Source of the DNA: Curvibacter lanceolatus ATCC 14669
GTDB taxonomy: Bacteria; Pseudomonadota; Gammaproteobacteria; Burkholderiales; Burkholderiaceae_C
Assembly (NCBI RefSeq): GCF_000381265.1
Contig: NZ_KB906268.1
Span: 1 to 64,000, forward strand
Length of the DNA: 64,000 bases
Reading direction: 5' to 3'
Shown: positions 1 through 64,000 of the stretch, piece after piece
Layout: each line of letters begins with the position of its first letter
How positions within the stretch are numbered: the stretch's first letter is position 1
The notes under the pieces: generated by a model
The model's input: the letters and a program-made list of their open reading frames with translations, nothing else
Databases searched by the model: none
Told to the model about the DNA's origin: nothing
Translations under genes and position numbers: made by a program

Positions 1-1773
1 CTGAAAGCGTCGGAGTACGCTGAAATGCAGGAATTTTCAGCGACAGCCGAACGTCAACTGGGAGAATTACCTGACCAGACCGACAAGGGTCGCTTGTTGC
101 AACAAGCGACCGCTTTGCGTGCTGCGGTAGCTGCCAAAGCCGATCCGGCCAGCGTAGCAAAACTGGCGCACGCGCTGTCCAGTGCGGTGCAAAAGGCGTA
201 CCCGTTTCCAGTCGCACCGACTGCCATGCCGGTCTTAGCGAAGGGAGGGCAGTTGTTTCAGGCCCAGTGTGCGGCCTGTCACGGTCAGCAAGGGCGCGGT
301 GATGGCCCCCTAGCGGCATCCCTCAACCCCAAGCCGACCGCGCTGGCCGATCACATGCGGGCGCGCGAGCGCAGCTTATTCGCGCTACACCAAATTATCA
401 GCAACGGTGTCCAGGGCACCGCTATGCAGGGCTTTGGCGCGTTGTCGGATGAAGACCGATGGGCATTGGCGTTCTTTGTTGGCACGCTACCTTATACGCA
501 AAGCGACAAGGACGAAGGAGCCAAGCTCTGGCAAGCCAACGCGCAGGTTCGCCAGACGCTCGCCAGTCTGGATGTGCTGACGCAAACATCTGAGCATGTC
601 TTGGCGGACAGGCTGGATGAGCCTTCCGCCAGAGCCCTGACGGCCTATTTGCGCGCCAATCCGAGCGCGCTGAATATCAGCAGTCCGAAGGGCACCGCGA
701 TTGCCAAAGCCAAACTCAGTGAGAGCGTGACGGCATTGCTGGCTGACGACCGTGCAGGTGCGACCAAGCTAGCCTTGTCTGCTTACCTCGATGGCTTCGA
801 GCCGGTCGAACCGGCGTTGGCCACTCGCAATCGGCCGCTGTTCGAGAAGATCGAAGCCGCGATGGTGTCCTACCGGGCATTGATAGCCAATGGTTCGCCT
901 GCCGATGTGCAGACAGCGGAGCTGCATTTGCGCGGCTTGCTGGATGAAGCGGACAAGGTGCTTGCCCCCTCCGACGACGATGCCGTGGCGGCCTTCATCG
1001 GTGCGTTAACCATCTTGCTACGTGAAGGATTGGAAGCCCTGCTGGTGGTCGTTGCCATGCTGGCGTTTCTCAAGAAAGCCGAACGGAAAGACGTATTGAT
1101 CTACGTGCATGCAGGCTGGGCATCCGCGCTGGCCGCAGGCGGCATTACATGGGCAGTGGCAACTTACTTGGTCGGCGTCAGTGGGGCAAGCCGGGAGCTA
1201 ACGGAAGGCTTTTCGTCACTCTTTGCCGCCGTGGTCTTGCTGGTTGTGGGCATGTGGATGCACCAGAAGAGCGTTGCCGGTCGTTGGCAGGTCTACCTCA
1301 AGGAAAAGCTGTCTTCGGCGCTCAACAAGCGCACGGCATGGTTCTTGTTTTCGCTGGCCTTCGTCGCCGTCTACCGTGAGGTGTTCGAGACGGTGCTGTT
1401 CTACGCAGCGCTCTGGACAGAAGGAAATGGCTGGCCCCTGCTGGCGGGCTTGGGCACTGGCATGGGAATCCTGGCCCTGCTGGCAGTCGTGCTGCTGCGC
1501 ACCAGTGCGCGCCTGCCGATTGGCCAGTTCTTCGCTGCCAGCTCACTGCTGGTGGCCATACTTGCCGTGGTCTTGGCAGGCAAGGGCATCGCAGGTCTGC
1601 AAGAAGCAGGGTTATTGCATACCAGCCCAATATCGATCCCACGCATTGATCTGCTGGGCATCTATCCGTCGTGGCAAACACTCTCAGCGCAATTCGCTGT
1701 GTTATTCATCATTGTGGTGGTTTTTACGATCAATTCGCGGTCATCGCGTCAAATGGCAGTACAAAAAAGCTGA
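1..1773 (+). CDS. pbrT: PbrT/FTR1-type metal permease with cytochrome c domain (5' end outside window)
   Basis: The frame is open from base 1 through the first ATG at 25, so the gene starts upstream and this is the C-terminal 590 or so residues. A haem-binding CAACH motif of a class I cytochrome c domain lies near residue 81 (counted from the ATG at 25). It is followed by a helical linker and an FTR1-type membrane domain of about seven segments. The two REXXE metal-binding motifs are visible as REGLE (about residue 336) and REVFE (about 451). The fusion of cytochrome c with FTR1 is the layout of PbrT, the lead-uptake protein of pbr operons. The metal is inferred from that resemblance, and an iron or general ferrous permease is the alternative. 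It is cargo of the Tn402-like element, next to tniR. Confidence 0.8.
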   Translation: MKASEYAEMQEFSATAERQLGELPDQTDKGRLLQQATALRAAVAAKADPASVAKLAHALSSAVQKAYPFPVAPTAMPVLAKGGQLFQAQCAACHGQQGRGDGPLAASLNPKPTALADHMRARERSLFALHQIISNGVQGTAMQGFGALSDEDRWALAFFVGTLPYTQSDKDEGAKLWQANAQVRQTLASLDVLTQTSEHVLADRLDEPSARALTAYLRANPSALNISSPKGTAIAKAKLSESVTALLADDRAGATKLALSAYLDGFEPVEPALATRNRPLFEKIEAAMVSYRALIANGSPADVQTAELHLRGLLDEADKVLAPSDDDAVAAFIGALTILLREGLEALLVVVAMLAFLKKAERKDVLIYVHAGWASALAAGGITWAVATYLVGVSGASRELTEGFSSLFAAVVLLVVGMWMHQKSVAGRWQVYLKEKLSSALNKRTAWFLFSLAFVAVYREVFETVLFYAALWTEGNGWPLLAGLGTGMGILALLAVVLLRTSARLPIGQFFAASSLLVAILAVVLAGKGIAGLQEAGLLHTSPISIPRIDLLGIYPSWQTLSAQFAVLFIIVVVFTINSRSSRQMAVQKS

Positions 1774-1860
1774 TTTGACGGCGTGAATAGGTGAATTGAT
1801 GCCGCGATGAGCGCCGTCATCCTCGAATCCGTGCTGACCATGTAGAGGCCAGTTTTTCTT

Positions 1861-2475
1861 TTACATCTTGGACAGCAGTCGTATTCCATCTGCGCGCAAT
1901 TCCCCCTTGGGAGAAATATGCCGGTACAAGGTCTGTCGCGTGATGCCGAGCTCTTGGCACAGGTCGCCGACCTTAGTTTCAGTCTGCCCCATTGCCGCCA
2001 TCGCCAGGCGCAGCTTGGCGGCGGTCATCTTGAAAGGCCGACCACCTTTCCTACCGCGCGCCCGCGCCGAGGCCAAGCCCGCTACTGTGCGCTCTGCGAT
2101 CAGCTCGCGCTCGAATTCGGCCAGTGCGGCGAAGATGCCGAAGACCAGTTTGCCAGCAGCGGTCGTCGTGTCGATGGCCGCACCGTGGCCGCTCAGCACC
2201 TTGAGACCGACGCCACGCCCAGTCAGATCGTGCACGGTGTTGATCAGGTGCCGAAGGTCGCGCCCGAGCCGGTCGAGCTTCCATACGACCAAGGTATCCC
2301 CTGAACGCAACGCCTTCAAACAGCTCGCCAAGCCGGGACGATCCTCGCGCTTGCCGGATGCCTGGTCTTCGTAAAGATGCGCCGGGTCGACATCGGCGGC
2401 GATCAGCGCGTCGCGCTGCAAGTCAGTGGCCTGGGAGCCATCCGCCTTCGATACCCGCATGTAGCCGATTAGCAT
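1861..2475 (-). CDS. tniR: TniR serine resolvase
   Basis: This 204-aa resolvase/invertase acts on transposon cointegrates. The N-terminal catalytic domain starts MLIGYMRVS, with the nucleophilic serine at residue 9, and continues with the KLDRLGRDL arginine motif near residue 66. A C-terminal helix-turn-helix (TKVGDLCQELGITRQTLYRHI) binds the res subsites. The length and the place at the inner end of tniRQBA match Tn5053/Tn402 TniR. The likely res site is the 2476-2570 interval between tniR and tniQ. Confidence 0.93.
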   Translation of the reverse strand: MLIGYMRVSKADGSQATDLQRDALIAADVDPAHLYEDQASGKREDRPGLASCLKALRSGDTLVVWKLDRLGRDLRHLINTVHDLTGRGVGLKVLSGHGAAIDTTTAAGKLVFGIFAALAEFERELIAERTVAGLASARARGRKGGRPFKMTAAKLRLAMAAMGQTETKVGDLCQELGITRQTLYRHISPKGELRADGIRLLSKM

Positions 2476-2570
2476 GTCATACCTGTCACATATACGTTCG
2501 ATTATGTGACAGTATGCGCCGGAAAGTTCTAACCGTCAAAAGTTGTCACTTAACCCGTCACTCTGTCTAA
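2476..2570. promoter_or_regulatory. Candidate res site between tniR and tniQ
   Basis: A clear inverted repeat has arms TGTCACATA (2484-2492) and TATGTGACA (2503-2511), with a 10-bp centre and 28 bp overall, the usual size of a resolvase crossover subsite. More TGTCAC-like half sites follow at about 2544-2562, inside the 3' end of tniQ. Resolvase sites in Tn5053-type elements lie next to tniR, so this is inferred to be res. The same interval must also carry the tniR promoter. Confidence 0.7.
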
Positions 2571-3753
2571 GACATGCAAAGGGCCCATTAGGCTCGTAAT
2601 GTGACAAAAATTCCGGGGGGATGCCTTCCTTTGCAAAGGTGGTGCGCAACTGTTCCAGGGAAGCGGGATCGCGCCGACCATAGGAAGCCAACGCGAACAG
2701 CGAGCGTGCCGTCTCGGGGTCGTGCCGCGCTTCAATGATCGCCTCACTGATAGCTTGGACCGCCCGTTGCCAGTGATTGACGGGTTCGGGCTTCGGCGCT
2801 TTCGCCGGCAGACCACTGGTGAACCCGGTTTGGGGCTCGGACCAGAACAGCTTTGCATGCTCGCCTGGCGGGCTGATATCCCTCACCTCGATCAAGCTGA
2901 TTGCCGTTGCCGCTGCCTCCAGCATCTGCAACCGTATTGCCGGGTTCAGGGTTTCATACGGTCGCCACAGACTTTGCCCAGCACGCAGCGGATGCCCGCA
3001 GCCTTGCCAGACTTGGCGAAGATACCCCGCGTAGGTTCCGCACGCCGAAAGCGGGGTGTTCAGCTCATCGAGCAGCGTGCGTAGCAGTCGAAACCACAAA
3101 CCAGCGTGGATGCGTCGGCGCGGCAGTTCCACATGGCCGGTCGTCAGTGCCTGCCAGGTACGCCGGTCCATCACTGCAATCGCGTCGCTGGCGGTGCGCG
3201 ACGCAGTGTCGGCGTTCTCCCAGCCGAGAAACCGCCCAGGCACGCCCCAATAGGATTCCAGCCAGCAGCCATGCAGCGGGCAGCTCAGCATCAGGGGCAG
3301 CTTCCATGCAAGCAGTACGGCGTGGTTTGCCGGGTCGTTCAGACAGAGCGGACAGGCGCGATGTATCGGCTGGCTGGGCAGCCAGGCACGCCAGCTCGTG
3401 ATGGATCGCGTCCTACGGCGGAGTTTCGGCAGCAGCACCGAGAGCTGGAACGCATAGGTTTCCAATGCGTCTGGAATCTGATCATCAAGGCTGTCCAGTA
3501 GCCAAGGCACCCAGCCGGCGAAACTCATGCAACGCAGCCGGTCCGGCTCGATGCCGCTCCGCTGGGAGAGCATCGCCAACAGCGCCAGTGGTGGCGCGGT
3601 ATCCAGGTCATCAACCTGAGCGTGACCAAGATCGTGCTCCAGCAGCTCGGACACCTCCATGTGATAGCAAAGGGCCACGCGGTTGAGCCACGAAGACAAG
3701 GCTTCGCCTTCTCTGGGGGCCGGATGCAGTGGCCAGCGTGGCGCTGGCTTCAC
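2536..3753 (-). CDS. tniQ: TniQ transposition accessory protein
   Basis: The protein is 405 aa when started at the GTG at 3751-3753, which overlaps the tniB stop codon (ATGTGA). This is the length expected for Tn5053 TniQ, and a longer upstream frame would run inside tniB. It begins VKPAPRWPLHPAP and holds a CPLC...C zinc-binding-like segment (CPLCLND) near the middle, typical of the TniQ family. It is a target-selection and transposition accessory factor working with TniA and TniB. It is translationally coupled to tniB. Confidence 0.93.
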   Translation of the reverse strand: MKPAPRWPLHPAPREGEALSSWLNRVALCYHMEVSELLEHDLGHAQVDDLDTAPPLALLAMLSQRSGIEPDRLRCMSFAGWVPWLLDSLDDQIPDALETYAFQLSVLLPKLRRRTRSITSWRAWLPSQPIHRACPLCLNDPANHAVLLAWKLPLMLSCPLHGCWLESYWGVPGRFLGWENADTASRTASDAIAVMDRRTWQALTTGHVELPRRRIHAGLWFRLLRTLLDELNTPLSACGTYAGYLRQVWQGCGHPLRAGQSLWRPYETLNPAIRLQMLEAAATAISLIEVRDISPPGEHAKLFWSEPQTGFTSGLPAKAPKPEPVNHWQRAVQAISEAIIEARHDPETARSLFALASYGRRDPASLEQLRTTFAKEGIPPEFLSHYEPNGPFACLRQSDGLSDNF

Positions 3754-4667
3754 ATCAGTTCCCGCTCGAATTGCCGCCGCCGCTCGCTGGGGCCGGTGTA
3801 GTCGGCCATGCTGAGCGTGCGGTGGTTGATCGCTTCCTCTCCGCTCTCCACGGCGACGATGGCCGCCGCCATCAGCAAGTGCGCCAGTTCGCCTATGGTG
3901 CCCTCGCTGCGTGTGAGCAGGTAGCGGGCCATGTCCAGCGTGGCAATCGACGAGGGTCGCCGCAGTGGAAGCGAAGCGGCGAAACTGGCCAGCAGTGAGC
4001 AGCAATCGTGATTGGCCTCCCATACCGGCAGCATCATCGGCTCGAAGCGATTTTCCAATTGGTCATCGGAGCGGATGGCCAGGTAGGCGTCGCGCATGCC
4101 GACCCCGACCAGTGGGATGCGCAGTTCATTGCCGAGGAAGCGCAGGAGATTGAGGAATTCCCGGCGATTGACGCTGTTACCGGCCAAGACGTTGTGCAAC
4201 TCGTCGATCACCAGCATGCGCACGCCGACCTTGCGCAGCAGTGCCAGCGCCAGTTGTTCCATTTCTGGCAGCCGTGGGCGCGGTCGCAATGGCGCACCCA
4301 TCGCCGCGAGCAGCGCGACGTAGAAGCGGATTACCGACGGTTCGGATGGCATCTGCACGACCAGTACCGGAATGTGCTCCTGGTCGGCGTCGGCTCTGGC
4401 CGGATGCGTGCGCCGGAACTTCTCGACGATCATCGACTTGCCGTTGTTGGTCGGGCCTACCAGCAGCAGGTTGGGCATGCGTTGCTTGTTTGGCCACGCA
4501 TACAGGGTTTCCAGCCGGTTCAGCGCCTCGACTGCTCGCGGATAGCCGATCCAGCGGTCGGCGCGAAGGCGATGGATGCGTTCGTCCGCCGGGAGACGGG
4601 CCAAGCCCTGGGCCGCCGGCAGCAGGTGGGACAAGTCGATGATGGGATATTCTTCCACGGCTACCAC
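3750..4667 (-). CDS. tniB: TniB AAA+ ATPase transposition helper
   Basis: This 305-aa AAA+ ATPase has a Walker A GPTNNGKS (about residues 70-77), a Walker B region MLVIDELHN (about 153-161) and a sensor-type LVGVGMRDA stretch. It belongs to the TniB/IstB/TnsC group that selects target DNA and activates the DDE transposase. The start at 4667 overlaps the end of tniA by seven bases, and the stop overlaps the tniQ start, so the three genes look translationally coupled. The length agrees with Tn5053 TniB (about 302 aa). Confidence 0.94.
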   Translation of the reverse strand: MVAVEEYPIIDLSHLLPAAQGLARLPADERIHRLRADRWIGYPRAVEALNRLETLYAWPNKQRMPNLLLVGPTNNGKSMIVEKFRRTHPARADADQEHIPVLVVQMPSEPSVIRFYVALLAAMGAPLRPRPRLPEMEQLALALLRKVGVRMLVIDELHNVLAGNSVNRREFLNLLRFLGNELRIPLVGVGMRDAYLAIRSDDQLENRFEPMMLPVWEANHDCCSLLASFAASLPLRRPSSIATLDMARYLLTRSEGTIGELAHLLMAAAIVAVESGEEAINHRTLSMADYTGPSERRRQFERELM

Positions 4668-6343
4668 TCCTCAATCTGGTCGAACGGTTTGGCCGGCAAC
4701 TGGTTGTCTGCCTGCTGCCCATCCATGTCAGCGCCCGGTGGTGGCGTGGTTTTGACAGGCGGTGCCGTTGCCTTGAGATGCTGGCGTCGATCCGCGTCGC
4801 GCCGCGCCTTGCGCGTAGCCTTCTGCGCGGTGGTAACGATTTCGCGCATCTGGCCGATCATGCGGAACAACGCCGACTCATCCACCTGTTCGCGCCCTTG
4901 CTGCCGCAATTTCGCCAGCGCCTGTCGTTGTTCCCAGAGGGTGACAGCCGGGTGCGACAAGGTACGGTAGGGAATTTCCAGGTAGTGCTGCCCCTCTGGT
5001 TCCAGCACCCATATGCGGCTGATGTCGCGCGGGTCGCGCCGGATCAGGAACGCAGGCAAGCGGTCCCGCCGAGCTATCCACGGCTTGAGCGCATCGGCGT
5101 AGTAGTGGATGTGGTCGATGACGAAGCCGGTGCGGGTCAGCGTGCGGCGGATGATGGGCAGAAAATCGACCAGAAAAGCCGTAGCGCGAGTGATGACGGT
5201 TGGCACGCCGGTCCGCGTGATAGCTTCGGCCCAGCGCGCGGCCGGCGGTTGGAGCAGGCCGTTGTGCACAGAGCCGTGATAGGTGCCGACCGCCAATGTG
5301 AGCCAGCGCTCCAGCTCGCGCAGTGTCAGGGCGGCCATCTTCTCGGAGGCGTATTCCCCGCGCTGGTCAGGATTGGAGAAGGTCGTCCCCGGCAATTCGT
5401 CGTGGATCATCTGCATCGCCGTGCCGATGATCCGTTCCACGATACCGCCGTAGTGCGGCTGCCCGAGCGGGCGATAGTCCAACCGGATGCCATGCTGCTC
5501 GCAGCCACGGCGCAGCGCCTCGCTCTTGAACTCAGCCGCGTTGTCCAAGTAGAGCAGTCTGGGCTTGCCGCTCATCGGCCAATCCATCTCTACGTTCAAC
5601 CCTTCCAACCAAGGGCGCTTGTCGCAGGCGGCATGCACCAAGCACAAGCCGACCGAGACGGCGGACGGGGCTTCCAGCGTAACGACCATGCCAACCACGC
5701 AGCGGGTGAATACGTCGATGGCGAGGGTCAGGTACGGACGGCCAATCGGTTGCCGGTCGCGCTCGTCCACCACGATCAGGTCGATGACTGTGTGGTCGAT
5801 CTGCACCTGCTCCAGCGGCGCGGAGACGGGTGGCGGAACACCACCAACACCTTGCAGGTCGCGGGCGGCATCTTGTCCTTCCCGGCGGTGAGTGACCTCG
5901 CGCGGATCGAGGCCGGCGATCCGCAGTGCCACCGTGTTGCGCGCCGGCACCCGCAGCTTTTGCAGCTTGCACGCCCGCACAACTTCGCGGTGGAACGCCG
6001 CCAAGCTACGCTTCTGCTTGGTCAGGAAGCGCTTTTGCAGTAACTCGCGGATGATTCGTTCGACCGACTCCGGCAAGCGGCCTTTACCTTTGCCACCGCT
6101 CGACTGCCCAAGAGCCAAGTCAGTGACCAGCCCCGAACCTAGCCGGGCACGGCGGATCAGGACGTAGACCTGCCGCCGGGACAGCCCCAATGCCTGGGCT
6201 GCCGCGTCGGCCGCTTCATGCCCAACCGTCTCCGACTGCGCCAACGGCCCAATGATCTCCGCACGACGACGCGCACGCTCCCATGCCTGTTCTGGCAGGG
6301 TGGCCACGCCGTGCTCGGTAATCGGTGCGGTATCGGTCGCCAT
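4661..6343 (-). CDS. tniA: TniA DDE transposase
   Basis: The 560-aa transposase starts MATDTAPITEHGV at the ATG 6341-6343, preceded by a GAGGTGA ribosome site. The frame is open 31 codons further upstream, but that part has no ribosome site. An N-terminal HTH (ALGLSRRQVYVLIRR) is followed by the integrase-type catalytic core. Its acidic triad is visible as D in QIDHTVIDLIVVDE, D in LLYLDNAAEF and E in GGIVERIIG. The length matches Tn5053 TniA (559 aa). It should bind the terminal repeat at 6460-6484 and the spaced sites inside the end. Confidence 0.95.
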   Translation of the reverse strand: MATDTAPITEHGVATLPEQAWERARRRAEIIGPLAQSETVGHEAADAAAQALGLSRRQVYVLIRRARLGSGLVTDLALGQSSGGKGKGRLPESVERIIRELLQKRFLTKQKRSLAAFHREVVRACKLQKLRVPARNTVALRIAGLDPREVTHRREGQDAARDLQGVGGVPPPVSAPLEQVQIDHTVIDLIVVDERDRQPIGRPYLTLAIDVFTRCVVGMVVTLEAPSAVSVGLCLVHAACDKRPWLEGLNVEMDWPMSGKPRLLYLDNAAEFKSEALRRGCEQHGIRLDYRPLGQPHYGGIVERIIGTAMQMIHDELPGTTFSNPDQRGEYASEKMAALTLRELERWLTLAVGTYHGSVHNGLLQPPAARWAEAITRTGVPTVITRATAFLVDFLPIIRRTLTRTGFVIDHIHYYADALKPWIARRDRLPAFLIRRDPRDISRIWVLEPEGQHYLEIPYRTLSHPAVTLWEQRQALAKLRQQGREQVDESALFRMIGQMREIVTTAQKATRKARRDADRRQHLKATAPPVKTTPPPGADMDGQQADNQLPAKPFDQIEEW

Positions 6344-6459
6344 GCTCACCTCGCTTTGGTGCACACGAGTATTGAGCATAGACGAGTTTTGTGCAGAGGA
6401 ATCCTGATATCGGGTTATCAGGAGCCGTATGCACAACAGGCTTCAAACCGCGCTGAATG

Positions 6460-6484
6460 GTGCAGTCGTCTTCTGAAAATGACA
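6460..6484. repeat. 25-bp terminal inverted repeat of the Tn402/Tn5053 element
   Basis: Read from the outer end on the minus strand it begins TGTCATTTTCAGAAGACGAC, the conserved end of Tn5053/Tn402-type transposons. It marks the exact transposon-plasmid boundary at 6484/6485. Confidence 0.95.
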
Positions 6485-6615
6485 TGCAGACTTGCTGCGA
6501 TCTCACAGCTTCGGCTCACCCGCGCCACGCGCTCGAAACGCCTGATCACTGCAGGTTCCAGAATTTTGGTGAGAACGCTTGGCGACGTCTGAGCACTCAG
6601 CTGAAGGTTGGACAT
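6485..6615 (-). pseudogene. 5' fragment of a plasmid gene cut by the transposon
   Basis: The ATG at 6613-6615 follows a good ribosome site (AGGAG, seven bases upstream) and opens a frame MSNLQLSAQTSPSVLTKILE that continues for about 43 residues. It then enters the transposon end at 6484. The rest of the gene should lie beyond the far transposon end, outside the window. The peptide is not recognised. The strong ribosome site and sudden loss of the frame at the inverted repeat support insertional disruption. Confidence 0.6.
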
Positions 6616-6694
6616 TTTTTCTCCTAGGCCTTGATGGGCAATCCCCTTGGAGGCAACGGGTGCGGCTCCTTCGCCCCCAAGGAAGCCTTCATTT

Positions 6695-6740
6695 TATTTG
6701 ATTTGCAATTTAATTGCAATTGAATTGCATTTAATTTGGC
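6695..6740. promoter_or_regulatory. AT-rich TTGCAATT repeats upstream of the ATPase operon
   Basis: Three copies of TTGCAATT or TTGCATTT begin at 6703, 6714 and 6725, exactly 11 bp apart, in a strongly AT-rich stretch about 100 bp before the first gene of the 6837-9845 operon. Similar repeats lie upstream of dsbC and of the H-NS-like gene. One-turn spacing suggests a binding site for a protein that loads along one helix face, or a bent promoter element. Confidence 0.5.
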
Positions 6741-6836
6741 CTCAATAGCAAATAAACAACCCCTACAATTTTGACTTTTATTGACACCATGCAATCCAAA
6801 AAGAGACAATCTAGTCTTCTGCAAAATTGAAATTTC

Positions 6837-8114
6837 ATGCATCAATCCAAAGCTCAAACCGTCACATTGGCAACTGGACGTGGTGAAGTTGAAAAAGAGC
6901 CAACTGAGTTCATTTCCTCAGGCCGCAATGACGAAAGAACGGCCCACTTCCTCAATGACCTCTTCCGCACTGCTGCCCGCCAAGGTGTCAGTGATGTTCA
7001 CTTTGATGACGAGGAGGATGGCTGCACAGTTCGGTATCGACTCGATGGTGTCTTGCGTGTGATGCATCGCGTAAGCCCCGCCGACTCAAGAGAGATCGAC
7101 GCCAAAATTCGCACCAAGTCCAAGCTCGGCACCATCGAACGCCAAGCCCCTTTGGACAGCAAATTCCGCTTCGACGTGGATGGCCGTTATGTTGATGTGC
7201 GCGTCAGCATCTTGCCTCTCGGCAAGGGCCAATCGATCGTGTGCCGCTTGCTGGATCAATCCTCCAACCTTCTCAAGCTTGACGATCTGGAGATGCCCGA
7301 AGACATCAGGGCCTGCCTACGCCACATCATCGCCATGCCTCAGGGACTGCTGCTGGTCACAGGCCCCACTGGCTCTGGTAAGACCACCACGCTGTACGGC
7401 CTCCTGCAGCAACTCAACACCCCTGAGCGGAAGATCATCACCGCAGAAGATCCCATCGAGTTTCGGGTTGCAGGCATTTCACAGGCCCAGACCAACCCAC
7501 GGCTCCCCTTCTCTCTCGCCCTCAAGGCAATGCTCCGCCAAGACCCGGACGTGATCCTCGTCGGCGAGATCCGCGACTCTGAAACAGCGAAGCTGGCCAA
7601 CCAAGCGGCACTGACAGGGCACCTGGTGCTTTCCACGTTGCACACCAACTCGGCCCCTCTGACCCTCACCCGCCTGGTGGATATTGGCGCTGACCCCAAC
7701 ATCATGGCCGCTGCCATGGGTGGCTACATGGCCCAGCGCCTTGTCCGAAGACTTTGCCCGCTCTGTCGTGTGCCTCAACCCATGAATGAGTACGTGGCCA
7801 AGCAGATGCTGAAAGTGGAGGTGCCGCAAGAAAAGATCGACGCCGTTTCCACTATCTACGAATGGAATCCAAACGGCTGTGACAGCTGCCGCAAAGGCTG
7901 GGTAGGTCGAACTGCAGTCTTCGAACTGATCATGCCTACTGCCGAGGTCAAGCTTGCGGTTGAGGAGGCCAACCTCCGCGCCCTGGAGCGCGCAGCCCGC
8001 CTGCAGAACCAGTACCGAACACTTGCCCATGACGCGATGCTTTGCGTTCTCAATGGAGTGACTTCAATTGAGGAAGCCGTTGCTGTCACTGGCGACATGT
8101 CATTCGAGGGATAG
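6837..8114 (+). CDS. GspE/PilB-type secretion ATPase
   Basis: This 425-aa hexameric ATPase belongs to the type II secretion/type IV pilus family. It has an N-terminal domain (SDVHF near residue 52), Walker A GPTGSGKT (176-183), Walker B with the Asp/Glu box (RQDPDVILVGEIRD), the His box (TGHLVLSTLHTN) and a C-terminal tetracysteine zinc site (CPLC...CDSC). F-type conjugation systems normally do not encode such an ATPase. It is separated from the tra operon and heads a three-gene unit with two Dsb-like genes. Possible roles are assembly of a thin pilus or a second motor for transfer, and neither is proved by the sequence. The dsbA-like start follows two bases after its stop. Confidence 0.88.
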   Translation: MHQSKAQTVTLATGRGEVEKEPTEFISSGRNDERTAHFLNDLFRTAARQGVSDVHFDDEEDGCTVRYRLDGVLRVMHRVSPADSREIDAKIRTKSKLGTIERQAPLDSKFRFDVDGRYVDVRVSILPLGKGQSIVCRLLDQSSNLLKLDDLEMPEDIRACLRHIIAMPQGLLLVTGPTGSGKTTTLYGLLQQLNTPERKIITAEDPIEFRVAGISQAQTNPRLPFSLALKAMLRQDPDVILVGEIRDSETAKLANQAALTGHLVLSTLHTNSAPLTLTRLVDIGADPNIMAAAMGGYMAQRLVRRLCPLCRVPQPMNEYVAKQMLKVEVPQEKIDAVSTIYEWNPNGCDSCRKGWVGRTAVFELIMPTAEVKLAVEEANLRALERAARLQNQYRTLAHDAMLCVLNGVTSIEEAVAVTGDMSFEG

Positions 8115-8116
8115 AA

Positions 8117-8854
8117 ATGAAAAACCAAACAGATTTCGAACGCCGCAGCCTTCTGGCCATGTTGGCGGGACTCTCCACCCTTGGGTCCCTCCCTGGACTG
8201 GCGCTCGCCAGCTCCACAAAGCCAATTTCCGGCACAGCTCCGCAGGCCCATGCTGGAGCCGAAGCCAAGGCCTACGAGGTTCTAAACCCTCCTATCGCGG
8301 CAGACACCAATCGCGTGAGATTTCTCTTCAGCTACGAGTGTCCGTTTTGCCGCCAGTACCACAATGGCATGCACCAATGGGGGGCCAGCCTACCCAAGCC
8401 TCTCGTCTTTGAGGCAACCCCGGTGCTCACGAGCGCTAGCGACAACCAGTTCGGGGCCGTGCTGGGCAGACTGATCGCCCAAGCCGTGGCTCCGCAAGTC
8501 CTACAAAACTACGACTTCCTGACCTACGGTCTTTTGCAGGGCGATCCCGACACGGGTCAGAACCCAACCGCGTCACTGAGCTTCGAGCGTGTGCTCCAGA
8601 CCATTGTCCAGGCAGGAGCGGACCCCAAAGCCGTCCAGGCCTTCCTCACTGGCAAAGGCAAAGGAATCGAAAAGCGGGTCCCCGAGCACGCCAAGTTGGT
8701 GAAAACCTACAAGCTCACAGCAACGCCCTCGGTCGCACTCATGGGCCGATACGTCACAACCCCAGACAGTGCCCAGGGCAACCCACAACAGTTTCTTCTT
8801 CTGCTCAATGGCATTGTCAGCCGCTACATCCAAGGAGGCGCCAGTGCGCTCTAA
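8117..8854 (+). CDS. DsbA-like thiol oxidoreductase
   Basis: This 245-aa exported thioredoxin-fold protein has an N-terminal leader with RRSLLAML and a hydrophobic stretch ending LALAS, which resembles a Tat or Sec signal. The active site is CPFC (in SYECPFCRQYH, about residue 75) and the cis-proline region is TATPSVALMG. The family oxidises or shuffles disulfides in periplasmic proteins. It starts two bases after the ATPase gene and overlaps the next gene by 11 bases, so the three are likely co-transcribed. It probably serves the cysteine-rich transfer proteins encoded elsewhere in the window (TraN, TraU, TraH). Confidence 0.85.
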   Translation: MKNQTDFERRSLLAMLAGLSTLGSLPGLALASSTKPISGTAPQAHAGAEAKAYEVLNPPIAADTNRVRFLFSYECPFCRQYHNGMHQWGASLPKPLVFEATPVLTSASDNQFGAVLGRLIAQAVAPQVLQNYDFLTYGLLQGDPDTGQNPTASLSFERVLQTIVQAGADPKAVQAFLTGKGKGIEKRVPEHAKLVKTYKLTATPSVALMGRYVTTPDSAQGNPQQFLLLLNGIVSRYIQGGASAL

Positions 8855-9845
8855 CAAAATCACAGCCGTGGCTATGGCCATGGCCTGCCTGGCAACCATT
8901 TCGGCCCATGCCGGAGCCATTGGGGACTTCATGAAGTCCAGCAAAGCGTCATCAAGCTCGTCAGCAGCTGCAGATGAAAAGGCGAGCATCAAGGCGACCC
9001 CCATCGACCCCAAGAACAAGGAAATTCCGGACTGGCTGCGCGATAGCGACCGTCTCAAGTCCATGCTCGGCGCCGAGGCTGACTTCAAAGTCGAGAACCC
9101 CAAAGTCGTCAGACGTGTCGAAGCCCCCTTCCCAGGCCTTGAAGGCTACGTGGTCGAAGCAACCACCATCAGCGAGGCCAACCCCGAGGGTAAGCAGGAA
9201 CTGTTCGTTTTCTACACCGACAAATCCAAGCGCTACCTCATGGTCGGGATGATGATCGACATGAAGGCGAATCGCGACGTGAACGTCGATGTCGAACGCT
9301 ACGTTCGGGGCGAGCTGGCTGATAACCCGGCTAAAGCGCTGCGGCCACAGGACATGAACAGCATCAACGTGGCGGGCACCATTGGCTCCCCACTCACATT
9401 TGTGGTGGACCTCGGCAAGCAAGCTGGGCGGGAAAGCACCCTCAACTTACTCCGTTTCCACCAGACCTTGAAGGGTACGGGCGCCGGCGTCAGGCCAATA
9501 CGCCTGGTGCTGGTATCGGCGGGGGACGACGAGTTCGCAACAGCGGCCATGGCCATGGCCTATGGCGACGAGGTGAACTCAGGAACGGGCCTGGCCAAAG
9601 TGATCGATTTCTCCGAGAAGTACCGAGATGCCCGATGGCTGCAACCCAGCAGCATGGGTAAGGATCCCGCACTCAAGCGAACCCTGGGCACTGGGATTTT
9701 CAAGATGGAAAACAACAGCACCCAGGCGTTGCTGGCGCGAATTGACACACTGCCACTGGTCTATGAGGGTGCAAACGGCCGAACACTCAACATCCCCTTG
9801 CCATCTACTCAGGCCCAATGGAAAGCCCTGCTGACCAAGAAATAG
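8844..9845 (+). CDS. DsbC/DsbG-like exported protein without CXXC
   Basis: The chosen start is the GTG at 8844, preceded by AAGGAGG at a good distance, giving 333 aa. The upstream part of the frame overlaps the dsbA-like gene. A signal peptide (KITAVAMAMACLATISAHAGA) is followed by a linker and a region like the DsbC/DsbG dimerisation domain (APFPGLEGYVVEA). A thioredoxin-like region follows (PLTFVVDLGKQAGRES). Where DsbC/G carry CXXC, this protein has no cysteine, so it cannot act as a thiol isomerase by the usual chemistry. A chaperone or assembly role is an inference. A hairpin terminator follows at 9867. Confidence 0.7.
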   Translation: MRSNKITAVAMAMACLATISAHAGAIGDFMKSSKASSSSSAAADEKASIKATPIDPKNKEIPDWLRDSDRLKSMLGAEADFKVENPKVVRRVEAPFPGLEGYVVEATTISEANPEGKQELFVFYTDKSKRYLMVGMMIDMKANRDVNVDVERYVRGELADNPAKALRPQDMNSINVAGTIGSPLTFVVDLGKQAGRESTLNLLRFHQTLKGTGAGVRPIRLVLVSAGDDEFATAAMAMAYGDEVNSGTGLAKVIDFSEKYRDARWLQPSSMGKDPALKRTLGTGIFKMENNSTQALLARIDTLPLVYEGANGRTLNIPLPSTQAQWKALLTKK

Positions 9846-9866
9846 GCTGGTCCAACCCTGAGCATC

Positions 9867-9890
9867 AAGCGCCCTCCGGGCGCTTTTCTT
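9867..9890 (+). terminator. Rho-independent terminator after the ATPase-dsb operon
   Basis: The eight-base stem AAGCGCCC / GGGCGCTT has a TCC loop and is followed by TTTTCTTTT, placed 21 bases after the stop of the DsbG-like gene. Confidence 0.88.
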
Positions 9891-9899
9891 TTGTGCGTG

Positions 9900-10247
9900 T
9901 TAGACGATGCGTGGGCGATGGATGTACTTGCCAGCGGCCAGATGGGCCGAGTCAGAGCAAGCCATGGCCATCTCTTGGACTGGATCTGGCTTCCCACCAT
10001 TTCGAAGATGGACTGCATACCAGGTGGAAATGAGCAAACCGACCTGATCGAGGGGCAAACGCTTGAACAGATCAGGATCAAGACTCGATGCCTCGCAAAG
10101 CCGCTCGATGGCGCTCCAGTCGAAATAGATCAATCCATCATCTTCCAGCCGCAGGCGCAGATCCGCAAATCCCAGGCCTGGGGGGATCTGGAACGCGACA
10201 TCGAAGGTAGCTGGCGTATGGCACATAGTTAAGTATTCTGCGTTCAT
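9900..10247 (-). CDS. Hypothetical protein
   Basis: This 115-aa leftward frame converges on the ATPase operon terminator. A shorter start at residue 8 (MCHTPATFDVAF) is possible, and neither start has a strong ribosome site. The product is soluble, with IPPGLGFADLRLRLEDDGLIYFDW and LPLDQVGLLISTWYAVHLRNGG segments that look like folded protein. No family is recognised. Support comes from the length, the composition and the lack of any competing gene. Confidence 0.5.
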   Translation of the reverse strand: MNAEYLTMCHTPATFDVAFQIPPGLGFADLRLRLEDDGLIYFDWSAIERLCEASSLDPDLFKRLPLDQVGLLISTWYAVHLRNGGKPDPVQEMAMACSDSAHLAAGKYIHRPRIV

Positions 10248-10371
10248 CCAAACTCATTTGTAAAGAAGAAATGAGGTCGTAATGCACAGATATATCATTT
10301 CTACAAATCTGAAATTGACCGTTACCGAGCAGTCATTGCGATTTCACCAGAGCAAAGTGATTTCGTAAGCA

Positions 10372-10395
10372 AGAAAAAGGCCCCGAATCGGGGCC
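10372..10395 (-). terminator. Terminator downstream of dsbC
   Basis: The stem GGCCCCGA / TCGGGGCC (10379-10395) is followed on the minus strand by TTTTTCTT. It lies about 55 bases after the dsbC stop and would end leftward transcription. Confidence 0.85.
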
Positions 10396-10449
10396 TGAAC
10401 TCACTGCCCTGGATCGCCCAAACAAGTAAGCGAGGGGGCGCTCTAGGAA

Positions 10450-11178
10450 TCAAGATCCCTGCTGGAGGGTGCGCAACAGCTCAGGAGCTGACATGTATCC
10501 AGAAGCCGAATACCCGCTGTCACTCACGATGTGAGGGGTACCCTTGAGGCCAACTTGGTTGGCGGCCTTGTTGATGCGCTCCAGGCCTGCAGCTTGTTTG
10601 CATTCGGCGCCTGTCGCGTTGAGGTGTGAGTTCGCAAAGAAGCGTTCCAGCGCCGCCTTCTTGTCGTTGGCGCAGAGAACCTCCGAGAGTTGGCGCGAAG
10701 TCAGTGTGCCGGTGCCAGACCTCGCGTAGAGCGCGTAGCGCACAGTGATTCCCATGTCATTGAGCTGAGCAAGGTCCGAGTGAAGCTTGTGGCAGTAAGG
10801 GCATGACGGATCCGTGAACACCGTGATGACATGTTTTTCCTTGCCCTTGGCTGGATAGATCACGAGCGTCGAGGGATCCAGGCTCTTCATGGCCTTGGCT
10901 CGCTCCACCCCCAAGGTCTTCTCAGAAAGGTTCCGACGCTCGGGAACGTTGAAAAGGGTTCCTTGAACCATGTAGACCCCATCAGCCGTGACATAGGCCA
11001 CATCGCCACCTGAGACGATCTCGTACAGACCCGGAATTGGCGAAGGGCTGATGGCTTCGATCTTCAAACCTGGCATGGATTTCGTCAGGCGGTCAGACAA
11101 GGCATCGGTTTCAGGTGTGGCATGTGCAGCAGCTGCGAACAGGATGGCAACACAAAAAGACAACTTCTTGAAGTTCAT
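10450..11178 (-). CDS. dsbC: DsbC-type disulfide isomerase
   Basis: This 242-aa protein has a signal peptide (MNFKKLSFCVAILFAAAAHA), an N-terminal DsbC dimerisation domain (IPGLYEIVSGGDVAYVTADG) and a thioredoxin domain. The active site is CPYC in FTDPSCPYCHKLH. Plasmid DsbC homologues (TrbB/DsbC type) correct disulfides in pilus assembly proteins. The start has a GAGG ribosome site six bases upstream. The gene stands alone between a terminator and an AT-rich upstream region with TTGCAATT repeats. Confidence 0.9.
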   Translation of the reverse strand: MNFKKLSFCVAILFAAAAHATPETDALSDRLTKSMPGLKIEAISPSPIPGLYEIVSGGDVAYVTADGVYMVQGTLFNVPERRNLSEKTLGVERAKAMKSLDPSTLVIYPAKGKEKHVITVFTDPSCPYCHKLHSDLAQLNDMGITVRYALYARSGTGTLTSRQLSEVLCANDKKAALERFFANSHLNATGAECKQAAGLERINKAANQVGLKGTPHIVSDSGYSASGYMSAPELLRTLQQGS

Positions 11179-11197
11179 TTAGCCTCAATTCCTTCTA

Positions 11198-11250
11198 AAT
11201 TGATTGCAATTATTTGCAAATTATAAAAGCAATTAGATTGCATTTCTCAA
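11198..11250. promoter_or_regulatory. AT-rich TTGCAATT-type repeats upstream of dsbC
   Basis: TTGCAATT (11204), TTGCAAAT (11214), AAGCAATT (11227) and TTGCATTT (11238) are spaced 10-13 bp apart in an AT-rich stretch before dsbC. The motif matches those at 6703-6732 and 47727-47760. Confidence 0.45.
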
Positions 11251-11299
11251 ACAATGCGAGCAACTCAACTACAAACAATTAATTGAGCACCCTTGTTGC

Positions 11300-11977
11300 C
11301 TATCGATCAAGATAGTTTTTGTAAATTTCCAGCGTCCCGTCAATCGACCTCAGTCGCTTCAGAATTGCTTTCGACGTGAAGGTAGAGGACACGTATGTGC
11401 CGTGCTGGGGGAGCCGAACCTCGACCACGAACTTGCCAATTTCAAATAGAACAACGCGATCGCGGGCTTCACTCTCAGGATCGCCAAGCACGGTTGGAGT
11501 GGCCAAGTTCCCATACCGCCTCGACATGCGCTCAAGCAGCGGGGAGATGTTCTTGTCATTCCATCCTCGGTCGAATCTCAACGTCACCATCTGCAAGCGA
11601 CGGCTCTCGTTGAAGTCCAGGGTGATGAACTGCAGTCCTGGCTCGTTCAACAGGCCACCCTTTGCGATCGTTGAAAGGTTGATGAACGTTCCACCCGTCT
11701 CGGCCGATGGACCACTACTGACCAAAAGAGCCCCGCCGTACTGACTCTTCATCGCCTGGATGGGCGCCTGGACATCGCTGAACAAGGTTTCGTCCACACT
11801 CGCCCATGGCAAAACAGGAAGCGACTGAATGAACTGATTTCTGGCCATCTGTGCGTCAGAGGGTTCGGCACAGGAAAGCCTGGGGAACACCACTGCACAA
11901 CCCAACATGACCAGGACCGTCAGCGCGAAACGCAAAAGTGAGTTTCGCAGCCCCATCTCAATGAATTCACTCTGCAT
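11300..11977 (-). CDS. Exported hypothetical protein
   Basis: This 225-aa protein has an N-terminal hydrophobic segment (SLLRFALTVLVMLGCAVVFPRLSCA) that looks like a signal peptide. A start at residue 8 (MGLRNSLL) would also keep it. The remainder is soluble, and no family is recognised. The start lies one base past the stop of the 959-aa exported protein, so the two are probably translated from one message and may work together at or near the surface. Confidence 0.65.
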   Translation of the reverse strand: MQSEFIEMGLRNSLLRFALTVLVMLGCAVVFPRLSCAEPSDAQMARNQFIQSLPVLPWASVDETLFSDVQAPIQAMKSQYGGALLVSSGPSAETGGTFINLSTIAKGGLLNEPGLQFITLDFNESRRLQMVTLRFDRGWNDKNISPLLERMSRRYGNLATPTVLGDPESEARDRVVLFEIGKFVVEVRLPQHGTYVSSTFTSKAILKRLRSIDGTLEIYKNYLDR

Positions 11978-11980
11978 GGC

Positions 11981-14860
11981 TTACTTGACCTCTTCAGCGA
12001 AGCCGATCCCAGAGCCGCCATTCATCTGCACACCAAAGCGCCCAATGGAGGTAGCGTCTTGGCCGTTCACAGCTGGTGAGCCGTCGTAAAGGATGGTCAG
12101 GGTCTTCACTGTGATGGAGGCCCTATTGAGAGTGAACGGAAGATCGTAGATGCGCGATGCATTCAGATCCACACCCGGCGATATCAAGCCAAGATGGAAG
12201 ACGTGAGCCCCGTCAACCAAATTGGCATCAAGAGGGAAGGAGAAGCTGCGGTAGACGGTTGTACCCTGGATGGGGAGGTCTGCGGCTGCTGCGGCATCGA
12301 CCGCACCAGTACCTGTCACGGCGGGCAAGCAATCCATCTTCTCAATGAGCCCATTCATCGCTGACATGTCCGCGTTCATCGACGCACCGATCAAGCGAGC
12401 AGCTCTACATGCCGGCACAAACCCAGTGTCAGAACCCTGGCTATCGCTGGTGGTGGAGTTGAGGACCGATTTCACGCTGTAGGTATAGGTCACACCACGT
12501 TGCGGGGGAACATCAATGAACTCCAAGACCGATTGACCACCAGCTGCAGAGATTTCGGTCCCGTCACGAAACACCCGATATTTGAGAGTTGAAACAGGCG
12601 AGACCCAGGTAACACGAACGTCGTCTTCACGAGTTCCGTCCGTCGCATCAACAGAGGTCGGGGCCTGCACAGGCAGAGTGAAGGCCGAGCTGAGGTACTC
12701 CCAAGGGGCAATAAGGGAAACACCAGCGGGTGGCACTGCCCTCGCAACAGCAATCAGGGACACGTTGTACAGCGTCGGGTAATCCAAACCCGAATTGGAC
12801 CAAGCTCCTGTTGAATCGACCGAGACCAATGCAGCCACCGTGGACCCATCGGAGGCATTGCGCAGACCCGCACTGAAGTTGCCGCTCGCGTTCGAGTCAT
12901 AGCCACCAATCTTGCCAACAACCGTCACAGGCATGCCAGCAGTCCCCTGTGCCGATACGGTCAAAGCACCAGGCGTCGTCATCCATGCGATTGGGATCGT
13001 GGCCACCTTGCCCTGAGATGCTGCTCCACTGTCGGAATAGCTGACTCGGATGGTTGCAGGGGTGGCCTGCCAGGCCGATGCCACACCAGCCATAGCTGAA
13101 GCGGACATGGCCAAGTTCGTCGGCGTGGCCGCGCTGATACTTGGCAGCACGGGAACGACCGCGTTGCTGGCGGCATCCAGAACTTCGATCTTGACCTTCA
13201 AGGCGTTGAATGCACCGAGGTCAACACTTGCACTAGCAAATCCACCAGTCAAGCGATTAACTACGAGACCCTGCGCACCTGATGCCGTGAAGGAGCCAAC
13301 CGTGGGGGTAATGGTCACGGCCGGTACGGGTAACTGCTGAAATGTGACAGTGCTGGTCGCACAGGACGCAGGGGTCGTAAACAGGCTATTGGCAACAAAG
13401 GCCTGAATGTTTACTGTAGTTTCACTGCTGCTCAAATGATTGGATATTGGAAATGTAGCGCTCCAGGTCGAACCACTGAGGGTCATCGAATAATTCTGCG
13501 CGCTAGAGAGGCCCGCGATACTACCCCACACCTTGATGGATGCAGATTCGACCGAACTAGCCCCTTGAAGCGTGACCGTCACAGTAGCGTTCGTGTTGTA
13601 AGTCGTCGTCACATCAGGAGATGCCGAGGTGCAAGTTGGCGAACCGATCACCTGCACATTTGCAACGGTCGAGGCTGTTCCATAGGCAGTCCCGCTCTTT
13701 TGCATGCTCCGTTGAAGTGGGTATGTCCCAGGTGTTGTGGGGGCAGTAGCTGTGATCGAAGTCGTGGTGTTGCCACCTGTGGCAACAGAACCTGTGAAGG
13801 CTACGACGCCGATTCCCCAAACAGAAGTATTCGCGGGGTTGAAGGGGCCAGTTCCATACGCGCCACCTGACCAAGTCTCCGCTCCGTTGTTAGTCCATAC
13901 CTGAGAGAAAGTGAATGACTGTCCAACACCGATTTTTGTGGGAATGCCAGACTGAGAAACAAAGGCTGGATCCAGCAGCTTACGAATATATCCCGTTGTA
14001 ACAGTGCTCCACGCAGATGATCCTAGAGTGTTTTCAGCACGGACCTGGAATTCAAATGTGCTCTCATCACTCAAACCAGTAAGACTGTATGTTGTTGCGG
14101 ATCCAACATAGGCGTCGGTCCATACAGATGTCCCCAGCTTTCTATACTGAAGGCGATAGGTGCTCGCACCGCTTACTGAGCCCCAAGATGTATTAATGGC
14201 ATAGCTGGCTGTGCCAGTTGTAGCAGTTAATGACGCAGGTGCAGCCAACGAAACAGAGCACGAACTCGAACTTATTGACCAAGCAGATGAACTACAGACC
14301 GCTGTAGCAGACCCAGATGCCCCCGGTTTTGAGTTTGTGATAGTGATTGAGCTTCCATTATTGGTCGTGGCTGCACTTCCAGAGCAAAAACTTCCGGTAC
14401 CCCAAGTGAGACTTTGTGCAGCACATGAGGGCGGGCTATATTTAGATAGTGTCACATTGGCACCGCCGCCGATCCACATATCAGCGCTTGCACCAGGCGA
14501 CAGAATATAAGAGCAGTCAGTCGATGAAACATCATAGGCAACACACATAGTTGCCGGTCCATTATTTACCACATTCCACGAACCAGCATAGTAAGAACTA
14601 CCGTTCATAGTCAACTGCTGCCCAGCTGATAAAGTAGTAGGGGAAGTAATGTTAAAAAGCGGGCCAGCGGATGATGTTTCGGCCTGCCCTGTAACTGTTG
14701 CAGTCAGCCCCGCAGCCGTATCAACATAAATTGTCGAATTCGGATACATATTAAAAGCATTGGCAGACCCAGAGGCAAGAAATACCAAGGCCCAGAATAC
14801 GAAAATAATTCTGGCTGCAAATTTGCTTGCATTAAAGATAAGGATTGAGAATTTTTTCAT
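11981..14860 (-). CDS. Large exported protein with fibronectin III and Ig-like domains
   Basis: This 959-aa protein has a long signal peptide (ends GSANAFN) and an AGGA ribosome site before the ATG. The N-terminal 200 residues are Ser/Thr/Gly/Asn-rich with spaced cysteines. A fibronectin type III domain follows (APASLTATTGTASYAINTSW to ENTLGSSAWSTVTTGYI, about 207-293). Next is an Ig-like region of the NBR1 type (TKIGVGQSFTFSQVWTNNGAETWSGG, about 305-400), then further beta-rich repeats and a second Fn3-like unit near 740-815. No membrane anchor is seen at the C terminus. A cell-contact, adhesin or shield role in mating is inferred from the conjugation context. Confidence 0.75.
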   Translation of the reverse strand: MKKFSILIFNASKFAARIIFVFWALVFLASGSANAFNMYPNSTIYVDTAAGLTATVTGQAETSSAGPLFNITSPTTLSAGQQLTMNGSSYYAGSWNVVNNGPATMCVAYDVSSTDCSYILSPGASADMWIGGGANVTLSKYSPPSCAAQSLTWGTGSFCSGSAATTNNGSSITITNSKPGASGSATAVCSSSAWSISSSSCSVSLAAPASLTATTGTASYAINTSWGSVSGASTYRLQYRKLGTSVWTDAYVGSATTYSLTGLSDESTFEFQVRAENTLGSSAWSTVTTGYIRKLLDPAFVSQSGIPTKIGVGQSFTFSQVWTNNGAETWSGGAYGTGPFNPANTSVWGIGVVAFTGSVATGGNTTTSITATAPTTPGTYPLQRSMQKSGTAYGTASTVANVQVIGSPTCTSASPDVTTTYNTNATVTVTLQGASSVESASIKVWGSIAGLSSAQNYSMTLSGSTWSATFPISNHLSSSETTVNIQAFVANSLFTTPASCATSTVTFQQLPVPAVTITPTVGSFTASGAQGLVVNRLTGGFASASVDLGAFNALKVKIEVLDAASNAVVPVLPSISAATPTNLAMSASAMAGVASAWQATPATIRVSYSDSGAASQGKVATIPIAWMTTPGALTVSAQGTAGMPVTVVGKIGGYDSNASGNFSAGLRNASDGSTVAALVSVDSTGAWSNSGLDYPTLYNVSLIAVARAVPPAGVSLIAPWEYLSSAFTLPVQAPTSVDATDGTREDDVRVTWVSPVSTLKYRVFRDGTEISAAGGQSVLEFIDVPPQRGVTYTYSVKSVLNSTTSDSQGSDTGFVPACRAARLIGASMNADMSAMNGLIEKMDCLPAVTGTGAVDAAAAADLPIQGTTVYRSFSFPLDANLVDGAHVFHLGLISPGVDLNASRIYDLPFTLNRASITVKTLTILYDGSPAVNGQDATSIGRFGVQMNGGSGIGFAEEVK

Positions 14861-14877
14861 GTCATTCCTGCCTTGAA

Positions 14878-15759
14878 TTATTTATTCAAATCTGAGTTTG
14901 AAGATTTGGAAAGCATTGATGCTGCACTTTGGCTTCCAAGCCTGGCCGCTTTCAAATAGAAGTATTTTGCTTCCTCTGGATCCTTAGTAGCACCTTGACC
15001 ATTCTCAAGTAGCCAGGCATAGGCAACCATACCGTCAACATTTCCAGAAATTGCAGACTTGTGATACCAATGAACAGCAGCAAGTTCATCCCTGACTCCG
15101 TGAATCCCTTTTGAAAAATAATACCCAACCGCATTCATTGCACTGGGATTACCCTCCATAGCTGCCTGGTAATACAGCTTGAATGCCTCCATGACATTTT
15201 TTGAAAGACCCAGCCCCCCTCTTTCATACTGTTCAGCAAGAATAAAGGTGGCCTCAGTAATAGACCTTTCCCGAGCCTGCCCAATAAGATCCAACGCTGC
15301 CGATGAATCCCCAGCATCAATACTGCGACGTATCAAGAGGAGCAATGCCCGGTTGTTCCCACATTCCATTGAGTTTTTTGCCCAAAAGTCACCATCTTTC
15401 GGAAACCCCCTCGCGTAGAAGATCTCGGCAATGCGAACCATTGCCTCAGGATCGCCATACTGGGCACCCATCCAATACATATGGCGCGTCATGAACGGGC
15501 TGGGTGCAACCCCGCGACCCTGCTCATACATGTTGCCCATGAATGTGAACGCACCACCGCTACCCTTGTCTGAGGCGGAGAGCATGGCTCCGTAAGCCTT
15601 GACGGGATGGTTTGTGGAAAGAAGTGCGTTTGCCTTTGCAATCTCAGAGGCGGAGAGGTTCGCAGAACACAGCTCAGCCTGAGCTTGTCCTGAGAGGAGA
15701 AAGACAGCGCTGATCAGAAGGAGCTTCTTGACGACTGCGCGGTTGATCGAGGGTGACAT
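14878..15759 (-). CDS. Sel1-repeat exported protein
   Basis: This 293-aa protein has a signal peptide (KKLLLISAVFLLSGQAQA) and then Sel1-type TPR repeats. These are recognisable as EAFKLYYQAAMEGNPSAMNAVGYYFSKG, AVHWYHKSAISGNVDGMVAYAWLLENG and EAKYFYLKAARLGSQSAASML fragments. Sel1 proteins are periplasmic or surface scaffolds for complexes. The gene lies 18 bases upstream of the 959-aa exported protein and is preceded by one of the 38-bp elements. A second Sel1-like gene sits next to traF, so the plasmid has two. Confidence 0.8.
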   Translation of the reverse strand: MSPSINRAVVKKLLLISAVFLLSGQAQAELCSANLSASEIAKANALLSTNHPVKAYGAMLSASDKGSGGAFTFMGNMYEQGRGVAPSPFMTRHMYWMGAQYGDPEAMVRIAEIFYARGFPKDGDFWAKNSMECGNNRALLLLIRRSIDAGDSSAALDLIGQARERSITEATFILAEQYERGGLGLSKNVMEAFKLYYQAAMEGNPSAMNAVGYYFSKGIHGVRDELAAVHWYHKSAISGNVDGMVAYAWLLENGQGATKDPEEAKYFYLKAARLGSQSAASMLSKSSNSDLNK

Positions 15760-15822
15760 AGGGATGATCTGGGTGGGGACTCCCTAAGGATGCTATCGGC
15801 TCATCCTTCATTTTTTGGGCCG

Positions 15823-15860
15823 AAAGACTGCGTTAGACATCGCCATTCAAGGAAAGAAAG
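15823..15860 (-). promoter_or_regulatory. 38-bp dispersed element, copy A
   Basis: This is one of five aligned 38-bp elements. On the plus strand the shared bases are GAAAGA near position 4, CATTC at 26-30 and GGAAA at 33-37. It lies 64 bp upstream of the leftward Sel1 gene and is identical to copy B (31303) at 27 of 38 positions. Confidence 0.6.
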
Positions 15861-15962
15861 AGTACCAATTGCACCCTCACCATTTCCAATTTTCGGAAAA
15901 ATAGAAATTAATATTGCAAAGAAATCGGACAGAGATTATAATAAATCAAAGAGGAAAATACC

Positions 15963-16199
15963 ATGATTGAAGTCATTTCAATATTCGGATTCATTGCAGC
16001 CGCCTTCATTGCATCGGTCGGGCTCGATAAGCTTTCCGGATTCTTTTCTCGCCATTACGCCGAATTAGTATCAAAGGCGGATGCCAAAAAATCAAATACC
16101 ACCACCAACGACAGTAGCGATATAAGGAAAGTACGCTTCTACTCTGGTCTTCCGAGCGAACAAGGTAAGGCAAATATGTTTGACGATGAACACATCTAA
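15963..16199 (+). CDS. Small single-span membrane protein
   Basis: This 78-aa protein is preceded by AAAGAGG about seven bases before the ATG. It has one N-terminal hydrophobic segment (VISIFGFIAAAFIASVGL) and a polar tail. It runs opposite to the flanking tra genes and ends just before a bidirectional terminator. The function is unknown. The ribosome site and the shared terminator support it as a real gene. Confidence 0.6.
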   Translation: MIEVISIFGFIAAAFIASVGLDKLSGFFSRHYAELVSKADAKKSNTTTNDSSDIRKVRFYSGLPSEQGKANMFDDEHI

Positions 16200-16234
16200 A
16201 ATATATCTATTTACTCAGCTTGAGCCCCATACAA

Positions 16235-16260
16235 AATAACGGCCCCTCGGGGCCGTTATT
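16235..16260. terminator. Bidirectional terminator between the small gene and traG
   Basis: The 12-base perfect stem AATAACGGCCCC / GGGGCCGTTATT has a two-base loop. A/T tracts on both sides let it serve both the rightward 78-aa gene and the leftward tra operon. It overlaps the traG stop codon. Confidence 0.9.
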
Positions 16261-19200
16261 TAATTGGGCTTCTGTATTATTGGTTTTGATGATGCAGTCG
16301 AAGAGGGCGACATTGCATTCGGCTTTCCTACCTGAGTTGCCTGTTGACCATCACCAGATGATCCAGATGATGGAACTGTGACAAATTGAGCCACGCTGCC
16401 TGCACTACCAAGCCCTAAGTCGCTGGCCTTTCCCAGGACTTGCGCTAACTCGGTAGTTACCGGGGCACTGACGTTGAGTGCACCTTGCATGAGGCCTAGA
16501 GAAACACTTGAACCTGACGCTGTAGATGCTGAAGGGCTATGTGAGCTTGAAGCAGGTGGAACGCTATTCGGCCCGCGAGCATCTTCTGACCGAGCGATTG
16601 GCACATTTGCACCCGTGGTGTTTTTAATATATGAAGCTGCATCATCAGGTTGAGGATTGATTTTAGCCTGGCCATCAACCCCTCTTCTTTGCGCCTCGAT
16701 CAACTCGGGATACGTATTCTTGCCTTCTGGATGCGCACGCTCAAATGAGGACCGTGCTGCAGCCTGCTCTTCAGGCATTCCTACATTACCACTAGCGGCT
16801 GATCCGATATTTCTTTGAGCAGTGTTAGCACCACTATCAATGAGCTTGCCGACTCCGCTCTGGACCGCAGCAACATTCTTATTGGAAAGCCCGGAATCGA
16901 CGCGTGAAACAGCATTACCCACCCCAGAGGAGACTTCACCCTTCTGGGCCATGATTGCCTTGCTGACATCAGCAGACAAGTTGGCTGCCTTTGCAGCGGC
17001 ACCCAGCGACTGAGTAAGGTCTCCAAGACCAGCTGCTTTAGCCATATGTGCCATGCCGTTAAGGGCATCGATGCGTTGATTCATATCTCCACTACCACTT
17101 TGCTGGGATAATGTTCGCCAAGCAGCGGCTGCAGCTAATTGATCTTTATTCGCTCCAGATCCAAATGACTGAGCAAGTTTTTGATACTCAGAGGACATTG
17201 CAGATTCGAACTGCGACCGTTTAGCTGGATCGATAGCGCTACCCAATGCGTCCATCACGCGAGCTTGTGCTTCATTTTGATTGACAGAGTTACGACCACC
17301 ATTTGCCATTTGGGTTGCATCACCCCAGTTCTGAACTACATCTGAGCCTTTAATTTTTACGCCTGCCTCTCCAGAAGCAGTGTTGGAAGCGGATGTTGAC
17401 ATCTTGTCCGAGTCATCCAAGCTCTTCATCTGTGAAGCAAGTTTCGTAAGATTATCTGAAATTGATTTAGCACGTTGCCCCGTATTGGAGTAATTGCCAC
17501 CCTCACCGCCACTAAAGCCTGCACTCGCAGTCTTACCATCTTTAGAGGCGAATGTTTCACCTTGTTGCTGTGCATTCTTTTTCTCAGCGCTCATTCCACC
17601 AGCAAGCTTTACATTCTGAGAATCAGCAGTTTCAGTGGCAAGAAATCCAGAAAGAGTTGCCCCCAACTTGATACCAGCTGCGGCAGCAACCGCACTTGCG
17701 GCTTGGCCTGCTGCAAAACCACCTGCTACAGCAGCAGGCCCGGCACCCAGGCCGCCAGCAAGCGCACCACTCAAACTTGGAATAGCTTTCAATGCATCAG
17801 CTTGCAAACTAACTGCTGCTTGCCCACCTTTCGTTGCTTTGGTCGTTCTATCTTGTGCTGAATCTAAAGAAAACTTTTGTCCATTTATCGACATAGAGTT
17901 ATCAGAGGCGTTGTAGCTCGCGTCGTACCCCTGATTTCTCATATAAGACTGGAGCTTCTCTCCGTGTTTTGAAAGGCCACCCGACTCAATCATGCTAGAT
18001 AAGTCGGAGAGGCTTTGTTGCGCAGACTTGGCAATTTGATTTCTTGTAGCCGCATTTGCTTCATGTGTAGCAGATTGGGCCATAGATACCCCGCCACCAG
18101 AACTCAATTCAGCAAGACCACCAATATTCGCGCCAACATCTGCACGTGGGCCGGAACTACCGTCTGCCATACCTCCTGAGACAAAATTTGAGGCTGACAT
18201 AAGCCCAGCTTGTTGACCCATGATTGGACTCCCTCCAGCACCCTTACCGCCAATCAAACCACCGCTACCGGAACCACTAGAACCCCCTCCTTGCAGATCA
18301 GATCCACCACCACTCGGCATGGCCTTACCAATCATGTTGCTCATCGCGAACATGGAACCGCTCAAGATGGCGAACATTAAATAAGGAGCATTTTGAATCA
18401 TGTTTCCCGCTGCAATCGTCGTAGTCATAACGTGTTGCATCATGGTTGACATGTATTCAGGAGTTATCGAACTTGAAGTTTGAATTACGCCAAAACTAGG
18501 TGGAGCAATGCTAAGTAATTCGCGCTGGTACCAAGCTGTCACAATTGCCATCATGGGAATCCAACTTTGGGTCCACAACCCAAAAAGCGCATAGCTCCCA
18601 GCGACTTTGAGCCCTGTTGATGGATTAGCAATCACAACGAACATAACGATCGGTGTACAAGCAACAAATATAAAGAAGAGCACATCCATGAATTTAGGGG
18701 CGGCTGTACTCATTAACATGGCTTGGTTTGCTTCGGTCTTTGCCCATGCAAAGAGATTTGCGTCGCGCCGCGCGGCGATCAAGGTATCAATAGGCGAGTC
18801 TGCATTCTCCTGGAAGGCATCGGCCACAGAGTAAGCCATGACATTGAACAATGCCAACTCATCAACTCTAGTTGAGGAATCAGTCAACATGTTCACCATG
18901 TTCAACGCCTGATTCAAATCAATCTGACCAGAAGCACGGGTGGCCGTTTTATTATTGACGATCATTGCCCTCTGTGCGAGATCGGTCAAATTATCATTGA
19001 TTGCGGCCTGTGTTCCAGAAATCACCTGACCTTCATAGCCGGCAATGAAGGCTCTTGCTTCATCGCATGATGCTGAACGACCACCACCGCCACCCGAAAG
19101 GTAGGGATTAGTTGAGTCGTAGATGATGGTGCTACCTTGTTGAGTGAAGGTGGCAGCAATGTCAGAGAATACATGGTTCGACTTCGCGAAGGTAGTATTG

Positions 19201-19748
19201 TTAGAGCTTGTAAGCGATGGGCCTGCACAATAACGAACACCAAGCCTCAATGTTTCAACTATATCTCGGGGGAGACAAGCTAATGGTGTCTGAGCACAAG
19301 CAGTAAAGGAAAGCAGGACGCGAGCAGGGGCAAATGGATTCACATCTCCTGATACTGTCAAATAGTTTCCATCCGTGTTGACCATGACCGTTTCGATTTT
19401 TTGTGTCATGTACATCGCAAATGCACCAGCCATCGTCGCAGGGAGCGCTATGGCATATGGAACGCCATCAACCACCCTCGGAGGAGCGGAGTTATCGAAC
19501 TGCTCTATTTGCACTGTAGCTTTGGGAATGAACATCACCCATACGACTAAAAGTTGCAGGAGCATCACGTCCAGTCGAAGCTTCTGCGATGAGACAGACT
19601 GAGCCAGGATGACAATTAGCGAGATGATTAGACCCGTCTTAATGGCTCCTGCAACCCAAGAGTCCTGGCCAAAAAACATGGCCATAGAGGTCATAGCACT
19701 GCCGATCACCATCGGATCGGACACGGTGTAGATGGTAAATGTGCTCAT
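16260..19748 (-). CDS. traG: TraG mating-pair stabilisation protein
   Basis: This 1162-aa protein belongs to the F-type TraG family (F TraG is 938 aa). The N-terminal half has several membrane segments (for example TGLIISLIVILAQSV, LLQLLVVWVMFIP, VLFFIFVACTPIVMFVVIA, LFGLWTQSWIPMMAIVTAW), as in the TraG_N domain. The C-terminal half is a soluble, Gly/Ser/Ala/Gln-rich periplasmic region. TraG stabilises mating pairs with TraN and can take part in entry exclusion. It is the last gene of the leftward tra operon and follows traH by 17 bases. Confidence 0.9.
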   Translation of the reverse strand: MSTFTIYTVSDPMVIGSAMTSMAMFFGQDSWVAGAIKTGLIISLIVILAQSVSSQKLRLDVMLLQLLVVWVMFIPKATVQIEQFDNSAPPRVVDGVPYAIALPATMAGAFAMYMTQKIETVMVNTDGNYLTVSGDVNPFAPARVLLSFTACAQTPLACLPRDIVETLRLGVRYCAGPSLTSSNNTTFAKSNHVFSDIAATFTQQGSTIIYDSTNPYLSGGGGGRSASCDEARAFIAGYEGQVISGTQAAINDNLTDLAQRAMIVNNKTATRASGQIDLNQALNMVNMLTDSSTRVDELALFNVMAYSVADAFQENADSPIDTLIAARRDANLFAWAKTEANQAMLMSTAAPKFMDVLFFIFVACTPIVMFVVIANPSTGLKVAGSYALFGLWTQSWIPMMAIVTAWYQRELLSIAPPSFGVIQTSSSITPEYMSTMMQHVMTTTIAAGNMIQNAPYLMFAILSGSMFAMSNMIGKAMPSGGGSDLQGGGSSGSGSGGLIGGKGAGGSPIMGQQAGLMSASNFVSGGMADGSSGPRADVGANIGGLAELSSGGGVSMAQSATHEANAATRNQIAKSAQQSLSDLSSMIESGGLSKHGEKLQSYMRNQGYDASYNASDNSMSINGQKFSLDSAQDRTTKATKGGQAAVSLQADALKAIPSLSGALAGGLGAGPAAVAGGFAAGQAASAVAAAAGIKLGATLSGFLATETADSQNVKLAGGMSAEKKNAQQQGETFASKDGKTASAGFSGGEGGNYSNTGQRAKSISDNLTKLASQMKSLDDSDKMSTSASNTASGEAGVKIKGSDVVQNWGDATQMANGGRNSVNQNEAQARVMDALGSAIDPAKRSQFESAMSSEYQKLAQSFGSGANKDQLAAAAAWRTLSQQSGSGDMNQRIDALNGMAHMAKAAGLGDLTQSLGAAAKAANLSADVSKAIMAQKGEVSSGVGNAVSRVDSGLSNKNVAAVQSGVGKLIDSGANTAQRNIGSAASGNVGMPEEQAAARSSFERAHPEGKNTYPELIEAQRRGVDGQAKINPQPDDAASYIKNTTGANVPIARSEDARGPNSVPPASSSHSPSASTASGSSVSLGLMQGALNVSAPVTTELAQVLGKASDLGLGSAGSVAQFVTVPSSGSSGDGQQATQVGKPNAMSPSSTASSKPIIQKPN

Positions 19749-19765
19749 TTCAATACCTGACTCTA

Positions 19766-21276
19766 TTAATCGCGCTCGCGGGATGTAGCTCCGCGTAATT
19801 TCGAGGACGTTATTCTCTGATTGATAACAACAGAGTCATAAATCCCCTTCAGCATATTGCTGGCTTCCGCAGGGTCAGGCTTGTACTTCATCAACATTTG
19901 AGCTTTGGAGTTCAGCTCATTCGCATAACTCTCAGGCATGTTTGCCTTTGTCTGCGCATTGAATGCAGCATTGCCGGTTGACAACAATTCAATTCCCAAC
20001 TGATATGAAAAGTACCTTGGAAGAAATTGCCCCAAAATTACGCCAATCTGTTCGGCAGCACCGGGGATCTTCTGGACTTCCAGCAAATACGGCATGATGG
20101 GGAATGGCGACAGATTAAGAATCTGCTGCGACCTAGCATCAAGCTGATTACCGCTCCCCAACGGACGTTTGTTGGCAAATGAGCCAATAATTGAATTGTC
20201 CGTCCACGTTGATCGCGTCTCTGGCGTTGTCGTCCCATATAGCGCATTGTTAATTGTGTCCTGGACGCCCCCCATTCAGAATAGGGAATGGTTCTTGGCT
20301 GGATCTTGTCGCAGCCATCGGACTCATTGAGGCATTCGTAAACTTGGAGTCCACCGGCAGTCGTTCCTCGTGGATTGAATACTTGGTCCCACACTGTGAT
20401 TGTCTTTGTGAATGGCAATGAAGGCAGGTCACAGCCGATATCAGACGCTCCGTCGTCACATTTAGCGCCGTCATCCTTTGCGCGCATGACATTGGTGCCA
20501 AATAAACCCATCACCATCTGGATTGCATCCCGTTCTGTCATGAAAGCACGCAACGTATTGGCACCGGACTGCATGGTTTGCTTCGCTGCCTTGTAGACGA
20601 TGTTTCCCAACATCGGATTCATATCCTTACCATTCGGACTACCGCCTGTTGCTGTCTCGGTTGACGTTTGAGTCTGTGCCCTGCTATTGCTTGAATACCA
20701 ATCAGAGGCACGATTGGTAACGTTCGACATAGCCTGTCCAAATCGGCTGGCCTGCTCTTTCAACTTATCCTCAAGATTTCCTGAGTACATCGCAGTTGCA
20801 ATTGCGCAGGTATTTTTGGCCATTGCGTTCAACGAATTCATTGCATCGGACAAGCTATCGATGATCTCAGCGCAGGGCGCACACATCCCCTTGATTGCCG
20901 CCTTGATTGCAAAGCCTGTTGCGTTTGCTGCGATCGAGCGTATCAACTGCTCAAACTGAGCGCCGTTGATGAAACTAAACGAGCCAAAGGTCATGTCAAT
21001 CCCACCACATCCTGCATCGATTCTCGGTGGTGAAAACTGCAAGACACTGATGCTGGAGCCGGGACTGCGGAGTGATATTGCCCCGCCGTATACACCCATC
21101 AATCTCTGAGAGTTGTAAACCTGCGGATCAGTAGAGGTTGAAATGAACATTGAGTTCATCGCCTCCTTCAGACCCGCTTCAGCCGGACTGGGCCGAATAA
21201 AAAACAATGTGGTAAACAGTACAAGGCTAAGAATTCGGGCATTCGACAACACAGGACGAATAATTTGGGCAGTCAT
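19766..21276 (-). CDS. traH: TraH pilus assembly protein, split by a frameshift
   Basis: The first frame (from 21276) starts with a signal peptide and carries TraH features (GGIDMTFGSFSFINGAQFEQLIRSI, CAPCAEIIDSL). The family-like sequence then moves to the next frame, continuing GGVQDTINNALYG to the stop at 19766. The switch lies at a run of six G (plus-strand C run 20268-20273). One extra G would join the halves into about 500 residues, close to the usual TraH length (F TraH 458). The choices are a base-call error, a real deletion or frameshifting at the G run. TraH is a periplasmic F-pilus assembly and mating-pair protein. Confidence 0.85.
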
Positions 21277-21278
21277 TA

Positions 21279-22247
21279 TTAATACCTCTTCTGAATCCGC
21301 TCTTGCGTACCTGGAACAATTGATTTGGGGTCTTTCTGTATGGACTCCCCAATTTCTCGAATATCTTCGGGTGTAAGAATTCCCCGCTCTTCAGGAAACG
21401 CTTGCTTGCGAACTTCACCAGTGATCAACCCTGCAGCATCCCCAGCGACCAGAATTCGTTCCTCAAGCAGATCCTGTGACAGCATCCCCTGGGTGAGCAC
21501 GGTGACCTTCTCAGGCGGGATTACCAGAGCTACTGCTGGGCGCACCTGGATCTTCAGGTTGCGGCCCTGCCCCATGTCTTTGCGAACCTCGTCGGCACCG
21601 AGCATCCACGAGGGCCGGTTTCCATCAGGCGTGATGTAGACCACCTCGATGCCACGTTCCTTCGCTGTACGGGCCACCAACGGATACTGCATCGCGCAAT
21701 ACGGGCACTTGTCATCCAGAAAGACCCAGAGCCCCGCCTTTTTGGCGACTGCGTCTGTGGCCTTCTTCTTCTGCTCGGTCGTCATTCGCATGAACGCGCC
21801 GCGCATCGCGCTGGAAAATGGCATGCGATTGGACTCATCCAGCATTGGATCTAGCAATGACTGGCGTTGAAACGTTCTCGTGAAATTACTCGCTTTATCG
21901 AGCAATACCCTGGTGGCGTACCGATACGCCTTCACGTTCTCATCAGTTGGATTGTCAATTGCGGTGTTCAGTATTTTCGGGTACTCGGCATTGAACCATT
22001 CGACCGATAAAGCCTTGGGCTTTGGCTTCTCCAGTTTGATGATGGTTAGCATTTCTTTTGCAACTTCAACTTTCTTTGGTTCAGGCGCCTTTGGCTCAAT
22101 AGGCTCGGGCTCCACCTCATACCAGAACCAGCCTTCCTCTTTACCCCTCAGAAAGCTTCCAGGCGAGTTGATAGAATTTCCTTGCGCCACAGCAAATGAA
22201 GACAAACAGAGGAGGAATACTCCTATTAGATAATTTGAGATTCTCAT
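21279..22247 (-). CDS. traF: TraF thioredoxin-like conjugation protein
   Basis: The start at the ATG 22245-22247 gives 322 aa with a direct signal peptide (MRISNYLIGVFLLCLSSFAVAQG). It sits one base from the stop of the Sel1-like gene, so the longer frame is less likely. The protein has a Pro/Glu-rich linker and a C-terminal thioredoxin fold. The active-site CPYC (WVFLDDKCPYCAMQYPL) is present, whereas F-plasmid TraF lacks this CXXC, so this member may be redox active. TraF works with TraH in pilus assembly, and the two genes are three bases apart. Confidence 0.9.
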   Translation of the reverse strand: MRISNYLIGVFLLCLSSFAVAQGNSINSPGSFLRGKEEGWFWYEVEPEPIEPKAPEPKKVEVAKEMLTIIKLEKPKPKALSVEWFNAEYPKILNTAIDNPTDENVKAYRYATRVLLDKASNFTRTFQRQSLLDPMLDESNRMPFSSAMRGAFMRMTTEQKKKATDAVAKKAGLWVFLDDKCPYCAMQYPLVARTAKERGIEVVYITPDGNRPSWMLGADEVRKDMGQGRNLKIQVRPAVALVIPPEKVTVLTQGMLSQDLLEERILVAGDAAGLITGEVRKQAFPEERGILTPEDIREIGESIQKDPKSIVPGTQERIQKRY

Positions 22248-22248
22248 T

Positions 22249-23214
22249 TCACTCAACGCAAAGGTCGGAATATTCAAGGGTGTGCTTCACCTGCATGGTG
22301 TTTCTCATCCCGGCCTCAACGGATTCGTCAAGACGCTTTTCCATCTCAGCAGGTAGCTTCTTAATGCGGGTATTCAGAGCGCCAGCCATATCGCCAATCT
22401 CTTCTGACGCACCCATCTTTGCCGCCATCCGCCAGTGGTACTGGGCCATGAACCCGTGGGTGTCCGGATACCACCTCGCTGAATAGGCATCCCCGGCAAG
22501 CAACATGATTTCAGGGGACTGCCATTTCCACCGATTGATCATCATCCGCATCTCTTGGAGAACGACCCCACGCTCACCCTCAGGCAACTTTGGCACCGAG
22601 CGCATCAGCAGGCGCATGTAGTGGTAGGCGCCTGGCACGTAGGCGTTTCTAGCTGATGCTCGATAGTGGATGAATGCCTGCTTCTCGTCAGCTTTGCCCG
22701 CAATGCCGGATTCCAGCAAGCGACCAGCGATGTAGTGCGAGTACCCGCCGATGATCCCCCGCGAGTTCATGGCTGATGCCCCACTTTTCTGCAGCACATC
22801 CAAGATGGCCTTTGCGTCGGTTTGGGAGGCTCCGCTTGGATCCCTCTGGTACAGCATCAACGCCGCATTCCATCCGGCTTCTGCTGATTTGGCCGCCTTG
22901 GCGTACATGCGATAGGCCAAATTCGTGTCCTGGGGGTAACCAAACAGGCCTTTGCGCGCAACGTCGGCCCGCGCCCTCAACATGTTCACATCTTCATGCT
23001 TGAGCTTTCCAGTGACCGTTTCAATGGCCTTTTTCTGCGCAGCACGATCCTTACTGGTATTTGCCTGCGCCAGCAGGATGCATGCATTCAACCTAGAGTT
23101 GTCTTGGACCGATTCCTTGATCGCCTGGACGACCTGATCGCCATCCTCTGCAGCCGCAGTTGAAATACAAATAATTGCGCCAAGGACGACCGTAAGCGCT
23201 CGTGACATCCGCAT
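22249..23214 (-). CDS. Sel1-like exported protein in the tra operon
   Basis: This 321-aa protein has a signal peptide (MRMSRALTVVLGAIICISTAAA) and helical repeats of the Sel1/TPR type (NLAYRMYAKAAKSAEAGWNAALMLY, QAFIHYRASARNAYVPGAYHYMRLLM, AQYHWRMAAKMGASEEIGDM). It lies between the small membrane gene and traF with very short spacings. It is not part of the classical F set. A scaffold role in the envelope complex is inferred from location and fold. Confidence 0.75.
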   Translation of the reverse strand: MRMSRALTVVLGAIICISTAAAEDGDQVVQAIKESVQDNSRLNACILLAQANTSKDRAAQKKAIETVTGKLKHEDVNMLRARADVARKGLFGYPQDTNLAYRMYAKAAKSAEAGWNAALMLYQRDPSGASQTDAKAILDVLQKSGASAMNSRGIIGGYSHYIAGRLLESGIAGKADEKQAFIHYRASARNAYVPGAYHYMRLLMRSVPKLPEGERGVVLQEMRMMINRWKWQSPEIMLLAGDAYSARWYPDTHGFMAQYHWRMAAKMGASEEIGDMAGALNTRIKKLPAEMEKRLDESVEAGMRNTMQVKHTLEYSDLCVE

Positions 23215-23218
23215 TTCG

Positions 23219-23512
23219 TTAACCTCGAATCACGGGGTCACTTTTGGGGGCGACTGCTTCGATACGAACCTCATCGGGCGGTGGGACCAGCAGACTCGAT
23301 AGGCGGGCCTGCTCTTCCAAATCCTCAGGCGAGCCAGCAAAAGTCACTTTTCTGGCCATTGAAGCTCCACCAGAGGATCCAGAGGGGCGTGAGGCTCCCT
23401 GCGCTTTCGTGCCCTCGCGCCTTTGCCCCTCGGGCTTGGAGGATGAAACCAAGATGACAGCGATGACAGTGCAGATGAGTGCACCACCAACCAGTGGGTA
23501 GCTCGGGTCCAT
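23219..23512 (-). CDS. Small membrane protein upstream of traF
   Basis: The 97-aa protein starts at the ATG 23510-23512 (MDPSYPLVGG), which has a G-rich ribosome site (GGGGGGTGAC). The frame is open nine codons further upstream. A single N-terminal membrane segment (YPLVGGALICTVIAVILVSS) is followed by a basic Ser/Gly-rich linker and an acidic tail. No family is recognised. It is the first gene of the traFHG side after a 216-bp gap with a 38-bp element and hairpins. Confidence 0.65.
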   Translation of the reverse strand: MDPSYPLVGGALICTVIAVILVSSSKPEGQRREGTKAQGASRPSGSSGGASMARKVTFAGSPEDLEEQARLSSLLVPPPDEVRIEAVAPKSDPVIRG

Positions 23513-23576
23513 GTCACCCCCCTTTCCGGCACGTTGCAACGGAATCCAAGGAGTGACAATGGTTGAATGCGTAGGT

Positions 23577-23629
23577 CATAGGGCTTGCGTAGAAGAGCCC
23601 TCTATGAGGGCGAAATGCAAGACCTATGG
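23577..23629. repeat. Long imperfect inverted repeat in the traN/traF-side gap
   Basis: Arms beginning CATAGGGCTTGCGTA and ending TGCAAGACCTATG are imperfect complements around an inner GAGCCCTC / GAGGGC hairpin. The structure lies between the traN stop and the next gene. It could be an mRNA stem or a protein site. There is no T-run, so it is not a simple terminator. Confidence 0.5.
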
Positions 23630-23652
23630 TACGAATGAGGGGCTTATTTTTT

Positions 23653-23690
23653 CCCCCGAAAGACTTCCTAAATGATGGCCTTTCGGGGAA
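23653..23690 (-). promoter_or_regulatory. 38-bp dispersed element, copy C
   Basis: This is an aligned member of the five-copy family (25 of 38 identical to copy B). It contains the inverted repeat CCCCGAAAG (23654-23662) / CTTTCGGGG (23680-23688). It lies 141 bp upstream of the start of the small membrane gene that leads into traF. Confidence 0.6.
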
Positions 23691-23728
23691 ATGATCGAAT
23701 CATCCAACTCGTGCTGACTGAAGCCCGA

Positions 23729-26700
23729 TCAAGGTGGGGTTGTATCGCAACCAGGATACGTGAAAGGCATTTTCTTCTTGTTCTGGTCGTAGCACTGCTC
23801 TGACACATCATCCTTCAACGCGTGGTTGTATTCGATAACCTTGTCCATATTGTCTGACATCACCTGCGCTGATTTGACTGCCGGCACTTTGTTGTCATAC
23901 TGACTCGCGGCATCAGGCGTTCTCGTAATGGCCATGGATGACTGAATAGTGTTCTTCGAAATCCCGTAATTTGTTCTCGGATCGGCTGTATTCAACATAC
24001 CTCCCTCGATTAGAACGTCAGTCCACTCGGTCAAATCGACCTTAGACCAATCGACGGCGGCCAACTCCAGGGCTGAGAACCCACCACAATTCACATCACA
24101 CCCGCCAAGCGAGGAAACATTCCCGAACAGGCCACGACCAGTTCGGAATCCAAATGGTCTATTTCCTGTCAAGTTCTTGGTCATGATTTGCGTGCTAATG
24201 ATTCTCGAAACAATCGATTTGTAGCAGCAATAAAGTTGACGCTTTTCAACACATCCAATCAAGAATACCTTTTTTGAACAACAGGACCCGACTTCTGTAC
24301 ATAGTCGCCACTTGTCATTCATACCCCATTCAAACTCCTCTTGTTTGCAAGCGAAGATGATGTGGCCGATGATCTTCGCGATCGAGTAGACCATCATGAC
24401 TGTTTGAAAACCCTCAAGGAAGGGCGTCAGTTCGAGTTGGCCTGCGGCTCCACCAGGAACTTGCTGGAAAATCATCCCCGACAGTTCATCCCCGCCAATC
24501 TTCTGCAGGACATCGTTCAACCCGCTGTACAGCGTCTGCTCGAAGTTCTTGATCATCTCCCCAATCGCGCCTGACTTCGCGCCAGCATCGGGGGCCAGGC
24601 GCGCTATATCTGATTGAGCATCCATACCGAAGAGACCATCAAAGCCAGCTCGGAATGGGGACGTGATGTTCTGGGTCACCCAGCCAGAGGCTGATTGATA
24701 GAGGTCCGTGACCGGCGCTGAGATCTCCCCCAATGAGTGGGATATGCCGTTGTAGACATCGCTGTTGGCCAGGGCCTGGCGGACTGGGCCTGAGCGGATC
24801 AACTTGTTCAAACCGATCATGGCTGACATGTAGTCCATCCAGTTCGGGGCATCAGATGCGCCTTTTCTGGCTTCCTTGCAGCAGTTTGGAGTAATCCCGA
24901 TCGAGGAACCAATGGGGATCTTGCAGTACATAGCCTTTCCGCCAAAGATGTATGGGGTGCACGCTTGATCCACACTGGTGGGCACCTCACCGGTCTCGGC
25001 GCAGACCATTTCGCTCACCATCTGATTGACCGCTTCCATTGCGGATGCTGACTTTGCAAAATCGACTGAGCCGGTGCCAGACAGATTGGGTCTGTGGCAT
25101 TCCGTGCCCAGGCAACGCATCGCCCCAGAACACGAGTCCCCCTGTTCCTCCACGACAACTGGGATCTGCACGTTCTTGGTGATGCCACAGTCGTATGCAA
25201 TGGAAGGGTTGTAGCACTGGCCGGTGAAAAGACCCTTGAACCGGTTATCGCATTCGTCATGGGCGGTATCACGCCGGCACGACGGGGATGTTTCAAGCGG
25301 AACATCGTTTTGGTCTGTGGTCACATTGCAATCTGTCGCCCACTTCTGGCCATCCCGCATGAACTGACGCAGGCCTCCTGATGAGACATCCATGGTCGCG
25401 CAACTCGTGAAGGGCTGCGCATCGGCCTGCCAGCACATCTGGTCATCCAACATACTGATCGGAGGTCCATTCGGACTTGGGTCAGCGCTCACGCCATCTT
25501 GGTAGTCGGTGGGAACAATGGCCGAGCCGTCAGTACCCCACTTCTTGAGCAAATCCACAATGCCATGGTTTGGCAGGCCTGGGCCGAATGTCACGTCCCC
25601 AACTGTCCGTGTCGCTGCGGTATCGGTACAGGACAACTTGGCGCCCTGGCAGTACCCGTCAGCTGCGTACTGCATGTAACGTTGACACCCCGCAAACTCG
25701 TTGATCGTGATGCTGTAGACCTTTGCCATTAGACGGACCTCGTGGAGAGTTCCATCACCTACAAGCGTGCCTGTAGGGGTCCAAGAGCCCACCGAGGTTC
25801 CGTAGTCCGTGAAGTTGCCCGTAGCGCCGCCTTGGGGGTACACACCGTTGACCACAAACAACTTCGGGTCGCCTCCCATGGGGATGTGTTGATACTCAAC
25901 GTAGGTTCCTTCCGAGGAGCCGCGCGGATCGTCAGGCAACTTCTCAGTCGAGCAGTTGCTGCCAGCAGGACAGGTAGCAGCGCCCATGATGGAAAAGTCG
26001 GTTCGCAGCGAACCTGAGACGTTGATCGGCACCTTGCTGTATGTGTACAGAGGGTAGCCCTGCGCATCCACCACCTGCTTGTTGGTCTTGGGGTCCATGA
26101 TCGCAACCTTGACCTTGTTGAAGGCCTGGACGGTCATGTAATTTTGCTCACCCACATAGCTGAGGCCGAAACTTCGCTTGATCCCCTGGCAACCATCCGG
26201 GAACGGATTGACCAACGTTTCCGAGCACATCTGGATGTCGGGGATGCCGTAACTTCCACCCTGAACTTGCTCGATGTGCGATACCGAGTCTCGCCGGCAT
26301 GAACCGATCAACTCTTTCGCCTTGTCACTGTTGGTCGCATTCACGCCACGGATCACGCCAGCTCGAATGGCCAGGTCTGTTGAGTAGTCCTTTCGCTGAG
26401 CGTTCGCCACCGATTGGTCGTTCACGTCCTTGCCATAGCGATCAGGGCTGGGATTGGCTGTGTCGTTGTACATGTTGACCACGTTCGCACCAGGATTCCC
26501 AGGACACCACCTGATGAGGTCGCCGTCGATCGAGGAAACCTCACATTGCTGAGGCGGGTCAGATGCACAGGGCACACCGTCTGCAGGAGCCGAATACGTG
26601 ACCTGTGTCTGATAGAGATCTGCCGACAGGTAGACGGCGGTCACACCCAACGGGATCGAATACCCGATCGCGGGCTTCCATCCATCACTGGGAGTACCGA

Positions 26701-27730
26701 AGCTGGCGATGGCATTGGGAATGCGCTGAATTGCCCCACCAGTCGAGATCCCGAGGACATGGTTGTAGGTGAAATAGTTTCGGCTCTTGGGCTGGGTAAA
26801 TGGGGTGTATGTGTACCGAATGGCATAGGTGTCATCCACCTGCTTCCAGATCACATTGCTGGTGCCGCCCAATGTCTGGTACTGGAGATCAACAGACCCG
26901 CGCTTGTAGGTGCTTGGTGTGGTGATGGTCTGATACTGCACCGGATTGGTATTCGGAATGGCCACCTTCTGGATGTCAAAAAATTCGACTTTCAGAATGC
27001 GGTGATCAGCAGATCCAGGCGCCAGCTCAATGGTCTGACGCGACTGCATCACGAAATCGGTTCTGCGACACCCATCGTGTCGAAGGTTGCGCCGGTTCTG
27101 CGCCGCAACGGCTTCCATTTGCTCCGGATTGCTATACAGAGAGGATCCGAGTTGGCGTAGTTCATACCCCTTCTTTGGGGAGTATCCAGGCATGACTTCA
27201 GTGATGTTCACCCGAGTCCCTGAAGTTTGATTGACACCGGGTTCTACGCGTTGGTCATTGAGTTGATTGTTCGCAGCATCGACGCGACCGTACGTCTGCT
27301 GCGCAATACCGTTTGCGCTTTGGGCACTGTTCACCATTTGCTGACGCGTGAGCTGCTGGATCCGGCCTGCGGCCTGTGCAGCACGGGCCGCATCGCCTGG
27401 ATCATCAACAATTTTGGGCAAACGAACCGGGGTGGTGGTGTCCGATGTCAAGTTGGGGGTCCGCACCGAACCAGCGTCGTACTGGCTTCTCATCAACTTC
27501 GCTGCGCGATCGTTCATCAGCTTTGCTGCAGTGTTGTCATCCACTGTGCGCGCTTGCGCTGCCGCCTTGAGCTGGTCATCCGAAGCTGAAATCGGAAGTC
27601 CCTGCGCATAGGCAAACATTGACGTGGTGGGAAGACCAAACATGGCCCAGGCCACCATCAAGCGTCCACCAATGATGAGCGCAGGATGACGCGAAAAACC
27701 CTGCTCCTCGGTGCGTGTGCTGGATGTCAT
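23729..27730 (-). CDS. traN: TraN outer-membrane mating-pair protein (long form)
   Basis: From the ATG at 27730 the product is 1333 aa. The frame upstream of this begins with TTG inside traU and is less likely. The protein has a signal-like N-terminal segment (LMVAWAMFGLPTTSMFAYAQG) and an extended middle region rich in beta structure. A large set of cysteines is concentrated in the second half (for example CSGAMRCLGTECHRP, CCKEARKGA, CCSKKVFLIGCVEKRQLYCCYK, GGCDVNCGGFSALEL), the hallmark of TraN. It is more than twice the length of F TraN (602 aa), as in TraN of other large MPF-F elements. TraN recognises recipient surface receptors. Confidence 0.88.
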   Translation of the reverse strand: MTSSTRTEEQGFSRHPALIIGGRLMVAWAMFGLPTTSMFAYAQGLPISASDDQLKAAAQARTVDDNTAAKLMNDRAAKLMRSQYDAGSVRTPNLTSDTTTPVRLPKIVDDPGDAARAAQAAGRIQQLTRQQMVNSAQSANGIAQQTYGRVDAANNQLNDQRVEPGVNQTSGTRVNITEVMPGYSPKKGYELRQLGSSLYSNPEQMEAVAAQNRRNLRHDGCRRTDFVMQSRQTIELAPGSADHRILKVEFFDIQKVAIPNTNPVQYQTITTPSTYKRGSVDLQYQTLGGTSNVIWKQVDDTYAIRYTYTPFTQPKSRNYFTYNHVLGISTGGAIQRIPNAIASFGTPSDGWKPAIGYSIPLGVTAVYLSADLYQTQVTYSAPADGVPCASDPPQQCEVSSIDGDLIRWCPGNPGANVVNMYNDTANPSPDRYGKDVNDQSVANAQRKDYSTDLAIRAGVIRGVNATNSDKAKELIGSCRRDSVSHIEQVQGGSYGIPDIQMCSETLVNPFPDGCQGIKRSFGLSYVGEQNYMTVQAFNKVKVAIMDPKTNKQVVDAQGYPLYTYSKVPINVSGSLRTDFSIMGAATCPAGSNCSTEKLPDDPRGSSEGTYVEYQHIPMGGDPKLFVVNGVYPQGGATGNFTDYGTSVGSWTPTGTLVGDGTLHEVRLMAKVYSITINEFAGCQRYMQYAADGYCQGAKLSCTDTAATRTVGDVTFGPGLPNHGIVDLLKKWGTDGSAIVPTDYQDGVSADPSPNGPPISMLDDQMCWQADAQPFTSCATMDVSSGGLRQFMRDGQKWATDCNVTTDQNDVPLETSPSCRRDTAHDECDNRFKGLFTGQCYNPSIAYDCGITKNVQIPVVVEEQGDSCSGAMRCLGTECHRPNLSGTGSVDFAKSASAMEAVNQMVSEMVCAETGEVPTSVDQACTPYIFGGKAMYCKIPIGSSIGITPNCCKEARKGASDAPNWMDYMSAMIGLNKLIRSGPVRQALANSDVYNGISHSLGEISAPVTDLYQSASGWVTQNITSPFRAGFDGLFGMDAQSDIARLAPDAGAKSGAIGEMIKNFEQTLYSGLNDVLQKIGGDELSGMIFQQVPGGAAGQLELTPFLEGFQTVMMVYSIAKIIGHIIFACKQEEFEWGMNDKWRLCTEVGSCCSKKVFLIGCVEKRQLYCCYKSIVSRIISTQIMTKNLTGNRPFGFRTGRGLFGNVSSLGGCDVNCGGFSALELAAVDWSKVDLTEWTDVLIEGGMLNTADPRTNYGISKNTIQSSMAITRTPDAASQYDNKVPAVKSAQVMSDNMDKVIEYNHALKDDVSEQCYDQNKKKMPFTYPGCDTTPP

Positions 27731-27738
27731 TGGGTGCT

Positions 27739-28902
27739 TCAGTTGGGAGTGATGCCAATGCAGCAATCAGTCCATTGGAAAATCAGATAGGAATGGTCCT
27801 CACCGGTCGCAGGCACATCACGCCACATGCCCCAACCAGCTGACGAGGCCCCCGTGGCGTGATTGCAAGAGCCAAACCGAGTCGGCGGATTGACCTCACG
27901 CACCTGGGAGGTGGTGTCAGCTGGTGGCGCGGCCCCTGGCATCGGGCCGTTCGTCTCAGGCGAAGGTGCAAGGAACTGCCATCGATATGCGTCTTTGCGG
28001 ATGACGTAGCGAGGGTTTCGCTCGCACATGTTCGACTTGCCAATTGTTTCGTTGAGCAGGCCCAGCCGATGCAGCAAGCTGATGCCCCGCACAGCGGTCA
28101 GACTGCTCAACGTCACCGGGTCTTGCTTGGTCTTTTGACTGCCGTAGTAGAAGCCCGTGATGGGGTACATGGGGCCCCAGGCGCCAGCCGTCCAGAACAA
28201 CTCGTTGATCGGCTTACCTGCAGATGAGCTGACAGCATCGATTGGCAGCGCCACCAGTGATGTCACCCCGGTGAATAGGAGCATCTCCGGATTGATGAAT
28301 GTTGTGTAGCGGCCAAGGACATCGTTCCAGTTTGGAAACGAGGGGCTGGCCTGCAGCAGGTCGAACTCGGTCATGCCGTCAGGCGGGCACGCCCCATCGT
28401 CAATCAATCGCAGCATGTAAATCAGGGGAAAGGAATACAGCACCCAGTTGCCAAAGTAGTCCCCCCGCCCTCCCCGCCCAGAGTTGGTTCCCCCATTGAG
28501 AAACTCGACATCTCCGAATGGGAGTTGAACCCCACCAAGAGACGGCATGCAATACGGCTTTCGAGTCACGTCCATGATCTTCGAGGGTGCCCAAAAGCCC
28601 AGGGTGAAGCCGATCCGAGGCAATTGCCCCTTGCTCAGATCGCCACCACACTTGCAGAGAATGTCGGTATTTGCGTCCTCTGGCACACCGGACTTCCCGT
28701 CCATGAAAGTAGCGCCCATCAATCGAAATGGGAACATCCCGGACCAACACACGTCCTTGAACATCGTTTCCAAGGGGCTGTAGTTGTTGCAGGACAGGTT
28801 CTTGGTGACTGAACCATCATCGGCATGGGCCGCATGTGATGAAAGGACCAGGCACAACAGACACGTGGCGCAGAACCGCACGATGAGCTTGAACAAGATC
28901 AT
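27739..28902 (-). CDS. traU: TraU conjugation protein
   Basis: This 387-aa periplasmic protein has a signal peptide (LIVRFCATCLLCLVLSSHAAHA) and the conserved TraU layout of paired cysteines and aromatic motifs (LETMFKDVCWSGMFPFRLMG, CKCGGDLSKGQLPRIGFTLGFWAP, GAWGPMYPITG, FQWTDCCIGITPN). The start codon follows GGGAAGGGGAA and overlaps the stop of the upstream trbC-traW-like gene. TraU is needed for DNA transfer and pilus assembly in F-type systems. Confidence 0.92.
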   Translation of the reverse strand: MILFKLIVRFCATCLLCLVLSSHAAHADDGSVTKNLSCNNYSPLETMFKDVCWSGMFPFRLMGATFMDGKSGVPEDANTDILCKCGGDLSKGQLPRIGFTLGFWAPSKIMDVTRKPYCMPSLGGVQLPFGDVEFLNGGTNSGRGGRGDYFGNWVLYSFPLIYMLRLIDDGACPPDGMTEFDLLQASPSFPNWNDVLGRYTTFINPEMLLFTGVTSLVALPIDAVSSSAGKPINELFWTAGAWGPMYPITGFYYGSQKTKQDPVTLSSLTAVRGISLLHRLGLLNETIGKSNMCERNPRYVIRKDAYRWQFLAPSPETNGPMPGAAPPADTTSQVREVNPPTRFGSCNHATGASSAGWGMWRDVPATGEDHSYLIFQWTDCCIGITPN

Positions 28903-30101
28903 TTCCCCTTCCCTTCCGGGCTGAAATAGCGAATGCGCAGGTTGCTCGCCTCCTGCTCAACAATGGCTGGTACCGCCTCTACGCCAAAGCGCTCATTCAG
29001 GCGCTGGGGCATTGGGTAGATAGGGCGCTTCAAGTACCTGTTCAGGTCTTGCGTGACGGGGGTTCGCGAATCGCTGGGTTGGACACTTCTGCCAACCACA
29101 AACAGATCTGCATCCTTGTATTCAGCGCGCTTGAGCCACTGCGCAACCATCTTGATCTGACGAGGGTCGCCAGCGTCGAAGATGATCACAGGCACCTGCA
29201 ATCGTGCGTAGTCGAGGAGCGCGAAGGTCTGGCCAGCACGAGCAATCAGAACTTCCACCTTACCACCTGGTGCAGGACCAGAGATGTCGTGAGGGGCCGT
29301 GAATGTGGGGGTAAACAGGGTCGTGTAGTCCTTGTTGGTCGTGGGCAAGTCGAAGCCGGGTCGCAAGTTCTGTGCGATTCGCCCACGTGCACGTTGAAGC
29401 ACCGGTTCCCAGTCGTACTTTTTGGCGCGATCTTCGATGACCGCCAGGATGTCTGGCTCAGCGATCGGAAATAGATCACCCTGGACGTACTTGCCACGCT
29501 TGCGCGCAATTTCTCTGGCGCCATCAAGGCTGGCCACGCCACGGACCTGGAACCACTTGGTCTCTTGCTTCACCAGGAAGACCGGGACTGCCTCAATGGC
29601 GTATGTGCGAAACGCATTGGGATCAACCTCGACCAGCACGTCATCCCGGTAGGGATCGGGAAGCAGCTTGCGAAGCTTGCCCAGAAGAACACCCACCTTC
29701 TGGGGTTCAAACCCACGCACCACGAATCGAATACGTTTCACATCCTTTTCGGTGAGGGCCTGCTGGAACAAGGCGCGCAAAACACCATCGGGCATCCCGG
29801 TAGAGATGAACACCTGGATGTCGAAGTCGTCTGCACCTGTACCGGCCTCGCCCTTGGGGGCTACGCTTTGCACTCGCTCAGTGACGCCCTTCATCCACGG
29901 CTTTTCAGCACCGCCCAGCATCTGGAAGTCCCTGACTGCGCCCTGCCCCTGCTGCTCCCTCAATGCGGGCTCTACGCGGCTCATGGAGGCCTCGCTGGGC
30001 ACATTGTTCAACCAAGGGGCCTTGTTGGAAGCCTGATCCGCATGCGCGAAAGCCCCGATGAGGCTAAAACAAAGGGATAGCGCTACCGATGATTTGTTCA
30101 C
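28899..30101 (-). CDS. TrbC-TraW-like pilus assembly protein (probable fusion)
   Basis: The chosen GTG at 30099-30101 gives 400 aa with a clean signal peptide (NKSSVALSLCFSLIGAFAHA), while the longer frame runs inside the peptidase gene. The N-terminal part carries the TrbC signature (DIQVFISTGMPDGVLRALFQQAL...VKRIRFVVRGF, about 95-145). The C-terminal part (VEVLIARAGQTFALLDYARLQVPVIIFDAGDPRQIKMVAQWL) resembles TraW. In F these are separate genes on either side of traU. Here the gene lies directly upstream of traU and no other traW or trbC is present, which supports a fused protein. Confidence 0.72.
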   Translation of the reverse strand: MNKSSVALSLCFSLIGAFAHADQASNKAPWLNNVPSEASMSRVEPALREQQGQGAVRDFQMLGGAEKPWMKGVTERVQSVAPKGEAGTGADDFDIQVFISTGMPDGVLRALFQQALTEKDVKRIRFVVRGFEPQKVGVLLGKLRKLLPDPYRDDVLVEVDPNAFRTYAIEAVPVFLVKQETKWFQVRGVASLDGAREIARKRGKYVQGDLFPIAEPDILAVIEDRAKKYDWEPVLQRARGRIAQNLRPGFDLPTTNKDYTTLFTPTFTAPHDISGPAPGGKVEVLIARAGQTFALLDYARLQVPVIIFDAGDPRQIKMVAQWLKRAEYKDADLFVVGRSVQPSDSRTPVTQDLNRYLKRPIYPMPQRLNERFGVEAVPAIVEQEASNLRIRYFSPEGKGK

Positions 30102-30633
30102 GTTCAATTGCTCCCCAATACCTGGAATCGAATGACTCTTGTGTGGTGCCCATGAGGAACAGCTGTCCCTCCCGCAAGGTAATGTCCACATCGAAATCGC
30201 CGGGCGCCTTTCCCGGGATGCTCTTGGCCAACCACAAACGATCGACATGCTTGCCGTTGATGAACAACTCGGTGCCAGATACCTTCACCTGGTCCCCTGT
30301 GACGGCCATGATCTTTTTGACAATGCGATCCCCAGGCCTAGCCCCTATGGCGTAGCCACGATCCGGCATTCGAGCGACGACGTACTCACCGACCTTCGGA
30401 GGGCCTGCCATGCCGTTGCGCCACAGATAGACCGTGGTGGGCATGCAAGCTGGCTGACCGATCAGGCGTTGCACATCGAGCCCGATGTGAGCGCCAAGCA
30501 ACCACAGTCCCAAAACGATGAATCCAAGAGAAACGACGTTGGTGACCATGAACCACTTGACCCAATTGATCAGGCGTAGCTTGATCCTTTGCCAGGGCCG
30601 AACTGCTGGCGCGGCGGGCTCCGGAAAAGTCAC
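30064..30633 (-). CDS. S26-family signal peptidase (TraF/TrhF type)
   Basis: This 189-aa membrane peptidase starts at GTG, overlapping the trbI stop (GTGA), with an AAGGA ribosome site. One membrane segment (VTNVVSLGFIVLGLWLLGA) precedes the catalytic domain. The lysine box (GDRIVKKIMAVTGD) and the C-terminal box (GTTQESFDSRYWGAI) are clear. At the usual nucleophile position the sequence is PACMPTTVYL, with cysteine where classical signal peptidases have serine. Conjugative S26 peptidases trim or cyclise pilin, so TraA at 33850-34209 is the likely substrate. Confidence 0.82.
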   Translation of the reverse strand: MTFPEPAAPAVRPWQRIKLRLINWVKWFMVTNVVSLGFIVLGLWLLGAHIGLDVQRLIGQPACMPTTVYLWRNGMAGPPKVGEYVVARMPDRGYAIGARPGDRIVKKIMAVTGDQVKVSGTELFINGKHVDRLWLAKSIPGKAPGDFDVDITLREGQLFLMGTTQESFDSRYWGAIEREQIIGSAIPLF

Positions 30634-31193
30634 TTTGCGTCCTTGGACTTGGACGATTCCTCGCTGCGGCGCTCCATGACCCCTTCACTGCGCAACTCTT
30701 TGCGGAGCTTGTCCGTGAGGTCTGGAATGTTGGCTGGTGCAGCAAGCACCTGATCGGCGCGCATGACGATCTTCCCCTCGCTTGCCTGGGCGTTGATCTT
30801 GTCCATGAGCGCGAGAGTGAACTTCTCTGTTCGGGCCGGCATATCGGAGGCCTCGATGTCACCGTTGCGCACCCGCTCGGTCAATGCCTGCATCTGCTCT
30901 TTGACGATGGCGTCGAAGTTGACCGTCACCAGAATGTCCTCAATGGCCAACTTGTCACTCGGTGGCGCAACCCACTTCGGCGAGACGTAGGACATGCCCA
31001 CGGAAACCAGAGCGGCGATCACCACCATGACCAGAATGTCCACAAAGAAGCCACTGCCTGAACCTCCTACTGCCGCAGGCACTGGAGCTTGTGGGGCTAT
31101 GCCGCTAACTGAGCGGTCTGCTTCTACAGGCAAAGCTGCTTGAGCTGGTACTTGAGGTTCAGGGGATGGATTGGAGGAAGGATTGGGATTCAT
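30630..31193 (-). CDS. trbI: TrbI-type F conjugation protein
   Basis: The protein is 187 aa from the ATG at 31193 (MNPNPSSNPSPEPQ). No start in this frame has a good ribosome site, and the open frame reaches 31262. A Pro-rich cytoplasmic N terminus is followed by one membrane segment (GFFVDILVMVVIAALVSVGMSYV) and a periplasmic domain (VTVNFDAIVKEQM...MDKINAQ), matching the type-F TrbI layout. TrbI influences pilus outgrowth and retraction. It lies directly between traC and the signal peptidase. Confidence 0.68.
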   Translation of the reverse strand: MNPNPSSNPSPEPQVPAQAALPVEADRSVSGIAPQAPVPAAVGGSGSGFFVDILVMVVIAALVSVGMSYVSPKWVAPPSDKLAIEDILVTVNFDAIVKEQMQALTERVRNGDIEASDMPARTEKFTLALMDKINAQASEGKIVMRADQVLAAPANIPDLTDKLRKELRSEGVMERRSEESSKSKDAK

Positions 31194-31302
31194 GATTGAT
31201 CGCATTTGTGGGGCGGCTAGAACTCTCGACGTTGCGAGAAATGCCAACCGCCCCATGTTCAAAATGGCGAATCAATAGTACGAATCCAACCTAGAAAATA
31301 TG

Positions 31303-31340
31303 CCCTGAAAGAATTCGATTAACGTCTCCATTCGAGGAAA
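31303..31340 (-). promoter_or_regulatory. 38-bp dispersed element, copy B
   Basis: This is the best-conserved member of the five-copy family, identical to copy A at 27, copy C at 25 and copy E at 23 of 38 positions. It lies in the 185-bp gap between the traC stop and the trbI start. Confidence 0.6.
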
Positions 31341-31378
31341 TTCACTCTCGGAATCAATGGAGAGCTTTGGAGGCAGAC

Positions 31379-33820
31379 TCATCCGTGACGGGCAATGTAA
31401 TTGTCGATCGCAAGGACAGGATCCACACCGGCCGCAATCGAATCAATCACCTCTGTTCGTTCCGTCCCAGAAGTGGAAAAGAGCACCTGTGACCAACGAT
31501 CAAGAACAAGCCGAGCAATCCCCACCCCCTGGTTTGCGTACACCATCACCTCGGAGTATTTGCCCGGAATGGAGTGCACCGTCTTGAGTTGGTGATAGCC
31601 ATAGGAGCCGATCGCCAGGTAGCCCTCCTTCTCGCATTGTTCAATCGTCTCCTGCGTTTGTCGCAGAATGAACTTGAAGGCACTGTTCGCTGCGATGGCC
31701 TTCCCTGAAGTAGAGCCATACAAGTCGGCAATGCTCTGCGTGACGATGATGGCCGACCCACCATACTTCCGGAACCGACGATAGGCGTGTTCCAAAAATC
31801 TGGCCACCATGGGGTCATCCAGCATGTCCCAGGCCTCGTCAATGATGAGCACCTTGGGGCGCCCATCCTTTGACATGAACATCTCGCGCTGGATTGCGGC
31901 GATCAGTTGCATCAGGACCACCTGCTGCAGGGTCTTCTTGCTCTTCAGCTCTTCAAGCTCCAAGACCACAAAGTCCTTATTGAGGTTCAAGTTGGAGCGG
32001 CCATCAAACCACGCTCCTTCGCTACCATTTCGTGTGAACCGGTACAGCATGTGGCCAATATCAACAACACGCTCATCGGGCTGGTTGATCATGTAGTCGG
32101 CCACGTCAGAGATCGTCATCGAGTGAGCCAGACTCCCCCAAACGGCCTTGATGGCCTCTTCAATTCGAGATCTGCGGTAATCATCAAGGCCATCTTCAGG
32201 GGCGGCCATTTTCTCGATGATGGCCTGCAGGAGACCGACTTCATCGTCCAGATCCTCGACAGTCGAAAACGGGTTCAGGCACATAGTCGATTCATGGCCA
32301 AACTCGATGAACGACCCATCCAACCATTTGCACTGCTTGTAGTAGGACTTGCCCACGTCGATCGCGAAAACCTTGGCACCCATGGACAAATACTCAGCAA
32401 CCAGAAACTGGGTGAAGAATGACTTGCCGGCACCAGACTCTGCGAAGACAACGCCGTTCATGTTGGTGGCACTGTCGTACAGGTCAAAGCCCATGAGTTG
32501 CCCACGGCGGGACTGCATCATGAAGCCGAACCCGCCCTTCTGACCAGGCCTGGAGGTGCCTTTCCATTCACCCAGCATTGGGAGGAAGGTTACGGCTTGC
32601 TCTACCGCCAGTGTCTTGAAGCGAAACAGGTTTTTGATGGACTCGACAGTAGGGAACAGCGGGAACGCATTCCAGAACACCGGAAGGAGCACGAATTTCT
32701 CCTCACCGGTTGAAAAGTCGAAGGACTGCAAGTAGGTTCGCAGCGCCGCCAGCTGGCGCGAACCTTCTTCGCGCTCCTTGCTGTAAACGGTGACCGTCAG
32801 GCTCGCTTCGATGACAGTGGCTCCACGCTCAACTGCATTCACCAGTACATCCATGCCCTTCTTTTTGAAGGCGAGCTTGGGCACGAAGCGCAACATCGGC
32901 CCGAAGGCCTGGTAGTTGATCAGCCCCGCCTTTTGCTTGGTCGCGCTGGTTTTCGCGAACTGATCTGGGTAGTGCAGCGTGAGGTTGATGTGATACGGCA
33001 GCTTGAGCTGATTATTGGCCCCAAGCGGATCGCCGATGATGTAGGCCATGGTGCTGAAGGCATTCTCATTTGGCCAGCGGCCTACGCTCAGAATTTGAGC
33101 GTGCGTGCCGTCTCCAAATTCCAGGGCATCCTTATGAACAGTGATGGACTCGCCAGGAACAAAGACCTGGGTCTTGAGCATCTCGTCATCTCGCGCCGAA
33201 TCCGTTTTTGGCGGATCAAACGGGTGCGTCAAGCGGTGGGCCACGCGCAGGTAATCGTCTTGGTTCATGCGGCGCATCGCCAAACCGACCGTTTGCAGCG
33301 ACTCGGACAGCTTGGCACCAGACTCAGCAATGGTGTCGCATTCCATCTCCGATGGCAGCTTGCCTTTGAATGGAATTTTGAGCGTCACGATCACGATTCG
33401 ATCCAACATCTTGACGCCGATATTGGGCAGGTTCGATTGATGCCGTGACTGCGACAGAAATTCTGCCCGTCGCTCGTAGTAGGCCGTCAAGGCAGAACGA
33501 GCAATGGGGCTTTCAATTCGGTTGATACCGTCTTCTCGCCTGGATCGATACAGGGTCAAAGGCAGATCGATATCTGGCATCCCCAGCAGAGACACCTGGA
33601 TAAAGGATCCAGCCGGGAGCGACATGGACAGTGCTCCCTTGAGCATGTCCACCGTCGTGTCATCCGCGCCGTTGATGGGGTTCCCCCAGTAGCAAACTCC
33701 GAGATACCCATCATCACAGAGGAACAGTCCCCTCTCCTCCTCGTAGGCCATCACCGGAATGTACTCATCAGGCGAAGTGCGTTGACCCGCCTGTTGCATC
33801 GCTTTTAGAACGGCTGACAT
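31379..33820 (-). CDS. traC: TraC, VirB4-type conjugation ATPase
   Basis: This 813-aa cytoplasmic ATPase powers pilus assembly. Walker A is AESGAGKS (in GVVFAESGAGKSFFTQ, about residue 455) and Walker B is VLIIDEAWDML (about 660), followed by the VTQSIADLYG sensor-like region. Length and motifs match F TraC (875 aa). The start has an AAGGGGG ribosome site. The gene lies between the pilin gene and trbI, as in related F-type systems. Confidence 0.95.
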   Translation of the reverse strand: MSAVLKAMQQAGQRTSPDEYIPVMAYEEERGLFLCDDGYLGVCYWGNPINGADDTTVDMLKGALSMSLPAGSFIQVSLLGMPDIDLPLTLYRSRREDGINRIESPIARSALTAYYERRAEFLSQSRHQSNLPNIGVKMLDRIVIVTLKIPFKGKLPSEMECDTIAESGAKLSESLQTVGLAMRRMNQDDYLRVAHRLTHPFDPPKTDSARDDEMLKTQVFVPGESITVHKDALEFGDGTHAQILSVGRWPNENAFSTMAYIIGDPLGANNQLKLPYHINLTLHYPDQFAKTSATKQKAGLINYQAFGPMLRFVPKLAFKKKGMDVLVNAVERGATVIEASLTVTVYSKEREEGSRQLAALRTYLQSFDFSTGEEKFVLLPVFWNAFPLFPTVESIKNLFRFKTLAVEQAVTFLPMLGEWKGTSRPGQKGGFGFMMQSRRGQLMGFDLYDSATNMNGVVFAESGAGKSFFTQFLVAEYLSMGAKVFAIDVGKSYYKQCKWLDGSFIEFGHESTMCLNPFSTVEDLDDEVGLLQAIIEKMAAPEDGLDDYRRSRIEEAIKAVWGSLAHSMTISDVADYMINQPDERVVDIGHMLYRFTRNGSEGAWFDGRSNLNLNKDFVVLELEELKSKKTLQQVVLMQLIAAIQREMFMSKDGRPKVLIIDEAWDMLDDPMVARFLEHAYRRFRKYGGSAIIVTQSIADLYGSTSGKAIAANSAFKFILRQTQETIEQCEKEGYLAIGSYGYHQLKTVHSIPGKYSEVMVYANQGVGIARLVLDRWSQVLFSTSGTERTEVIDSIAAGVDPVLAIDNYIARHG

Positions 33821-33849
33821 TCAACCCCCTTACTGCTGGTTTTCGACGA

Positions 33850-34209
33850 TCAGATGGGGTTGGAAATGACCACAGCTGCAGAGATCACGCCATCGATCAC
33901 GCCAGGCCCGAAACCTGCGGTGAGCGCCATGGCAATGCCGACCACAGCAGCGATCACGCTTTGCTTGATAACGCCAACGCCGAGGCCGACCAGCAATGCA
34001 GCAATGCCCAGCACCTTGCCCAACGTGCCGTTGGACCAGCCGGTGAGCTGGTCGTAGACCTGGGTAAACTCGGTGCCGCCCGCACCGGCCAGGGCAGTCA
34101 TCGGCGCAGAGGCGGCGGCCACCAGGGCGACTGCGAGAACGAGGTTGGATGCCACTTGAGCCTTGTTGGCGCGCAGCTGGCTCTTGAAGCCGGAGAACAT
34201 GGATTTCAT
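33850..34209 (-). CDS. traA: TraA-type pilin precursor
   Basis: The 119-aa precursor has a long leader with a charged N terminus and a hydrophobic stretch ending APMTALAG. The mature part of about 78 residues starts near GAGGTEFTQVYDQL. It has two hydrophobic helices (VLGIAALLVGLGVGVI and AVVGIAMALTAGFGPGVIDGV) joined by a short polar turn (KQS), the F-pilin design. An AAAGGAG ribosome site precedes the ATG. The position between traV and traC, with an S26 peptidase in the same operon, supports a processed and perhaps cyclised pilin. F TraA is 121 aa. Confidence 0.85.
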   Translation of the reverse strand: MKSMFSGFKSQLRANKAQVASNLVLAVALVAAASAPMTALAGAGGTEFTQVYDQLTGWSNGTLGKVLGIAALLVGLGVGVIKQSVIAAVVGIAMALTAGFGPGVIDGVISAAVVISNPI

Positions 34210-34245
34210 GGGAAAGACTCCTTTGGAGGGTTGAGGAAAATGAAA

Positions 34246-34737
34246 TTAGCGGGGGAGAAAAGCGGGAGAGGCGCTCTGGTGGCGAACCTCTTGCTCGCCA
34301 TAGCTCCAGCGTTTGGGGGTCACTTCGGTGTAGACATAGCCAGACCAGTTCAGGTTGTCCTGACCATCAACCCATGGGGCAACCCAGATGCGCATGACCT
34401 GAGAGGCTTCGCGCAGAGGGCGCGCACCGGGCTCTCCGGCCACATTGAATTCGCCCTCGGAGCCGAGGTTTAGAAGATCCGCGCGAAGCGCCTGCAGCTG
34501 CTTGTTTGCCTTCTTGCCATCACCCGCTTTCCAGTTTTCCGGGGTACGGCCATCCATCACCGATCCAGGCGTTGAATGGGTGTCGGAATAAACCTCAAGG
34601 GGCGTCGGGCAGGTCTTGTTGCGGTCGCAGGCAAAGTCAGAGGTGCCTGCCGTGTTGAGTGAGCTGGCGCACCCGCCCAAGGCGGCAACTGCCAACAGCG
34701 AGAAACTCAGAGAGGCGATACGAAAAGTTGATTTCAT
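34246..34737 (-). CDS. traV: TraV outer-membrane lipoprotein
   Basis: This 163-aa lipoprotein has a lipobox LGGC at about residues 20-23, followed by two more cysteines (FACDRNKTC), the usual TraV pattern. TraV is the VirB7-like partner that anchors the TraK-TraB core complex in the outer membrane. It lies between traB and traA with short spacers. Confidence 0.9.
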   Translation of the reverse strand: MKSTFRIASLSFSLLAVAALGGCASSLNTAGTSDFACDRNKTCPTPLEVYSDTHSTPGSVMDGRTPENWKAGDGKKANKQLQALRADLLNLGSEGEFNVAGEPGARPLREASQVMRIWVAPWVDGQDNLNWSGYVYTEVTPKRWSYGEQEVRHQSASPAFLPR

Positions 34738-34742
34738 GGCGC

Positions 34743-36230
34743 TTACCAGTTGAGGCCGTTTGAGAAGTTGGGGGCTTCGCCGCTGCCGTGGATCGCCGAT
34801 GTCGTGGCTTCACGAGCTGCATCCATGACTTGGGTCATTTGCTTGGTGGCGGCTGTCTGCGGAATACCAGTGGTGTGCTGAGTTGCGCCGGGGTTGTTGG
34901 CCCCCACGTGCTGGGCGCCGCGCTGGCGCTCACTGGGATCAACGTAGCGCTGCAGGTTCGTGGAGCCCTTCAAGGGCAGGCTCACGCCGCGCGTCACCAC
35001 GACAGTGACGGCCTCACCGGCAGGGATCTCGACCACAGGGAATGTTTCCTTGGCCATGTCGAGGTAGAACTTGGCAATCATGTTGGTGGCAGAGCCAACC
35101 CCACCGGCAACTCCGGACTGCAGAATCCGATCGATGGATTCAGACTGGTAGAGCGTTCCCTCTTGCGTTGGGTTGATGTTCAACGCAGGGACACGGGTAC
35201 GGTTCAAGGTCTGGCCAATGCCGCCCAACATGCCCGCCATCAGCGAGCGAGCGATCATCTGCCCTTGCTTGGAGACCAGCGTGCCAGGGATACCGACCTT
35301 GCCATCGGTGCCAACGATGTATGCCTCCAGCTTGCTCTCGATGACGTTGCCGTCGTTTCGCACGCAAGACAGGGCTTCGCTGCGCATCATGGCGCGCTCG
35401 GATGCGAGCTGGCCCCAGCCAGCGACCATCAAAAAGCATTCGCGAACGTCGATCGACGCATAGTTTGGGAGCACGGCCTCGCGCTTGACCCGCACGACCA
35501 CGGGCATGGGGTTCTTCTGAGCAACAGCAGATGTCGGTGCATCCAAGCCGTTGAGCAGCACACCCGTGAACATCGACCCGGCAGGAATGAATGCCGACTG
35601 GGGCCCAGCTGGCTTCTTGGTGCCCTCTTCAGGCTTGTTCAGCTTTTCTTTGGCGTCATCCTTCCCCATGAGCCCTTCTTCGGAAATCATGCGAATTCCG
35701 CGCTTCTTGGCCGGAACAGCTTCGGGCTTCACACCCGGGTCACCCGGTTGAGTTGAGCCAGCCATTTTTGGAGCGGCAGGGGTTGCACCAGCCCCTGCGG
35801 GCGTGGCAATGGGCGGCGGCGGTGGAAGCGACGGAGCTTTGACGGCCGGAGCGTCGAAGACAGTTGTCGTGGCCGTCAATTCAGGCGGAGAGTCGTCCTT
35901 CTTTTCCTTGAACTCTGCAGGCGACCCCTCTGGTCTTTCGGCCTTGCGCTTTTCCATGTCACTGATGAAATGCTCAATCCGACTCTTCAGCTCCTCCTGC
36001 TGCTTCTCCATCGCATTCATCTTTCCGCTGAACTGCTCAACCCCAGTGCTGCGCACAGGGGCAACCACGGTGACCTCTGGCTTCTCGGCACGAGGCACTC
36101 GTGACGATTTGCGCTGCGTGGCGGAGCTGAGAAACCAGCTCACAGACAGAACGATGAAGATCGCACCCCCAACCATCACCAGTCGGCGGGTGTTGGGCTG
36201 CAGATTGTTGAATTTCGCGGCAAAGCTCAT
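34743..36230 (-). CDS. traB: TraB core-complex scaffold (VirB10-like)
   Basis: This 495-aa inner-membrane protein has one N-terminal membrane segment ([20 protein letters not shown]), a coiled coil ([19 protein letters not shown]) and a Pro-rich spacer ([14 protein letters not shown]). The C-terminal TrbI/VirB10 domain ([21 protein letters not shown] to [17 protein letters not shown]) follows. The ATGA overlap with traK shows coupling. It bridges the inner membrane and the TraK/TraV outer-membrane ring. Confidence 0.94.
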
Positions 36231-37393
36231 TGCGCCACCCCAGAGTCGTATTGAGCGGACTTGGGCTTGTCGGCCAAGAGGAAGACGTAACTCCCTTCAC
36301 CCGGCTTGAGCGAGATGTTCGGGAAGAAGGAGACGGCCTTGACCCCCTTGCGATAGAAGGCCGTTTCGGCCAGGTCAACCACCTCGCCACTGAGGTTCTT
36401 GATGGAATAGCGGTAGATGTCCACCGTGGAGCCGGTGAATGCGTATTCAGGAGTGACCTGAATCGATCCCATCTTGGCGACACCACCCTCAATCGGAACC
36501 GTCGCGAAGCCCTTGATCTTTCCACGCACAGCCTGGGTCAGCACGGAGCGAATGTTGCTCACGTAGTCATTCGAACGAGGCTGGGTGATGTCTTGCTCTT
36601 CACTTGACGCAGGGGTCTTGACCAGCGAATCGACCGTGCGCAGATCTTCGAGCTTGATGATCACGTTCTGGCCAGGAATGTCCTGGGCCGGAATGATCGT
36701 CAGGGAGATGGACTGCGCAGTGTTTGCACTGTCAACGATGAACAGGCCGATCGGGCCATCGCCTTGGGGCCGCAGGTAGACATCACTTCCAACCACCTTG
36801 GCCGAGCCTTCGTCGTCAGAGGACTCATCGAGCACGACTGGCTTTGCGAACGGCGTAGCGATCCGGTTCGGGAGTCGGCCTGACAGGCGAATGATTTCGT
36901 TGACACCATTGCGGGTGTGAAGCACGAAGGGCCGCGTGGAGGGATCGTCCTTCTTCAGGCCTGGCAGATTGATCTCACGCTGGAAAGCATCAAGGGGCTG
37001 ACCACCAGCCTTCTGCGCCTCGCCAATCAGCTTATTAACATCGGCGGGGGCTTTCCCAAGAGGCCCCTCGGGAAGGTTCACCAAGGGGGCCGTGCGGACC
37101 TGCTTGCTGCCACCCGTACCCGGTCTCGTGATGAAGCGGTTTGTGCCGGCGCCTTGGCCACCATCAGCGCCCGTTGCGCCTTGAGGTGCAGGCGCCTGGA
37201 CGGGTGCCTTTGCGGGGGCGCTGGCCGCCAGAGGGGCCGAAATTGGCTTGGAAAGCTCTGCTTTGATTGCAGCTTCGGTCTTCTGGACCTCGGCCTTCGC
37301 CTTCAGGGCCTGAGCTGCGCTGTCCTGGGCGAAGGCAGTGCCGAAAGTGAAAGTGCTTGCCAGAACGGCCAGCACCAGGTTGCGTCGAAACAT
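36227..37393 (-). CDS. traK: TraK secretin-like core protein (VirB9-like)
   Basis: This 388-aa exported protein has a signal peptide ([17 protein letters not shown]) and an Ala/Pro/Gly-rich spacer. The TraK domain begins near [23 protein letters not shown]. It forms the outer-membrane ring with TraV and TraB. It overlaps both neighbours (TGATG with traE, ATGA with traB). The N-terminal spacer makes it longer than F TraK (242 aa). Confidence 0.92.
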
Positions 37394-38214
37394 CAGCGGG
37401 ACTCCTTCGATTCAATGACTTCTTCTTTGCCCTCAGCGCGATTGGCTGGCATCACTGCACTGCCTGGATCTGCAGGCACAGCCTCCCAGGCCTGCCCTTG
37501 CTTGGCAGCGTCACGCATGACGGAGAGGTCCGCTGGCTGGGTATCGGTGTCTGTGGCCGCCTTGGACTTGCGCTGGTTGATCGGGATGGCGTAGTCAGGG
37601 ATGGGCTTGCCTGTGTGCTGGCTGTTGTTCACATGCCAGCCCACGGAGTGAGGGACGCTGCCCTCGTAAGACAAGAAGTGAGTCACCCACGGGCGACCTT
37701 CTCGGATATCTGCCCCAATTTCATAGACAACCTGCTTTTGGTATTTCTGGTTTCCAGAATTCGAGGTGATCAATGAGCCCGTGACGAAGACGCGGCCCGT
37801 TTCAGGCTCGTATTGAATCGACCCAGGCAAAAAGCTGATGGTCGAATTGGAAGCCTTGAAACCCGGATCTTCAATAAGCGTCAAGAGCTGGCGCCGAAAT
37901 TCATTGAAGATGGCGGGATCCATGAATGCAGAAACAGACTCCAAGATCACGCTAGATGATTTGGGCTGAATATTTCCGACCAGTGTTGCGATGTACAGGC
38001 CAAAGCTCTTGAGGTATTCCTTGTCTGCACTGCGCCAGCTGATCTCGGCCTTCTTGTCCATGGATGGGGGTACCAGAATCACTCTGTCACGCTGCCCATT
38101 CAATGCGACGACTGAATAGATAAGCCCAAAGGACATGATCACATTCGAGATGACCAATGCCTTCGTCATGGCCTGAAGTTGGCCCATATTGCGCATTGCC
38201 GTGATCATCTTCAT
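37393..38214 (-). CDS. traE: TraE (VirB8-like) conjugation protein
   Basis: This 273-aa protein has one N-terminal membrane segment (KALVISNVIMSFGLIYSVVAL) and a periplasmic VirB8/TraE domain (YIATLVGNIQPKSSSVILESVSAFMDP...GRVFVTGSLITSNSG). The C-terminal tail is longer than in F TraE (188 aa). It overlaps traL by an ATGA and traK by one base. Confidence 0.93.
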   Translation of the reverse strand: MKMITAMRNMGQLQAMTKALVISNVIMSFGLIYSVVALNGQRDRVILVPPSMDKKAEISWRSADKEYLKSFGLYIATLVGNIQPKSSSVILESVSAFMDPAIFNEFRRQLLTLIEDPGFKASNSTISFLPGSIQYEPETGRVFVTGSLITSNSGNQKYQKQVVYEIGADIREGRPWVTHFLSYEGSVPHSVGWHVNNSQHTGKPIPDYAIPINQRKSKAATDTDTQPADLSVMRDAAKQGQAWEAVPADPGSAVMPANRAEGKEEVIESKESR

Positions 38215-38489
38215 TTGACTGCCTCCCGGATAGAACCGTTATCAAATCTCTTGTTCATTGACATCGAACCTACCCACCAGACCATGTGAAACAAAACCCC
38301 GGGCATGCGATTGTTTTTAAAGCGACCGAAGAGTTTCACGAACACAAATGTGAGAACCATTCCGAGCAGGAGTTGATCCCACATAAACATCACAATGAAG
38401 ATGACAAGCGCAGGAAAGAACTCATCCACCTCCCAAAAGAAGATCTGGAGTTGATCATCCACGTAATTTGGAATCGGCTTTTCTGTCAT
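38211..38489 (-). CDS. traL: TraL (VirB3-like) membrane protein
   Basis: This 92-aa protein has the conserved TraL start (IPNYVDDQLQIFFWEVDEF) and two hydrophobic helices (FPALVIFIVMFMW, LLLGMVLTFVFVKLF). The length is that of F TraL (91 aa). The ATG follows directly on the stop codon of the upstream lipoprotein gene. Confidence 0.94.
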   Translation of the reverse strand: MTEKPIPNYVDDQLQIFFWEVDEFFPALVIFIVMFMWDQLLLGMVLTFVFVKLFGRFKNNRMPGVLFHMVWWVGSMSMNKRFDNGSIREAVK

Positions 38490-39095
38490 TTACTTACCCA
38501 CGCGAATCAGGACAATTTCATTCACACCTTGGCCGTACTTGGAACCGCCCATGACGACGTTTGACATATCCATACCACGATCCTTCAGCTTCTTGGACAG
38601 TCCTCTCCAGGCGCTCATCATTTCGTCAACACCGGATTCCGACATTTCTTCCTTGTTCAGGAACTCAACGTAGTACCGCGCCTTGGGCAAGGGCTTGAAT
38701 TTTTCGACCTTTAACAGTGAGTCGATACTCACTTCAGCGCCATCAACCGCGAATTCGTAGATATCCACGACGCCATTGCTCTTTCGGGATTCAGCTCCAT
38801 CAATGGAGATAGGATCAGCGGTCCCACGCTGCTGACCGCGCTGCAGACGACTATTCGAAATATCGATTCCCGAAGTCCAGATGACACGCTCATCAGGACT
38901 CAAAAATTGATTTTTCGTCTCGGTAGCAAGCACAACCTCACGCCGATCGGTACTTCCGATAGTGGAATGAGTTTCAATGACATCACGCTGAACCCACGTC
39001 TTTTTGATTACCGGAGATGGAACATCAATATATTGAGGAGCGCACCCCGCAATGAGGCAGCACACGACAACAGATGACAAGGCGTTCCATTTCAC
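38490..39095 (-). CDS. Lipoprotein at the head of the traL-E-K-B genes
   Basis: The GTG at 39093-39095 gives 201 aa with a classical lipobox (SVVVCCLIAGCAPQ) directly after a short basic N terminus, so this start is preferred over the longer frame to 39200. The rest is soluble, with a C-terminal OmpA-like-looking stretch (MMSAWRGLSKKLKDRGMDMSNVVMGGSKYGQGVNEIVLI). This hints at a peptidoglycan-linked role but is not certain. It lies immediately before traL and follows a 38-bp element. Confidence 0.75.
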   Translation of the reverse strand: MKWNALSSVVVCCLIAGCAPQYIDVPSPVIKKTWVQRDVIETHSTIGSTDRREVVLATETKNQFLSPDERVIWTSGIDISNSRLQRGQQRGTADPISIDGAESRKSNGVVDIYEFAVDGAEVSIDSLLKVEKFKPLPKARYYVEFLNKEEMSESGVDEMMSAWRGLSKKLKDRGMDMSNVVMGGSKYGQGVNEIVLIRVGK

Positions 39096-39165
39096 AGGAG
39101 GATCTCCATACACAAGTCCTTGAATTGATGTATGAAATGGTAACGAGCGAGCCACAAAAAAATCA

Positions 39166-39203
39166 GGCGAAAAACCTCGTATTTCGAAGTCTTTCGCCAA
39201 AAG
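39166..39203 (-). promoter_or_regulatory. 38-bp dispersed element, copy D
   Basis: This is the weakest member of the family (19 of 38 identical to copy B). It keeps the same spacing of GAAAAAC at the left and CTTTCG at the right, giving the inverted repeat GGCGAAA / TTTCGCC. It lies 71 bp upstream of the lipoprotein-traL unit. Confidence 0.45.
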
Positions 39204-39241
39204 TTATCCCGACATGCCCCGCTCGCAGGGGCATCGGTCTC

Positions 39242-42200
39242 TTACTGAATTGGAACCAACTCCTCTGTTTTGGCACCCAGGTCCGTCTCAATCGCAAGCC
39301 GCAGATTTGAAATCCGATTACCTGTTATCCACGCCTTGCTGACGAGGAATGTCTTTGCCGTGACCTTCTGGTCGGTTCCGTCAAGCGTGTAGCTCCAGGT
39401 CAGGGACTTGATGTACCCAGCAGCAACCGTGCACGACGGCGACAACAGCAGGCCGCTCGTGGTGGAAGATGTCTTCATTTCGCACTGGGGCATAGGGGCA
39501 TCCTGAACAGTCACATTGAGCAGTTTTTCACCGTAATTCCCCGCCTTGGTGATTGTGCGCAACAAGACATCGTAATTCCCAGGGTCTGCAAATGACACGT
39601 AGTTACCGGACCCTGTGAATTCACCCACCTTGGTCCCGTTGATTAGCACATCATTTCTCAAGAACGAGTCACCGCGAGGCAGTTGCGAGATTTTCAGACT
39701 GACATAGTAGGTGCCTGGGGCGTAATAGCTGGTCCCATACTTCGAGATCATCGTCGCGTCGGTCACCACCGTTGCGGGGGGCAGAATCGTGAACTCGTCT
39801 GAATTCACGTTCACCACGTTTCCGCGCTGATCGGACACCTGCAGCGCCAGCTGATAGCTGCCTTGGGCGGAAACCAGGAAGGTACCGGCCACATCATTGC
39901 CACTTCCGCGCTGGACACCCGATGGGAGGGACCAGGTGTAGGTGAGTGGCTCACCATTGAGGGTCTTGATATCAAACCCGGGCGTCTCCACCAGGTACTT
40001 GATCGTGGCAGGCACATCCGTCTGTTGGGCAGACAGAGAGATCTTCCAGTTGCTTGGCCAGGTGTAGGTCCAGGTCTTGAAAGGCAGCGTCGCCACCGTC
40101 GTTTCGTCCGGGTACCCTTCCACGTAGGTGTAGAAGCTCAACAGCTTGTCTTCAGGCCGGGGCGTGTAAATCAAGTCCGTGCCATCTACCCGAGTGCCAT
40201 CAGGAAGGCTCCAGTACCCAAGCACCTTGTACGCCTTGCCTGCCGTCGTCGGCACAACATCGTTGATCTGCGCCGTGAACGTGTAGGCCTTGCCTGATTC
40301 CAGGTAGGTCGGCCCCTTCAGGGATGCACGGGCAGCAAGAGGATTGACCGCCTTCACGCCGAGGGTCTTCGTCACATTGGCGGCCGGATTTTCTGGCGCC
40401 GTTGCAGATCTCCCGCTCACCTCAATGGCGTAGTTCTTGATCTCTGTCGGTGTGAAAGTGAATGTAGCGGTATCAGCTCCGCTCACATCCTGGTAGCCAC
40501 CAGAGGTGATCAGTCGCCACGTGTAGACCGCATTGAAACCCGGATCCGCCTCGACACTCAGCGACACGGGGTGACCAACCTGAACGACACCGGGTGCATT
40601 CACCCGGAATGATGGAACGTCAAACGCCGTCAGCATCAATGGATCGGTCGTGAAGACGGCGCCCGAATACTTATTGGTCAGCACGGCCCGGTAGGTCACA
40701 CTGCCAGCCTGATCAATTTTGGCTGTGTAGTTGATGCCTGTTTGTTCTGCAGCGTCATCGTGCATCACTCGCGCCCACGTGCCGTCGTCCTTCAGGTACT
40801 CCCAGTTCACGGCCTTGACACTCGAAATCAACTTCGAGTTTTTCAGGTTCACGTTGATCGTTTGAACGAAGGGGGCCTTGCCGCTGGCAGCTCTGCTGCT
40901 CAACGAGGCCTCGATCATCGTGCCAGCTGCGGTGACCAATGCCCGCGATTTGGAAGCAACCGAGCTATTGGAAATCAGCCCAGATGAATCAACCATTCGT
41001 GCTTCAGCGACGATGTAGCGAGTGCCGGCAGTGAGCGTACCCATGTTGGCCGTGAATGTGCCGTCGTCTGCCACAGGCACATAGTCAGACAAGACGTTGC
41101 CAGTCTTGTCTTCGATGATGCGTACCTGCCATTTGCCCATGGAGGCCGGGTCAAACACAATGGACTGGCCTTTCGACACGCCGACAACGCCGTGGATCAG
41201 CGTCTCCGCCTTGTCGTGTGAAGAAAATGACTTTTCTAAATCGACCAACGGACCAGACGGGACGCCAACAAACTCCATGGTCTGTTCGGTCTTGAACTCT
41301 GGGGCACGCTGGTACCACGCTTCAACCTTGACGGCGTACGACTTCCAAGGCACATCCGCCTGCATGATCAGGGGAACGTTGTTTTCTGCCGTCGAACCGA
41401 AGGTGTCTTTGGTGTTGTCGCCAGGGTAGGTCACGCGAGTCATGATCTCCCTGTAGCCGCCCTTAACGTTCATGACCCCCAAGGACCTGGCCTGGGTCAG
41501 ATCCACCGTTGCGAACATCTTGCCGGGGTATTGGCTTTGGTTCTTCTGATAGAACGTGTCGAGGAGTTTGTCGTTCTTGAAGGTCAGTGCGATGGGAGTT
41601 GGCTCTGTTCCTGCGAGAGTGAGTGACGAGTCCCCTTTGCGCGACGGATAAAACGAAGTCTGCCGTGTCGCTGGGTCGGTGTAGACCACCCCGGGGGTGT
41701 ATGACAGTACGTTATCGCCGACGACAGGAATGGAGCCGCGCAGAGCGTTTGTGGCGTACGGGTTGTACTTCATGCCATCTGGCAGTGTCCCGTAACGGAT
41801 CGCGCAATTGATGCCCGCAGTTTGCGAGAGCATGAAGCCCTCTCGGATCATGGTCAAGACTCCGCACAGGTCCTTTGCGGTCGTGTCGAGTTTGGCGTTG
41901 ATGTCCAGGTCCTCGACCTTGATCGCAGCGGTACTTTTCGATGGCGCCACCTGTATTTTCGCGCCCGGATCCCAGCGCTGCGCATTGAGCGTCAGGTTCG
42001 GCGCATCAGGCAAATTCACCCAGAGCTTCACAGGCTGGGCTAGGTCATCCGTGCCCGTATCGTTGATCAACGCAGGATAGACGCCCGCCAGGTTTGCCTG
42101 CCGGGTGAGCGTGATGGAGGCACCAGTCGTGATGTCGGAACCGTTGAGCTTCATTCCCGCTACGTCTGCGGAGTCAACGACCACAGGCAATGAGGCCAGA

Positions 42201-42997
42201 TCCAGCGAACGGTTTGTCAGTGGATTGGTCGGCGCCAGCTTGACCGTCATCCCGGGAAACCCATCGACCATCGGCAGCGATACCGGCAATGCCAGTTCAG
42301 GCCGCTTGTAGTTGAAGGCGACTGACTTCACCACATCACCACCGACGCCTGGCAGTGAGGCTTGAATCGTGTAGCCTCCGTTGCGCAGCGCAGGGTAGCC
42401 CGTGGCAGTGATGTTGCCCCCGCTGGCGCGGGTCATCTTCAGAGCCACAGAGGAGCCATCGCCCTTGACAAGGGTGAACGGGCTGCTCGCATCCGACAGC
42501 ATGAAGCTGCCTCGACTGTCAGCAGTGGTCATCGGCAGGGATGTCATACCCCCCACCTTCATGCTCACCTTCGCTTCTTGAATCGAATACTGCCCAGGAG
42601 GCAAGGATGCGGCAAAGACCTGAGCGATGAAGCCCGCATTGAGTACAGGGTATTGGTCGGCAGTGAAGTTGGCCCCAAGCTTGTCGGCCAATACATCAGG
42701 CCTGGCCTCAATACGCTGGATCGCAAGCTTGTACGACACCAGGGTGTCTTCGTTGCGCACCGTCACATAGCCACTCGCAGGGTCAACCGGTCGATCGTTT
42801 GTCGCCAAGTCAAAAGCGAAACCTCGGATCGTCAAGACGCCCTTAGGCGTGATGGTTGGTGCACCGCCCCCACCGCAAACGGAGATTCCATTCACATCGC
42901 AGACCCCGGAAACGAGCGTAGCGTATGACATTGGGGCCAATCCCGTCATGAGTGCGACCGCCGCAGCGATTTTGCTCAAATTGTGTTTTGAACGCAT
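39242..42997 (-). CDS. Giant exported protein with Ig/PKD-like domains
   Basis: This 1251-aa protein has a signal peptide (KIAAAVALMTGLAPMSYA), a GGAGAGG ribosome site and two early cysteines (GVCDVNGISVCGGGG). The body is beta-rich. PKD/Ig-like units are recognisable in the C-terminal third (YTWRLITSGGYQDVSGADTATFTFTP and YTWSLPSGVQRGSGNDVAGTF), with a further repeat-like domain near the end. No C-terminal anchor was recognised. It lies between the transglycosylase and the lipoprotein-traL genes, inside the tra operon. Large Ig-like exported proteins needed for mating are known from IncHI1 plasmids, and a similar surface role is inferred here. Confidence 0.75.
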   Translation of the reverse strand: MRSKHNLSKIAAAVALMTGLAPMSYATLVSGVCDVNGISVCGGGGAPTITPKGVLTIRGFAFDLATNDRPVDPASGYVTVRNEDTLVSYKLAIQRIEARPDVLADKLGANFTADQYPVLNAGFIAQVFAASLPPGQYSIQEAKVSMKVGGMTSLPMTTADSRGSFMLSDASSPFTLVKGDGSSVALKMTRASGGNITATGYPALRNGGYTIQASLPGVGGDVVKSVAFNYKRPELALPVSLPMVDGFPGMTVKLAPTNPLTNRSLDLASLPVVVDSADVAGMKLNGSDITTGASITLTRQANLAGVYPALINDTGTDDLAQPVKLWVNLPDAPNLTLNAQRWDPGAKIQVAPSKSTAAIKVEDLDINAKLDTTAKDLCGVLTMIREGFMLSQTAGINCAIRYGTLPDGMKYNPYATNALRGSIPVVGDNVLSYTPGVVYTDPATRQTSFYPSRKGDSSLTLAGTEPTPIALTFKNDKLLDTFYQKNQSQYPGKMFATVDLTQARSLGVMNVKGGYREIMTRVTYPGDNTKDTFGSTAENNVPLIMQADVPWKSYAVKVEAWYQRAPEFKTEQTMEFVGVPSGPLVDLEKSFSSHDKAETLIHGVVGVSKGQSIVFDPASMGKWQVRIIEDKTGNVLSDYVPVADDGTFTANMGTLTAGTRYIVAEARMVDSSGLISNSSVASKSRALVTAAGTMIEASLSSRAASGKAPFVQTINVNLKNSKLISSVKAVNWEYLKDDGTWARVMHDDAAEQTGINYTAKIDQAGSVTYRAVLTNKYSGAVFTTDPLMLTAFDVPSFRVNAPGVVQVGHPVSLSVEADPGFNAVYTWRLITSGGYQDVSGADTATFTFTPTEIKNYAIEVSGRSATAPENPAANVTKTLGVKAVNPLAARASLKGPTYLESGKAYTFTAQINDVVPTTAGKAYKVLGYWSLPDGTRVDGTDLIYTPRPEDKLLSFYTYVEGYPDETTVATLPFKTWTYTWPSNWKISLSAQQTDVPATIKYLVETPGFDIKTLNGEPLTYTWSLPSGVQRGSGNDVAGTFLVSAQGSYQLALQVSDQRGNVVNVNSDEFTILPPATVVTDATMISKYGTSYYAPGTYYVSLKISQLPRGDSFLRNDVLINGTKVGEFTGSGNYVSFADPGNYDVLLRTITKAGNYGEKLLNVTVQDAPMPQCEMKTSSTTSGLLLSPSCTVAAGYIKSLTWSYTLDGTDQKVTAKTFLVSKAWITGNRISNLRLAIETDLGAKTEELVPIQ

Positions 42998-43017
42998 TAC
43001 CTCTCCAGGGTGAAATT

Positions 43018-43437
43018 TCAGTTTTGAATCTTGCCGAGCACACTTGCGACCTTGCGTGCGTAGAGCAGTCGCTTTGACTCAGAGCGTGCGTTGTAGGCTC
43101 CTACTGCGTTCCAAGTCATGCCCATGCGGTACACGTTTTCCGCAAGCAACCACGCCCCGACATGCGTATTGATGCAAGGGTCTAAAAGCTTGCTTTCATC
43201 AATCCCGTACTTGGCCAATCGCGGTAGCCACGAACTGTTGATCTGCATGTGACCAATGTCGTAACTCCCATCCTTGTTTGGTTTGCTGATGGCCCGTGGA
43301 TTGCCATCGGACTCAACCTGGGAGATGGCCTTCAACACATCAACGGGCAGGCTGTATCGCTGCGCCGCGTCTTCAAAACAGGACGCGTACGCACTTGTGC
43401 CGATGATGAAAATCAGGGATGCGAGAACCTTCCACAT
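43018..43437 (-). CDS. Lytic transglycosylase (VirB1 type)
   Basis: The start at the ATG 43435-43437 gives 139 aa. An ATG two codons earlier is possible, but AGGA then lies too close. A signal peptide (LASLIFIIGTSAYAS) is followed by the SLT domain with catalytic glutamate in AISQVESDGNP and the supporting motifs GHMQINSSW and NAVGAYNA. Such enzymes open the peptidoglycan for the transfer apparatus (F orf169, VirB1). It lies in the tra operon beside the EAL gene. Confidence 0.92.
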   Translation of the reverse strand: MWKVLASLIFIIGTSAYASCFEDAAQRYSLPVDVLKAISQVESDGNPRAISKPNKDGSYDIGHMQINSSWLPRLAKYGIDESKLLDPCINTHVGAWLLAENVYRMGMTWNAVGAYNARSESKRLLYARKVASVLGKIQN

Positions 43438-43576
43438 GGTCATCGATCCTACGGATGCAAGCGCTTCAGAATGGTCCGAAAGACACGCGTAAAGAGAAGA
43501 GTTCAAGGATTTCCTTGAATCTCGGTCTCTACCTCAGTGCAGGCGCTATCCGGAAGCGCTTCCTGGTCCAGGTCGG

Positions 43577-44275
43577 CTACGCGACCATGGCATGCGGCAT
43601 GAATGCCATCGAATCGCGAGCCATGACGCCCGGAGGAGTAAAGGCAGCTGGCAAGTCGTGCTCGACCAGCAGGTCGCACCAATAGCCTTGCAGCTCTGTC
43701 GCCCCAAACGCTTGGGCCATAGATGCGGCTTCGCGTGTTTCGATCTGCTCCACGACCAGCGCTGTTCTTGGGTGGATGCCATGGGATGCCAGCAAACGCA
43801 AGGCCTCTGGCTCATTCACCTTGACTATCTCAGGCGTCAGATCTTTCAGCATTCGGCATTCAATCTCTGTTCCTGTCCAGTCGTCCAGGGCGATTCGGGC
43901 CCCCACACGTTTCAGGACCATCATCGAGATCGAGAAGCGCTCCATGACAAACTTGCCATCCAGGTTCTCGTTGCGCTCCACCAGCTCCACCACCACCCCC
44001 GGCTGGATGTTGGCCAGCATTGCCTCCATCCATTCGGCAGATTGGAGTGAGGGGATTTCAGCGTTGCAATGGATCCGCATCTCTCCCTTGTAGTGCTTGG
44101 CCAGTAGGGATGCCATCTCCATGGCGTGAATGTCGGCCGCAAGCATGACGTTTGGATCACTGAAATCAAGCCGATGTCGCGCCAGCAATTCAAGGCCCCT
44201 CACCTGCTTCGTAGATGCACAGAGAATTGGCTGTGCACGGAAGTTGCGCATAGCGATGTCGATTGGGGATTTCAT
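43577..44275 (-). CDS. EAL-domain protein, candidate c-di-GMP phosphodiesterase
   Basis: This 232-aa cytoplasmic protein is a stand-alone EAL domain. The catalytic set is visible in order: GLELLAR (ExLxR), HCNAEI (Asn), VVELVERN (Glu), IALDDWTG (DD), IVKVN (Lys), VVEQIE (Glu) and LQGYW (Gln). All metal and substrate positions look present, so it may be active against c-di-GMP. It has no sensor domain. It is preceded by a GGAG site and lies in the tra operon between the DUF4400-like gene and the transglycosylase, which links transfer with second-messenger control. Confidence 0.82.
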   Translation of the reverse strand: MKSPIDIAMRNFRAQPILCASTKQVRGLELLARHRLDFSDPNVMLAADIHAMEMASLLAKHYKGEMRIHCNAEIPSLQSAEWMEAMLANIQPGVVVELVERNENLDGKFVMERFSISMMVLKRVGARIALDDWTGTEIECRMLKDLTPEIVKVNEPEALRLLASHGIHPRTALVVEQIETREAASMAQAFGATELQGYWCDLLVEHDLPAAFTPPGVMARDSMAFMPHAMVA

Positions 44276-44288
44276 TGCTGTAACTCCA

Positions 44289-44903
44289 TCAGATGCGCTT
44301 TTGAAGATTCGCCATCCAGACCCACCACGAAAAGGAAAGCACCGCGATCGCTACAGGGGCCACGATGGTCGATACGAAAATCGGAGCAAACAGCCACACC
44401 ACCAGACATATCGCCACGAGCTTGGCCAGGTCTACCCCGGCCTTGTGCAAGCGCGGGCTTTGAGAGGTAAAGGAGGCCTTGGCAATCTCACGTTGGTAGT
44501 AGCCGTCAATGAACGCAGCCAGCAGGCATGGCAACGCGAAGACGAGCCACATCCCGATCATTCCTACGCGGTAGAGAAAGATGTGCGTCCATATCGCGGC
44601 GGCATGGACCCGTTCAACGACCCAGGTGTCAATCTTCTTGTTGCCGCTTTGTGCGGCCTGTTCCATCGCGTCTCCAGCCTCATGATTGACGACCGTCAGT
44701 GCATCAAGAATGCGCTCCATGATCCACTGATCAGTGTCCTCTCCAAGCCATGCAACGATTTGCCTTTGCTCCTTTGAGCGCAGTTCATCAAAGGTCTTGA
44801 CGGGAACGAAGGCCATCACCGCCAGAGATCCAAAGAGGACGATGACGAGCAATAGCGAAGCGAACGAATGCTTATTGCCGTCTGATGAAGATTTGCTTGC
44901 CAT
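44289..44903 (-). CDS. DUF4400-like membrane protein next to traD
   Basis: This 204-aa protein has membrane segments at the N terminus (ASLLLVIVLFGSLAVMAFVP), middle (GMIGMWLVFALPCLLAAFIDGYYQREI) and C terminus (AICLVVWLFAPIFVSTIVAPVAIAVLSF). The LPCLLAAFIDGYYQRE motif and the place directly after traD match the DUF4400 family of SXT, IncA/C and related MPF-F elements. Its job is not established, and a helper of the coupling protein is an inference. Confidence 0.8.
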   Translation of the reverse strand: MASKSSSDGNKHSFASLLLVIVLFGSLAVMAFVPVKTFDELRSKEQRQIVAWLGEDTDQWIMERILDALTVVNHEAGDAMEQAAQSGNKKIDTWVVERVHAAAIWTHIFLYRVGMIGMWLVFALPCLLAAFIDGYYQREIAKASFTSQSPRLHKAGVDLAKLVAICLVVWLFAPIFVSTIVAPVAIAVLSFSWWVWMANLQKRI

Positions 44904-44909
44904 GCTTGC

Positions 44910-46726
44910 TCACTGCAGGATTGGAATGCGCGCCTTGAAGGTTCGCCCCCAGACATGCGCGCGTAGTAATGCAGTGGGGGCAGCTCGCTGAGAACCCCTG
45001 GAGGAATCAGGTCAGCCTCTTCCGCCGTTGACTGCTCCTGGTAGGCCGCTCCGTACTCTTCACTGATGGTGGTGGTCAGACTGTGGCCGTATCGAACGGA
45101 CATCGACTGCGCCTTGATCTTCGGGATCCCCTCGGCCAGGTACTGTTGGGTCTCAGCATCGAGAACCCGCAAAATGAACTTGTTGTTCGTGTTGGCAAGC
45201 ACCTGGCGTGCCTTGTTTTCGTCGCCTAAACGAGCGGCGAAGTCAGCGAACGTCTGGGTCGCCACATACAACTTGAAGCCAGCTCCACGGCCTTTGTTGA
45301 GCAACTGGATCGTCGGCCCGTTGATGACCTCTGCAGCCTCGTCAACGAAGACGTTGATCACCTTCTTCTCGTCAAGGCCGTAGTTGTACCGGTCGCCAGC
45401 GACCGCGGTCATGTCCGCAAGCATCACTGAGCCAATGGCACTACCCACTGTCGCGTCTGCCAGTGAGTCCAGGCCCATGTAGCAAACCATGTCGTTGCGC
45501 ACAATTCGAGCGGTATCCATCACCACCTTCCCTTCGGAAGCCTCGAAGTCTGGTGACAGGAGCTGGTCCAACGGCTCTGTCGTGAGCATCGACAAGATCG
45601 GAATGAGTGAGGCCACCATCTTCGAGAAGTGGTCACGGTTGTGCTCGAACGTTGAAATCAGGCCTGAAAGGTCTACGTTGGGGGTTTCGTGGATCACGAC
45701 CTGCTTGTAGAACTGGATGTAGCCCTTGACCACAGCCTGTGGGTCTTTGTTGCCTTGGGCCTTGATGTGTGGAGCTACCTTGGACTCCCAGTTGTCCACG
45801 TGGTTGCGGAAGTGAACACGCAAGGCCTTCACAAGCAGATCATCAGGACCACCCTCGATGTACCTCCTCAGTGCAACCAGGTTGGGACGCTCGCCTGTGG
45901 CGAGCAAGCCGCCGCAGATGTCTTGCAGAACCTTCCAGCCGAAGGCCACGAATGCATCGGTCCCCGTCTCAGACGGGATCAAGGCAGAGACACGGGATGC
46001 GAGTTCGGTCTTGCGGTTGAAGTTGCGCAGGGGGTCAATGCAGGCCGACTTCGTTGGGTGGGCTGGATTGAAGTAGACGAATCGCTCTGGTTGGCCCATG
46101 GCTTCGCATACCCTACGGGCGTTGTTGGCCAGGCCATGATCCCCTTTGGGATCGATGATGAACACGGCTTCTCCCCGCAGGATGCATTGAGCGATCAACA
46201 AGTCAAAGAGTCGTGTTTTGCCCACGCCGGTAGACCCAACGATCAGGGTGTGACCTTCGAGCAGTTCCAACGCGGCGCCTATGTGTTCCTCTTTGGCCAA
46301 GCCATGAAGCCAAAAGCTCCCATTGGCATGCAGCCCATCCTTTCCGAGGACTTTCGCCACGCCGGCCCCCATCAGGTTGTGCATCTTGTTGGCTTCGATG
46401 TCGGTCCAATGAAAGCCCTTGCCAAGCCACATCTCTCCCTTCTTCTTGAAGGTCTCTGTGATCTTCTGCATCTCGGGGATGGTCGTGAACTCCTTTTCAG
46501 CCAAGCCTGTACGCCACTTGTCTGACGCCCTTTCCCAGGCTGTGTAGGTCCGCCACATACCGACCAGGCCGCAGGCCGAGGCCGTGATCATGCCGAAGCT
46601 CGTCGGCGGGGGCAGCCACGTTGCCGTGGCCACGCATCCCACAGTACCCATGAGCCAAGAGGCCGCTTGGCGCCCTTCATAGATGGGCCGCCAAGGGTTG
46701 TCGAAGTCGAACAGATCCTTGGCCAT
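44910..46726 (-). CDS. traD: TraD coupling protein, 3' end shifted at a G run
   Basis: This VirD4-type ATPase couples relaxosome DNA to the secretion channel. It has two N-terminal membrane segments, Walker A GSTGVGKT (about residue 165) and Walker B VINVFVDEAAEVI (about 460). Near the end the open frame goes out of register at a run of five G (plus-strand C run 44946-44950) and would run on to 44816 inside the next gene. With one more G the protein ends GRTFKARIPILQ at a TGA (44910-44912), seven bases before the DUF4400-like ATG, which is the natural arrangement. The given end assumes that correction. Confidence 0.88.
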
Positions 46727-46728
46727 AC

Positions 46729-47121
46729 CTATTTGCTGATCTGGGTTGATGCGGCGGCCAAATTGGAATTACTAGCTGGCGCGATGGAGAACAAATGCGC
46801 AGCCTTGCTCATGATGGACTCAACAGTCACTTCGCAAGCTGGCTCGTTCTCAGATGCTGGCACCATGCTGTTGGCCAGCAAGCGCTTGATCTTTTCGTAG
46901 CGAGGGTGAGGCTTGGAGATCAGCACCCTCGTCAGACCCGATCCATCGTGCCGTTGCGTGCTTGTCCTCCAACTGCCGATGTACTTGACCGGGTATCTGG
47001 TGCCAAGGATTCGAATCGCGCCACTTGCCAGTTGGAGCAGCACAACGTAGCCCCCTTCGTCTGAATTGGCGTCCCTGACAACCAATTCCATTTCCTCCGG
47101 CCTTCCGTCGTACAGCCACAC
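46729..47121 (-). CDS. Hypothetical protein upstream of traD
   Basis: The 130-aa product starts with GTG after a strong ribosome site (GAGGAGAG), and its stop lies two bases before traD, so it is co-transcribed. The sequence is soluble, with a compact basic central part (GYVVLLQLASGAIRILGTRYPVKYIGSW) and a low-complexity C terminus. No family is recognised with confidence. A DNA-processing or relaxosome role is possible from its place. It has a 38-bp element upstream. Confidence 0.65.
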   Translation of the reverse strand: MWLYDGRPEEMELVVRDANSDEGGYVVLLQLASGAIRILGTRYPVKYIGSWRTSTQRHDGSGLTRVLISKPHPRYEKIKRLLANSMVPASENEPACEVTVESIMSKAAHLFSIAPASNSNLAAASTQISK

Positions 47122-47184
47122 TTTTTGCTCTCCTCACAACACGTTTGATGCAGTGAGAATAGCAACTGACTTTCAGCAAATTTG

Positions 47185-47222
47185 CCGTAAAAGTTCGTGT
47201 TTACGTCGCATTTCGCAGAAAT
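47185..47222 (-). promoter_or_regulatory. 38-bp dispersed element, copy E
   Basis: This member of the five-copy family (23 of 38 identical to copy B) shares TTAC-GTC in the middle and ATTTC...GAAAT at the right. It lies 64 bp upstream of the GTG of the gene that leads into traD, the same distance as copy A from its gene. A TATTCT in the gap could be the -10 box. Confidence 0.55.
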
Positions 47223-47239
47223 TTCCAAACAATGGGGTC

Positions 47240-47268
47240 CACAAACAAGAAAGGCCCCTTAGGGCCTT
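47240..47268 (-). terminator. Terminator after the H-NS-like gene
   Basis: The stem AAGGCCC / GGGCCTT has a four-base loop and is followed on the minus strand by TTTCTTGTTTG. It lies 17 bases past the stop of the H-NS-like gene and separates it from the traD promoter. Confidence 0.8.
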
Positions 47269-47284
47269 GATGCTTGAAAGTGAC

Positions 47285-47629
47285 TTATGGCGCTTGCTTG
47301 ATCCGGTAGGTCTCAATGCTCTCACCCCTGCCCTCGATCGCCAACACCCACTTGGGCTTGCGTCCTGGCCCACCAGACCACTCCTCACCGGTTGCAGGAT
47401 TTCGATACTTCATGACGCGATCTTTGCGCGGAGGCCGGCGAGGCGATGTCTCGCCTGTGCCCTTGCGAGCCATCTTCAGATTGGGAAACAGTTCTTCAGG
47501 CGAAATATCGAATTCCTCAATTTTTGTTTGCATTTCCGCAATTACGGTGGCGAGCAAAGCATGCCGTGCAGCCGCAACTTTTTCGCGCAAGGCATCGTAT
47601 TGTTCTTTGAGGCTTCGATAGTCTTCCAT
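47285..47629 (-). CDS. H-NS-family nucleoid protein
   Basis: This 114-aa protein has an N-terminal coiled-coil oligomerisation region (MEDYRSLKEQYDALREKVAAARH), a basic linker (RRPPRKDRVM) and the C-terminal H-NS DNA-binding motif (KYRNPATGEEWSGGPGRKPKW). Plasmid H-NS proteins silence AT-rich DNA, often including transfer genes and accessory cargo. AGGA precedes the ATG. The upstream region is AT-rich with TTGCAATT repeats, which could be autoregulatory. Confidence 0.9.
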   Translation of the reverse strand: MEDYRSLKEQYDALREKVAAARHALLATVIAEMQTKIEEFDISPEELFPNLKMARKGTGETSPRRPPRKDRVMKYRNPATGEEWSGGPGRKPKWVLAIEGRGESIETYRIKQAP

Positions 47630-47719
47630 TGCAATTCCTGACTGGGGCTCGCTCCATTATAGGCAAATCAGTTTCTTGGCCTCAATCGAATTGTTGCCCA
47701 CCTCAAATTTCGCATTTGT

Positions 47720-47760
47720 GAATTATTTGCACAATTCAATTACTGAATTGATTGCAATTC
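47720..47760. promoter_or_regulatory. AT-rich TTGCAATT repeats upstream of the H-NS-like gene
   Basis: TTGCACAATT (47727-47736) and the palindrome GAATTGATTGCAATTC (47745-47760, arms GAATTG/CAATTC) match the motif found before the ATPase operon and dsbC. Confidence 0.45.
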
Positions 47761-47903
47761 TGCTGCCATCTGCTTTGATCTTCATGCATCGTCTTTCACA
47801 TCAGCATTGCCAGGATTGCAATCACGCTCTGTGTATACCGATGCCGTCGCGGTCCTGGGTGCTCAGAGACGACCCGACGCACGACACCGGAGAACCCAAC
47901 CCC

Positions 47904-47932
47904 CAGTTAACTGTATTTAATTACAGTGTCAA
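47904..47932 (-). promoter_or_regulatory. Leftward promoter with a LexA-like operator in the spacer
   Basis: On the minus strand TTGACA (47927-47932) and TAACTG (47904-47909) are 17 bp apart. The spacer is filled by CTGTAATTAAATACAG (47911-47926), a perfect CTGT-N8-ACAG as in the LexA box of gamma- and betaproteobacteria. The arms extend to ACTGTA/TACAGT. A repressor bound here would block the promoter. The -10 box is weak. The promoter points to the H-NS-like gene, about 270 bases away. Confidence 0.5.
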
Positions 47933-48142
47933 CCAGTAGGGAGCACTTTTCTGCGAATGCCTCACTAGAACGAAGTTTCTCGCCCAATTCTTGGGTTTCA
48001 CAATTTTTACAATTTGCTAGCTGGTGCTGACCGAACTCACCGCGAGGACAGCGCTTCGCAAGTCGTGATCGGCACATCCGGCCGCAATCTTCTGAAGTCT
48101 TCTTTGCTGCGGATACTTTTTATCTGCTTTTTTCAAAAAAAC

Positions 48143-48171
48143 TTGTCAAAGTTCTATCCGTGCTGTATCTT
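48143..48171 (+). promoter_or_regulatory. parA promoter candidate
   Basis: TTGTCA (48143-48148) and TATCTT (48166-48171) are separated by 17 bp. Transcription would begin about 20 bases before the parA ATG at 48201. Confidence 0.55.
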
Positions 48172-48200
48172 CGCTGCCATCCACAGTCTCGGCCCTCAGC

Positions 48201-49250
48201 ATGACACGTCCTATCGAATTCAAAACCTCAGTCGCAACCCAACTTTGCGGTCTGAACCTGACCCCAAAGAAGTTGCTGGAACTGGTGGGACGTGACAAGC
48301 CAGCTGGACAACATCACATGCGCTACACCCCCAGTGACATGCGCGCAGTGTGGTTCCGCTCCCAGGACTTGCCTGTTCCTGACCGTGATCAAATTTCGAT
48401 CACAGACACGGCCAAATTGCCGCCGGTCATCGTGACCCGCATGACAAAGGGTGGCGTTGGCAAAACCAGCGTTGCAGTCAATGTCGCAGCAAGTCTGGCG
48501 ATGATGGGCTATCGCATCCTGGTGATCGACGCAGATCCGCAGGCCTCGGCTAGTAATTTGCTCGGGATCGAGACATCCGCTTACGACAGCAATCTCACCC
48601 ACATTGGTGACTTCCTGAAGCTGAGTACAAACACCCCGGACGAGAACCTTCCTTCTGCTATCAAGCAGATCTATGAAGGCGGCTTCCTTGACCTAATTCC
48701 TGCCGACATCACGCTGGCTGAAGCCGATGCATCGTTGGTAACTGCGATGAGTTCGCATTCCCGTGCGGAGCTATTTTTCTCTCGCAATTCCTCGTTTCTT
48801 GGTCAACGCTACGACGCCATCGTTGTTGATACAGCACCTGGCACAACACCCATTGGCTTGGCATTCACATACGCAGCTCGCCAGGCCGGAAAGGTGCTGA
48901 CCGTAGTCGAACCAGAAGGTAGCTGCTTGCGTGCGCTGGACTCGTTGGCGAGCAACCTTGAAGAGATCAAAGCGCTGACCCATGCCATTGTTGGCATGGA
49001 GGTTGTCATCAACAAATATCACCCGTCTCTTAAGCACGTCCGAGACTCAATGAGTTTCCTGTACGCCAAGTATGGGTCGATGCTCAACGACACGATCATC
49101 CCGCAATACTCTGGTTTTGCCAGGCAGATCAACCCAACCAACAAACTCCCGGCTCCTCTTGTCGAGCTGGAACCCTCCTCTTCTGGATCGAGCGCAATGT
49201 TCGAAGTTTCGAAGAGCCTCATCACCAGCTTTGGCATTCGGATGGCCTAA
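48201..49250 (+). CDS. parA: ParA partition ATPase (class Ia)
   Basis: This 349-aa ATPase has an N-terminal extension of about 75 residues with an HTH-like segment, as in class Ia ParA proteins that repress their own operon. The deviant Walker A is MTKGGVGKTS (about residues 81-90), with Walker A' VIDADPQA and Walker B DAIVVDTAPG. ParA moves ParB-parS complexes on the nucleoid. parB follows eight bases downstream. Confidence 0.94.
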   Translation: MTRPIEFKTSVATQLCGLNLTPKKLLELVGRDKPAGQHHMRYTPSDMRAVWFRSQDLPVPDRDQISITDTAKLPPVIVTRMTKGGVGKTSVAVNVAASLAMMGYRILVIDADPQASASNLLGIETSAYDSNLTHIGDFLKLSTNTPDENLPSAIKQIYEGGFLDLIPADITLAEADASLVTAMSSHSRAELFFSRNSSFLGQRYDAIVVDTAPGTTPIGLAFTYAARQAGKVLTVVEPEGSCLRALDSLASNLEEIKALTHAIVGMEVVINKYHPSLKHVRDSMSFLYAKYGSMLNDTIIPQYSGFARQINPTNKLPAPLVELEPSSSGSSAMFEVSKSLITSFGIRMA

Positions 49251-49258
49251 GGATCACT

Positions 49259-50347
49259 ATGGCTGCTCGTCAACCTATCAAACTTTCTGGACTTATCTCC
49301 AAGGGTGCCATTGCGCCACTTGCGACCCCTCCTACTTCGGAGTCGGCTGACGCACCTCAACCGAATCCGATCAAGTCCGATCCGGCATTGCCCGCACAAC
49401 GTGCGCACGCGCCGTTTCTCAGCCCAGTCAATGCAACTGAGAATCATTCAAACAATGATGCGAATCTTCGCAGCGTTGGCCCGCACAAGTTCTATGAACA
49501 GCTGATTGATGTGTCGCTCATTGATGCGAATCCATTCGCACCGCGAGAGATCTACACATCGGAAATGTTGCTCACAAGAGCCGAGGAACTTCGGACTCAG
49601 GGGCAACATGATCCCATCCATGTCATCCCGCACCCTGTTGACGCTGGTCGATTCATGATCGCGGACGGCTGGACGCGCGTGCAGTCCTGCCAACTTCACC
49701 AAGCGCTTCCGCGCCTTCGTGCACAGGTCTACCTGGACATGACACCGCTTCAGGCTGGGTGGTTCGGATACGAGTCCAACGAGGGTCGTGAGGCGGCCAG
49801 TGACTATGACAGAGGGATGTTTTACGCCAAGCTCCTTGCCGAGGGTGAGTCTCAGACAAGCGTGGCCGAGCGCGTGGGCATTTCGAAGACAGCACTGACC
49901 ATGTTCCTGGCCTTCCACAAGCTTCCCGATGAAGTTCATTCAATCATCACGGAGAATCCGAGGAAGTTTTCATACAAGGCCACCTACGAGATCAGTCGCA
50001 TCTACGAAAAGGCTGGCGTTCGAAAAGCACTGGCCGTAGCGATCAAATTCGCAGCAGAGGATCTGCCTCTGAAGTGGCTGCTCAACCAGACTCAGGCTGT
50101 GCTTCATCCTACAAAGAGCACGCAGCCGCCTACTCAAAAGTACCTCCGGTATGCCAACGGCGTTTACAAACAACGTGGCGACACATTTGAGGTTTCAATG
50201 CAAGTGGCCCCCGAAAAGCGTGACCTTTTCGCATCCGAACTTGAAAAGCTTTTGAGCACCGTCGCAATCGACGCGCCACCAGCTGCAGAAATCGCCGACG
50301 ACAAGCAGGGCAAAGAACCCCAGGCCAACGAGGAGAACAACCCGTGA
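49259..50347 (+). CDS. parB: ParB centromere-binding protein
   Basis: This 362-aa protein has the ParB N-domain, with LIDANPFAPR, a box I-like GWTRVQSC, and a box II-like ESNEGREAASDYDRGM region that in the family binds CTP. The HTH is QTSVAERVGISKTALTMFLAFHKLP (about 200-224). The C terminus has a further conserved-looking unit (YANGVYKQRGDTFEVSM). It is the likely binder of the palindrome array that begins about 275 bp downstream of its stop. Confidence 0.92.
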   Translation: MAARQPIKLSGLISKGAIAPLATPPTSESADAPQPNPIKSDPALPAQRAHAPFLSPVNATENHSNNDANLRSVGPHKFYEQLIDVSLIDANPFAPREIYTSEMLLTRAEELRTQGQHDPIHVIPHPVDAGRFMIADGWTRVQSCQLHQALPRLRAQVYLDMTPLQAGWFGYESNEGREAASDYDRGMFYAKLLAEGESQTSVAERVGISKTALTMFLAFHKLPDEVHSIITENPRKFSYKATYEISRIYEKAGVRKALAVAIKFAAEDLPLKWLLNQTQAVLHPTKSTQPPTQKYLRYANGVYKQRGDTFEVSMQVAPEKRDLFASELEKLLSTVAIDAPPAAEIADDKQGKEPQANEENNP

Positions 50348-51651
50348 CCTTCACGTCACGTCAGACTGCAACAGTGCCCCTGATTCGCGAAAGCGACAGG
50401 GGCACTGGCACATTTGAGGCCCACTTTCGCCAACTTTCCGGCCAGCCGCCAATTTTCATCAACGATCTCCACAGCGTGCTTTCTGACGCCAATTCCTTCA
50501 ATCCCACCAAAACTTTCGCCGCCCCTCACATTCCCCACAATCAACCCAATCACGGCGACTTTAATTTTTCTACACCCAAAGGGCAAAACAGCTCGGACGC
50601 CGCACCCCCCGACCTCTGTACTGTTTACACGAGTAAACAGCACCCCGCACACATCGTCTCTGCCCCACTGTTTACACACGTAAACACCCAGCCAACTCTC
50701 CCGAGCCCACCCGGTGTTTACACGAGTAAACACACAGTCACAGCCACCAACCCCGGCAACGTGTTTACACGCGTAAACACCCAACTCGCCATGCACTACC
50801 CGCATAGTGTTTACACGAGTAAACACACCACCAAACCAGCCGCGAGATCAACTGCGCCATCATCGACGCAAGCCAACACCACTCACTCCAAATTGGATGA
50901 TGGTGTTTACTCGTGTAAACACCCAGCCGTAGAACCCAGCACTGGCGCCGTGTTTACACGAGTAAACAGCACCCCACACACACCAGGCAGCACCACCGTT
51001 TACACGCGTAAACACACTGCCTCAGGATTAGCCAATGCGGCGACGCCATGCGCACATCAGTCGCCAACCACGAATCCACCAATCACCGATCGAATGCGCA
51101 ATTCGGGGCTGACCAGATTCGCCAAGGCCACGGCGTTTACACGAGTAAACACATCACACAAACCAATCGTTACTCAGCCGGGTCGCACTAGCACCCGAAT
51201 CACAGGCGCACCATCGCTCAGGGACCCTGAAATCAACGTGAGGGATGCACTGTTTACACGAGTAAACGCGGGCACTCAGAGATTCCTGCGCCTGGGGGTT
51301 TACGCGTGTAAACAAGAAACATGCGAAAACCTGGGCTTAGGTTTATTCACACCCGATCCATCAGGGGTGTTTACACGTGTAAACGCGAGCGCTCATGCAC
51401 TAGTGGCTGATCGTGTTTACACGCGTAAACAAGGGTGGCAGGCAAGTGCGGATGACGCTGCCTCAAAAGAATGCACGGCATTCGCAGCAGTCATTCGCTT
51501 GATGCCAGCGATCCCCGCCCTCCAGAGATCTGCGCCCGGTGCTGCTAGAGAAATGCAATGTCCCGATGCGGGCGAGAGACTCAAGAGATCTGTACATCAG
51601 AACCGTATTGATCAAGCGGCCATGCTGCATGAAAGGTTAGCCATGAGCTAG
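50344..51651 (+). CDS. Open frame carrying the parS-like array; doubtful protein
   Basis: The frame starts at GTG overlapping the parB stop (GTGA) and stays open for 435 codons across 13 palindromes. The palindromes alternately encode FTRVN and VYTSK/VYTRK peptides about 31 codons apart in phase. The N-terminal 90 residues could be real coding sequence. The rest is Thr/Pro/Ser/His-rich and low in complexity. It has no recognised domain. It may be a genuine disordered protein, or only DNA kept open by the spacing of the sites. Confidence 0.4.
   Translation: MTFTSRQTATVPLIRESDRGTGTFEAHFRQLSGQPPIFINDLHSVLSDANSFNPTKTFAAPHIPHNQPNHGDFNFSTPKGQNSSDAAPPDLCTVYTSKQHPAHIVSAPLFTHVNTQPTLPSPPGVYTSKHTVTATNPGNVFTRVNTQLAMHYPHSVYTSKHTTKPAARSTAPSSTQANTTHSKLDDGVYSCKHPAVEPSTGAVFTRVNSTPHTPGSTTVYTRKHTASGLANAATPCAHQSPTTNPPITDRMRNSGLTRFAKATAFTRVNTSHKPIVTQPGRTSTRITGAPSLRDPEINVRDALFTRVNAGTQRFLRLGVYACKQETCENLGLGLFTPDPSGVFTRVNASAHALVADRVYTRKQGWQASADDAASKECTAFAAVIRLMPAIPALQRSAPGAAREMQCPDAGERLKRSVHQNRIDQAAMLHERLAMS
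50623..51430. repeat. Array of 13 parS-like 16-bp palindromes (candidate centromere)
   Basis: The consensus is GTTTAC-ACGA-GTAAAC with variable centre (ACGA, ACGC, ACAC, TCGT, GCGT, ACGT). Sites start at 50623, 50670, 50716, 50763, 50809, 50905, 50952, 50998, 51135, 51252, 51298, 51369 and 51415. Gaps are 47, 46, 47, 46, 96, 47, 46, 137, 117, 46, 71 and 46. The site at 51369 is a perfect palindrome. The 16-bp size and central CG resemble chromosomal parS (TGTTTCACGTGAAACA). The place directly downstream of parAB suggests a multi-site centromere, and iterons for replication are the alternative. No copy was noticed elsewhere in the window. Confidence 0.85.
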
Positions 51652-51668
51652 CAGTAAGAAAACAAAAA

Positions 51669-51696
51669 AGCCCTCAGGTCGCCAAACCTGAGGGCT
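51669..51696. terminator. Hairpin terminator after the parAB-array unit
   Basis: The ten-base stem AGCCCTCAGG / CCTGAGGGCT has an eight-base loop. The A-run lies on the left, so the strongest U-tract is for leftward transcripts. The right side has CTTCC only. It probably separates parAB from the replication gene. Confidence 0.75.
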
Positions 51697-51827
51697 CTTC
51701 CGGATTCTTGAGGAATCCACTCAAAACGACCTAACCGGCGCCAACCGGAAAATCGCAGATCAACGAGCGAATATTAGGTTTTCGAGTGGTTTTCGTCAAG
51801 GCTTTCGTGTCTTTTTCGGAGACTGCG

Positions 51828-52772
51828 ATGAGTACGCTCACGCCTAAATATTTCCCAGCACCCATCACGCGCGCCGTGTTTCGCCTGCATGACTCAGATT
51901 CGTTCAAAGACCTCCCGGACGGATTTATTCGGATCGTCATCAGCATCATCAAGAAGATTGACCTTTCTTCGCCACGCAAGTCGATTTTTGCGAATCGAAC
52001 CACCATTGCGGAAGAATCCGGAAAATCCGTAGAGACAGTCCAAAGAGCCATCAAGTGGCTTGAAGACAAGGGTTTCTTTGAACGCCAGCAAATTGCCAAC
52101 CCTGGCCAGCGTGGCAGTCGTTCGCCCCTTACGCCTACCGACCTTTTCCTTGAGGCGGTGGAGTTGCATCCGGAAGGCCTGCGGTTTTCGCCTGGGCAGC
52201 ATCAAGCGAACAATGCTAGCGCCTCCAGCTCGGCCCGAACATCGAGCAGCCTAGAGGGAATACCGACAGCAGGAACCCCCTCACAAGGCCGTTTCGTCCG
52301 ACATGAAGGCATGACCATCCCAGCCGACCTGGTATGGCTCTGTAGGGGGCATGCATTGCGCCCATCGGCCGTCCTTCAACTCATGGGCCTTGCCTCCAAA
52401 GCCGGCAAGCGCCTGTCTACTGTGATCGAGGCAACAAAGCAGTACCTGTTGGCCCTCCATGGACGAGAGCTGTATGCCTACATCAAAGCTCTTCTGTCCA
52501 AAGATCGGGATTTTGGTCAGGTCTTGAAGGAAAAGTCGGCAGAGCTGGAAAGTTCTCAAACCAGCGAGTTCTTGAGAGAAAAGGCGCAAATTTTGGAAGG
52601 CCGATCTTTTACCAATGCAGATGGCACCACAAGGTACGCCATTGAAGGCGGGCTGCTGGTGGTCCTCAAAGACGGCCGACGCGCTGTGGCCCAACTGACA
52701 GAGAAGTTCCTCGACTCGATCAATTGCGGGCGAGTGCGGGAGCGGTGGATAACTCGTGCGCAGGCCTCCTAA
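51828..52772 (+). CDS. Winged-helix DNA-binding protein, candidate replication initiator
   Basis: The start at the ATG 51828 has GGAG seven bases upstream and gives 314 aa, whereas the open frame from 51786 has no ribosome site. An N-terminal winged-helix/HTH (FANRTTIAEESGKSVETVQRAIKWLEDKGFFERQQ) is followed by a variable linker and a helical C-terminal domain. It lies between parAB and kfrA, next to a DnaA box and repeats, the usual place of a plasmid rep gene. No Rep family could be named from the sequence, so the role is inferred. A transcription factor is the alternative. Confidence 0.65.
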   Translation: MSTLTPKYFPAPITRAVFRLHDSDSFKDLPDGFIRIVISIIKKIDLSSPRKSIFANRTTIAEESGKSVETVQRAIKWLEDKGFFERQQIANPGQRGSRSPLTPTDLFLEAVELHPEGLRFSPGQHQANNASASSSARTSSSLEGIPTAGTPSQGRFVRHEGMTIPADLVWLCRGHALRPSAVLQLMGLASKAGKRLSTVIEATKQYLLALHGRELYAYIKALLSKDRDFGQVLKEKSAELESSQTSEFLREKAQILEGRSFTNADGTTRYAIEGGLLVVLKDGRRAVAQLTEKFLDSINCGRVRERWITRAQAS

Positions 52773-52958
52773 CACCTGTCAAAGATGACGCCTCTGTATC
52801 CATAGATTTAACAGTCTTTCAGAAAACAGTCGATGCCGACTTTTTGTTATCCACAGGAATGGAAAACTTCGTCAATAGGTCAAGTCCACTGTAATTTTTG
52901 GCAGTAATACACTACATTACAGGCCATTACTACATCCATTACAGATGGGGCACACACC
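52773..52958. other. Candidate origin region with DnaA box
   Basis: A perfect DnaA box TTATCCACA lies at 52847-52855, and a near match on the other strand (GGTGGATAA) at the end of the upstream gene, about 52743. The rest is AT-rich. It sits between the candidate replication gene and kfrA. The repeats at 52890-52944 belong to the kfrA promoter. This supports, but does not prove, oriV. Confidence 0.5.
52890..52944 (+). promoter_or_regulatory. Repeated GTAAT/ATTAC sites before kfrA
   Basis: TGTAAT and AGTAAT (about 52890 and 52903) face three CATTAC copies (about 52915, 52925 and 52937). The best pair is GTAAT-N7-ATTAC at 52904-52920. KfrA-type proteins bind repeats in their own promoter, so this is the likely operator. 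Confidence 0.55.
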
Positions 52959-53633
52959 ATGTCCAAGCGAGACAGCGTTTTTGCAGCGGCTGATGAAATG
53001 GCCAAACGTGGCGAGAAGCCAACCGTCGAGAAGATCAGAATGGAAACCGGAGGTAGCTACACGACGTTGACGCCATTGCTTCGCGAGTGGAACGAACTCC
53101 AGGCAGCGAAGAAGCTTCAGACAGCACCGCCGCCGGAAGATCTTCACCAGGTCGTCACGAATGTGCTGAACGATTTATGGATCCGGGCCTGCGCCAGTGC
53201 GGACGCACGACTGAATCTAGAGCGGGAGAGCATGACCAAGCAGGCAGAACAGGCCAGAAAAGAATCTGAAGAACTGCAGTCGCTCGCTGATCGCCTCGAA
53301 GAAACGGTGGAGCGCCAGCAAGGCGTTATCAAGGACCAAGAGGCTTCGATGACAGAACTGAAGTCCAGCCTGCTTGCAGCCCAGCAAAAGCTAAGCGAGG
53401 TAGAGGCGGCACTCAGCGCACCGGGGCAAGGCCTTACCGTCTCCTGCTGGCGCCTCAGGTGCCGAGTGGAAAAGGCTGTTGAACCAGATGTTCGACCTCT
53501 CCATGGAGCAGGACTCCCGAACTGCGGAGGTGGAGGCCTTCGTGCGTACCCATGGCTACGCGCCCTTGCGCTTGGTGCTGTCGGGCACGGCCAAGCTCGT
53601 GGTCTACATGGCCCCCAAAGACGAAGAGCGTGA
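52959..53633 (+). CDS. kfrA: KfrA-like DNA-binding protein, frame changed after the coiled coil
   Basis: Residues 1-75 form the KfrA N-terminal DNA-binding domain (VFAAADEMAKRGEKPTVEKIRMETGGSYTTLTPLLREW). Residues about 80-150 are a coiled coil (QAEQARKESEELQSLADRLEETVERQQG). After a run of four G at 53423-53426 the frame turns into an Arg/Gly/Cys-rich tail that does not look like protein. The next frame becomes the coding one (GKALPSPAGASGAEWKRLLNQ) and runs to 54744. Either a single base change splits one protein of about 595 aa, or a rearrangement joined a truncated kfrA to another gene. Confidence 0.75.
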   Translation: MSKRDSVFAAADEMAKRGEKPTVEKIRMETGGSYTTLTPLLREWNELQAAKKLQTAPPPEDLHQVVTNVLNDLWIRACASADARLNLERESMTKQAEQARKESEELQSLADRLEETVERQQGVIKDQEASMTELKSSLLAAQQKLSEVEAALSAPGQGLTVSCWRLRCRVEKAVEPDVRPLHGAGLPNCGGGGLRAYPWLRALALGAVGHGQARGLHGPQRRRA

Positions 53634-54744
53634 TGACCGCCTGCTGGAACACACGTGGGTGCACCGCGTCACGCTGGCGCGCGGCAAAGCCGGGTATGTC
53701 GAAGAATCGCGGCGTTGGGCCACCATGACCGTGAAGTCTGCGGCCGAGACCACGCTGCACGAATGGCCTGGGGCTGCTGAATGGCTGAAGTCGTCCCCAT
53801 TCGATACCTTTGAGCGCAAGTCACAGCTGCTGGGCCGTTTGGACCAGTTCCATGAAGCGATCAAATCCTTCACAGGGCCGATGAGCAAGCAGACGTTCGA
53901 CGTTCTCATGGGGCGCTTCAAGACGGTCATGGACGCCGCCAACAACCCAGGAGCCAGGTTGCGGTTTCCCGTCCTGGCGTTCCCGGTTGGCCTGGTCTTC
54001 CATCCCAGAAGCGGTGAGATGAGCTACCTCTGTGTCGGTACCCGCAGGCCGTATCGATTTCTGGCAGCGCTGGCGCCGGATTTGAAGGGCTCAATGCAGG
54101 TGGTCGAGTCGATGCGCTGGTGGTTTTCGAACGAACGTCAGTTCCAAAAGCGCTGGAATCAGGCCCCGGACGCTCGCAACGACTGGCGCATCCTGCAGTG
54201 CCCGATCGACGCGTTCTCGACCGAGTTCGGAAACTTTGTGAAGCCAGCAAAGCTGGATCATGCGGTGAAGGTGGTGGATCCCCCTGTGAGCGCCTTGCTG
54301 GCTGATTGGTATGAACTGGGGGTGCAGTCACTGGAGGGCTCCGCGAAGATCCTGACATCTCCAGCGCTGCTGGGGGCAGATGGTCGGCTCGATGTTGATC
54401 AGCTGCTCGGGATCCGTCAGATTGAGGGCCTGGACCCCATGGAGACCCTGGTCATTCGAATCCGTGGTGATGGCGCTCCTAGGCTGAATTGGTGCTTTGA
54501 TGTGGCCACGGTGGGCACCCCCATGCCGAGCTTTGGTGGACTCAGTATCCCAGAGGGGTGCTCCATGAGCAGCTCGTACGAAACGTCGGTTCACGCAGCA
54601 GCTGCGCGGGAGTTCCGAGAGGCGCTCACGCTGAAGGAGTTTGGGCCGGGGGCCCGACTCGTGAACGCCAGAGATCTGCCCGACGCGCCGCAAGCCAGTG
54701 AGGGGGTGGAGCGGTGGTTTGTTGTGCATGATCGATCAGAATGA
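53479..54744 (+). CDS. Hypothetical protein joined to the kfrA region
   Basis: The 421-aa frame opens at a TTG without a good ribosome site, and an ATG three codons later is no better. Coding-like sequence continues upstream in the same frame to about 53425, so the annotated start is probably not the true N terminus. The product is soluble, with segments such as VRTHGYAPLRLVLSGTAKLVVYMAP and MSYLCVGTRRPYRFLAALAPDL. No family is recognised. It has higher GC than the genes to its right. Confidence 0.6.
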   Translation: MNQMFDLSMEQDSRTAEVEAFVRTHGYAPLRLVLSGTAKLVVYMAPKDEERDDRLLEHTWVHRVTLARGKAGYVEESRRWATMTVKSAAETTLHEWPGAAEWLKSSPFDTFERKSQLLGRLDQFHEAIKSFTGPMSKQTFDVLMGRFKTVMDAANNPGARLRFPVLAFPVGLVFHPRSGEMSYLCVGTRRPYRFLAALAPDLKGSMQVVESMRWWFSNERQFQKRWNQAPDARNDWRILQCPIDAFSTEFGNFVKPAKLDHAVKVVDPPVSALLADWYELGVQSLEGSAKILTSPALLGADGRLDVDQLLGIRQIEGLDPMETLVIRIRGDGAPRLNWCFDVATVGTPMPSFGGLSIPEGCSMSSSYETSVHAAAAREFREALTLKEFGPGARLVNARDLPDAPQASEGVERWFVVHDRSE

Positions 54745-54783
54745 TTAGGATGGGTCGTTTTTGGAACAGGGACATAGCAACAT

Positions 54784-55311
54784 ATGAATGACATTGGTAA
54801 TAAATCACCGAAGTCTCAAGCAGATATTCGATCGATTGGGGATGGCCGTGGATCTATTCGGCAATTGGCTGGTGCCATCGAAGAGACTGGACGGCAAAGA
54901 GGGCTGTCAAGATCCGAGATTGCCGGAATTCTTGGAATAACAATTGGATATTTCAACGCGCTGCTTGCTGACTCGGGAGATAAAAGCAGGGCTCTCGGTC
55001 GTCCGCTTCTTGAGGCGAGCGCGGGCTTCCTCGGTCAAAGTGTCATCGGGGTCATGCTGATGGCGGGGCTTCTTGATTATGAGGATCTAGTGTTTACTCC
55101 CAATCATGAGGAAGCACTAGATTCTTTCTACTCTCGATTTAGCGCAGATCCGCTCTTGTGTGGGATGCTGCCGACCTGGGCTGAATGGAAGGGGGGATCA
55201 GTTCTCTCTGATGCAAGTAAATACAGACTTGTACACCTTTTTTCAATCGCATTGGGTCAAAAGATATTGGAGAGTGAAGAATTCAGGCATGCACGATTCC
55301 GTGTTGATTAA
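54784..55311 (+). CDS. HTH regulator-like protein
   Basis: This 175-aa protein has an XRE-like helix-turn-helix (LAGAIEETGRQRGLSRSEIAGILGITIGYFNALLADS, about 26-63). A helical C-terminal domain of unknown type follows (LGQSVIGVMLMAGLLDYEDLVF). It begins the lower-GC accessory stretch 54784-57279 and may regulate its neighbours. The start lacks a clear ribosome site. Confidence 0.65.
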   Translation: MNDIGNKSPKSQADIRSIGDGRGSIRQLAGAIEETGRQRGLSRSEIAGILGITIGYFNALLADSGDKSRALGRPLLEASAGFLGQSVIGVMLMAGLLDYEDLVFTPNHEEALDSFYSRFSADPLLCGMLPTWAEWKGGSVLSDASKYRLVHLFSIALGQKILESEEFRHARFRVD

Positions 55312-55382
55312 TGAGTGTGAAAGTTCCTTCTGAGATTTGTTTCTGTTTGTTGAGTTGGTTCTAAAGGTGGGCGGGCTGGTTC

Positions 55383-55586
55383 ATGAGGTATGTTTTATAT
55401 CTGATTGTTTTGGTGCTTGGATTTACCTATGGCTGGGTTTCCTTCATGGAGCCTGGAAATGTTCGTGAAGATGCATCCTTGTCTTGCCTGGAGCAAATGA
55501 AGATTTCGACTGGGGACAAGGAGGCGGAGGCGAAAGCTGATAAAGCATGTCGGCTCGCGAATGAAGTCCGGAGTGGACATCGCTGA
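55383..55586 (+). CDS. Small membrane or secreted protein
   Basis: This 67-aa product has an N-terminal hydrophobic segment (YVLYLIVLVLGFTYGWVSF) and a polar tail with two cysteines. It overlaps the start of the 572-aa membrane protein gene, so the two may be coupled. No family is recognised. Confidence 0.5.
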   Translation: MRYVLYLIVLVLGFTYGWVSFMEPGNVREDASLSCLEQMKISTGDKEAEAKADKACRLANEVRSGHR

Positions 55587-57279
55587 AATACCATTCCTAG
55601 AATTTGTTGCTACAGACTATAGCCAGTCCTTCACATTTTCGATTCCTATGAATTCACCAGTCTCCGTAGATACCAGTTCTCTCTTGACAATGCTTGGGCT
55701 GTTGGCTGCGGTTTGGGCCGTCATTCCTGTTAATTCCAAGCTCGGCTTTAGGTTGAGTCTTCGGTGGTTTGAGCGGATTTTCATTGCTGCCATGCTGGTG
55801 GTGATCCATCTTGTAGTTTTTGAGTCGCTTCTTTTGTATTTTGCGGGTTTTCCTATAACGCCTGCCTGGTGGCCTTTGGATAAAAATACAACCTTGTATT
55901 TGCTCTGCCTTGTTTTGGCGCTGTTTGTTTATGGCAGAAATAGCGGCTCGAAAATAACAAAGTGGAATATTGGTGTTTTTGACGAGTTGACGACTTCGCT
56001 CTTGCACGCAGGGAAATTCGATGAGCTTTCTGAGTTGCTTCAGCGCTACTTGGAATCGGTGCTGGATCTGGCGTCTTCTGATGGTGTTCGTTCCCGGTTG
56101 GCCGCTGCAATTCGGTCTTCTCGTGGTGATTTCCACATCACGTTTGAAGATGATGGGCGGGTCACCTTGGGTAGAAATGACCCAGTGAGATGGTATTCCC
56201 GGCAGTTGTTCTCAATACGTGACTGGCTTGCAGATGTGATTGGTCCATCAGAACGGGCCAAGCGTCGGGCAAGAATTGTTGCGCATCGACTGTTATCTTC
56301 AAGAAAGCTCACAGCCCGCTTGGCTATTTCGCAACCCTACCTCTGTTTGCGAATCATGGAGCGGGCTATTCAGGTTTTTGATGGATTCCAAGATAACTTT
56401 TTTGAAGAACTTCTTGCCAATGATTCGAGTATTTTGTACAGCGAGGTGATGGGTAACGATAACTTTGCCGGAGGTCAAGGTCGTCGGCTGAGGTTGCCAG
56501 AGGAGAATAGGCTCATTCGGTTTTATTGTGCTGATGTTGCCGTTGCAGGTAAGTTCGGGGTATACAAGTCTATAGGTGAGGCTGTATTTAGGCGAATCGA
56601 TGAAGATGATTCTTTCGTAAGAAGGCTCAATGGAAGATTGCTGACTTTTGTTGAAACCAGCAAGAAGCACGATCCGGTCTATATTGGTGTTTATTTTTTC
56701 AGGATAATGGTTTTTGAAGGCCTGCATCAGCGCTCGAATGACCATTTGTGGCTTCATTACATGCCGCTTTTTGCTGGGCGCCTTGTTGATCGCGCTCGTG
56801 CAGTTAGGCCGGGGGATGAAGTTGAAGAGTTTCCAACACCCCTGGCATATCTGCTCTATGAGATCACCTCAACAACCTGTGATTGGATTAGAGAGGCCGA
56901 GAATTTGGTTGAGCCTGGAGATGTGGTTTCAAGGGATGGCGATGTTGGTCCTTGTATTTACATTTGCTTCGAAGCTTCAGAGGCTATAGGGCGGGTTTTG
57001 AAGCATGTATTGATGAGTGAGAAATTTACCGATCGGTTTAAGACGATGATGCTGTGTACGGTTCTGCATGCATATCGTGACATCAGTCGCTGCAGTCATT
57101 TGTGGCTGCTTTCGTTGTCTTTGCAGAGGTATGTGATTTCTCCGTATGAGTTTTTTAGAGATGATGAGTATTTGAGTCTGTTGATGTATTATTATCGTTC
57201 TCAAGACCATGTGTTAACATCGGAAACCAAGAAGTTTGGCGATGCTATTGATGCTGCTCTGACGCAAAAATCCGATTAA
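55561..57279 (+). CDS. Large membrane protein of unknown family
   Basis: This 572-aa protein has three N-terminal membrane segments (SLLTMLGLLAAVWAVIPV, IFIAAMLVVIHLVVFESLLLYFAG and TLYLLCLVLALFVYG) and a large cytoplasmic helical region of about 430 residues. Motifs such as FDELTTSLLHAGKFDELSELLQRYLE are visible, but no family is recognised. The start overlaps the 67-aa gene by 26 bases and has no ribosome site, and an ATG at codon 30 is possible. The GC content is clearly lower than in the tra region. Membrane-anchored cargo of this kind can be defence or exclusion genes, but that is speculation. Confidence 0.65.
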   Translation: MKSGVDIAEIPFLEFVATDYSQSFTFSIPMNSPVSVDTSSLLTMLGLLAAVWAVIPVNSKLGFRLSLRWFERIFIAAMLVVIHLVVFESLLLYFAGFPITPAWWPLDKNTTLYLLCLVLALFVYGRNSGSKITKWNIGVFDELTTSLLHAGKFDELSELLQRYLESVLDLASSDGVRSRLAAAIRSSRGDFHITFEDDGRVTLGRNDPVRWYSRQLFSIRDWLADVIGPSERAKRRARIVAHRLLSSRKLTARLAISQPYLCLRIMERAIQVFDGFQDNFFEELLANDSSILYSEVMGNDNFAGGQGRRLRLPEENRLIRFYCADVAVAGKFGVYKSIGEAVFRRIDEDDSFVRRLNGRLLTFVETSKKHDPVYIGVYFFRIMVFEGLHQRSNDHLWLHYMPLFAGRLVDRARAVRPGDEVEEFPTPLAYLLYEITSTTCDWIREAENLVEPGDVVSRDGDVGPCIYICFEASEAIGRVLKHVLMSEKFTDRFKTMMLCTVLHAYRDISRCSHLWLLSLSLQRYVISPYEFFRDDEYLSLLMYYYRSQDHVLTSETKKFGDAIDAALTQKSD

Positions 57280-57350
57280 TGAATGAAATGATGCCTTCAA
57301 TTTTTTGTTTAGCCTCCGTTCTTGGTTGAAGTGTTAATCAGGAATTCTGA

Positions 57351-57707
57351 ATGCCCATCACCAAGCGCCCTTGTTCTAACTGCCCCTTTCGACGTGACGG
57401 TGCCGGCGTCGAGTTGCGCGAGGGCCGACTCCAGCAGATCGTCACAGGACTTCTGGCGGATGACACGCAGACCTTCGTGTGTCACAAGACATTGGATTCG
57501 GAACGCATGACCTGTGCTGGCGCCGTGGGCGTCGTGAGCAAGGCAGGGCGCCTGCCGGTGATCGCTCGACTGGGCCTGGTGTACGGCGTCATAACCCAGA
57601 ACGACATTGAGGCTTCCGCTGCCATGGTGATTGACTCCCAGGCATTGGGGATTGGATTGGAGAGCCTTGATGAGTCAAAGGAGGCCCACCATGGATCAGC
57701 TTCCTGA
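57351..57707 (+). CDS. DUF6283-like cysteine-motif protein
   Basis: This 118-aa protein begins MPITKRPCSNCPFRRDG, and a later CHKTLDSERMTCAG completes a four-ligand pattern (CxxC...CH...C), probably a metal site. The PCxxCPFR start fits the DUF6283 group of plasmid and phage proteins of unknown function. It overlaps the next gene by 17 bases and heads a run of small accessory genes. Confidence 0.65.
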   Translation: MPITKRPCSNCPFRRDGAGVELREGRLQQIVTGLLADDTQTFVCHKTLDSERMTCAGAVGVVSKAGRLPVIARLGLVYGVITQNDIEASAAMVIDSQALGIGLESLDESKEAHHGSAS

Positions 57708-57963
57708 TCAAGTTCAGGTGAGCCAGGACGGACAAACAGTGTGGGTCCACAGCGCCGATGGAAGCACCGTGGGGCGCTTTTCAAAGCGGTTCGGCCTCGA
57801 CGTGCATCGGACGGTGACGGAGCAGCTGCAGGGCGCATCCCAATGCTTGCACTGCACCCATGAGCCACCCAACCACGCTGAATGGGTGCTCTTCTGTCAC
57901 CTCATGCGTGAGCATTTCGGAATTCAGGTGGACGTGGGCTTGCTGACCATGGCGCCAGTTTGA
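57691..57963 (+). CDS. Small hypothetical protein with CXXC
   Basis: The start at the ATG 57691 has AAAGGAGG seven bases upstream and gives 90 aa. The longer open frame lies inside the upstream gene. It holds CLHC and further His/Cys residues (CLHCTHEPPNHAEWVLFCHLMREH), a possible metal site. The function is unknown. Confidence 0.65.
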   Translation: MDQLPDQVQVSQDGQTVWVHSADGSTVGRFSKRFGLDVHRTVTEQLQGASQCLHCTHEPPNHAEWVLFCHLMREHFGIQVDVGLLTMAPV

Positions 57964-57994
57964 CCCTCGCACGGCTTGTAATGGGAGAAAAGAG

Positions 57995-58408
57995 ATGGTG
58001 AGTGCAGCCCTACAGCACAAGATCGACCAGCAGAGGGCTGCAGCCCCTTTGGAATTGCCCAAGGCCCGCCTCTGTGCTCGCGTGGTGCTGGCCGCCCTGG
58101 CAGAGGATCCTTCGGCCTCGGGCGGAGCGGATTTGGTTGCAGCCCTGGCAGCATTGAAAGCGGATCTCGGCCAAAGGTGGTCTGCGGTGACCGCGATTCA
58201 GTACATGTCCGGGCGCCAGGCGGAGTTCGCCGCTGAATGCGGGTTGCCGCAGGAGCGTGCGGGGCTGCTTTGGGCTCATCTGGTGGCCAAGGCCTTGGTT
58301 GATGGCGCGCAGCCTCTGGGGGGCCTCAGCAGCGCTCACGTGAATGCCTTGCAGGGACAGGCGCAGATGCTGGCGCAGGGGCTGTTTTCAGAGGAGAAGG
58401 TGCAATGA
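57995..58408 (+). CDS. Hypothetical protein
   Basis: This 137-aa Ala/Leu-rich helical protein has a GGGAGAAAAG ribosome site, and its stop overlaps the next start (ATGA). No family is recognised. It belongs to the 57351-58653 row of closely spaced small genes. Confidence 0.6.
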   Translation: MVSAALQHKIDQQRAAAPLELPKARLCARVVLAALAEDPSASGGADLVAALAALKADLGQRWSAVTAIQYMSGRQAEFAAECGLPQERAGLLWAHLVAKALVDGAQPLGGLSSAHVNALQGQAQMLAQGLFSEEKVQ

Positions 58409-58653
58409 GTTGTGTGTACGAGGACATGGCTGACCTCATGGTCGCCTCGATGTCCGGGGCTGCTACCGGGATGAGCCGCGACGAGTTTGTCGCCTTGTTC
58501 AAGACCCGGTTTCCTGACGAGGCTGACTTCCGGGTCTTCTTGGCCCAGATGCGCGCTCACACCGCACAGATCCTCGGTTCAATGGCCACGGCTGGCGCCG
58601 CAAACGACCAGGGCCAGGCGCCAGCTGGTTCCCCGGCCAACCGTTCGCAGTGA
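58405..58653 (+). CDS. Small hypothetical protein
   Basis: This 82-aa protein is translationally coupled to the previous gene by an ATGA overlap. It is helical and acidic (MSRDEFVALFKTRFPDEADFRVFLAQMRAH) and ends in a low-complexity tail. No family is recognised. Confidence 0.55.
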   Translation: MSCVYEDMADLMVASMSGAATGMSRDEFVALFKTRFPDEADFRVFLAQMRAHTAQILGSMATAGAANDQGQAPAGSPANRSQ

Positions 58654-58705
58654 TGGCCGATCGCCGTAGACATACCTTCGCCCCCCACCGCTTGAAAGTC
58701 CACCC

Positions 58706-59344
58706 TTGAGCAGCTCTGAACTCGACCCGAAAATTCTGGCCAAGATCAAAAAGTGCTTGGCCCTGGCCACCTCTGACAACCCCAATGAGGCCGCCACAGC
58801 CATGCGTCAGGCCCACGCGCTCATGAGCAAGCACGGGTTGACTGCAGAGGCGATCACGCAGGCAGACATTGGCGAGGCCCAGACGGCCAGCCGAACGATG
58901 GCGCGCAACAAGCCCTCCAAGTGGGAAGCGGCGCTGGCTGGATTGGTCGCAAACGCCTTCGGCTGCAGGATGCTGATCGCGAGCATGGTGCCCAAGGAGG
59001 ATGCCGAGCTGCCCAAGCGCAGCCAGGGCATTTTCAATGTCGGCAAGTACATCTTTGTCGGCCTCAAGAATCAGGTCGAAATCGCCGCGTACACGGCCCA
59101 AGTCCTGACCCGCAAGTGCCAGAAGGCTCGGGCCGCTTGGATCAAGGAGAAGTGCTCGGGCCTCTCGAAAAAGCCTGGGGGACGCAAGAGGACCACCGCC
59201 CACGGCGATGAGGGCGGGAGAACGTCGCCGAGATGCTCGTTGGTGGACGAGCTGAGAGGAGAGGGCATGGATTCAGGACGAGAAAGGCGATTGGCGGTGG
59301 TGGGTTTTATCGTGGGCGCACGTGGGGCCAGGTGCCCACAATAG
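58706..59344 (+). CDS. DUF2786-like protein
   Basis: The 212-aa frame starts at TTG. The N-terminal 45 residues (ILAKIKKCLALATSDNPNEAATAMRQAHALMSKHGL) match the DUF2786 helical motif found in phage and plasmid proteins. A central part (WEAALAGLVANAFGC...FVGLKNQVEIAAYTAQVLTRKC) also fits that family. The last 50 residues are Gly/Arg-rich, unlike the family, so the 3' end may be shifted or degenerate. It overlaps the convergent gene at 59307 by 38 bases. Confidence 0.65.
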   Translation: MSSSELDPKILAKIKKCLALATSDNPNEAATAMRQAHALMSKHGLTAEAITQADIGEAQTASRTMARNKPSKWEAALAGLVANAFGCRMLIASMVPKEDAELPKRSQGIFNVGKYIFVGLKNQVEIAAYTAQVLTRKCQKARAAWIKEKCSGLSKKPGGRKRTTAHGDEGGRTSPRCSLVDELRGEGMDSGRERRLAVVGFIVGARGARCPQ

Positions 59345-60089
59345 GTTCTGAAAACCCCTTTGACCGCAGTGTGGTGATGGCAAGAACGATGTTTGATGTC
59401 GAGTAGGCCTGTAGCTCAAGGTCGGGCATGCCGCACTCAGGAGGGAGGGCCTTCTCCCACCCCTCGAAGACCGGCCATGGCGCCAGCTTTTGGCTTCCGT
59501 CCTGGGCCTGGACGCGCACCCAGTGTTGGCCCTCAGGCGAGCGTAAAACCGCCACGGAGAAGTTTCTGGTGTGCTGCCATGGCCAAGGTCGATTGGGAGC
59601 GGCCAGGGGCCTTTCTTGGGGCTTGCTGGGCTGCTCTCTGGTCTGGGAAAGCTTCTCCATGCGCTCAAGGAAACCCATTTTGGGCTGGCCCCGGTGCTGG
59701 CCAGCTGCATGAGCGCGCAGCGCCCGCAGCTTGGCGACGGCTTCGGCCCTTGCCTGCGCTGCCTGGACCTTGAAGCGCTCGATCAGCTCTGCTGTGTTGT
59801 CGATCAGCAGCTGGCGCTCTTCGTCTGTCAGTCGGCGCCCAGACCCTGAGGCGCCAGCATGCAGCGGCTGGCCAAGAGCCTTTGCAGATCCGTATCGCTT
59901 CGCAAAGCAGCTCGATCCCAGCGCCAGCAATTGGCCTCCTTCGTCCACCACGTGAATGGCAGCGTAAACACTGTGCTGGCATCCTGGCTGCTGACAGAGC
60001 ACCCGGTTGGTTTGCGCGACGGCCACGATGGCCAGCAACTTGGCGTGCACGGGAGCCGAGGAAGTTGGGTTCGTTATTTGATATGTCAT
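59307..60089 (-). CDS. Hypothetical protein
   Basis: The start at the ATG 60087-60089 (MTYQITNPTSS) gives 260 aa and begins the folded-looking sequence, while the frame remains open to 60335 with a less protein-like extension. It has CQQPGCQHSVYAAIHVV, a possible metal or thiol pair, then SSCFAKRYGS. A helical linker (LIERFKVQAAQARAEAVAKLRAL) and a C-terminal part complete it. No family is recognised. Confidence 0.6.
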   Translation of the reverse strand: MTYQITNPTSSAPVHAKLLAIVAVAQTNRVLCQQPGCQHSVYAAIHVVDEGGQLLALGSSCFAKRYGSAKALGQPLHAGASGSGRRLTDEERQLLIDNTAELIERFKVQAAQARAEAVAKLRALRAHAAGQHRGQPKMGFLERMEKLSQTREQPSKPQERPLAAPNRPWPWQHTRNFSVAVLRSPEGQHWVRVQAQDGSQKLAPWPVFEGWEKALPPECGMPDLELQAYSTSNIVLAITTLRSKGFSEPIVGTWPHVRPR

Positions 60090-60558
60090 CTGAGGTGATT
60101 GTGTGGTGGTGGATCCGCTCTTGTCGTGCTCAAGGCCGTGAAAACCACCGGGGTACGGGTTTTCCAAAAGTCGTACCCTTTGACCGAGCACGAGTCCCAT
60201 TGGTGCCCCTGACTCGACCCAGGCCTGAGCGCTTAGACTTCCCCCATATAAAGGGAGAGAGTGGATGGGAAACTGGAAGGCGGTCATCGCGAGCGTCCTG
60301 GTGCTTTGCGCGTTTGGGAATGAGGCACCAAACATTGATGCCCCGTCACTGCTTCAACGCCCCTTACCTGCAGGTGGGTGATTGCCACGGCCACCACCCG
60401 AGGGGTGCCCAGGAACTTGGCTGGGCCCATTCGGCACGGGGCCACGGGATGCGTTCAGTTCGAAATTTGTCATGTCATTTCCTATGAAGTTGATTTGAAA
60501 TCGTCCCGGGGGACAGGCGATATCCTCCCCGGCCAGGTGACCCCTTTGGTACCGCAAC
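60090..60558. other. 469-bp region without a firm gene
   Basis: It holds a GGGTACG / CGTACCC inverted repeat (about 60152-60178, 13-14 base centre) and a possible 38-aa reading frame at 60265-60381. The remainder is GC-rich with no clear promoter or gene. The inverted repeat could be a protein-binding site. Confidence 0.4.
60265..60381 (+). CDS. Possible 38-aa peptide
   Basis: The ATG is preceded by AAGGGAGAGAG, a strong ribosome site. The peptide has a short hydrophobic segment (VIASVLVLCAFG) and a polar tail, as in a truncated signal or lipoprotein-like peptide. It is short, so only the ribosome site supports it. Confidence 0.3.
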   Translation: MGNWKAVIASVLVLCAFGNEAPNIDAPSLLQRPLPAGG

Positions 60559-61614
60559 ATGGAAAACTTAGCGCGCCAGCATCATTCGAAAACGACATCC
60601 TCCGCCGTGCAACAGTCAGGCTCGTTCATATCTCCCTTTGAGCCGGTTGCTGTTCAGCGAGAGCTTGGCACCTATGGCAAGTTTCTGGATCTGACCCCGG
60701 GTCTTTTCAGTCCACCACATCCCGAGTTCATGGTCAGACTCGTGACTGATGCCGTAAGTCATCAGGCCTATTTGAGAGATGCCTTGGGTGGTCAGTTCAA
60801 GAACTTTGAAAATCATGTAAGAGGCAAGCATAAAGCCAGCGAGATAACTCTAAAGTCGATTGGGAGTGTGTCCAGATTGGACGTTGACCTTCTCAGAGGC
60901 CTTGGCGGCACCGCTCCTGATGGCCCATTGCTTGTCAACCTTTTAAATATATTCCAGGCAATTGAGGCACTTCCTGCATCCTTCGCAATTGGGATGCATC
61001 GCACTGAAATTCGGTGCAAATGTTGCGGCCATAACATCGTGGATGATGTCGCGCAGTGGTGGACGGAAAACGGGGCTGGTATACGTCAATCCGAATTCAT
61101 TTTTGCTGAGCGTCTTTTGAAAGCCTTGGTGATGGTTTGTTGTCTGTGTTATTTTCCAATATTCACCTCACTGTCTGGCGCGAATCTCGTTTCAGAGTTG
61201 TTTGAAATTGCAGATCCCAAGCGGCATGCAATTGGCAACTGGCTATCGATGGTCCAGAAGTCAGCCTCCGCTAAGTCGCTTGTTGAATTGCATAAATTCA
61301 TTTTTCGTGAGTCATCCCCTTCTGATTCCGAAATTGCCTATGGCAGGCTCAAGAAATGGGCGTCAGGACAGGATGTGATGCCATTTGAGGCGGCAGAGAG
61401 AGTTGCCAAGGCTGGTCGCTTAGGTGACGGATGGCGACCTCAACTGGTCAAAGCCAGATCGGTTGCTGTGATTGTCGATTTTGTTCATTCTTCACTGCCA
61501 GATTCTGGCGATGATCTTCAGATTCTTGCGCGGCAGATTGTGTTAGAACGAATCAAGAAAATCGACTTGAATTTTGGAACTATTGTCAGGCAGCATTACC
61601 TCAATAGGAGGTAA
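60559..61614 (+). CDS. Hypothetical protein with cysteine cluster
   Basis: This 351-aa soluble protein has a central CKCCGHNIVDD cysteine-rich motif, possibly metal binding, followed by helical segments including VMVCCLCYFPIF. The C terminus (GRLKKWASGQDVMPFEAAERVAKAG) looks helical. The start lacks a clear ribosome site. No family is recognised. Its GC is lower than that of the row of small genes to the left. Confidence 0.55.
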   Translation: MENLARQHHSKTTSSAVQQSGSFISPFEPVAVQRELGTYGKFLDLTPGLFSPPHPEFMVRLVTDAVSHQAYLRDALGGQFKNFENHVRGKHKASEITLKSIGSVSRLDVDLLRGLGGTAPDGPLLVNLLNIFQAIEALPASFAIGMHRTEIRCKCCGHNIVDDVAQWWTENGAGIRQSEFIFAERLLKALVMVCCLCYFPIFTSLSGANLVSELFEIADPKRHAIGNWLSMVQKSASAKSLVELHKFIFRESSPSDSEIAYGRLKKWASGQDVMPFEAAERVAKAGRLGDGWRPQLVKARSVAVIVDFVHSSLPDSGDDLQILARQIVLERIKKIDLNFGTIVRQHYLNRR

Positions 61615-61670
61615 TGTTCTACAATTAGGGGTAGGGTACTTTTTATTCAATCGATTGGTGGACTTTGTTT

Positions 61671-61922
61671 ATGGGTGATTTGATATTTTTCGGTGCTCTG
61701 ACTTGTATGGTGCTTATTGGGTTTGTATCTCTTGCATTTAGGGTTTTCCGTGGAAGGGATGTGAGTTCAAGCACTCAATCAATTTCGGCTGATTCTGGAG
61801 TTTCCATTCCTGACGGCGGGGTACGGACGTTCGGTCAACTTGATGACGTGGATGAATATACAAAGCTTTCTTGTGATCCGACAAGACTGCCTGGTCATTC
61901 GCATCTCTTTGATAGAGAATGA
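61671..61922 (+). CDS. Small single-span membrane protein
   Basis: The 83-aa product starts MGDLIFFGALTCMVLIGFVSLAF with one membrane helix and a polar tail. It lies just before the HAD-like gene in a low-GC stretch. No family is recognised and the ribosome site is weak. Confidence 0.45.
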   Translation: MGDLIFFGALTCMVLIGFVSLAFRVFRGRDVSSSTQSISADSGVSIPDGGVRTFGQLDDVDEYTKLSCDPTRLPGHSHLFDRE

Positions 61923-62001
61923 ATTTCTATTCGCATCGGCGCATCTACTGGGTATGCGTATCTGCAAATTTGTTTTAACTCAGTGGAAAATTGGTGTGAA
62001 A

Positions 62002-62541
62002 ATGCCTATTGTTTTTGTCCGACAACTCTTGTCTCGCCTCAATGGACCGGAGGGTAAGCAGCCTATTTCTAGTACAAAAACTTCTAAGTTAGGAATTAAC
62101 GCTAGGCCATTAGAGCGATTGCCTGCGTTGGGTGTTGTTTTTCTGGATTTTGATGGGGTTCTTCATTCTGGGACAAGTGGGACCTTTGCCCTTTTGCCAA
62201 AATTCGAAGACTTACTGACTATTCATCCTGGCATAGATATAGTAATTTCATCGACTTGACGCAATGCCGAAATTGAATATCTAAAACGCTATTTTTCAAT
62301 TGAAATTTCGACAAGAGTTATAGGTGTCACTCCTGAATTCGATGGACTCGCTGCGCGTGGGCGGGAGATCATGCATATTGTCAACACCTACCAAATCAAA
62401 AATTGGATTGTGCTTGATGATGATCCTAGACTGTTTGATGTTGATTTTCAAAACATCATATATACAGAAGGGCACACAGGCATTACCGATGCACATCTTG
62501 AGCCCTTGGCGAAGCATTTCAGATCCTGGAAGACTGCTTGA
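62002..62541 (+). pseudogene. HAD-type phosphatase-like gene with an in-frame TGA
   Basis: The first half contains VVFLDFDGVLHSG, the HAD nucleophile motif, and IDIVISST, the second motif. At 62257-62259 there is TGA where relatives usually have TGG in an SSTWR-type motif. The same frame then continues as RNAEIEYLKRYF...IVLDDDPRLFDVDF...GITDAHLEPLAKHF to a stop at 62539-62541. The continuation keeps HAD features (WIVLDDD), so the gene was intact recently. It is interrupted by one nonsense codon, or by a base error. The start at 62002 is one of several possible. Confidence 0.7.
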
Positions 62542-62776
62542 TTCCTTAGCGTAAGACGTTTTGATGAGGTAAGCAATTTTTTGTGTTTAAGTGCCCTTGC
62601 CTAAAGTTATTAGATCAGCCCTTCGCGCATTTCGTTCAATTAGGTACTCATAAATCGGTTCAACTTACATCACGAGCATCATCCATGATCCGTCAACAGG
62701 GTGGTTCTTTTAATCGATAACGAGCGAATTTCGAGTTCAAGCGCCTTGGAAGGGTGCTGGCGCCCCAAAAAGAAAA

Positions 62777-62801
62777 CCCCCGGCCATTGCTGGCGCGGGG
62801 G
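62777..62801 (-). terminator. Terminator of the leftward gene at 62819
   Basis: A GC-rich stem (CCCCCGGCCA with TGGCGCGGGGG, one bulge) is followed on the minus strand by TTTTCTTTTT. It lies 18 bases after the stop codon. Confidence 0.85.
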
Positions 62802-62818
62802 CTCGGGGTTGATCAGGC

Positions 62819-63196
62819 TCAGGCCTGATTCACCGTGTGAAGGTCAATGCCTTCAGGCGGATGGGTTCGCAAGCTCTGGGCAACCTGGGGGCTGCTCAGG
62901 GCCGCATGGTGCAGCGCCAGCGAAGCGTGCTTGATGAGCTGCTCGTGCTCGGCCTTGGTGCCCTCGGGGAGGGTGCCCAGTGCCGCCAGAGCGCGGATCA
63001 GCAGTTCGCCGGCCTCGGCGACCTTATCGGTGCAGCTCTTGAGACCGTGCATCTCTGCGTAGCGCAGGATCCACTCCCGCTTTTTGGGAGCGGACTCGGT
63101 GTAGAAGCCGCGCCCGTAGTGCAGGCCAACCCACTCCGCGACATCATCAAGGTCAATGGAGTATTGGGCTGCGAGGGCCTTGGTTTGGGAAGTCAT
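62819..63196 (-). CDS. Hypothetical protein
   Basis: This 125-aa helical protein has a clear AGGAGAG ribosome site and a terminator directly downstream. No family is recognised. It seems to share an orientation and style with the 231-aa gene to its right. Confidence 0.7.
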   Translation of the reverse strand: MTSQTKALAAQYSIDLDDVAEWVGLHYGRGFYTESAPKKREWILRYAEMHGLKSCTDKVAEAGELLIRALAALGTLPEGTKAEHEQLIKHASLALHHAALSSPQVAQSLRTHPPEGIDLHTVNQA

Positions 63197-63275
63197 TTTT
63201 TCTCTCCTGAAAATGTAGATGGGCCCTCCCCGATGGTGGTTCCCATCGGGTGGATGATGATGTTGTGGATGGCGA

Positions 63276-63971
63276 TCAGGTCAGGTGATCGTGGGCCTCG
63301 GTGACCAGAGCATCAATGTCGTCGCCGACGATGCAATAGCCATCCGAATCCTGCTGATCTTTGACCATGAATGCGCCAGCATGTCCAGGCCTGACGGCCG
63401 GGTCACGTGGCCCCACCAGGTAGCCAGCTTGCGCCAGCTGAATCTGCTTTTTCTGCAGGGCATCAGATGGTGTTGCCAGCCAGACAGCCTGGTGACTTGG
63501 CAAGACGAAGGGGGAGTACGCCTGCCGGCGTTCGTCCTCGCTCGCATAGGTGCGCACGACGGGGACAAACGTGTCCTCGGCCTTGGCGGGGTCGCCGTAG
63601 CGCCACCACACGATGTAGGAAAGCCCGTTGAGCGTTCCCCACTCGCCAGGTTTCCAGCCAGAGGAGGCATCGAACTCGACCAGGTTGTCCAGACGGGAGC
63701 CGATCGACACCCCAGTGAGTTCGTCCAAGGTGAAGTAGCCCATGATGTCGAGCGACTCTTCCAGCTTCGGCTCAAACGGGCCGTCCAGAACGGCACAGGC
63801 CTCCTCAGTGCTCGGTGCATGGGATGCCCAGATGAAGTAGGTCGATGCACCGAAGCGGTGCTGGTGAGTGACGGCGTAGGGCTTCAAGCCATCGAGGGCT
63901 TCGGCTTTCTGCAGCAAGGCCAGGGCCTCGATGCGCAGTTTCAAAGCCTGGAGGGCGTTGGAGTGGTTCAT
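63276..63971 (-). CDS. Hypothetical protein
   Basis: This 231-aa soluble protein has an AAAGGAATTCACC ribosome region before the ATG. Segments such as YFIWASHAPSTEEACAVLDGPFEP and LDNLVEFDASSGWKPGEWGTLNGLSYIVWW look like a folded domain of unknown type. No family is recognised. It is 80 bp upstream of the 125-aa gene and may be transcribed with it. Confidence 0.65.
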   Translation of the reverse strand: MNHSNALQALKLRIEALALLQKAEALDGLKPYAVTHQHRFGASTYFIWASHAPSTEEACAVLDGPFEPKLEESLDIMGYFTLDELTGVSIGSRLDNLVEFDASSGWKPGEWGTLNGLSYIVWWRYGDPAKAEDTFVPVVRTYASEDERRQAYSPFVLPSHQAVWLATPSDALQKKQIQLAQAGYLVGPRDPAVRPGHAGAFMVKDQQDSDGYCIVGDDIDALVTEAHDHLT

Positions 63972-64000
63972 GGTGAATTCCTTTGGGTAAAAGGATGGCA

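What the first reader, a model, noticed from the sequence alone, without database searches (positions are those of the whole stretch)
50623..51430. Thirteen phased parS-like palindromes downstream of parB
A run of 13 palindromes (GTTTAC-N4-GTAAAC) lies directly after parAB. Most gaps are 46 or 47 bp (47, 46, 47, 46, then 47, 46, later 46 and 46), about 4.4 turns of DNA. This many regularly spaced parS-like sites is more than the one or few sites usual beside a par locus. It may load many ParB clamps on one face or in alternating faces. An alternative is an iteron array for replication control.
Basis: partly seen in the sequence, partly recalled or inferred. Interest (0 to 1): 0.85.

Follow-up and report, generated by a model that had tools for sequence, protein, structure and literature searches.

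The report
Plasmid centromere inside a reading frame
On this bacterial plasmid the likely centromere, thirteen copies of a short palindrome beside the partition gene parB, lies entirely inside a long reading frame that overlaps the end of parB; related plasmids with quite different palindromes keep the same layout, which suggests that the centromere is likely translated so that one transcript can reach the predicted replication gene beyond it.

Summary
The 13 palindromes are real and are the only exact copies in the 6.83-Mb genome. They are very probably the ParB-binding centromere (parS array, sopC-like) of a plasmid parAB locus, not iterons: a same-genus replicon with a 95% identical downstream RepL-like protein, but a different ParA/ParB, carries a different palindrome.

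The unexpected part is that the whole array lies inside a 435-codon ORF overlapping the parB stop codon (GTGA). The 46/47-bp alternation fits the reading frame (never the TAA phase) and shows no 10.5-bp phasing. In 14 of 17 non-redundant arrays of this ParB family (about 1.1 expected by chance) one frame starting at the parB stop is open through every site, although palindromes and spacers differ. All 14 have a RepL-like gene downstream; the two arrays of three or more sites that lack it are closed. Two distant Burkholderiaceae plasmids found through RepL show the same layout, but neither is significant alone.

The encoded sequence drifts almost neutrally (dN/dS 0.86), so I infer that translation itself, not the product, is selected, most likely to carry the par transcript through the centromere to repL. 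ParB binding, translation and read-through are untested.

The parts
48201..49250 (+). parA, ParA-family ATPase, 349 aa
   Evidence: Pfam AAA_31 E 2e-26; relatives
49259..50347 (+). parB, 362 aa, ParB N-terminal and helix-turn-helix regions
   Evidence: NCBIfam TIGR00180 63.9 bits, above its cut-off 58.45; profile matches to Noc, Spo0J, KorB and ParB structures; Pfam SoPB_HTH, HTH_ParB and ParB_N all below cut-off
50330..50335 (+). GAGGAG, Shine-Dalgarno-like, 8 bases before the GTG of the array ORF
   Evidence: sequence; assignment inferred
50344..51651 (+). array ORF, 435 codons, GTG start overlapping the parB stop by 4 bases (GTGA); contains all 13 sites
   Evidence: no Pfam or NCBIfam match
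50373..50406 (+). 10-bp perfect hairpin at the start of the array ORF
   Evidence: sequence; read by eye
50623..50638 (+). palindrome 1
50670..50685 (+). palindrome 2
50716..50731 (+). palindrome 3
50763..50778 (+). palindrome 4 (missing in L013, where it is replaced in frame)
50809..50824 (+). palindrome 5
50905..50920 (+). palindrome 6
50952..50967 (+). palindrome 7
50998..51013 (+). palindrome 8
51135..51150 (+). palindrome 9 (one mismatch in L013)
51252..51267 (+). palindrome 10
51298..51313 (+). palindrome 11
51369..51384 (+). palindrome 12
51415..51430 (+). palindrome 13
51643..51651 (+). conserved minimal ORF ATG-AGC-TAG, in frame with the end of the array ORF
   Evidence: ATG-(Thr/Ser)-stop at or near the ORF end in the 14 open arrays (44 bases after it in L014), not found in L049
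51663..51702 (.). 18-pair hairpin with a run of A on its 5' side: terminator-like on the minus strand; compensatory changes across relatives
51828..52772 (+). RepL-like winged-helix gene, predicted replication protein (function inferred)
   Evidence: Pfam RepL 20.6 bits against cut-off 20.3, E 3.3e-4; homologue annotated RepL in L062

Best explanation
This is a sopC-like centromere array of a plasmid ParABS locus, 13 palindromes likely bound by the neighbouring ParB, that lies wholly inside a 435-codon ORF overlapping the parB stop codon and is predicted to be translated so that the par transcript can run through the centromere to the RepL-like gene downstream. Shown by sequence: the sites, the ORF, the stop-start overlap, the same layout in relatives, and its association with the RepL-like gene. 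Inferred: ParB binds the sites; ribosomes coupled to parB translate the ORF; selection keeps the frame open for the act of translation, not for the product. Most likely mechanism: trailing ribosomes would keep RNA polymerase moving through ParB-covered DNA and hide more than a kilobase of RNA from Rho, so that repL is expressed from the par promoter.
For: Sites. ORF with GTGA overlap, GAGGAG upstream. All 13 sites sit in the two stop-free phases: chance 0.015. One frame open from the parB stop through the last site in 14 of 17 non-redundant arrays, 1.06 expected when spacers are shuffled and phases randomised; combined p 2e-14, assuming independence and with zero counts set to 1 in 4000. No reverse frame is open in the 15 arrays, nor in L077 and L078. 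Starts lie at -7 to +12 of the parB stop. Of the 14 open ORFs, 13 end at the conserved ATG-Thr/Ser-stop element, and L014 44 bases before it. RepL-like gene downstream on the same strand: all 14 open arrays; absent in L010 and L016, which are closed (Fisher p 0.008 for arrays of 3 or more sites). L015 and L016 have 84.5% identical ParBs and differ in both. Window against L013: 188 substitutions and one 3-bp indel in the ORF, frame intact; random substitution outside the sites keeps it open in 3.4%. Four more protein variants, 62-76% identical, are full length; one of them is 96% identical to L013's. Swap: L047 has RepL 94.7% identical but ParA about 24% and ParB about 53% (best local alignments), and GTTTGC instead of GTTTAC. 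Candidates found through RepL: L089 and L091 show the same layout. F-plasmid sopC has 7-9 stops in every frame.
Against: No transcript, ribosome or binding data. The frame shows no coding signature: codon-position changes 71/58/59, dN/dS 0.86, against 0.59 and 0.78 in the shifted frames. Eight of the 14 open arrays are not individually unlikely once site positions are fixed (seven with P 0.16-0.39, L077 0.62). L009 has RepL but a closed 2-site array. L050 lacks RepL within 7.2 kb, yet one frame is open through its 2 sites (P 0.27). With two-site arrays counted, the link to RepL is only p 0.056 (the 0.016 wrongly used L055, whose contig ends 570 bases after parB). L089 and L091 have P 0.34 and 0.23, and one reverse frame is also open in L089. 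A second array in L063, beyond RepL, is open too. A repL promoter of its own was not excluded. The arrays are related by descent, so the p-values are too small.
Confidence: 0.5

Rival explanations
1. The ORF encodes a functional, mostly disordered third partition protein, and the ParB sites merely lie in its gene.
For: The frame is open and its start lies at the parB stop in many relatives; one plasmid record annotates it as a protein (L005); the first 24 and last 6 residues are nearly fixed in six close variants.
Against: dN/dS 0.86 with nearly equal change at all codon positions, while ParB is 0.15 and ParA 0.02. The products of different loci share no evident sequence apart from site-encoded peptides and the conserved end (inspection). 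No Pfam or NCBIfam match. The conserved ends coincide with a hairpin and the ATG-Ser-stop element.
Confidence: 0.2
2. An ordinary non-coding sopC-like centromere; the open frame is a by-product of composition.
For: The array is C-rich and G-poor (C 0.34, G 0.20), which lowers stop frequency, and L047 is so too (0.35, 0.17); with sites fixed, the window's frame alone has P 0.016.
Against: 14 of 17 open against 1.06 expected with dinucleotide content kept; starts cluster at the parB stop; F sopC is closed in all six frames; L005, L059 and L060 have open frames with C and G nearly equal.
Confidence: 0.15
3. An iteron array bound by the RepL-like protein for replication control.
For: The array lies between parB and the RepL-like gene in most of the array loci.
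Against: RepL is 94.7% identical in L047, yet the palindrome differs. L010 has 7 sites beside parB and no RepL within 5.4 kb. The palindromes group with the ParB recognition region, with exceptions.
Confidence: 0.04
4. Translation of the ORF regulates repL through its leader: ribosomes that arrive at the ATG-Ser/Thr-stop element change the fold of the structured RNA before repL.
For: The element and a hairpin with compensatory changes lie between ORF and repL; 13 of 14 open ORFs end at the element.
Against: The leader is also present in L009, whose array is not in an open frame; no known RNA family matches at its gathering score (window and 8 relatives).
Confidence: 0.1

Closest known systems
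F-plasmid sopABC with sopC
   Same: parAB followed at once by a many-copy palindrome array; here 8 of 12 gaps are 46-47 bp, F has 43-bp spacing
   Different: sopC is closed in all six frames (7-9 stops each) and RepE lies upstream of sopA; here the array is in an ORF and a RepL-like gene lies downstream
Bsr partition systems of Burkholderiales secondary replicons (PMC5450999, passages read)
   Same: 16-bp palindromic parS with T-rich 5' end; narrow specificity for the cognate ParB
   Different: the passages read mention no array inside an ORF; whether this ParB belongs to a Bsr family was not tested
parS sites inside coding genes: repABC replicons (PMC9040568, passages read) and SCP2 parT (PMC12260392, passages read)
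   Same: ParB sites within protein-coding sequence
   Different: the passages describe sites inside genes such as cas genes or parT itself; here a whole array fills an ORF whose product is not conserved

Membership tests
ParABS plasmid partition locus | adjacent ParA ATPase and ParB genes | tested here: met
ParABS plasmid partition locus | ParB binds the palindrome specifically | not testable with these tools
   only indirect: sites follow ParB, not RepL
ParABS plasmid partition locus | canonical CTP-binding arginine motif of ParB (GERRxR, recalled) | tested here: inconclusive
   DGWTR at that place in 22 of 22 family members examined; N-x-x-R motif kept
ParABS plasmid partition locus | array needed for plasmid stability | not tested
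   needs an experiment
sopC-like centromere array | many regularly spaced palindromes directly after parB | tested here: met
sopC-like centromere array | non-coding, as in F | tested here: not met
   open frame here; F closed
Iteron array of a replication origin | sites follow the replication protein | tested here: not met
   RepL 94.7% identical, palindrome different
Ordinary protein-coding gene | purifying selection on the product | tested here: not met
   dN/dS 0.86; 71/58/59 changes by codon position in one pair, window and L013

The most novel reading that the evidence does not exclude
A translated centromere that reports on itself: ParB load on the array gates the transcript that must cross it, and ribosomes reading the array ORF decide how much of that transcript reaches repL, so centromere occupancy sets plasmid replication. 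The ORF is selected for being read, not for what it encodes.
Probability: 0.25. Interest if true: 0.9.

Novelty: new variant of a known kind. Interest (0 to 1): 0.75.

Why it matters
Centromeres of plasmids are usually treated as silent binding sites. Here 14 arrays with differing palindromes and spacers keep a frame open through every site, in step with a downstream replication-like gene. If translated, this would be a case of selection for the act of translation, and a direct physical link between segregation and replication control. It also makes the role of spacing testable: codon phase, not helical face.

Tried and rejected
Helical phasing: no 10.5-bp period. Known RNA families in the leader: none at gathering score in eight relatives; in the window six matches, all below the family's gathering score. 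Viral contigs: none of 12 pattern matches encodes a relative. How widespread: ParB matches in 72 of 399 family genomes at E 1e-3, most of them weak; at strict limits 3 of 9 in the genus, 2 of 399 in the order, 1 of 369 in the class (the window's own), 4 of 47, 2 of 5 and 1 of 6 in three other genera; 11 plasmid records. RepL as bait: 7 of 399 family genomes; the one new genome (G038, L084) shows no array, so it says nothing. In plasmids RepL matched 21 records, 13 of them distant (Cupriavidus, Paraburkholderia); I fetched 7 of those 13 (L085-L091), and only L089 and L091 have parB directly upstream (and 95 for the unannotated L087). Purifying selection as proof of a functional protein: rejected.

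Rows left out of the 17-array count: near-identical copies L013, L052, L067, L076; L061 (Delftia record with the same gene coordinates as L060, not analysed); L049 (one site; open to +224); L006 (array interrupted by transposase genes); L050 and L055 (two sites; one frame open in L050, none in L055; L055's contig ends 570 bases after parB, so its RepL status is unknown). No repeated palindrome family seen after parB in L011/L053, L054, L056, L057. Loci L028-L046, more distant ParBs, were only scanned for palindrome families. L008 holds only the ParA half of the plasmid in L059.

Literature: searches (listings and starts of abstracts of the papers shown) showed no report of a ParB-site array filling an ORF coupled to parB; most subscription papers are not covered. 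Of three papers I saw passages only.

Full report
What is there. The 13 exact palindromes GTTTAC-N4-GTAAAC are at the stated place, 50623-51430, and they are all the exact copies in the 6.83-Mb genome. Directly upstream are parA (48201-49250) and parB (49259-50347). Profile matches put ParB with Noc, Spo0J, KorB and chromosomal ParB structures. Downstream are a RepL-like winged-helix gene (51828-52772) and a KfrA-like gene. The contig is 130 kb and the window carries a conjugative TraD gene, so a plasmid is likely. A 95% identical ParB lies in a Curvibacter metagenome genome.

The array is inside an ORF. A 435-codon frame, 50344-51651, begins with GTG overlapping the parB stop as GTGA, 8 bases after GAGGAG, and runs through all 13 sites. 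The five other frames over the same stretch hold 12-23 stops each. A palindrome of this sequence carries a stop in one of the three codon phases. The 13 sites use only the other two, read as VYTSK-like or FTRVN-like peptides; if phases were random, a frame free of site stops would exist with probability 0.015. It does not place sites on one DNA face.

Relatives. ParB relatives were collected by DNA and protein similarity. Directly after parB many of them carry arrays of other palindromes: GTTTGC, GTTTAG, GTTTAT, TATTAA, TTCATA, TCTGTA, TCTATA, TCCTGT, CTTGTA. Of 17 non-redundant arrays, 14 have one frame open from the parB stop through the last site; 1.06 are expected when spacers are dinucleotide-shuffled and phases randomised. 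The three closed ones are L009 (2 sites), L016 (3) and L010 (7). Six long arrays carry most of the weight (window, L047, L051, L060, L062, L078); eight of the 14 are not unlikely alone with site positions fixed. Start codons lie at -7 to +12 of the parB stop; four-base overlaps (start at -3) occur in window, L047, L051, L063, L078 and L015. Where the palindrome has stops in two phases, every gap is a multiple of 3 in the open arrays (L014, L015, L048) but not in the closed ones (L009, L010, L016). L077 and L078 were found after the pattern had been noticed and both fit it.

Link to the RepL-like gene. All 14 open arrays have a RepL-like gene downstream on the same strand, its homology beginning 168-286 bases after the ORF end. 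L010 and L016 have none within 5.4 and 4.4 kb and are closed. Fisher p is 0.008 for arrays of three or more sites. With two-site arrays, where L009 and L050 go against the rule and L055 is uninformative, it is 0.056. L015 and L016 have 84.5% identical ParBs and differ both in RepL and in openness. Looking from the other side, RepL as bait found two Burkholderiaceae plasmids with parAB directly upstream (ParB about 21%, RepL 27-29%), among 7 of 13 distant records fetched. Both have palindrome arrays inside an ORF that starts at the parB stop, and one ends in ATGAGCTAA. Their frames alone have P 0.34 and 0.23, and in L089 one reverse frame is open too.

Selection. Between the window and L013 the ORF has 188 substitutions and one 3-bp indel and stays open; random substitution of the same spectrum outside sites leaves it open in 3.4% of trials. 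Yet dN/dS is 0.86 and changes fall almost evenly on codon positions, while ParB (0.15) and ParA (0.02) are strongly conserved. Four more protein variants in a large collection are full length, two with extra in-frame segments that hold site-like peptides; one of the four is 96% identical to L013's. That collection holds only predicted proteins, so it is biased to open frames. My reading: the sites are conserved, the spacers drift, and stops are removed. This points to the act of translation (inferred).

Sites belong to ParB. Window and L047 share a 94.7% identical RepL, but their ParA (about 24%) and ParB (about 53%, best local alignments) differ, and so do their palindromes. Palindromes group with the ParB recognition region, with exceptions such as TTCATA in both L050/L055 and L060. 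The canonical GERRxR motif (recalled) is DGWTR in all 22 sequences examined, so CTP dependence is open.

Mechanism. The parB transcript would otherwise contain about 1.3 kb of untranslated RNA before the repL leader, on DNA covered by ParB. Translation would protect it from Rho and help polymerase through. This is inference from established coupling of transcription and translation in bacteria. The leader itself holds a conserved ATG-Thr/Ser-stop element and a hairpin with compensatory changes, which may regulate repL.

Known or new. ParB arrays are known from F sopC, which is closed in all six frames. Single or few ParB sites in genes are known from repABC replicons and SCP2 (passages only). 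An array that fills an ORF coupled to parB was not seen in the listings. I file it as a new variant of a known kind.

Noticed in passing
51640-51830: Leader before the RepL-like gene: ATG-Ser/Thr-stop element, hairpin with a CGCCAA-containing loop and A-run on its 5' side, second CCGG hairpin; in 8 aligned loci 11 of 25 predicted pairs show a two-sided change; no Rfam match at gathering score (window, 8 relatives).
   Followed up: partly
50373-50406: 10-bp perfect hairpin right after the parB stop; the encoded N-terminus is nearly identical in six ORF variants.
   Followed up: no
L005:8505-8595 and ends of other relatives' ORFs: Many relatives, but not the window, carry a GAACCCCGC...GCGGGGTTC-type hairpin just before the ATG-Thr/Ser-stop element; it gives the products a similar C-terminal stretch.
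   Followed up: no
L060:5870-7290: Delftia array contains 210-bp (in-frame) repeats carrying two sites each; the 472-codon ORF is not in the record's gene table, which is incomplete.
   Followed up: partly
L063:7690-8030: A second array of 4-5 sites beyond the RepL-like gene, similar to the first and also inside an open frame (158 codons).
   Followed up: partly
52959-54744: The KfrA-like ORF looks truncated or frame-shifted near 53480, where another long frame (53479-54744) takes over.
   Followed up: no
L013 against window 50735-50810: A short block of very high divergence inside the ORF where one site is lost and replaced in frame; the stretches on either side are much more alike.
   Followed up: partly
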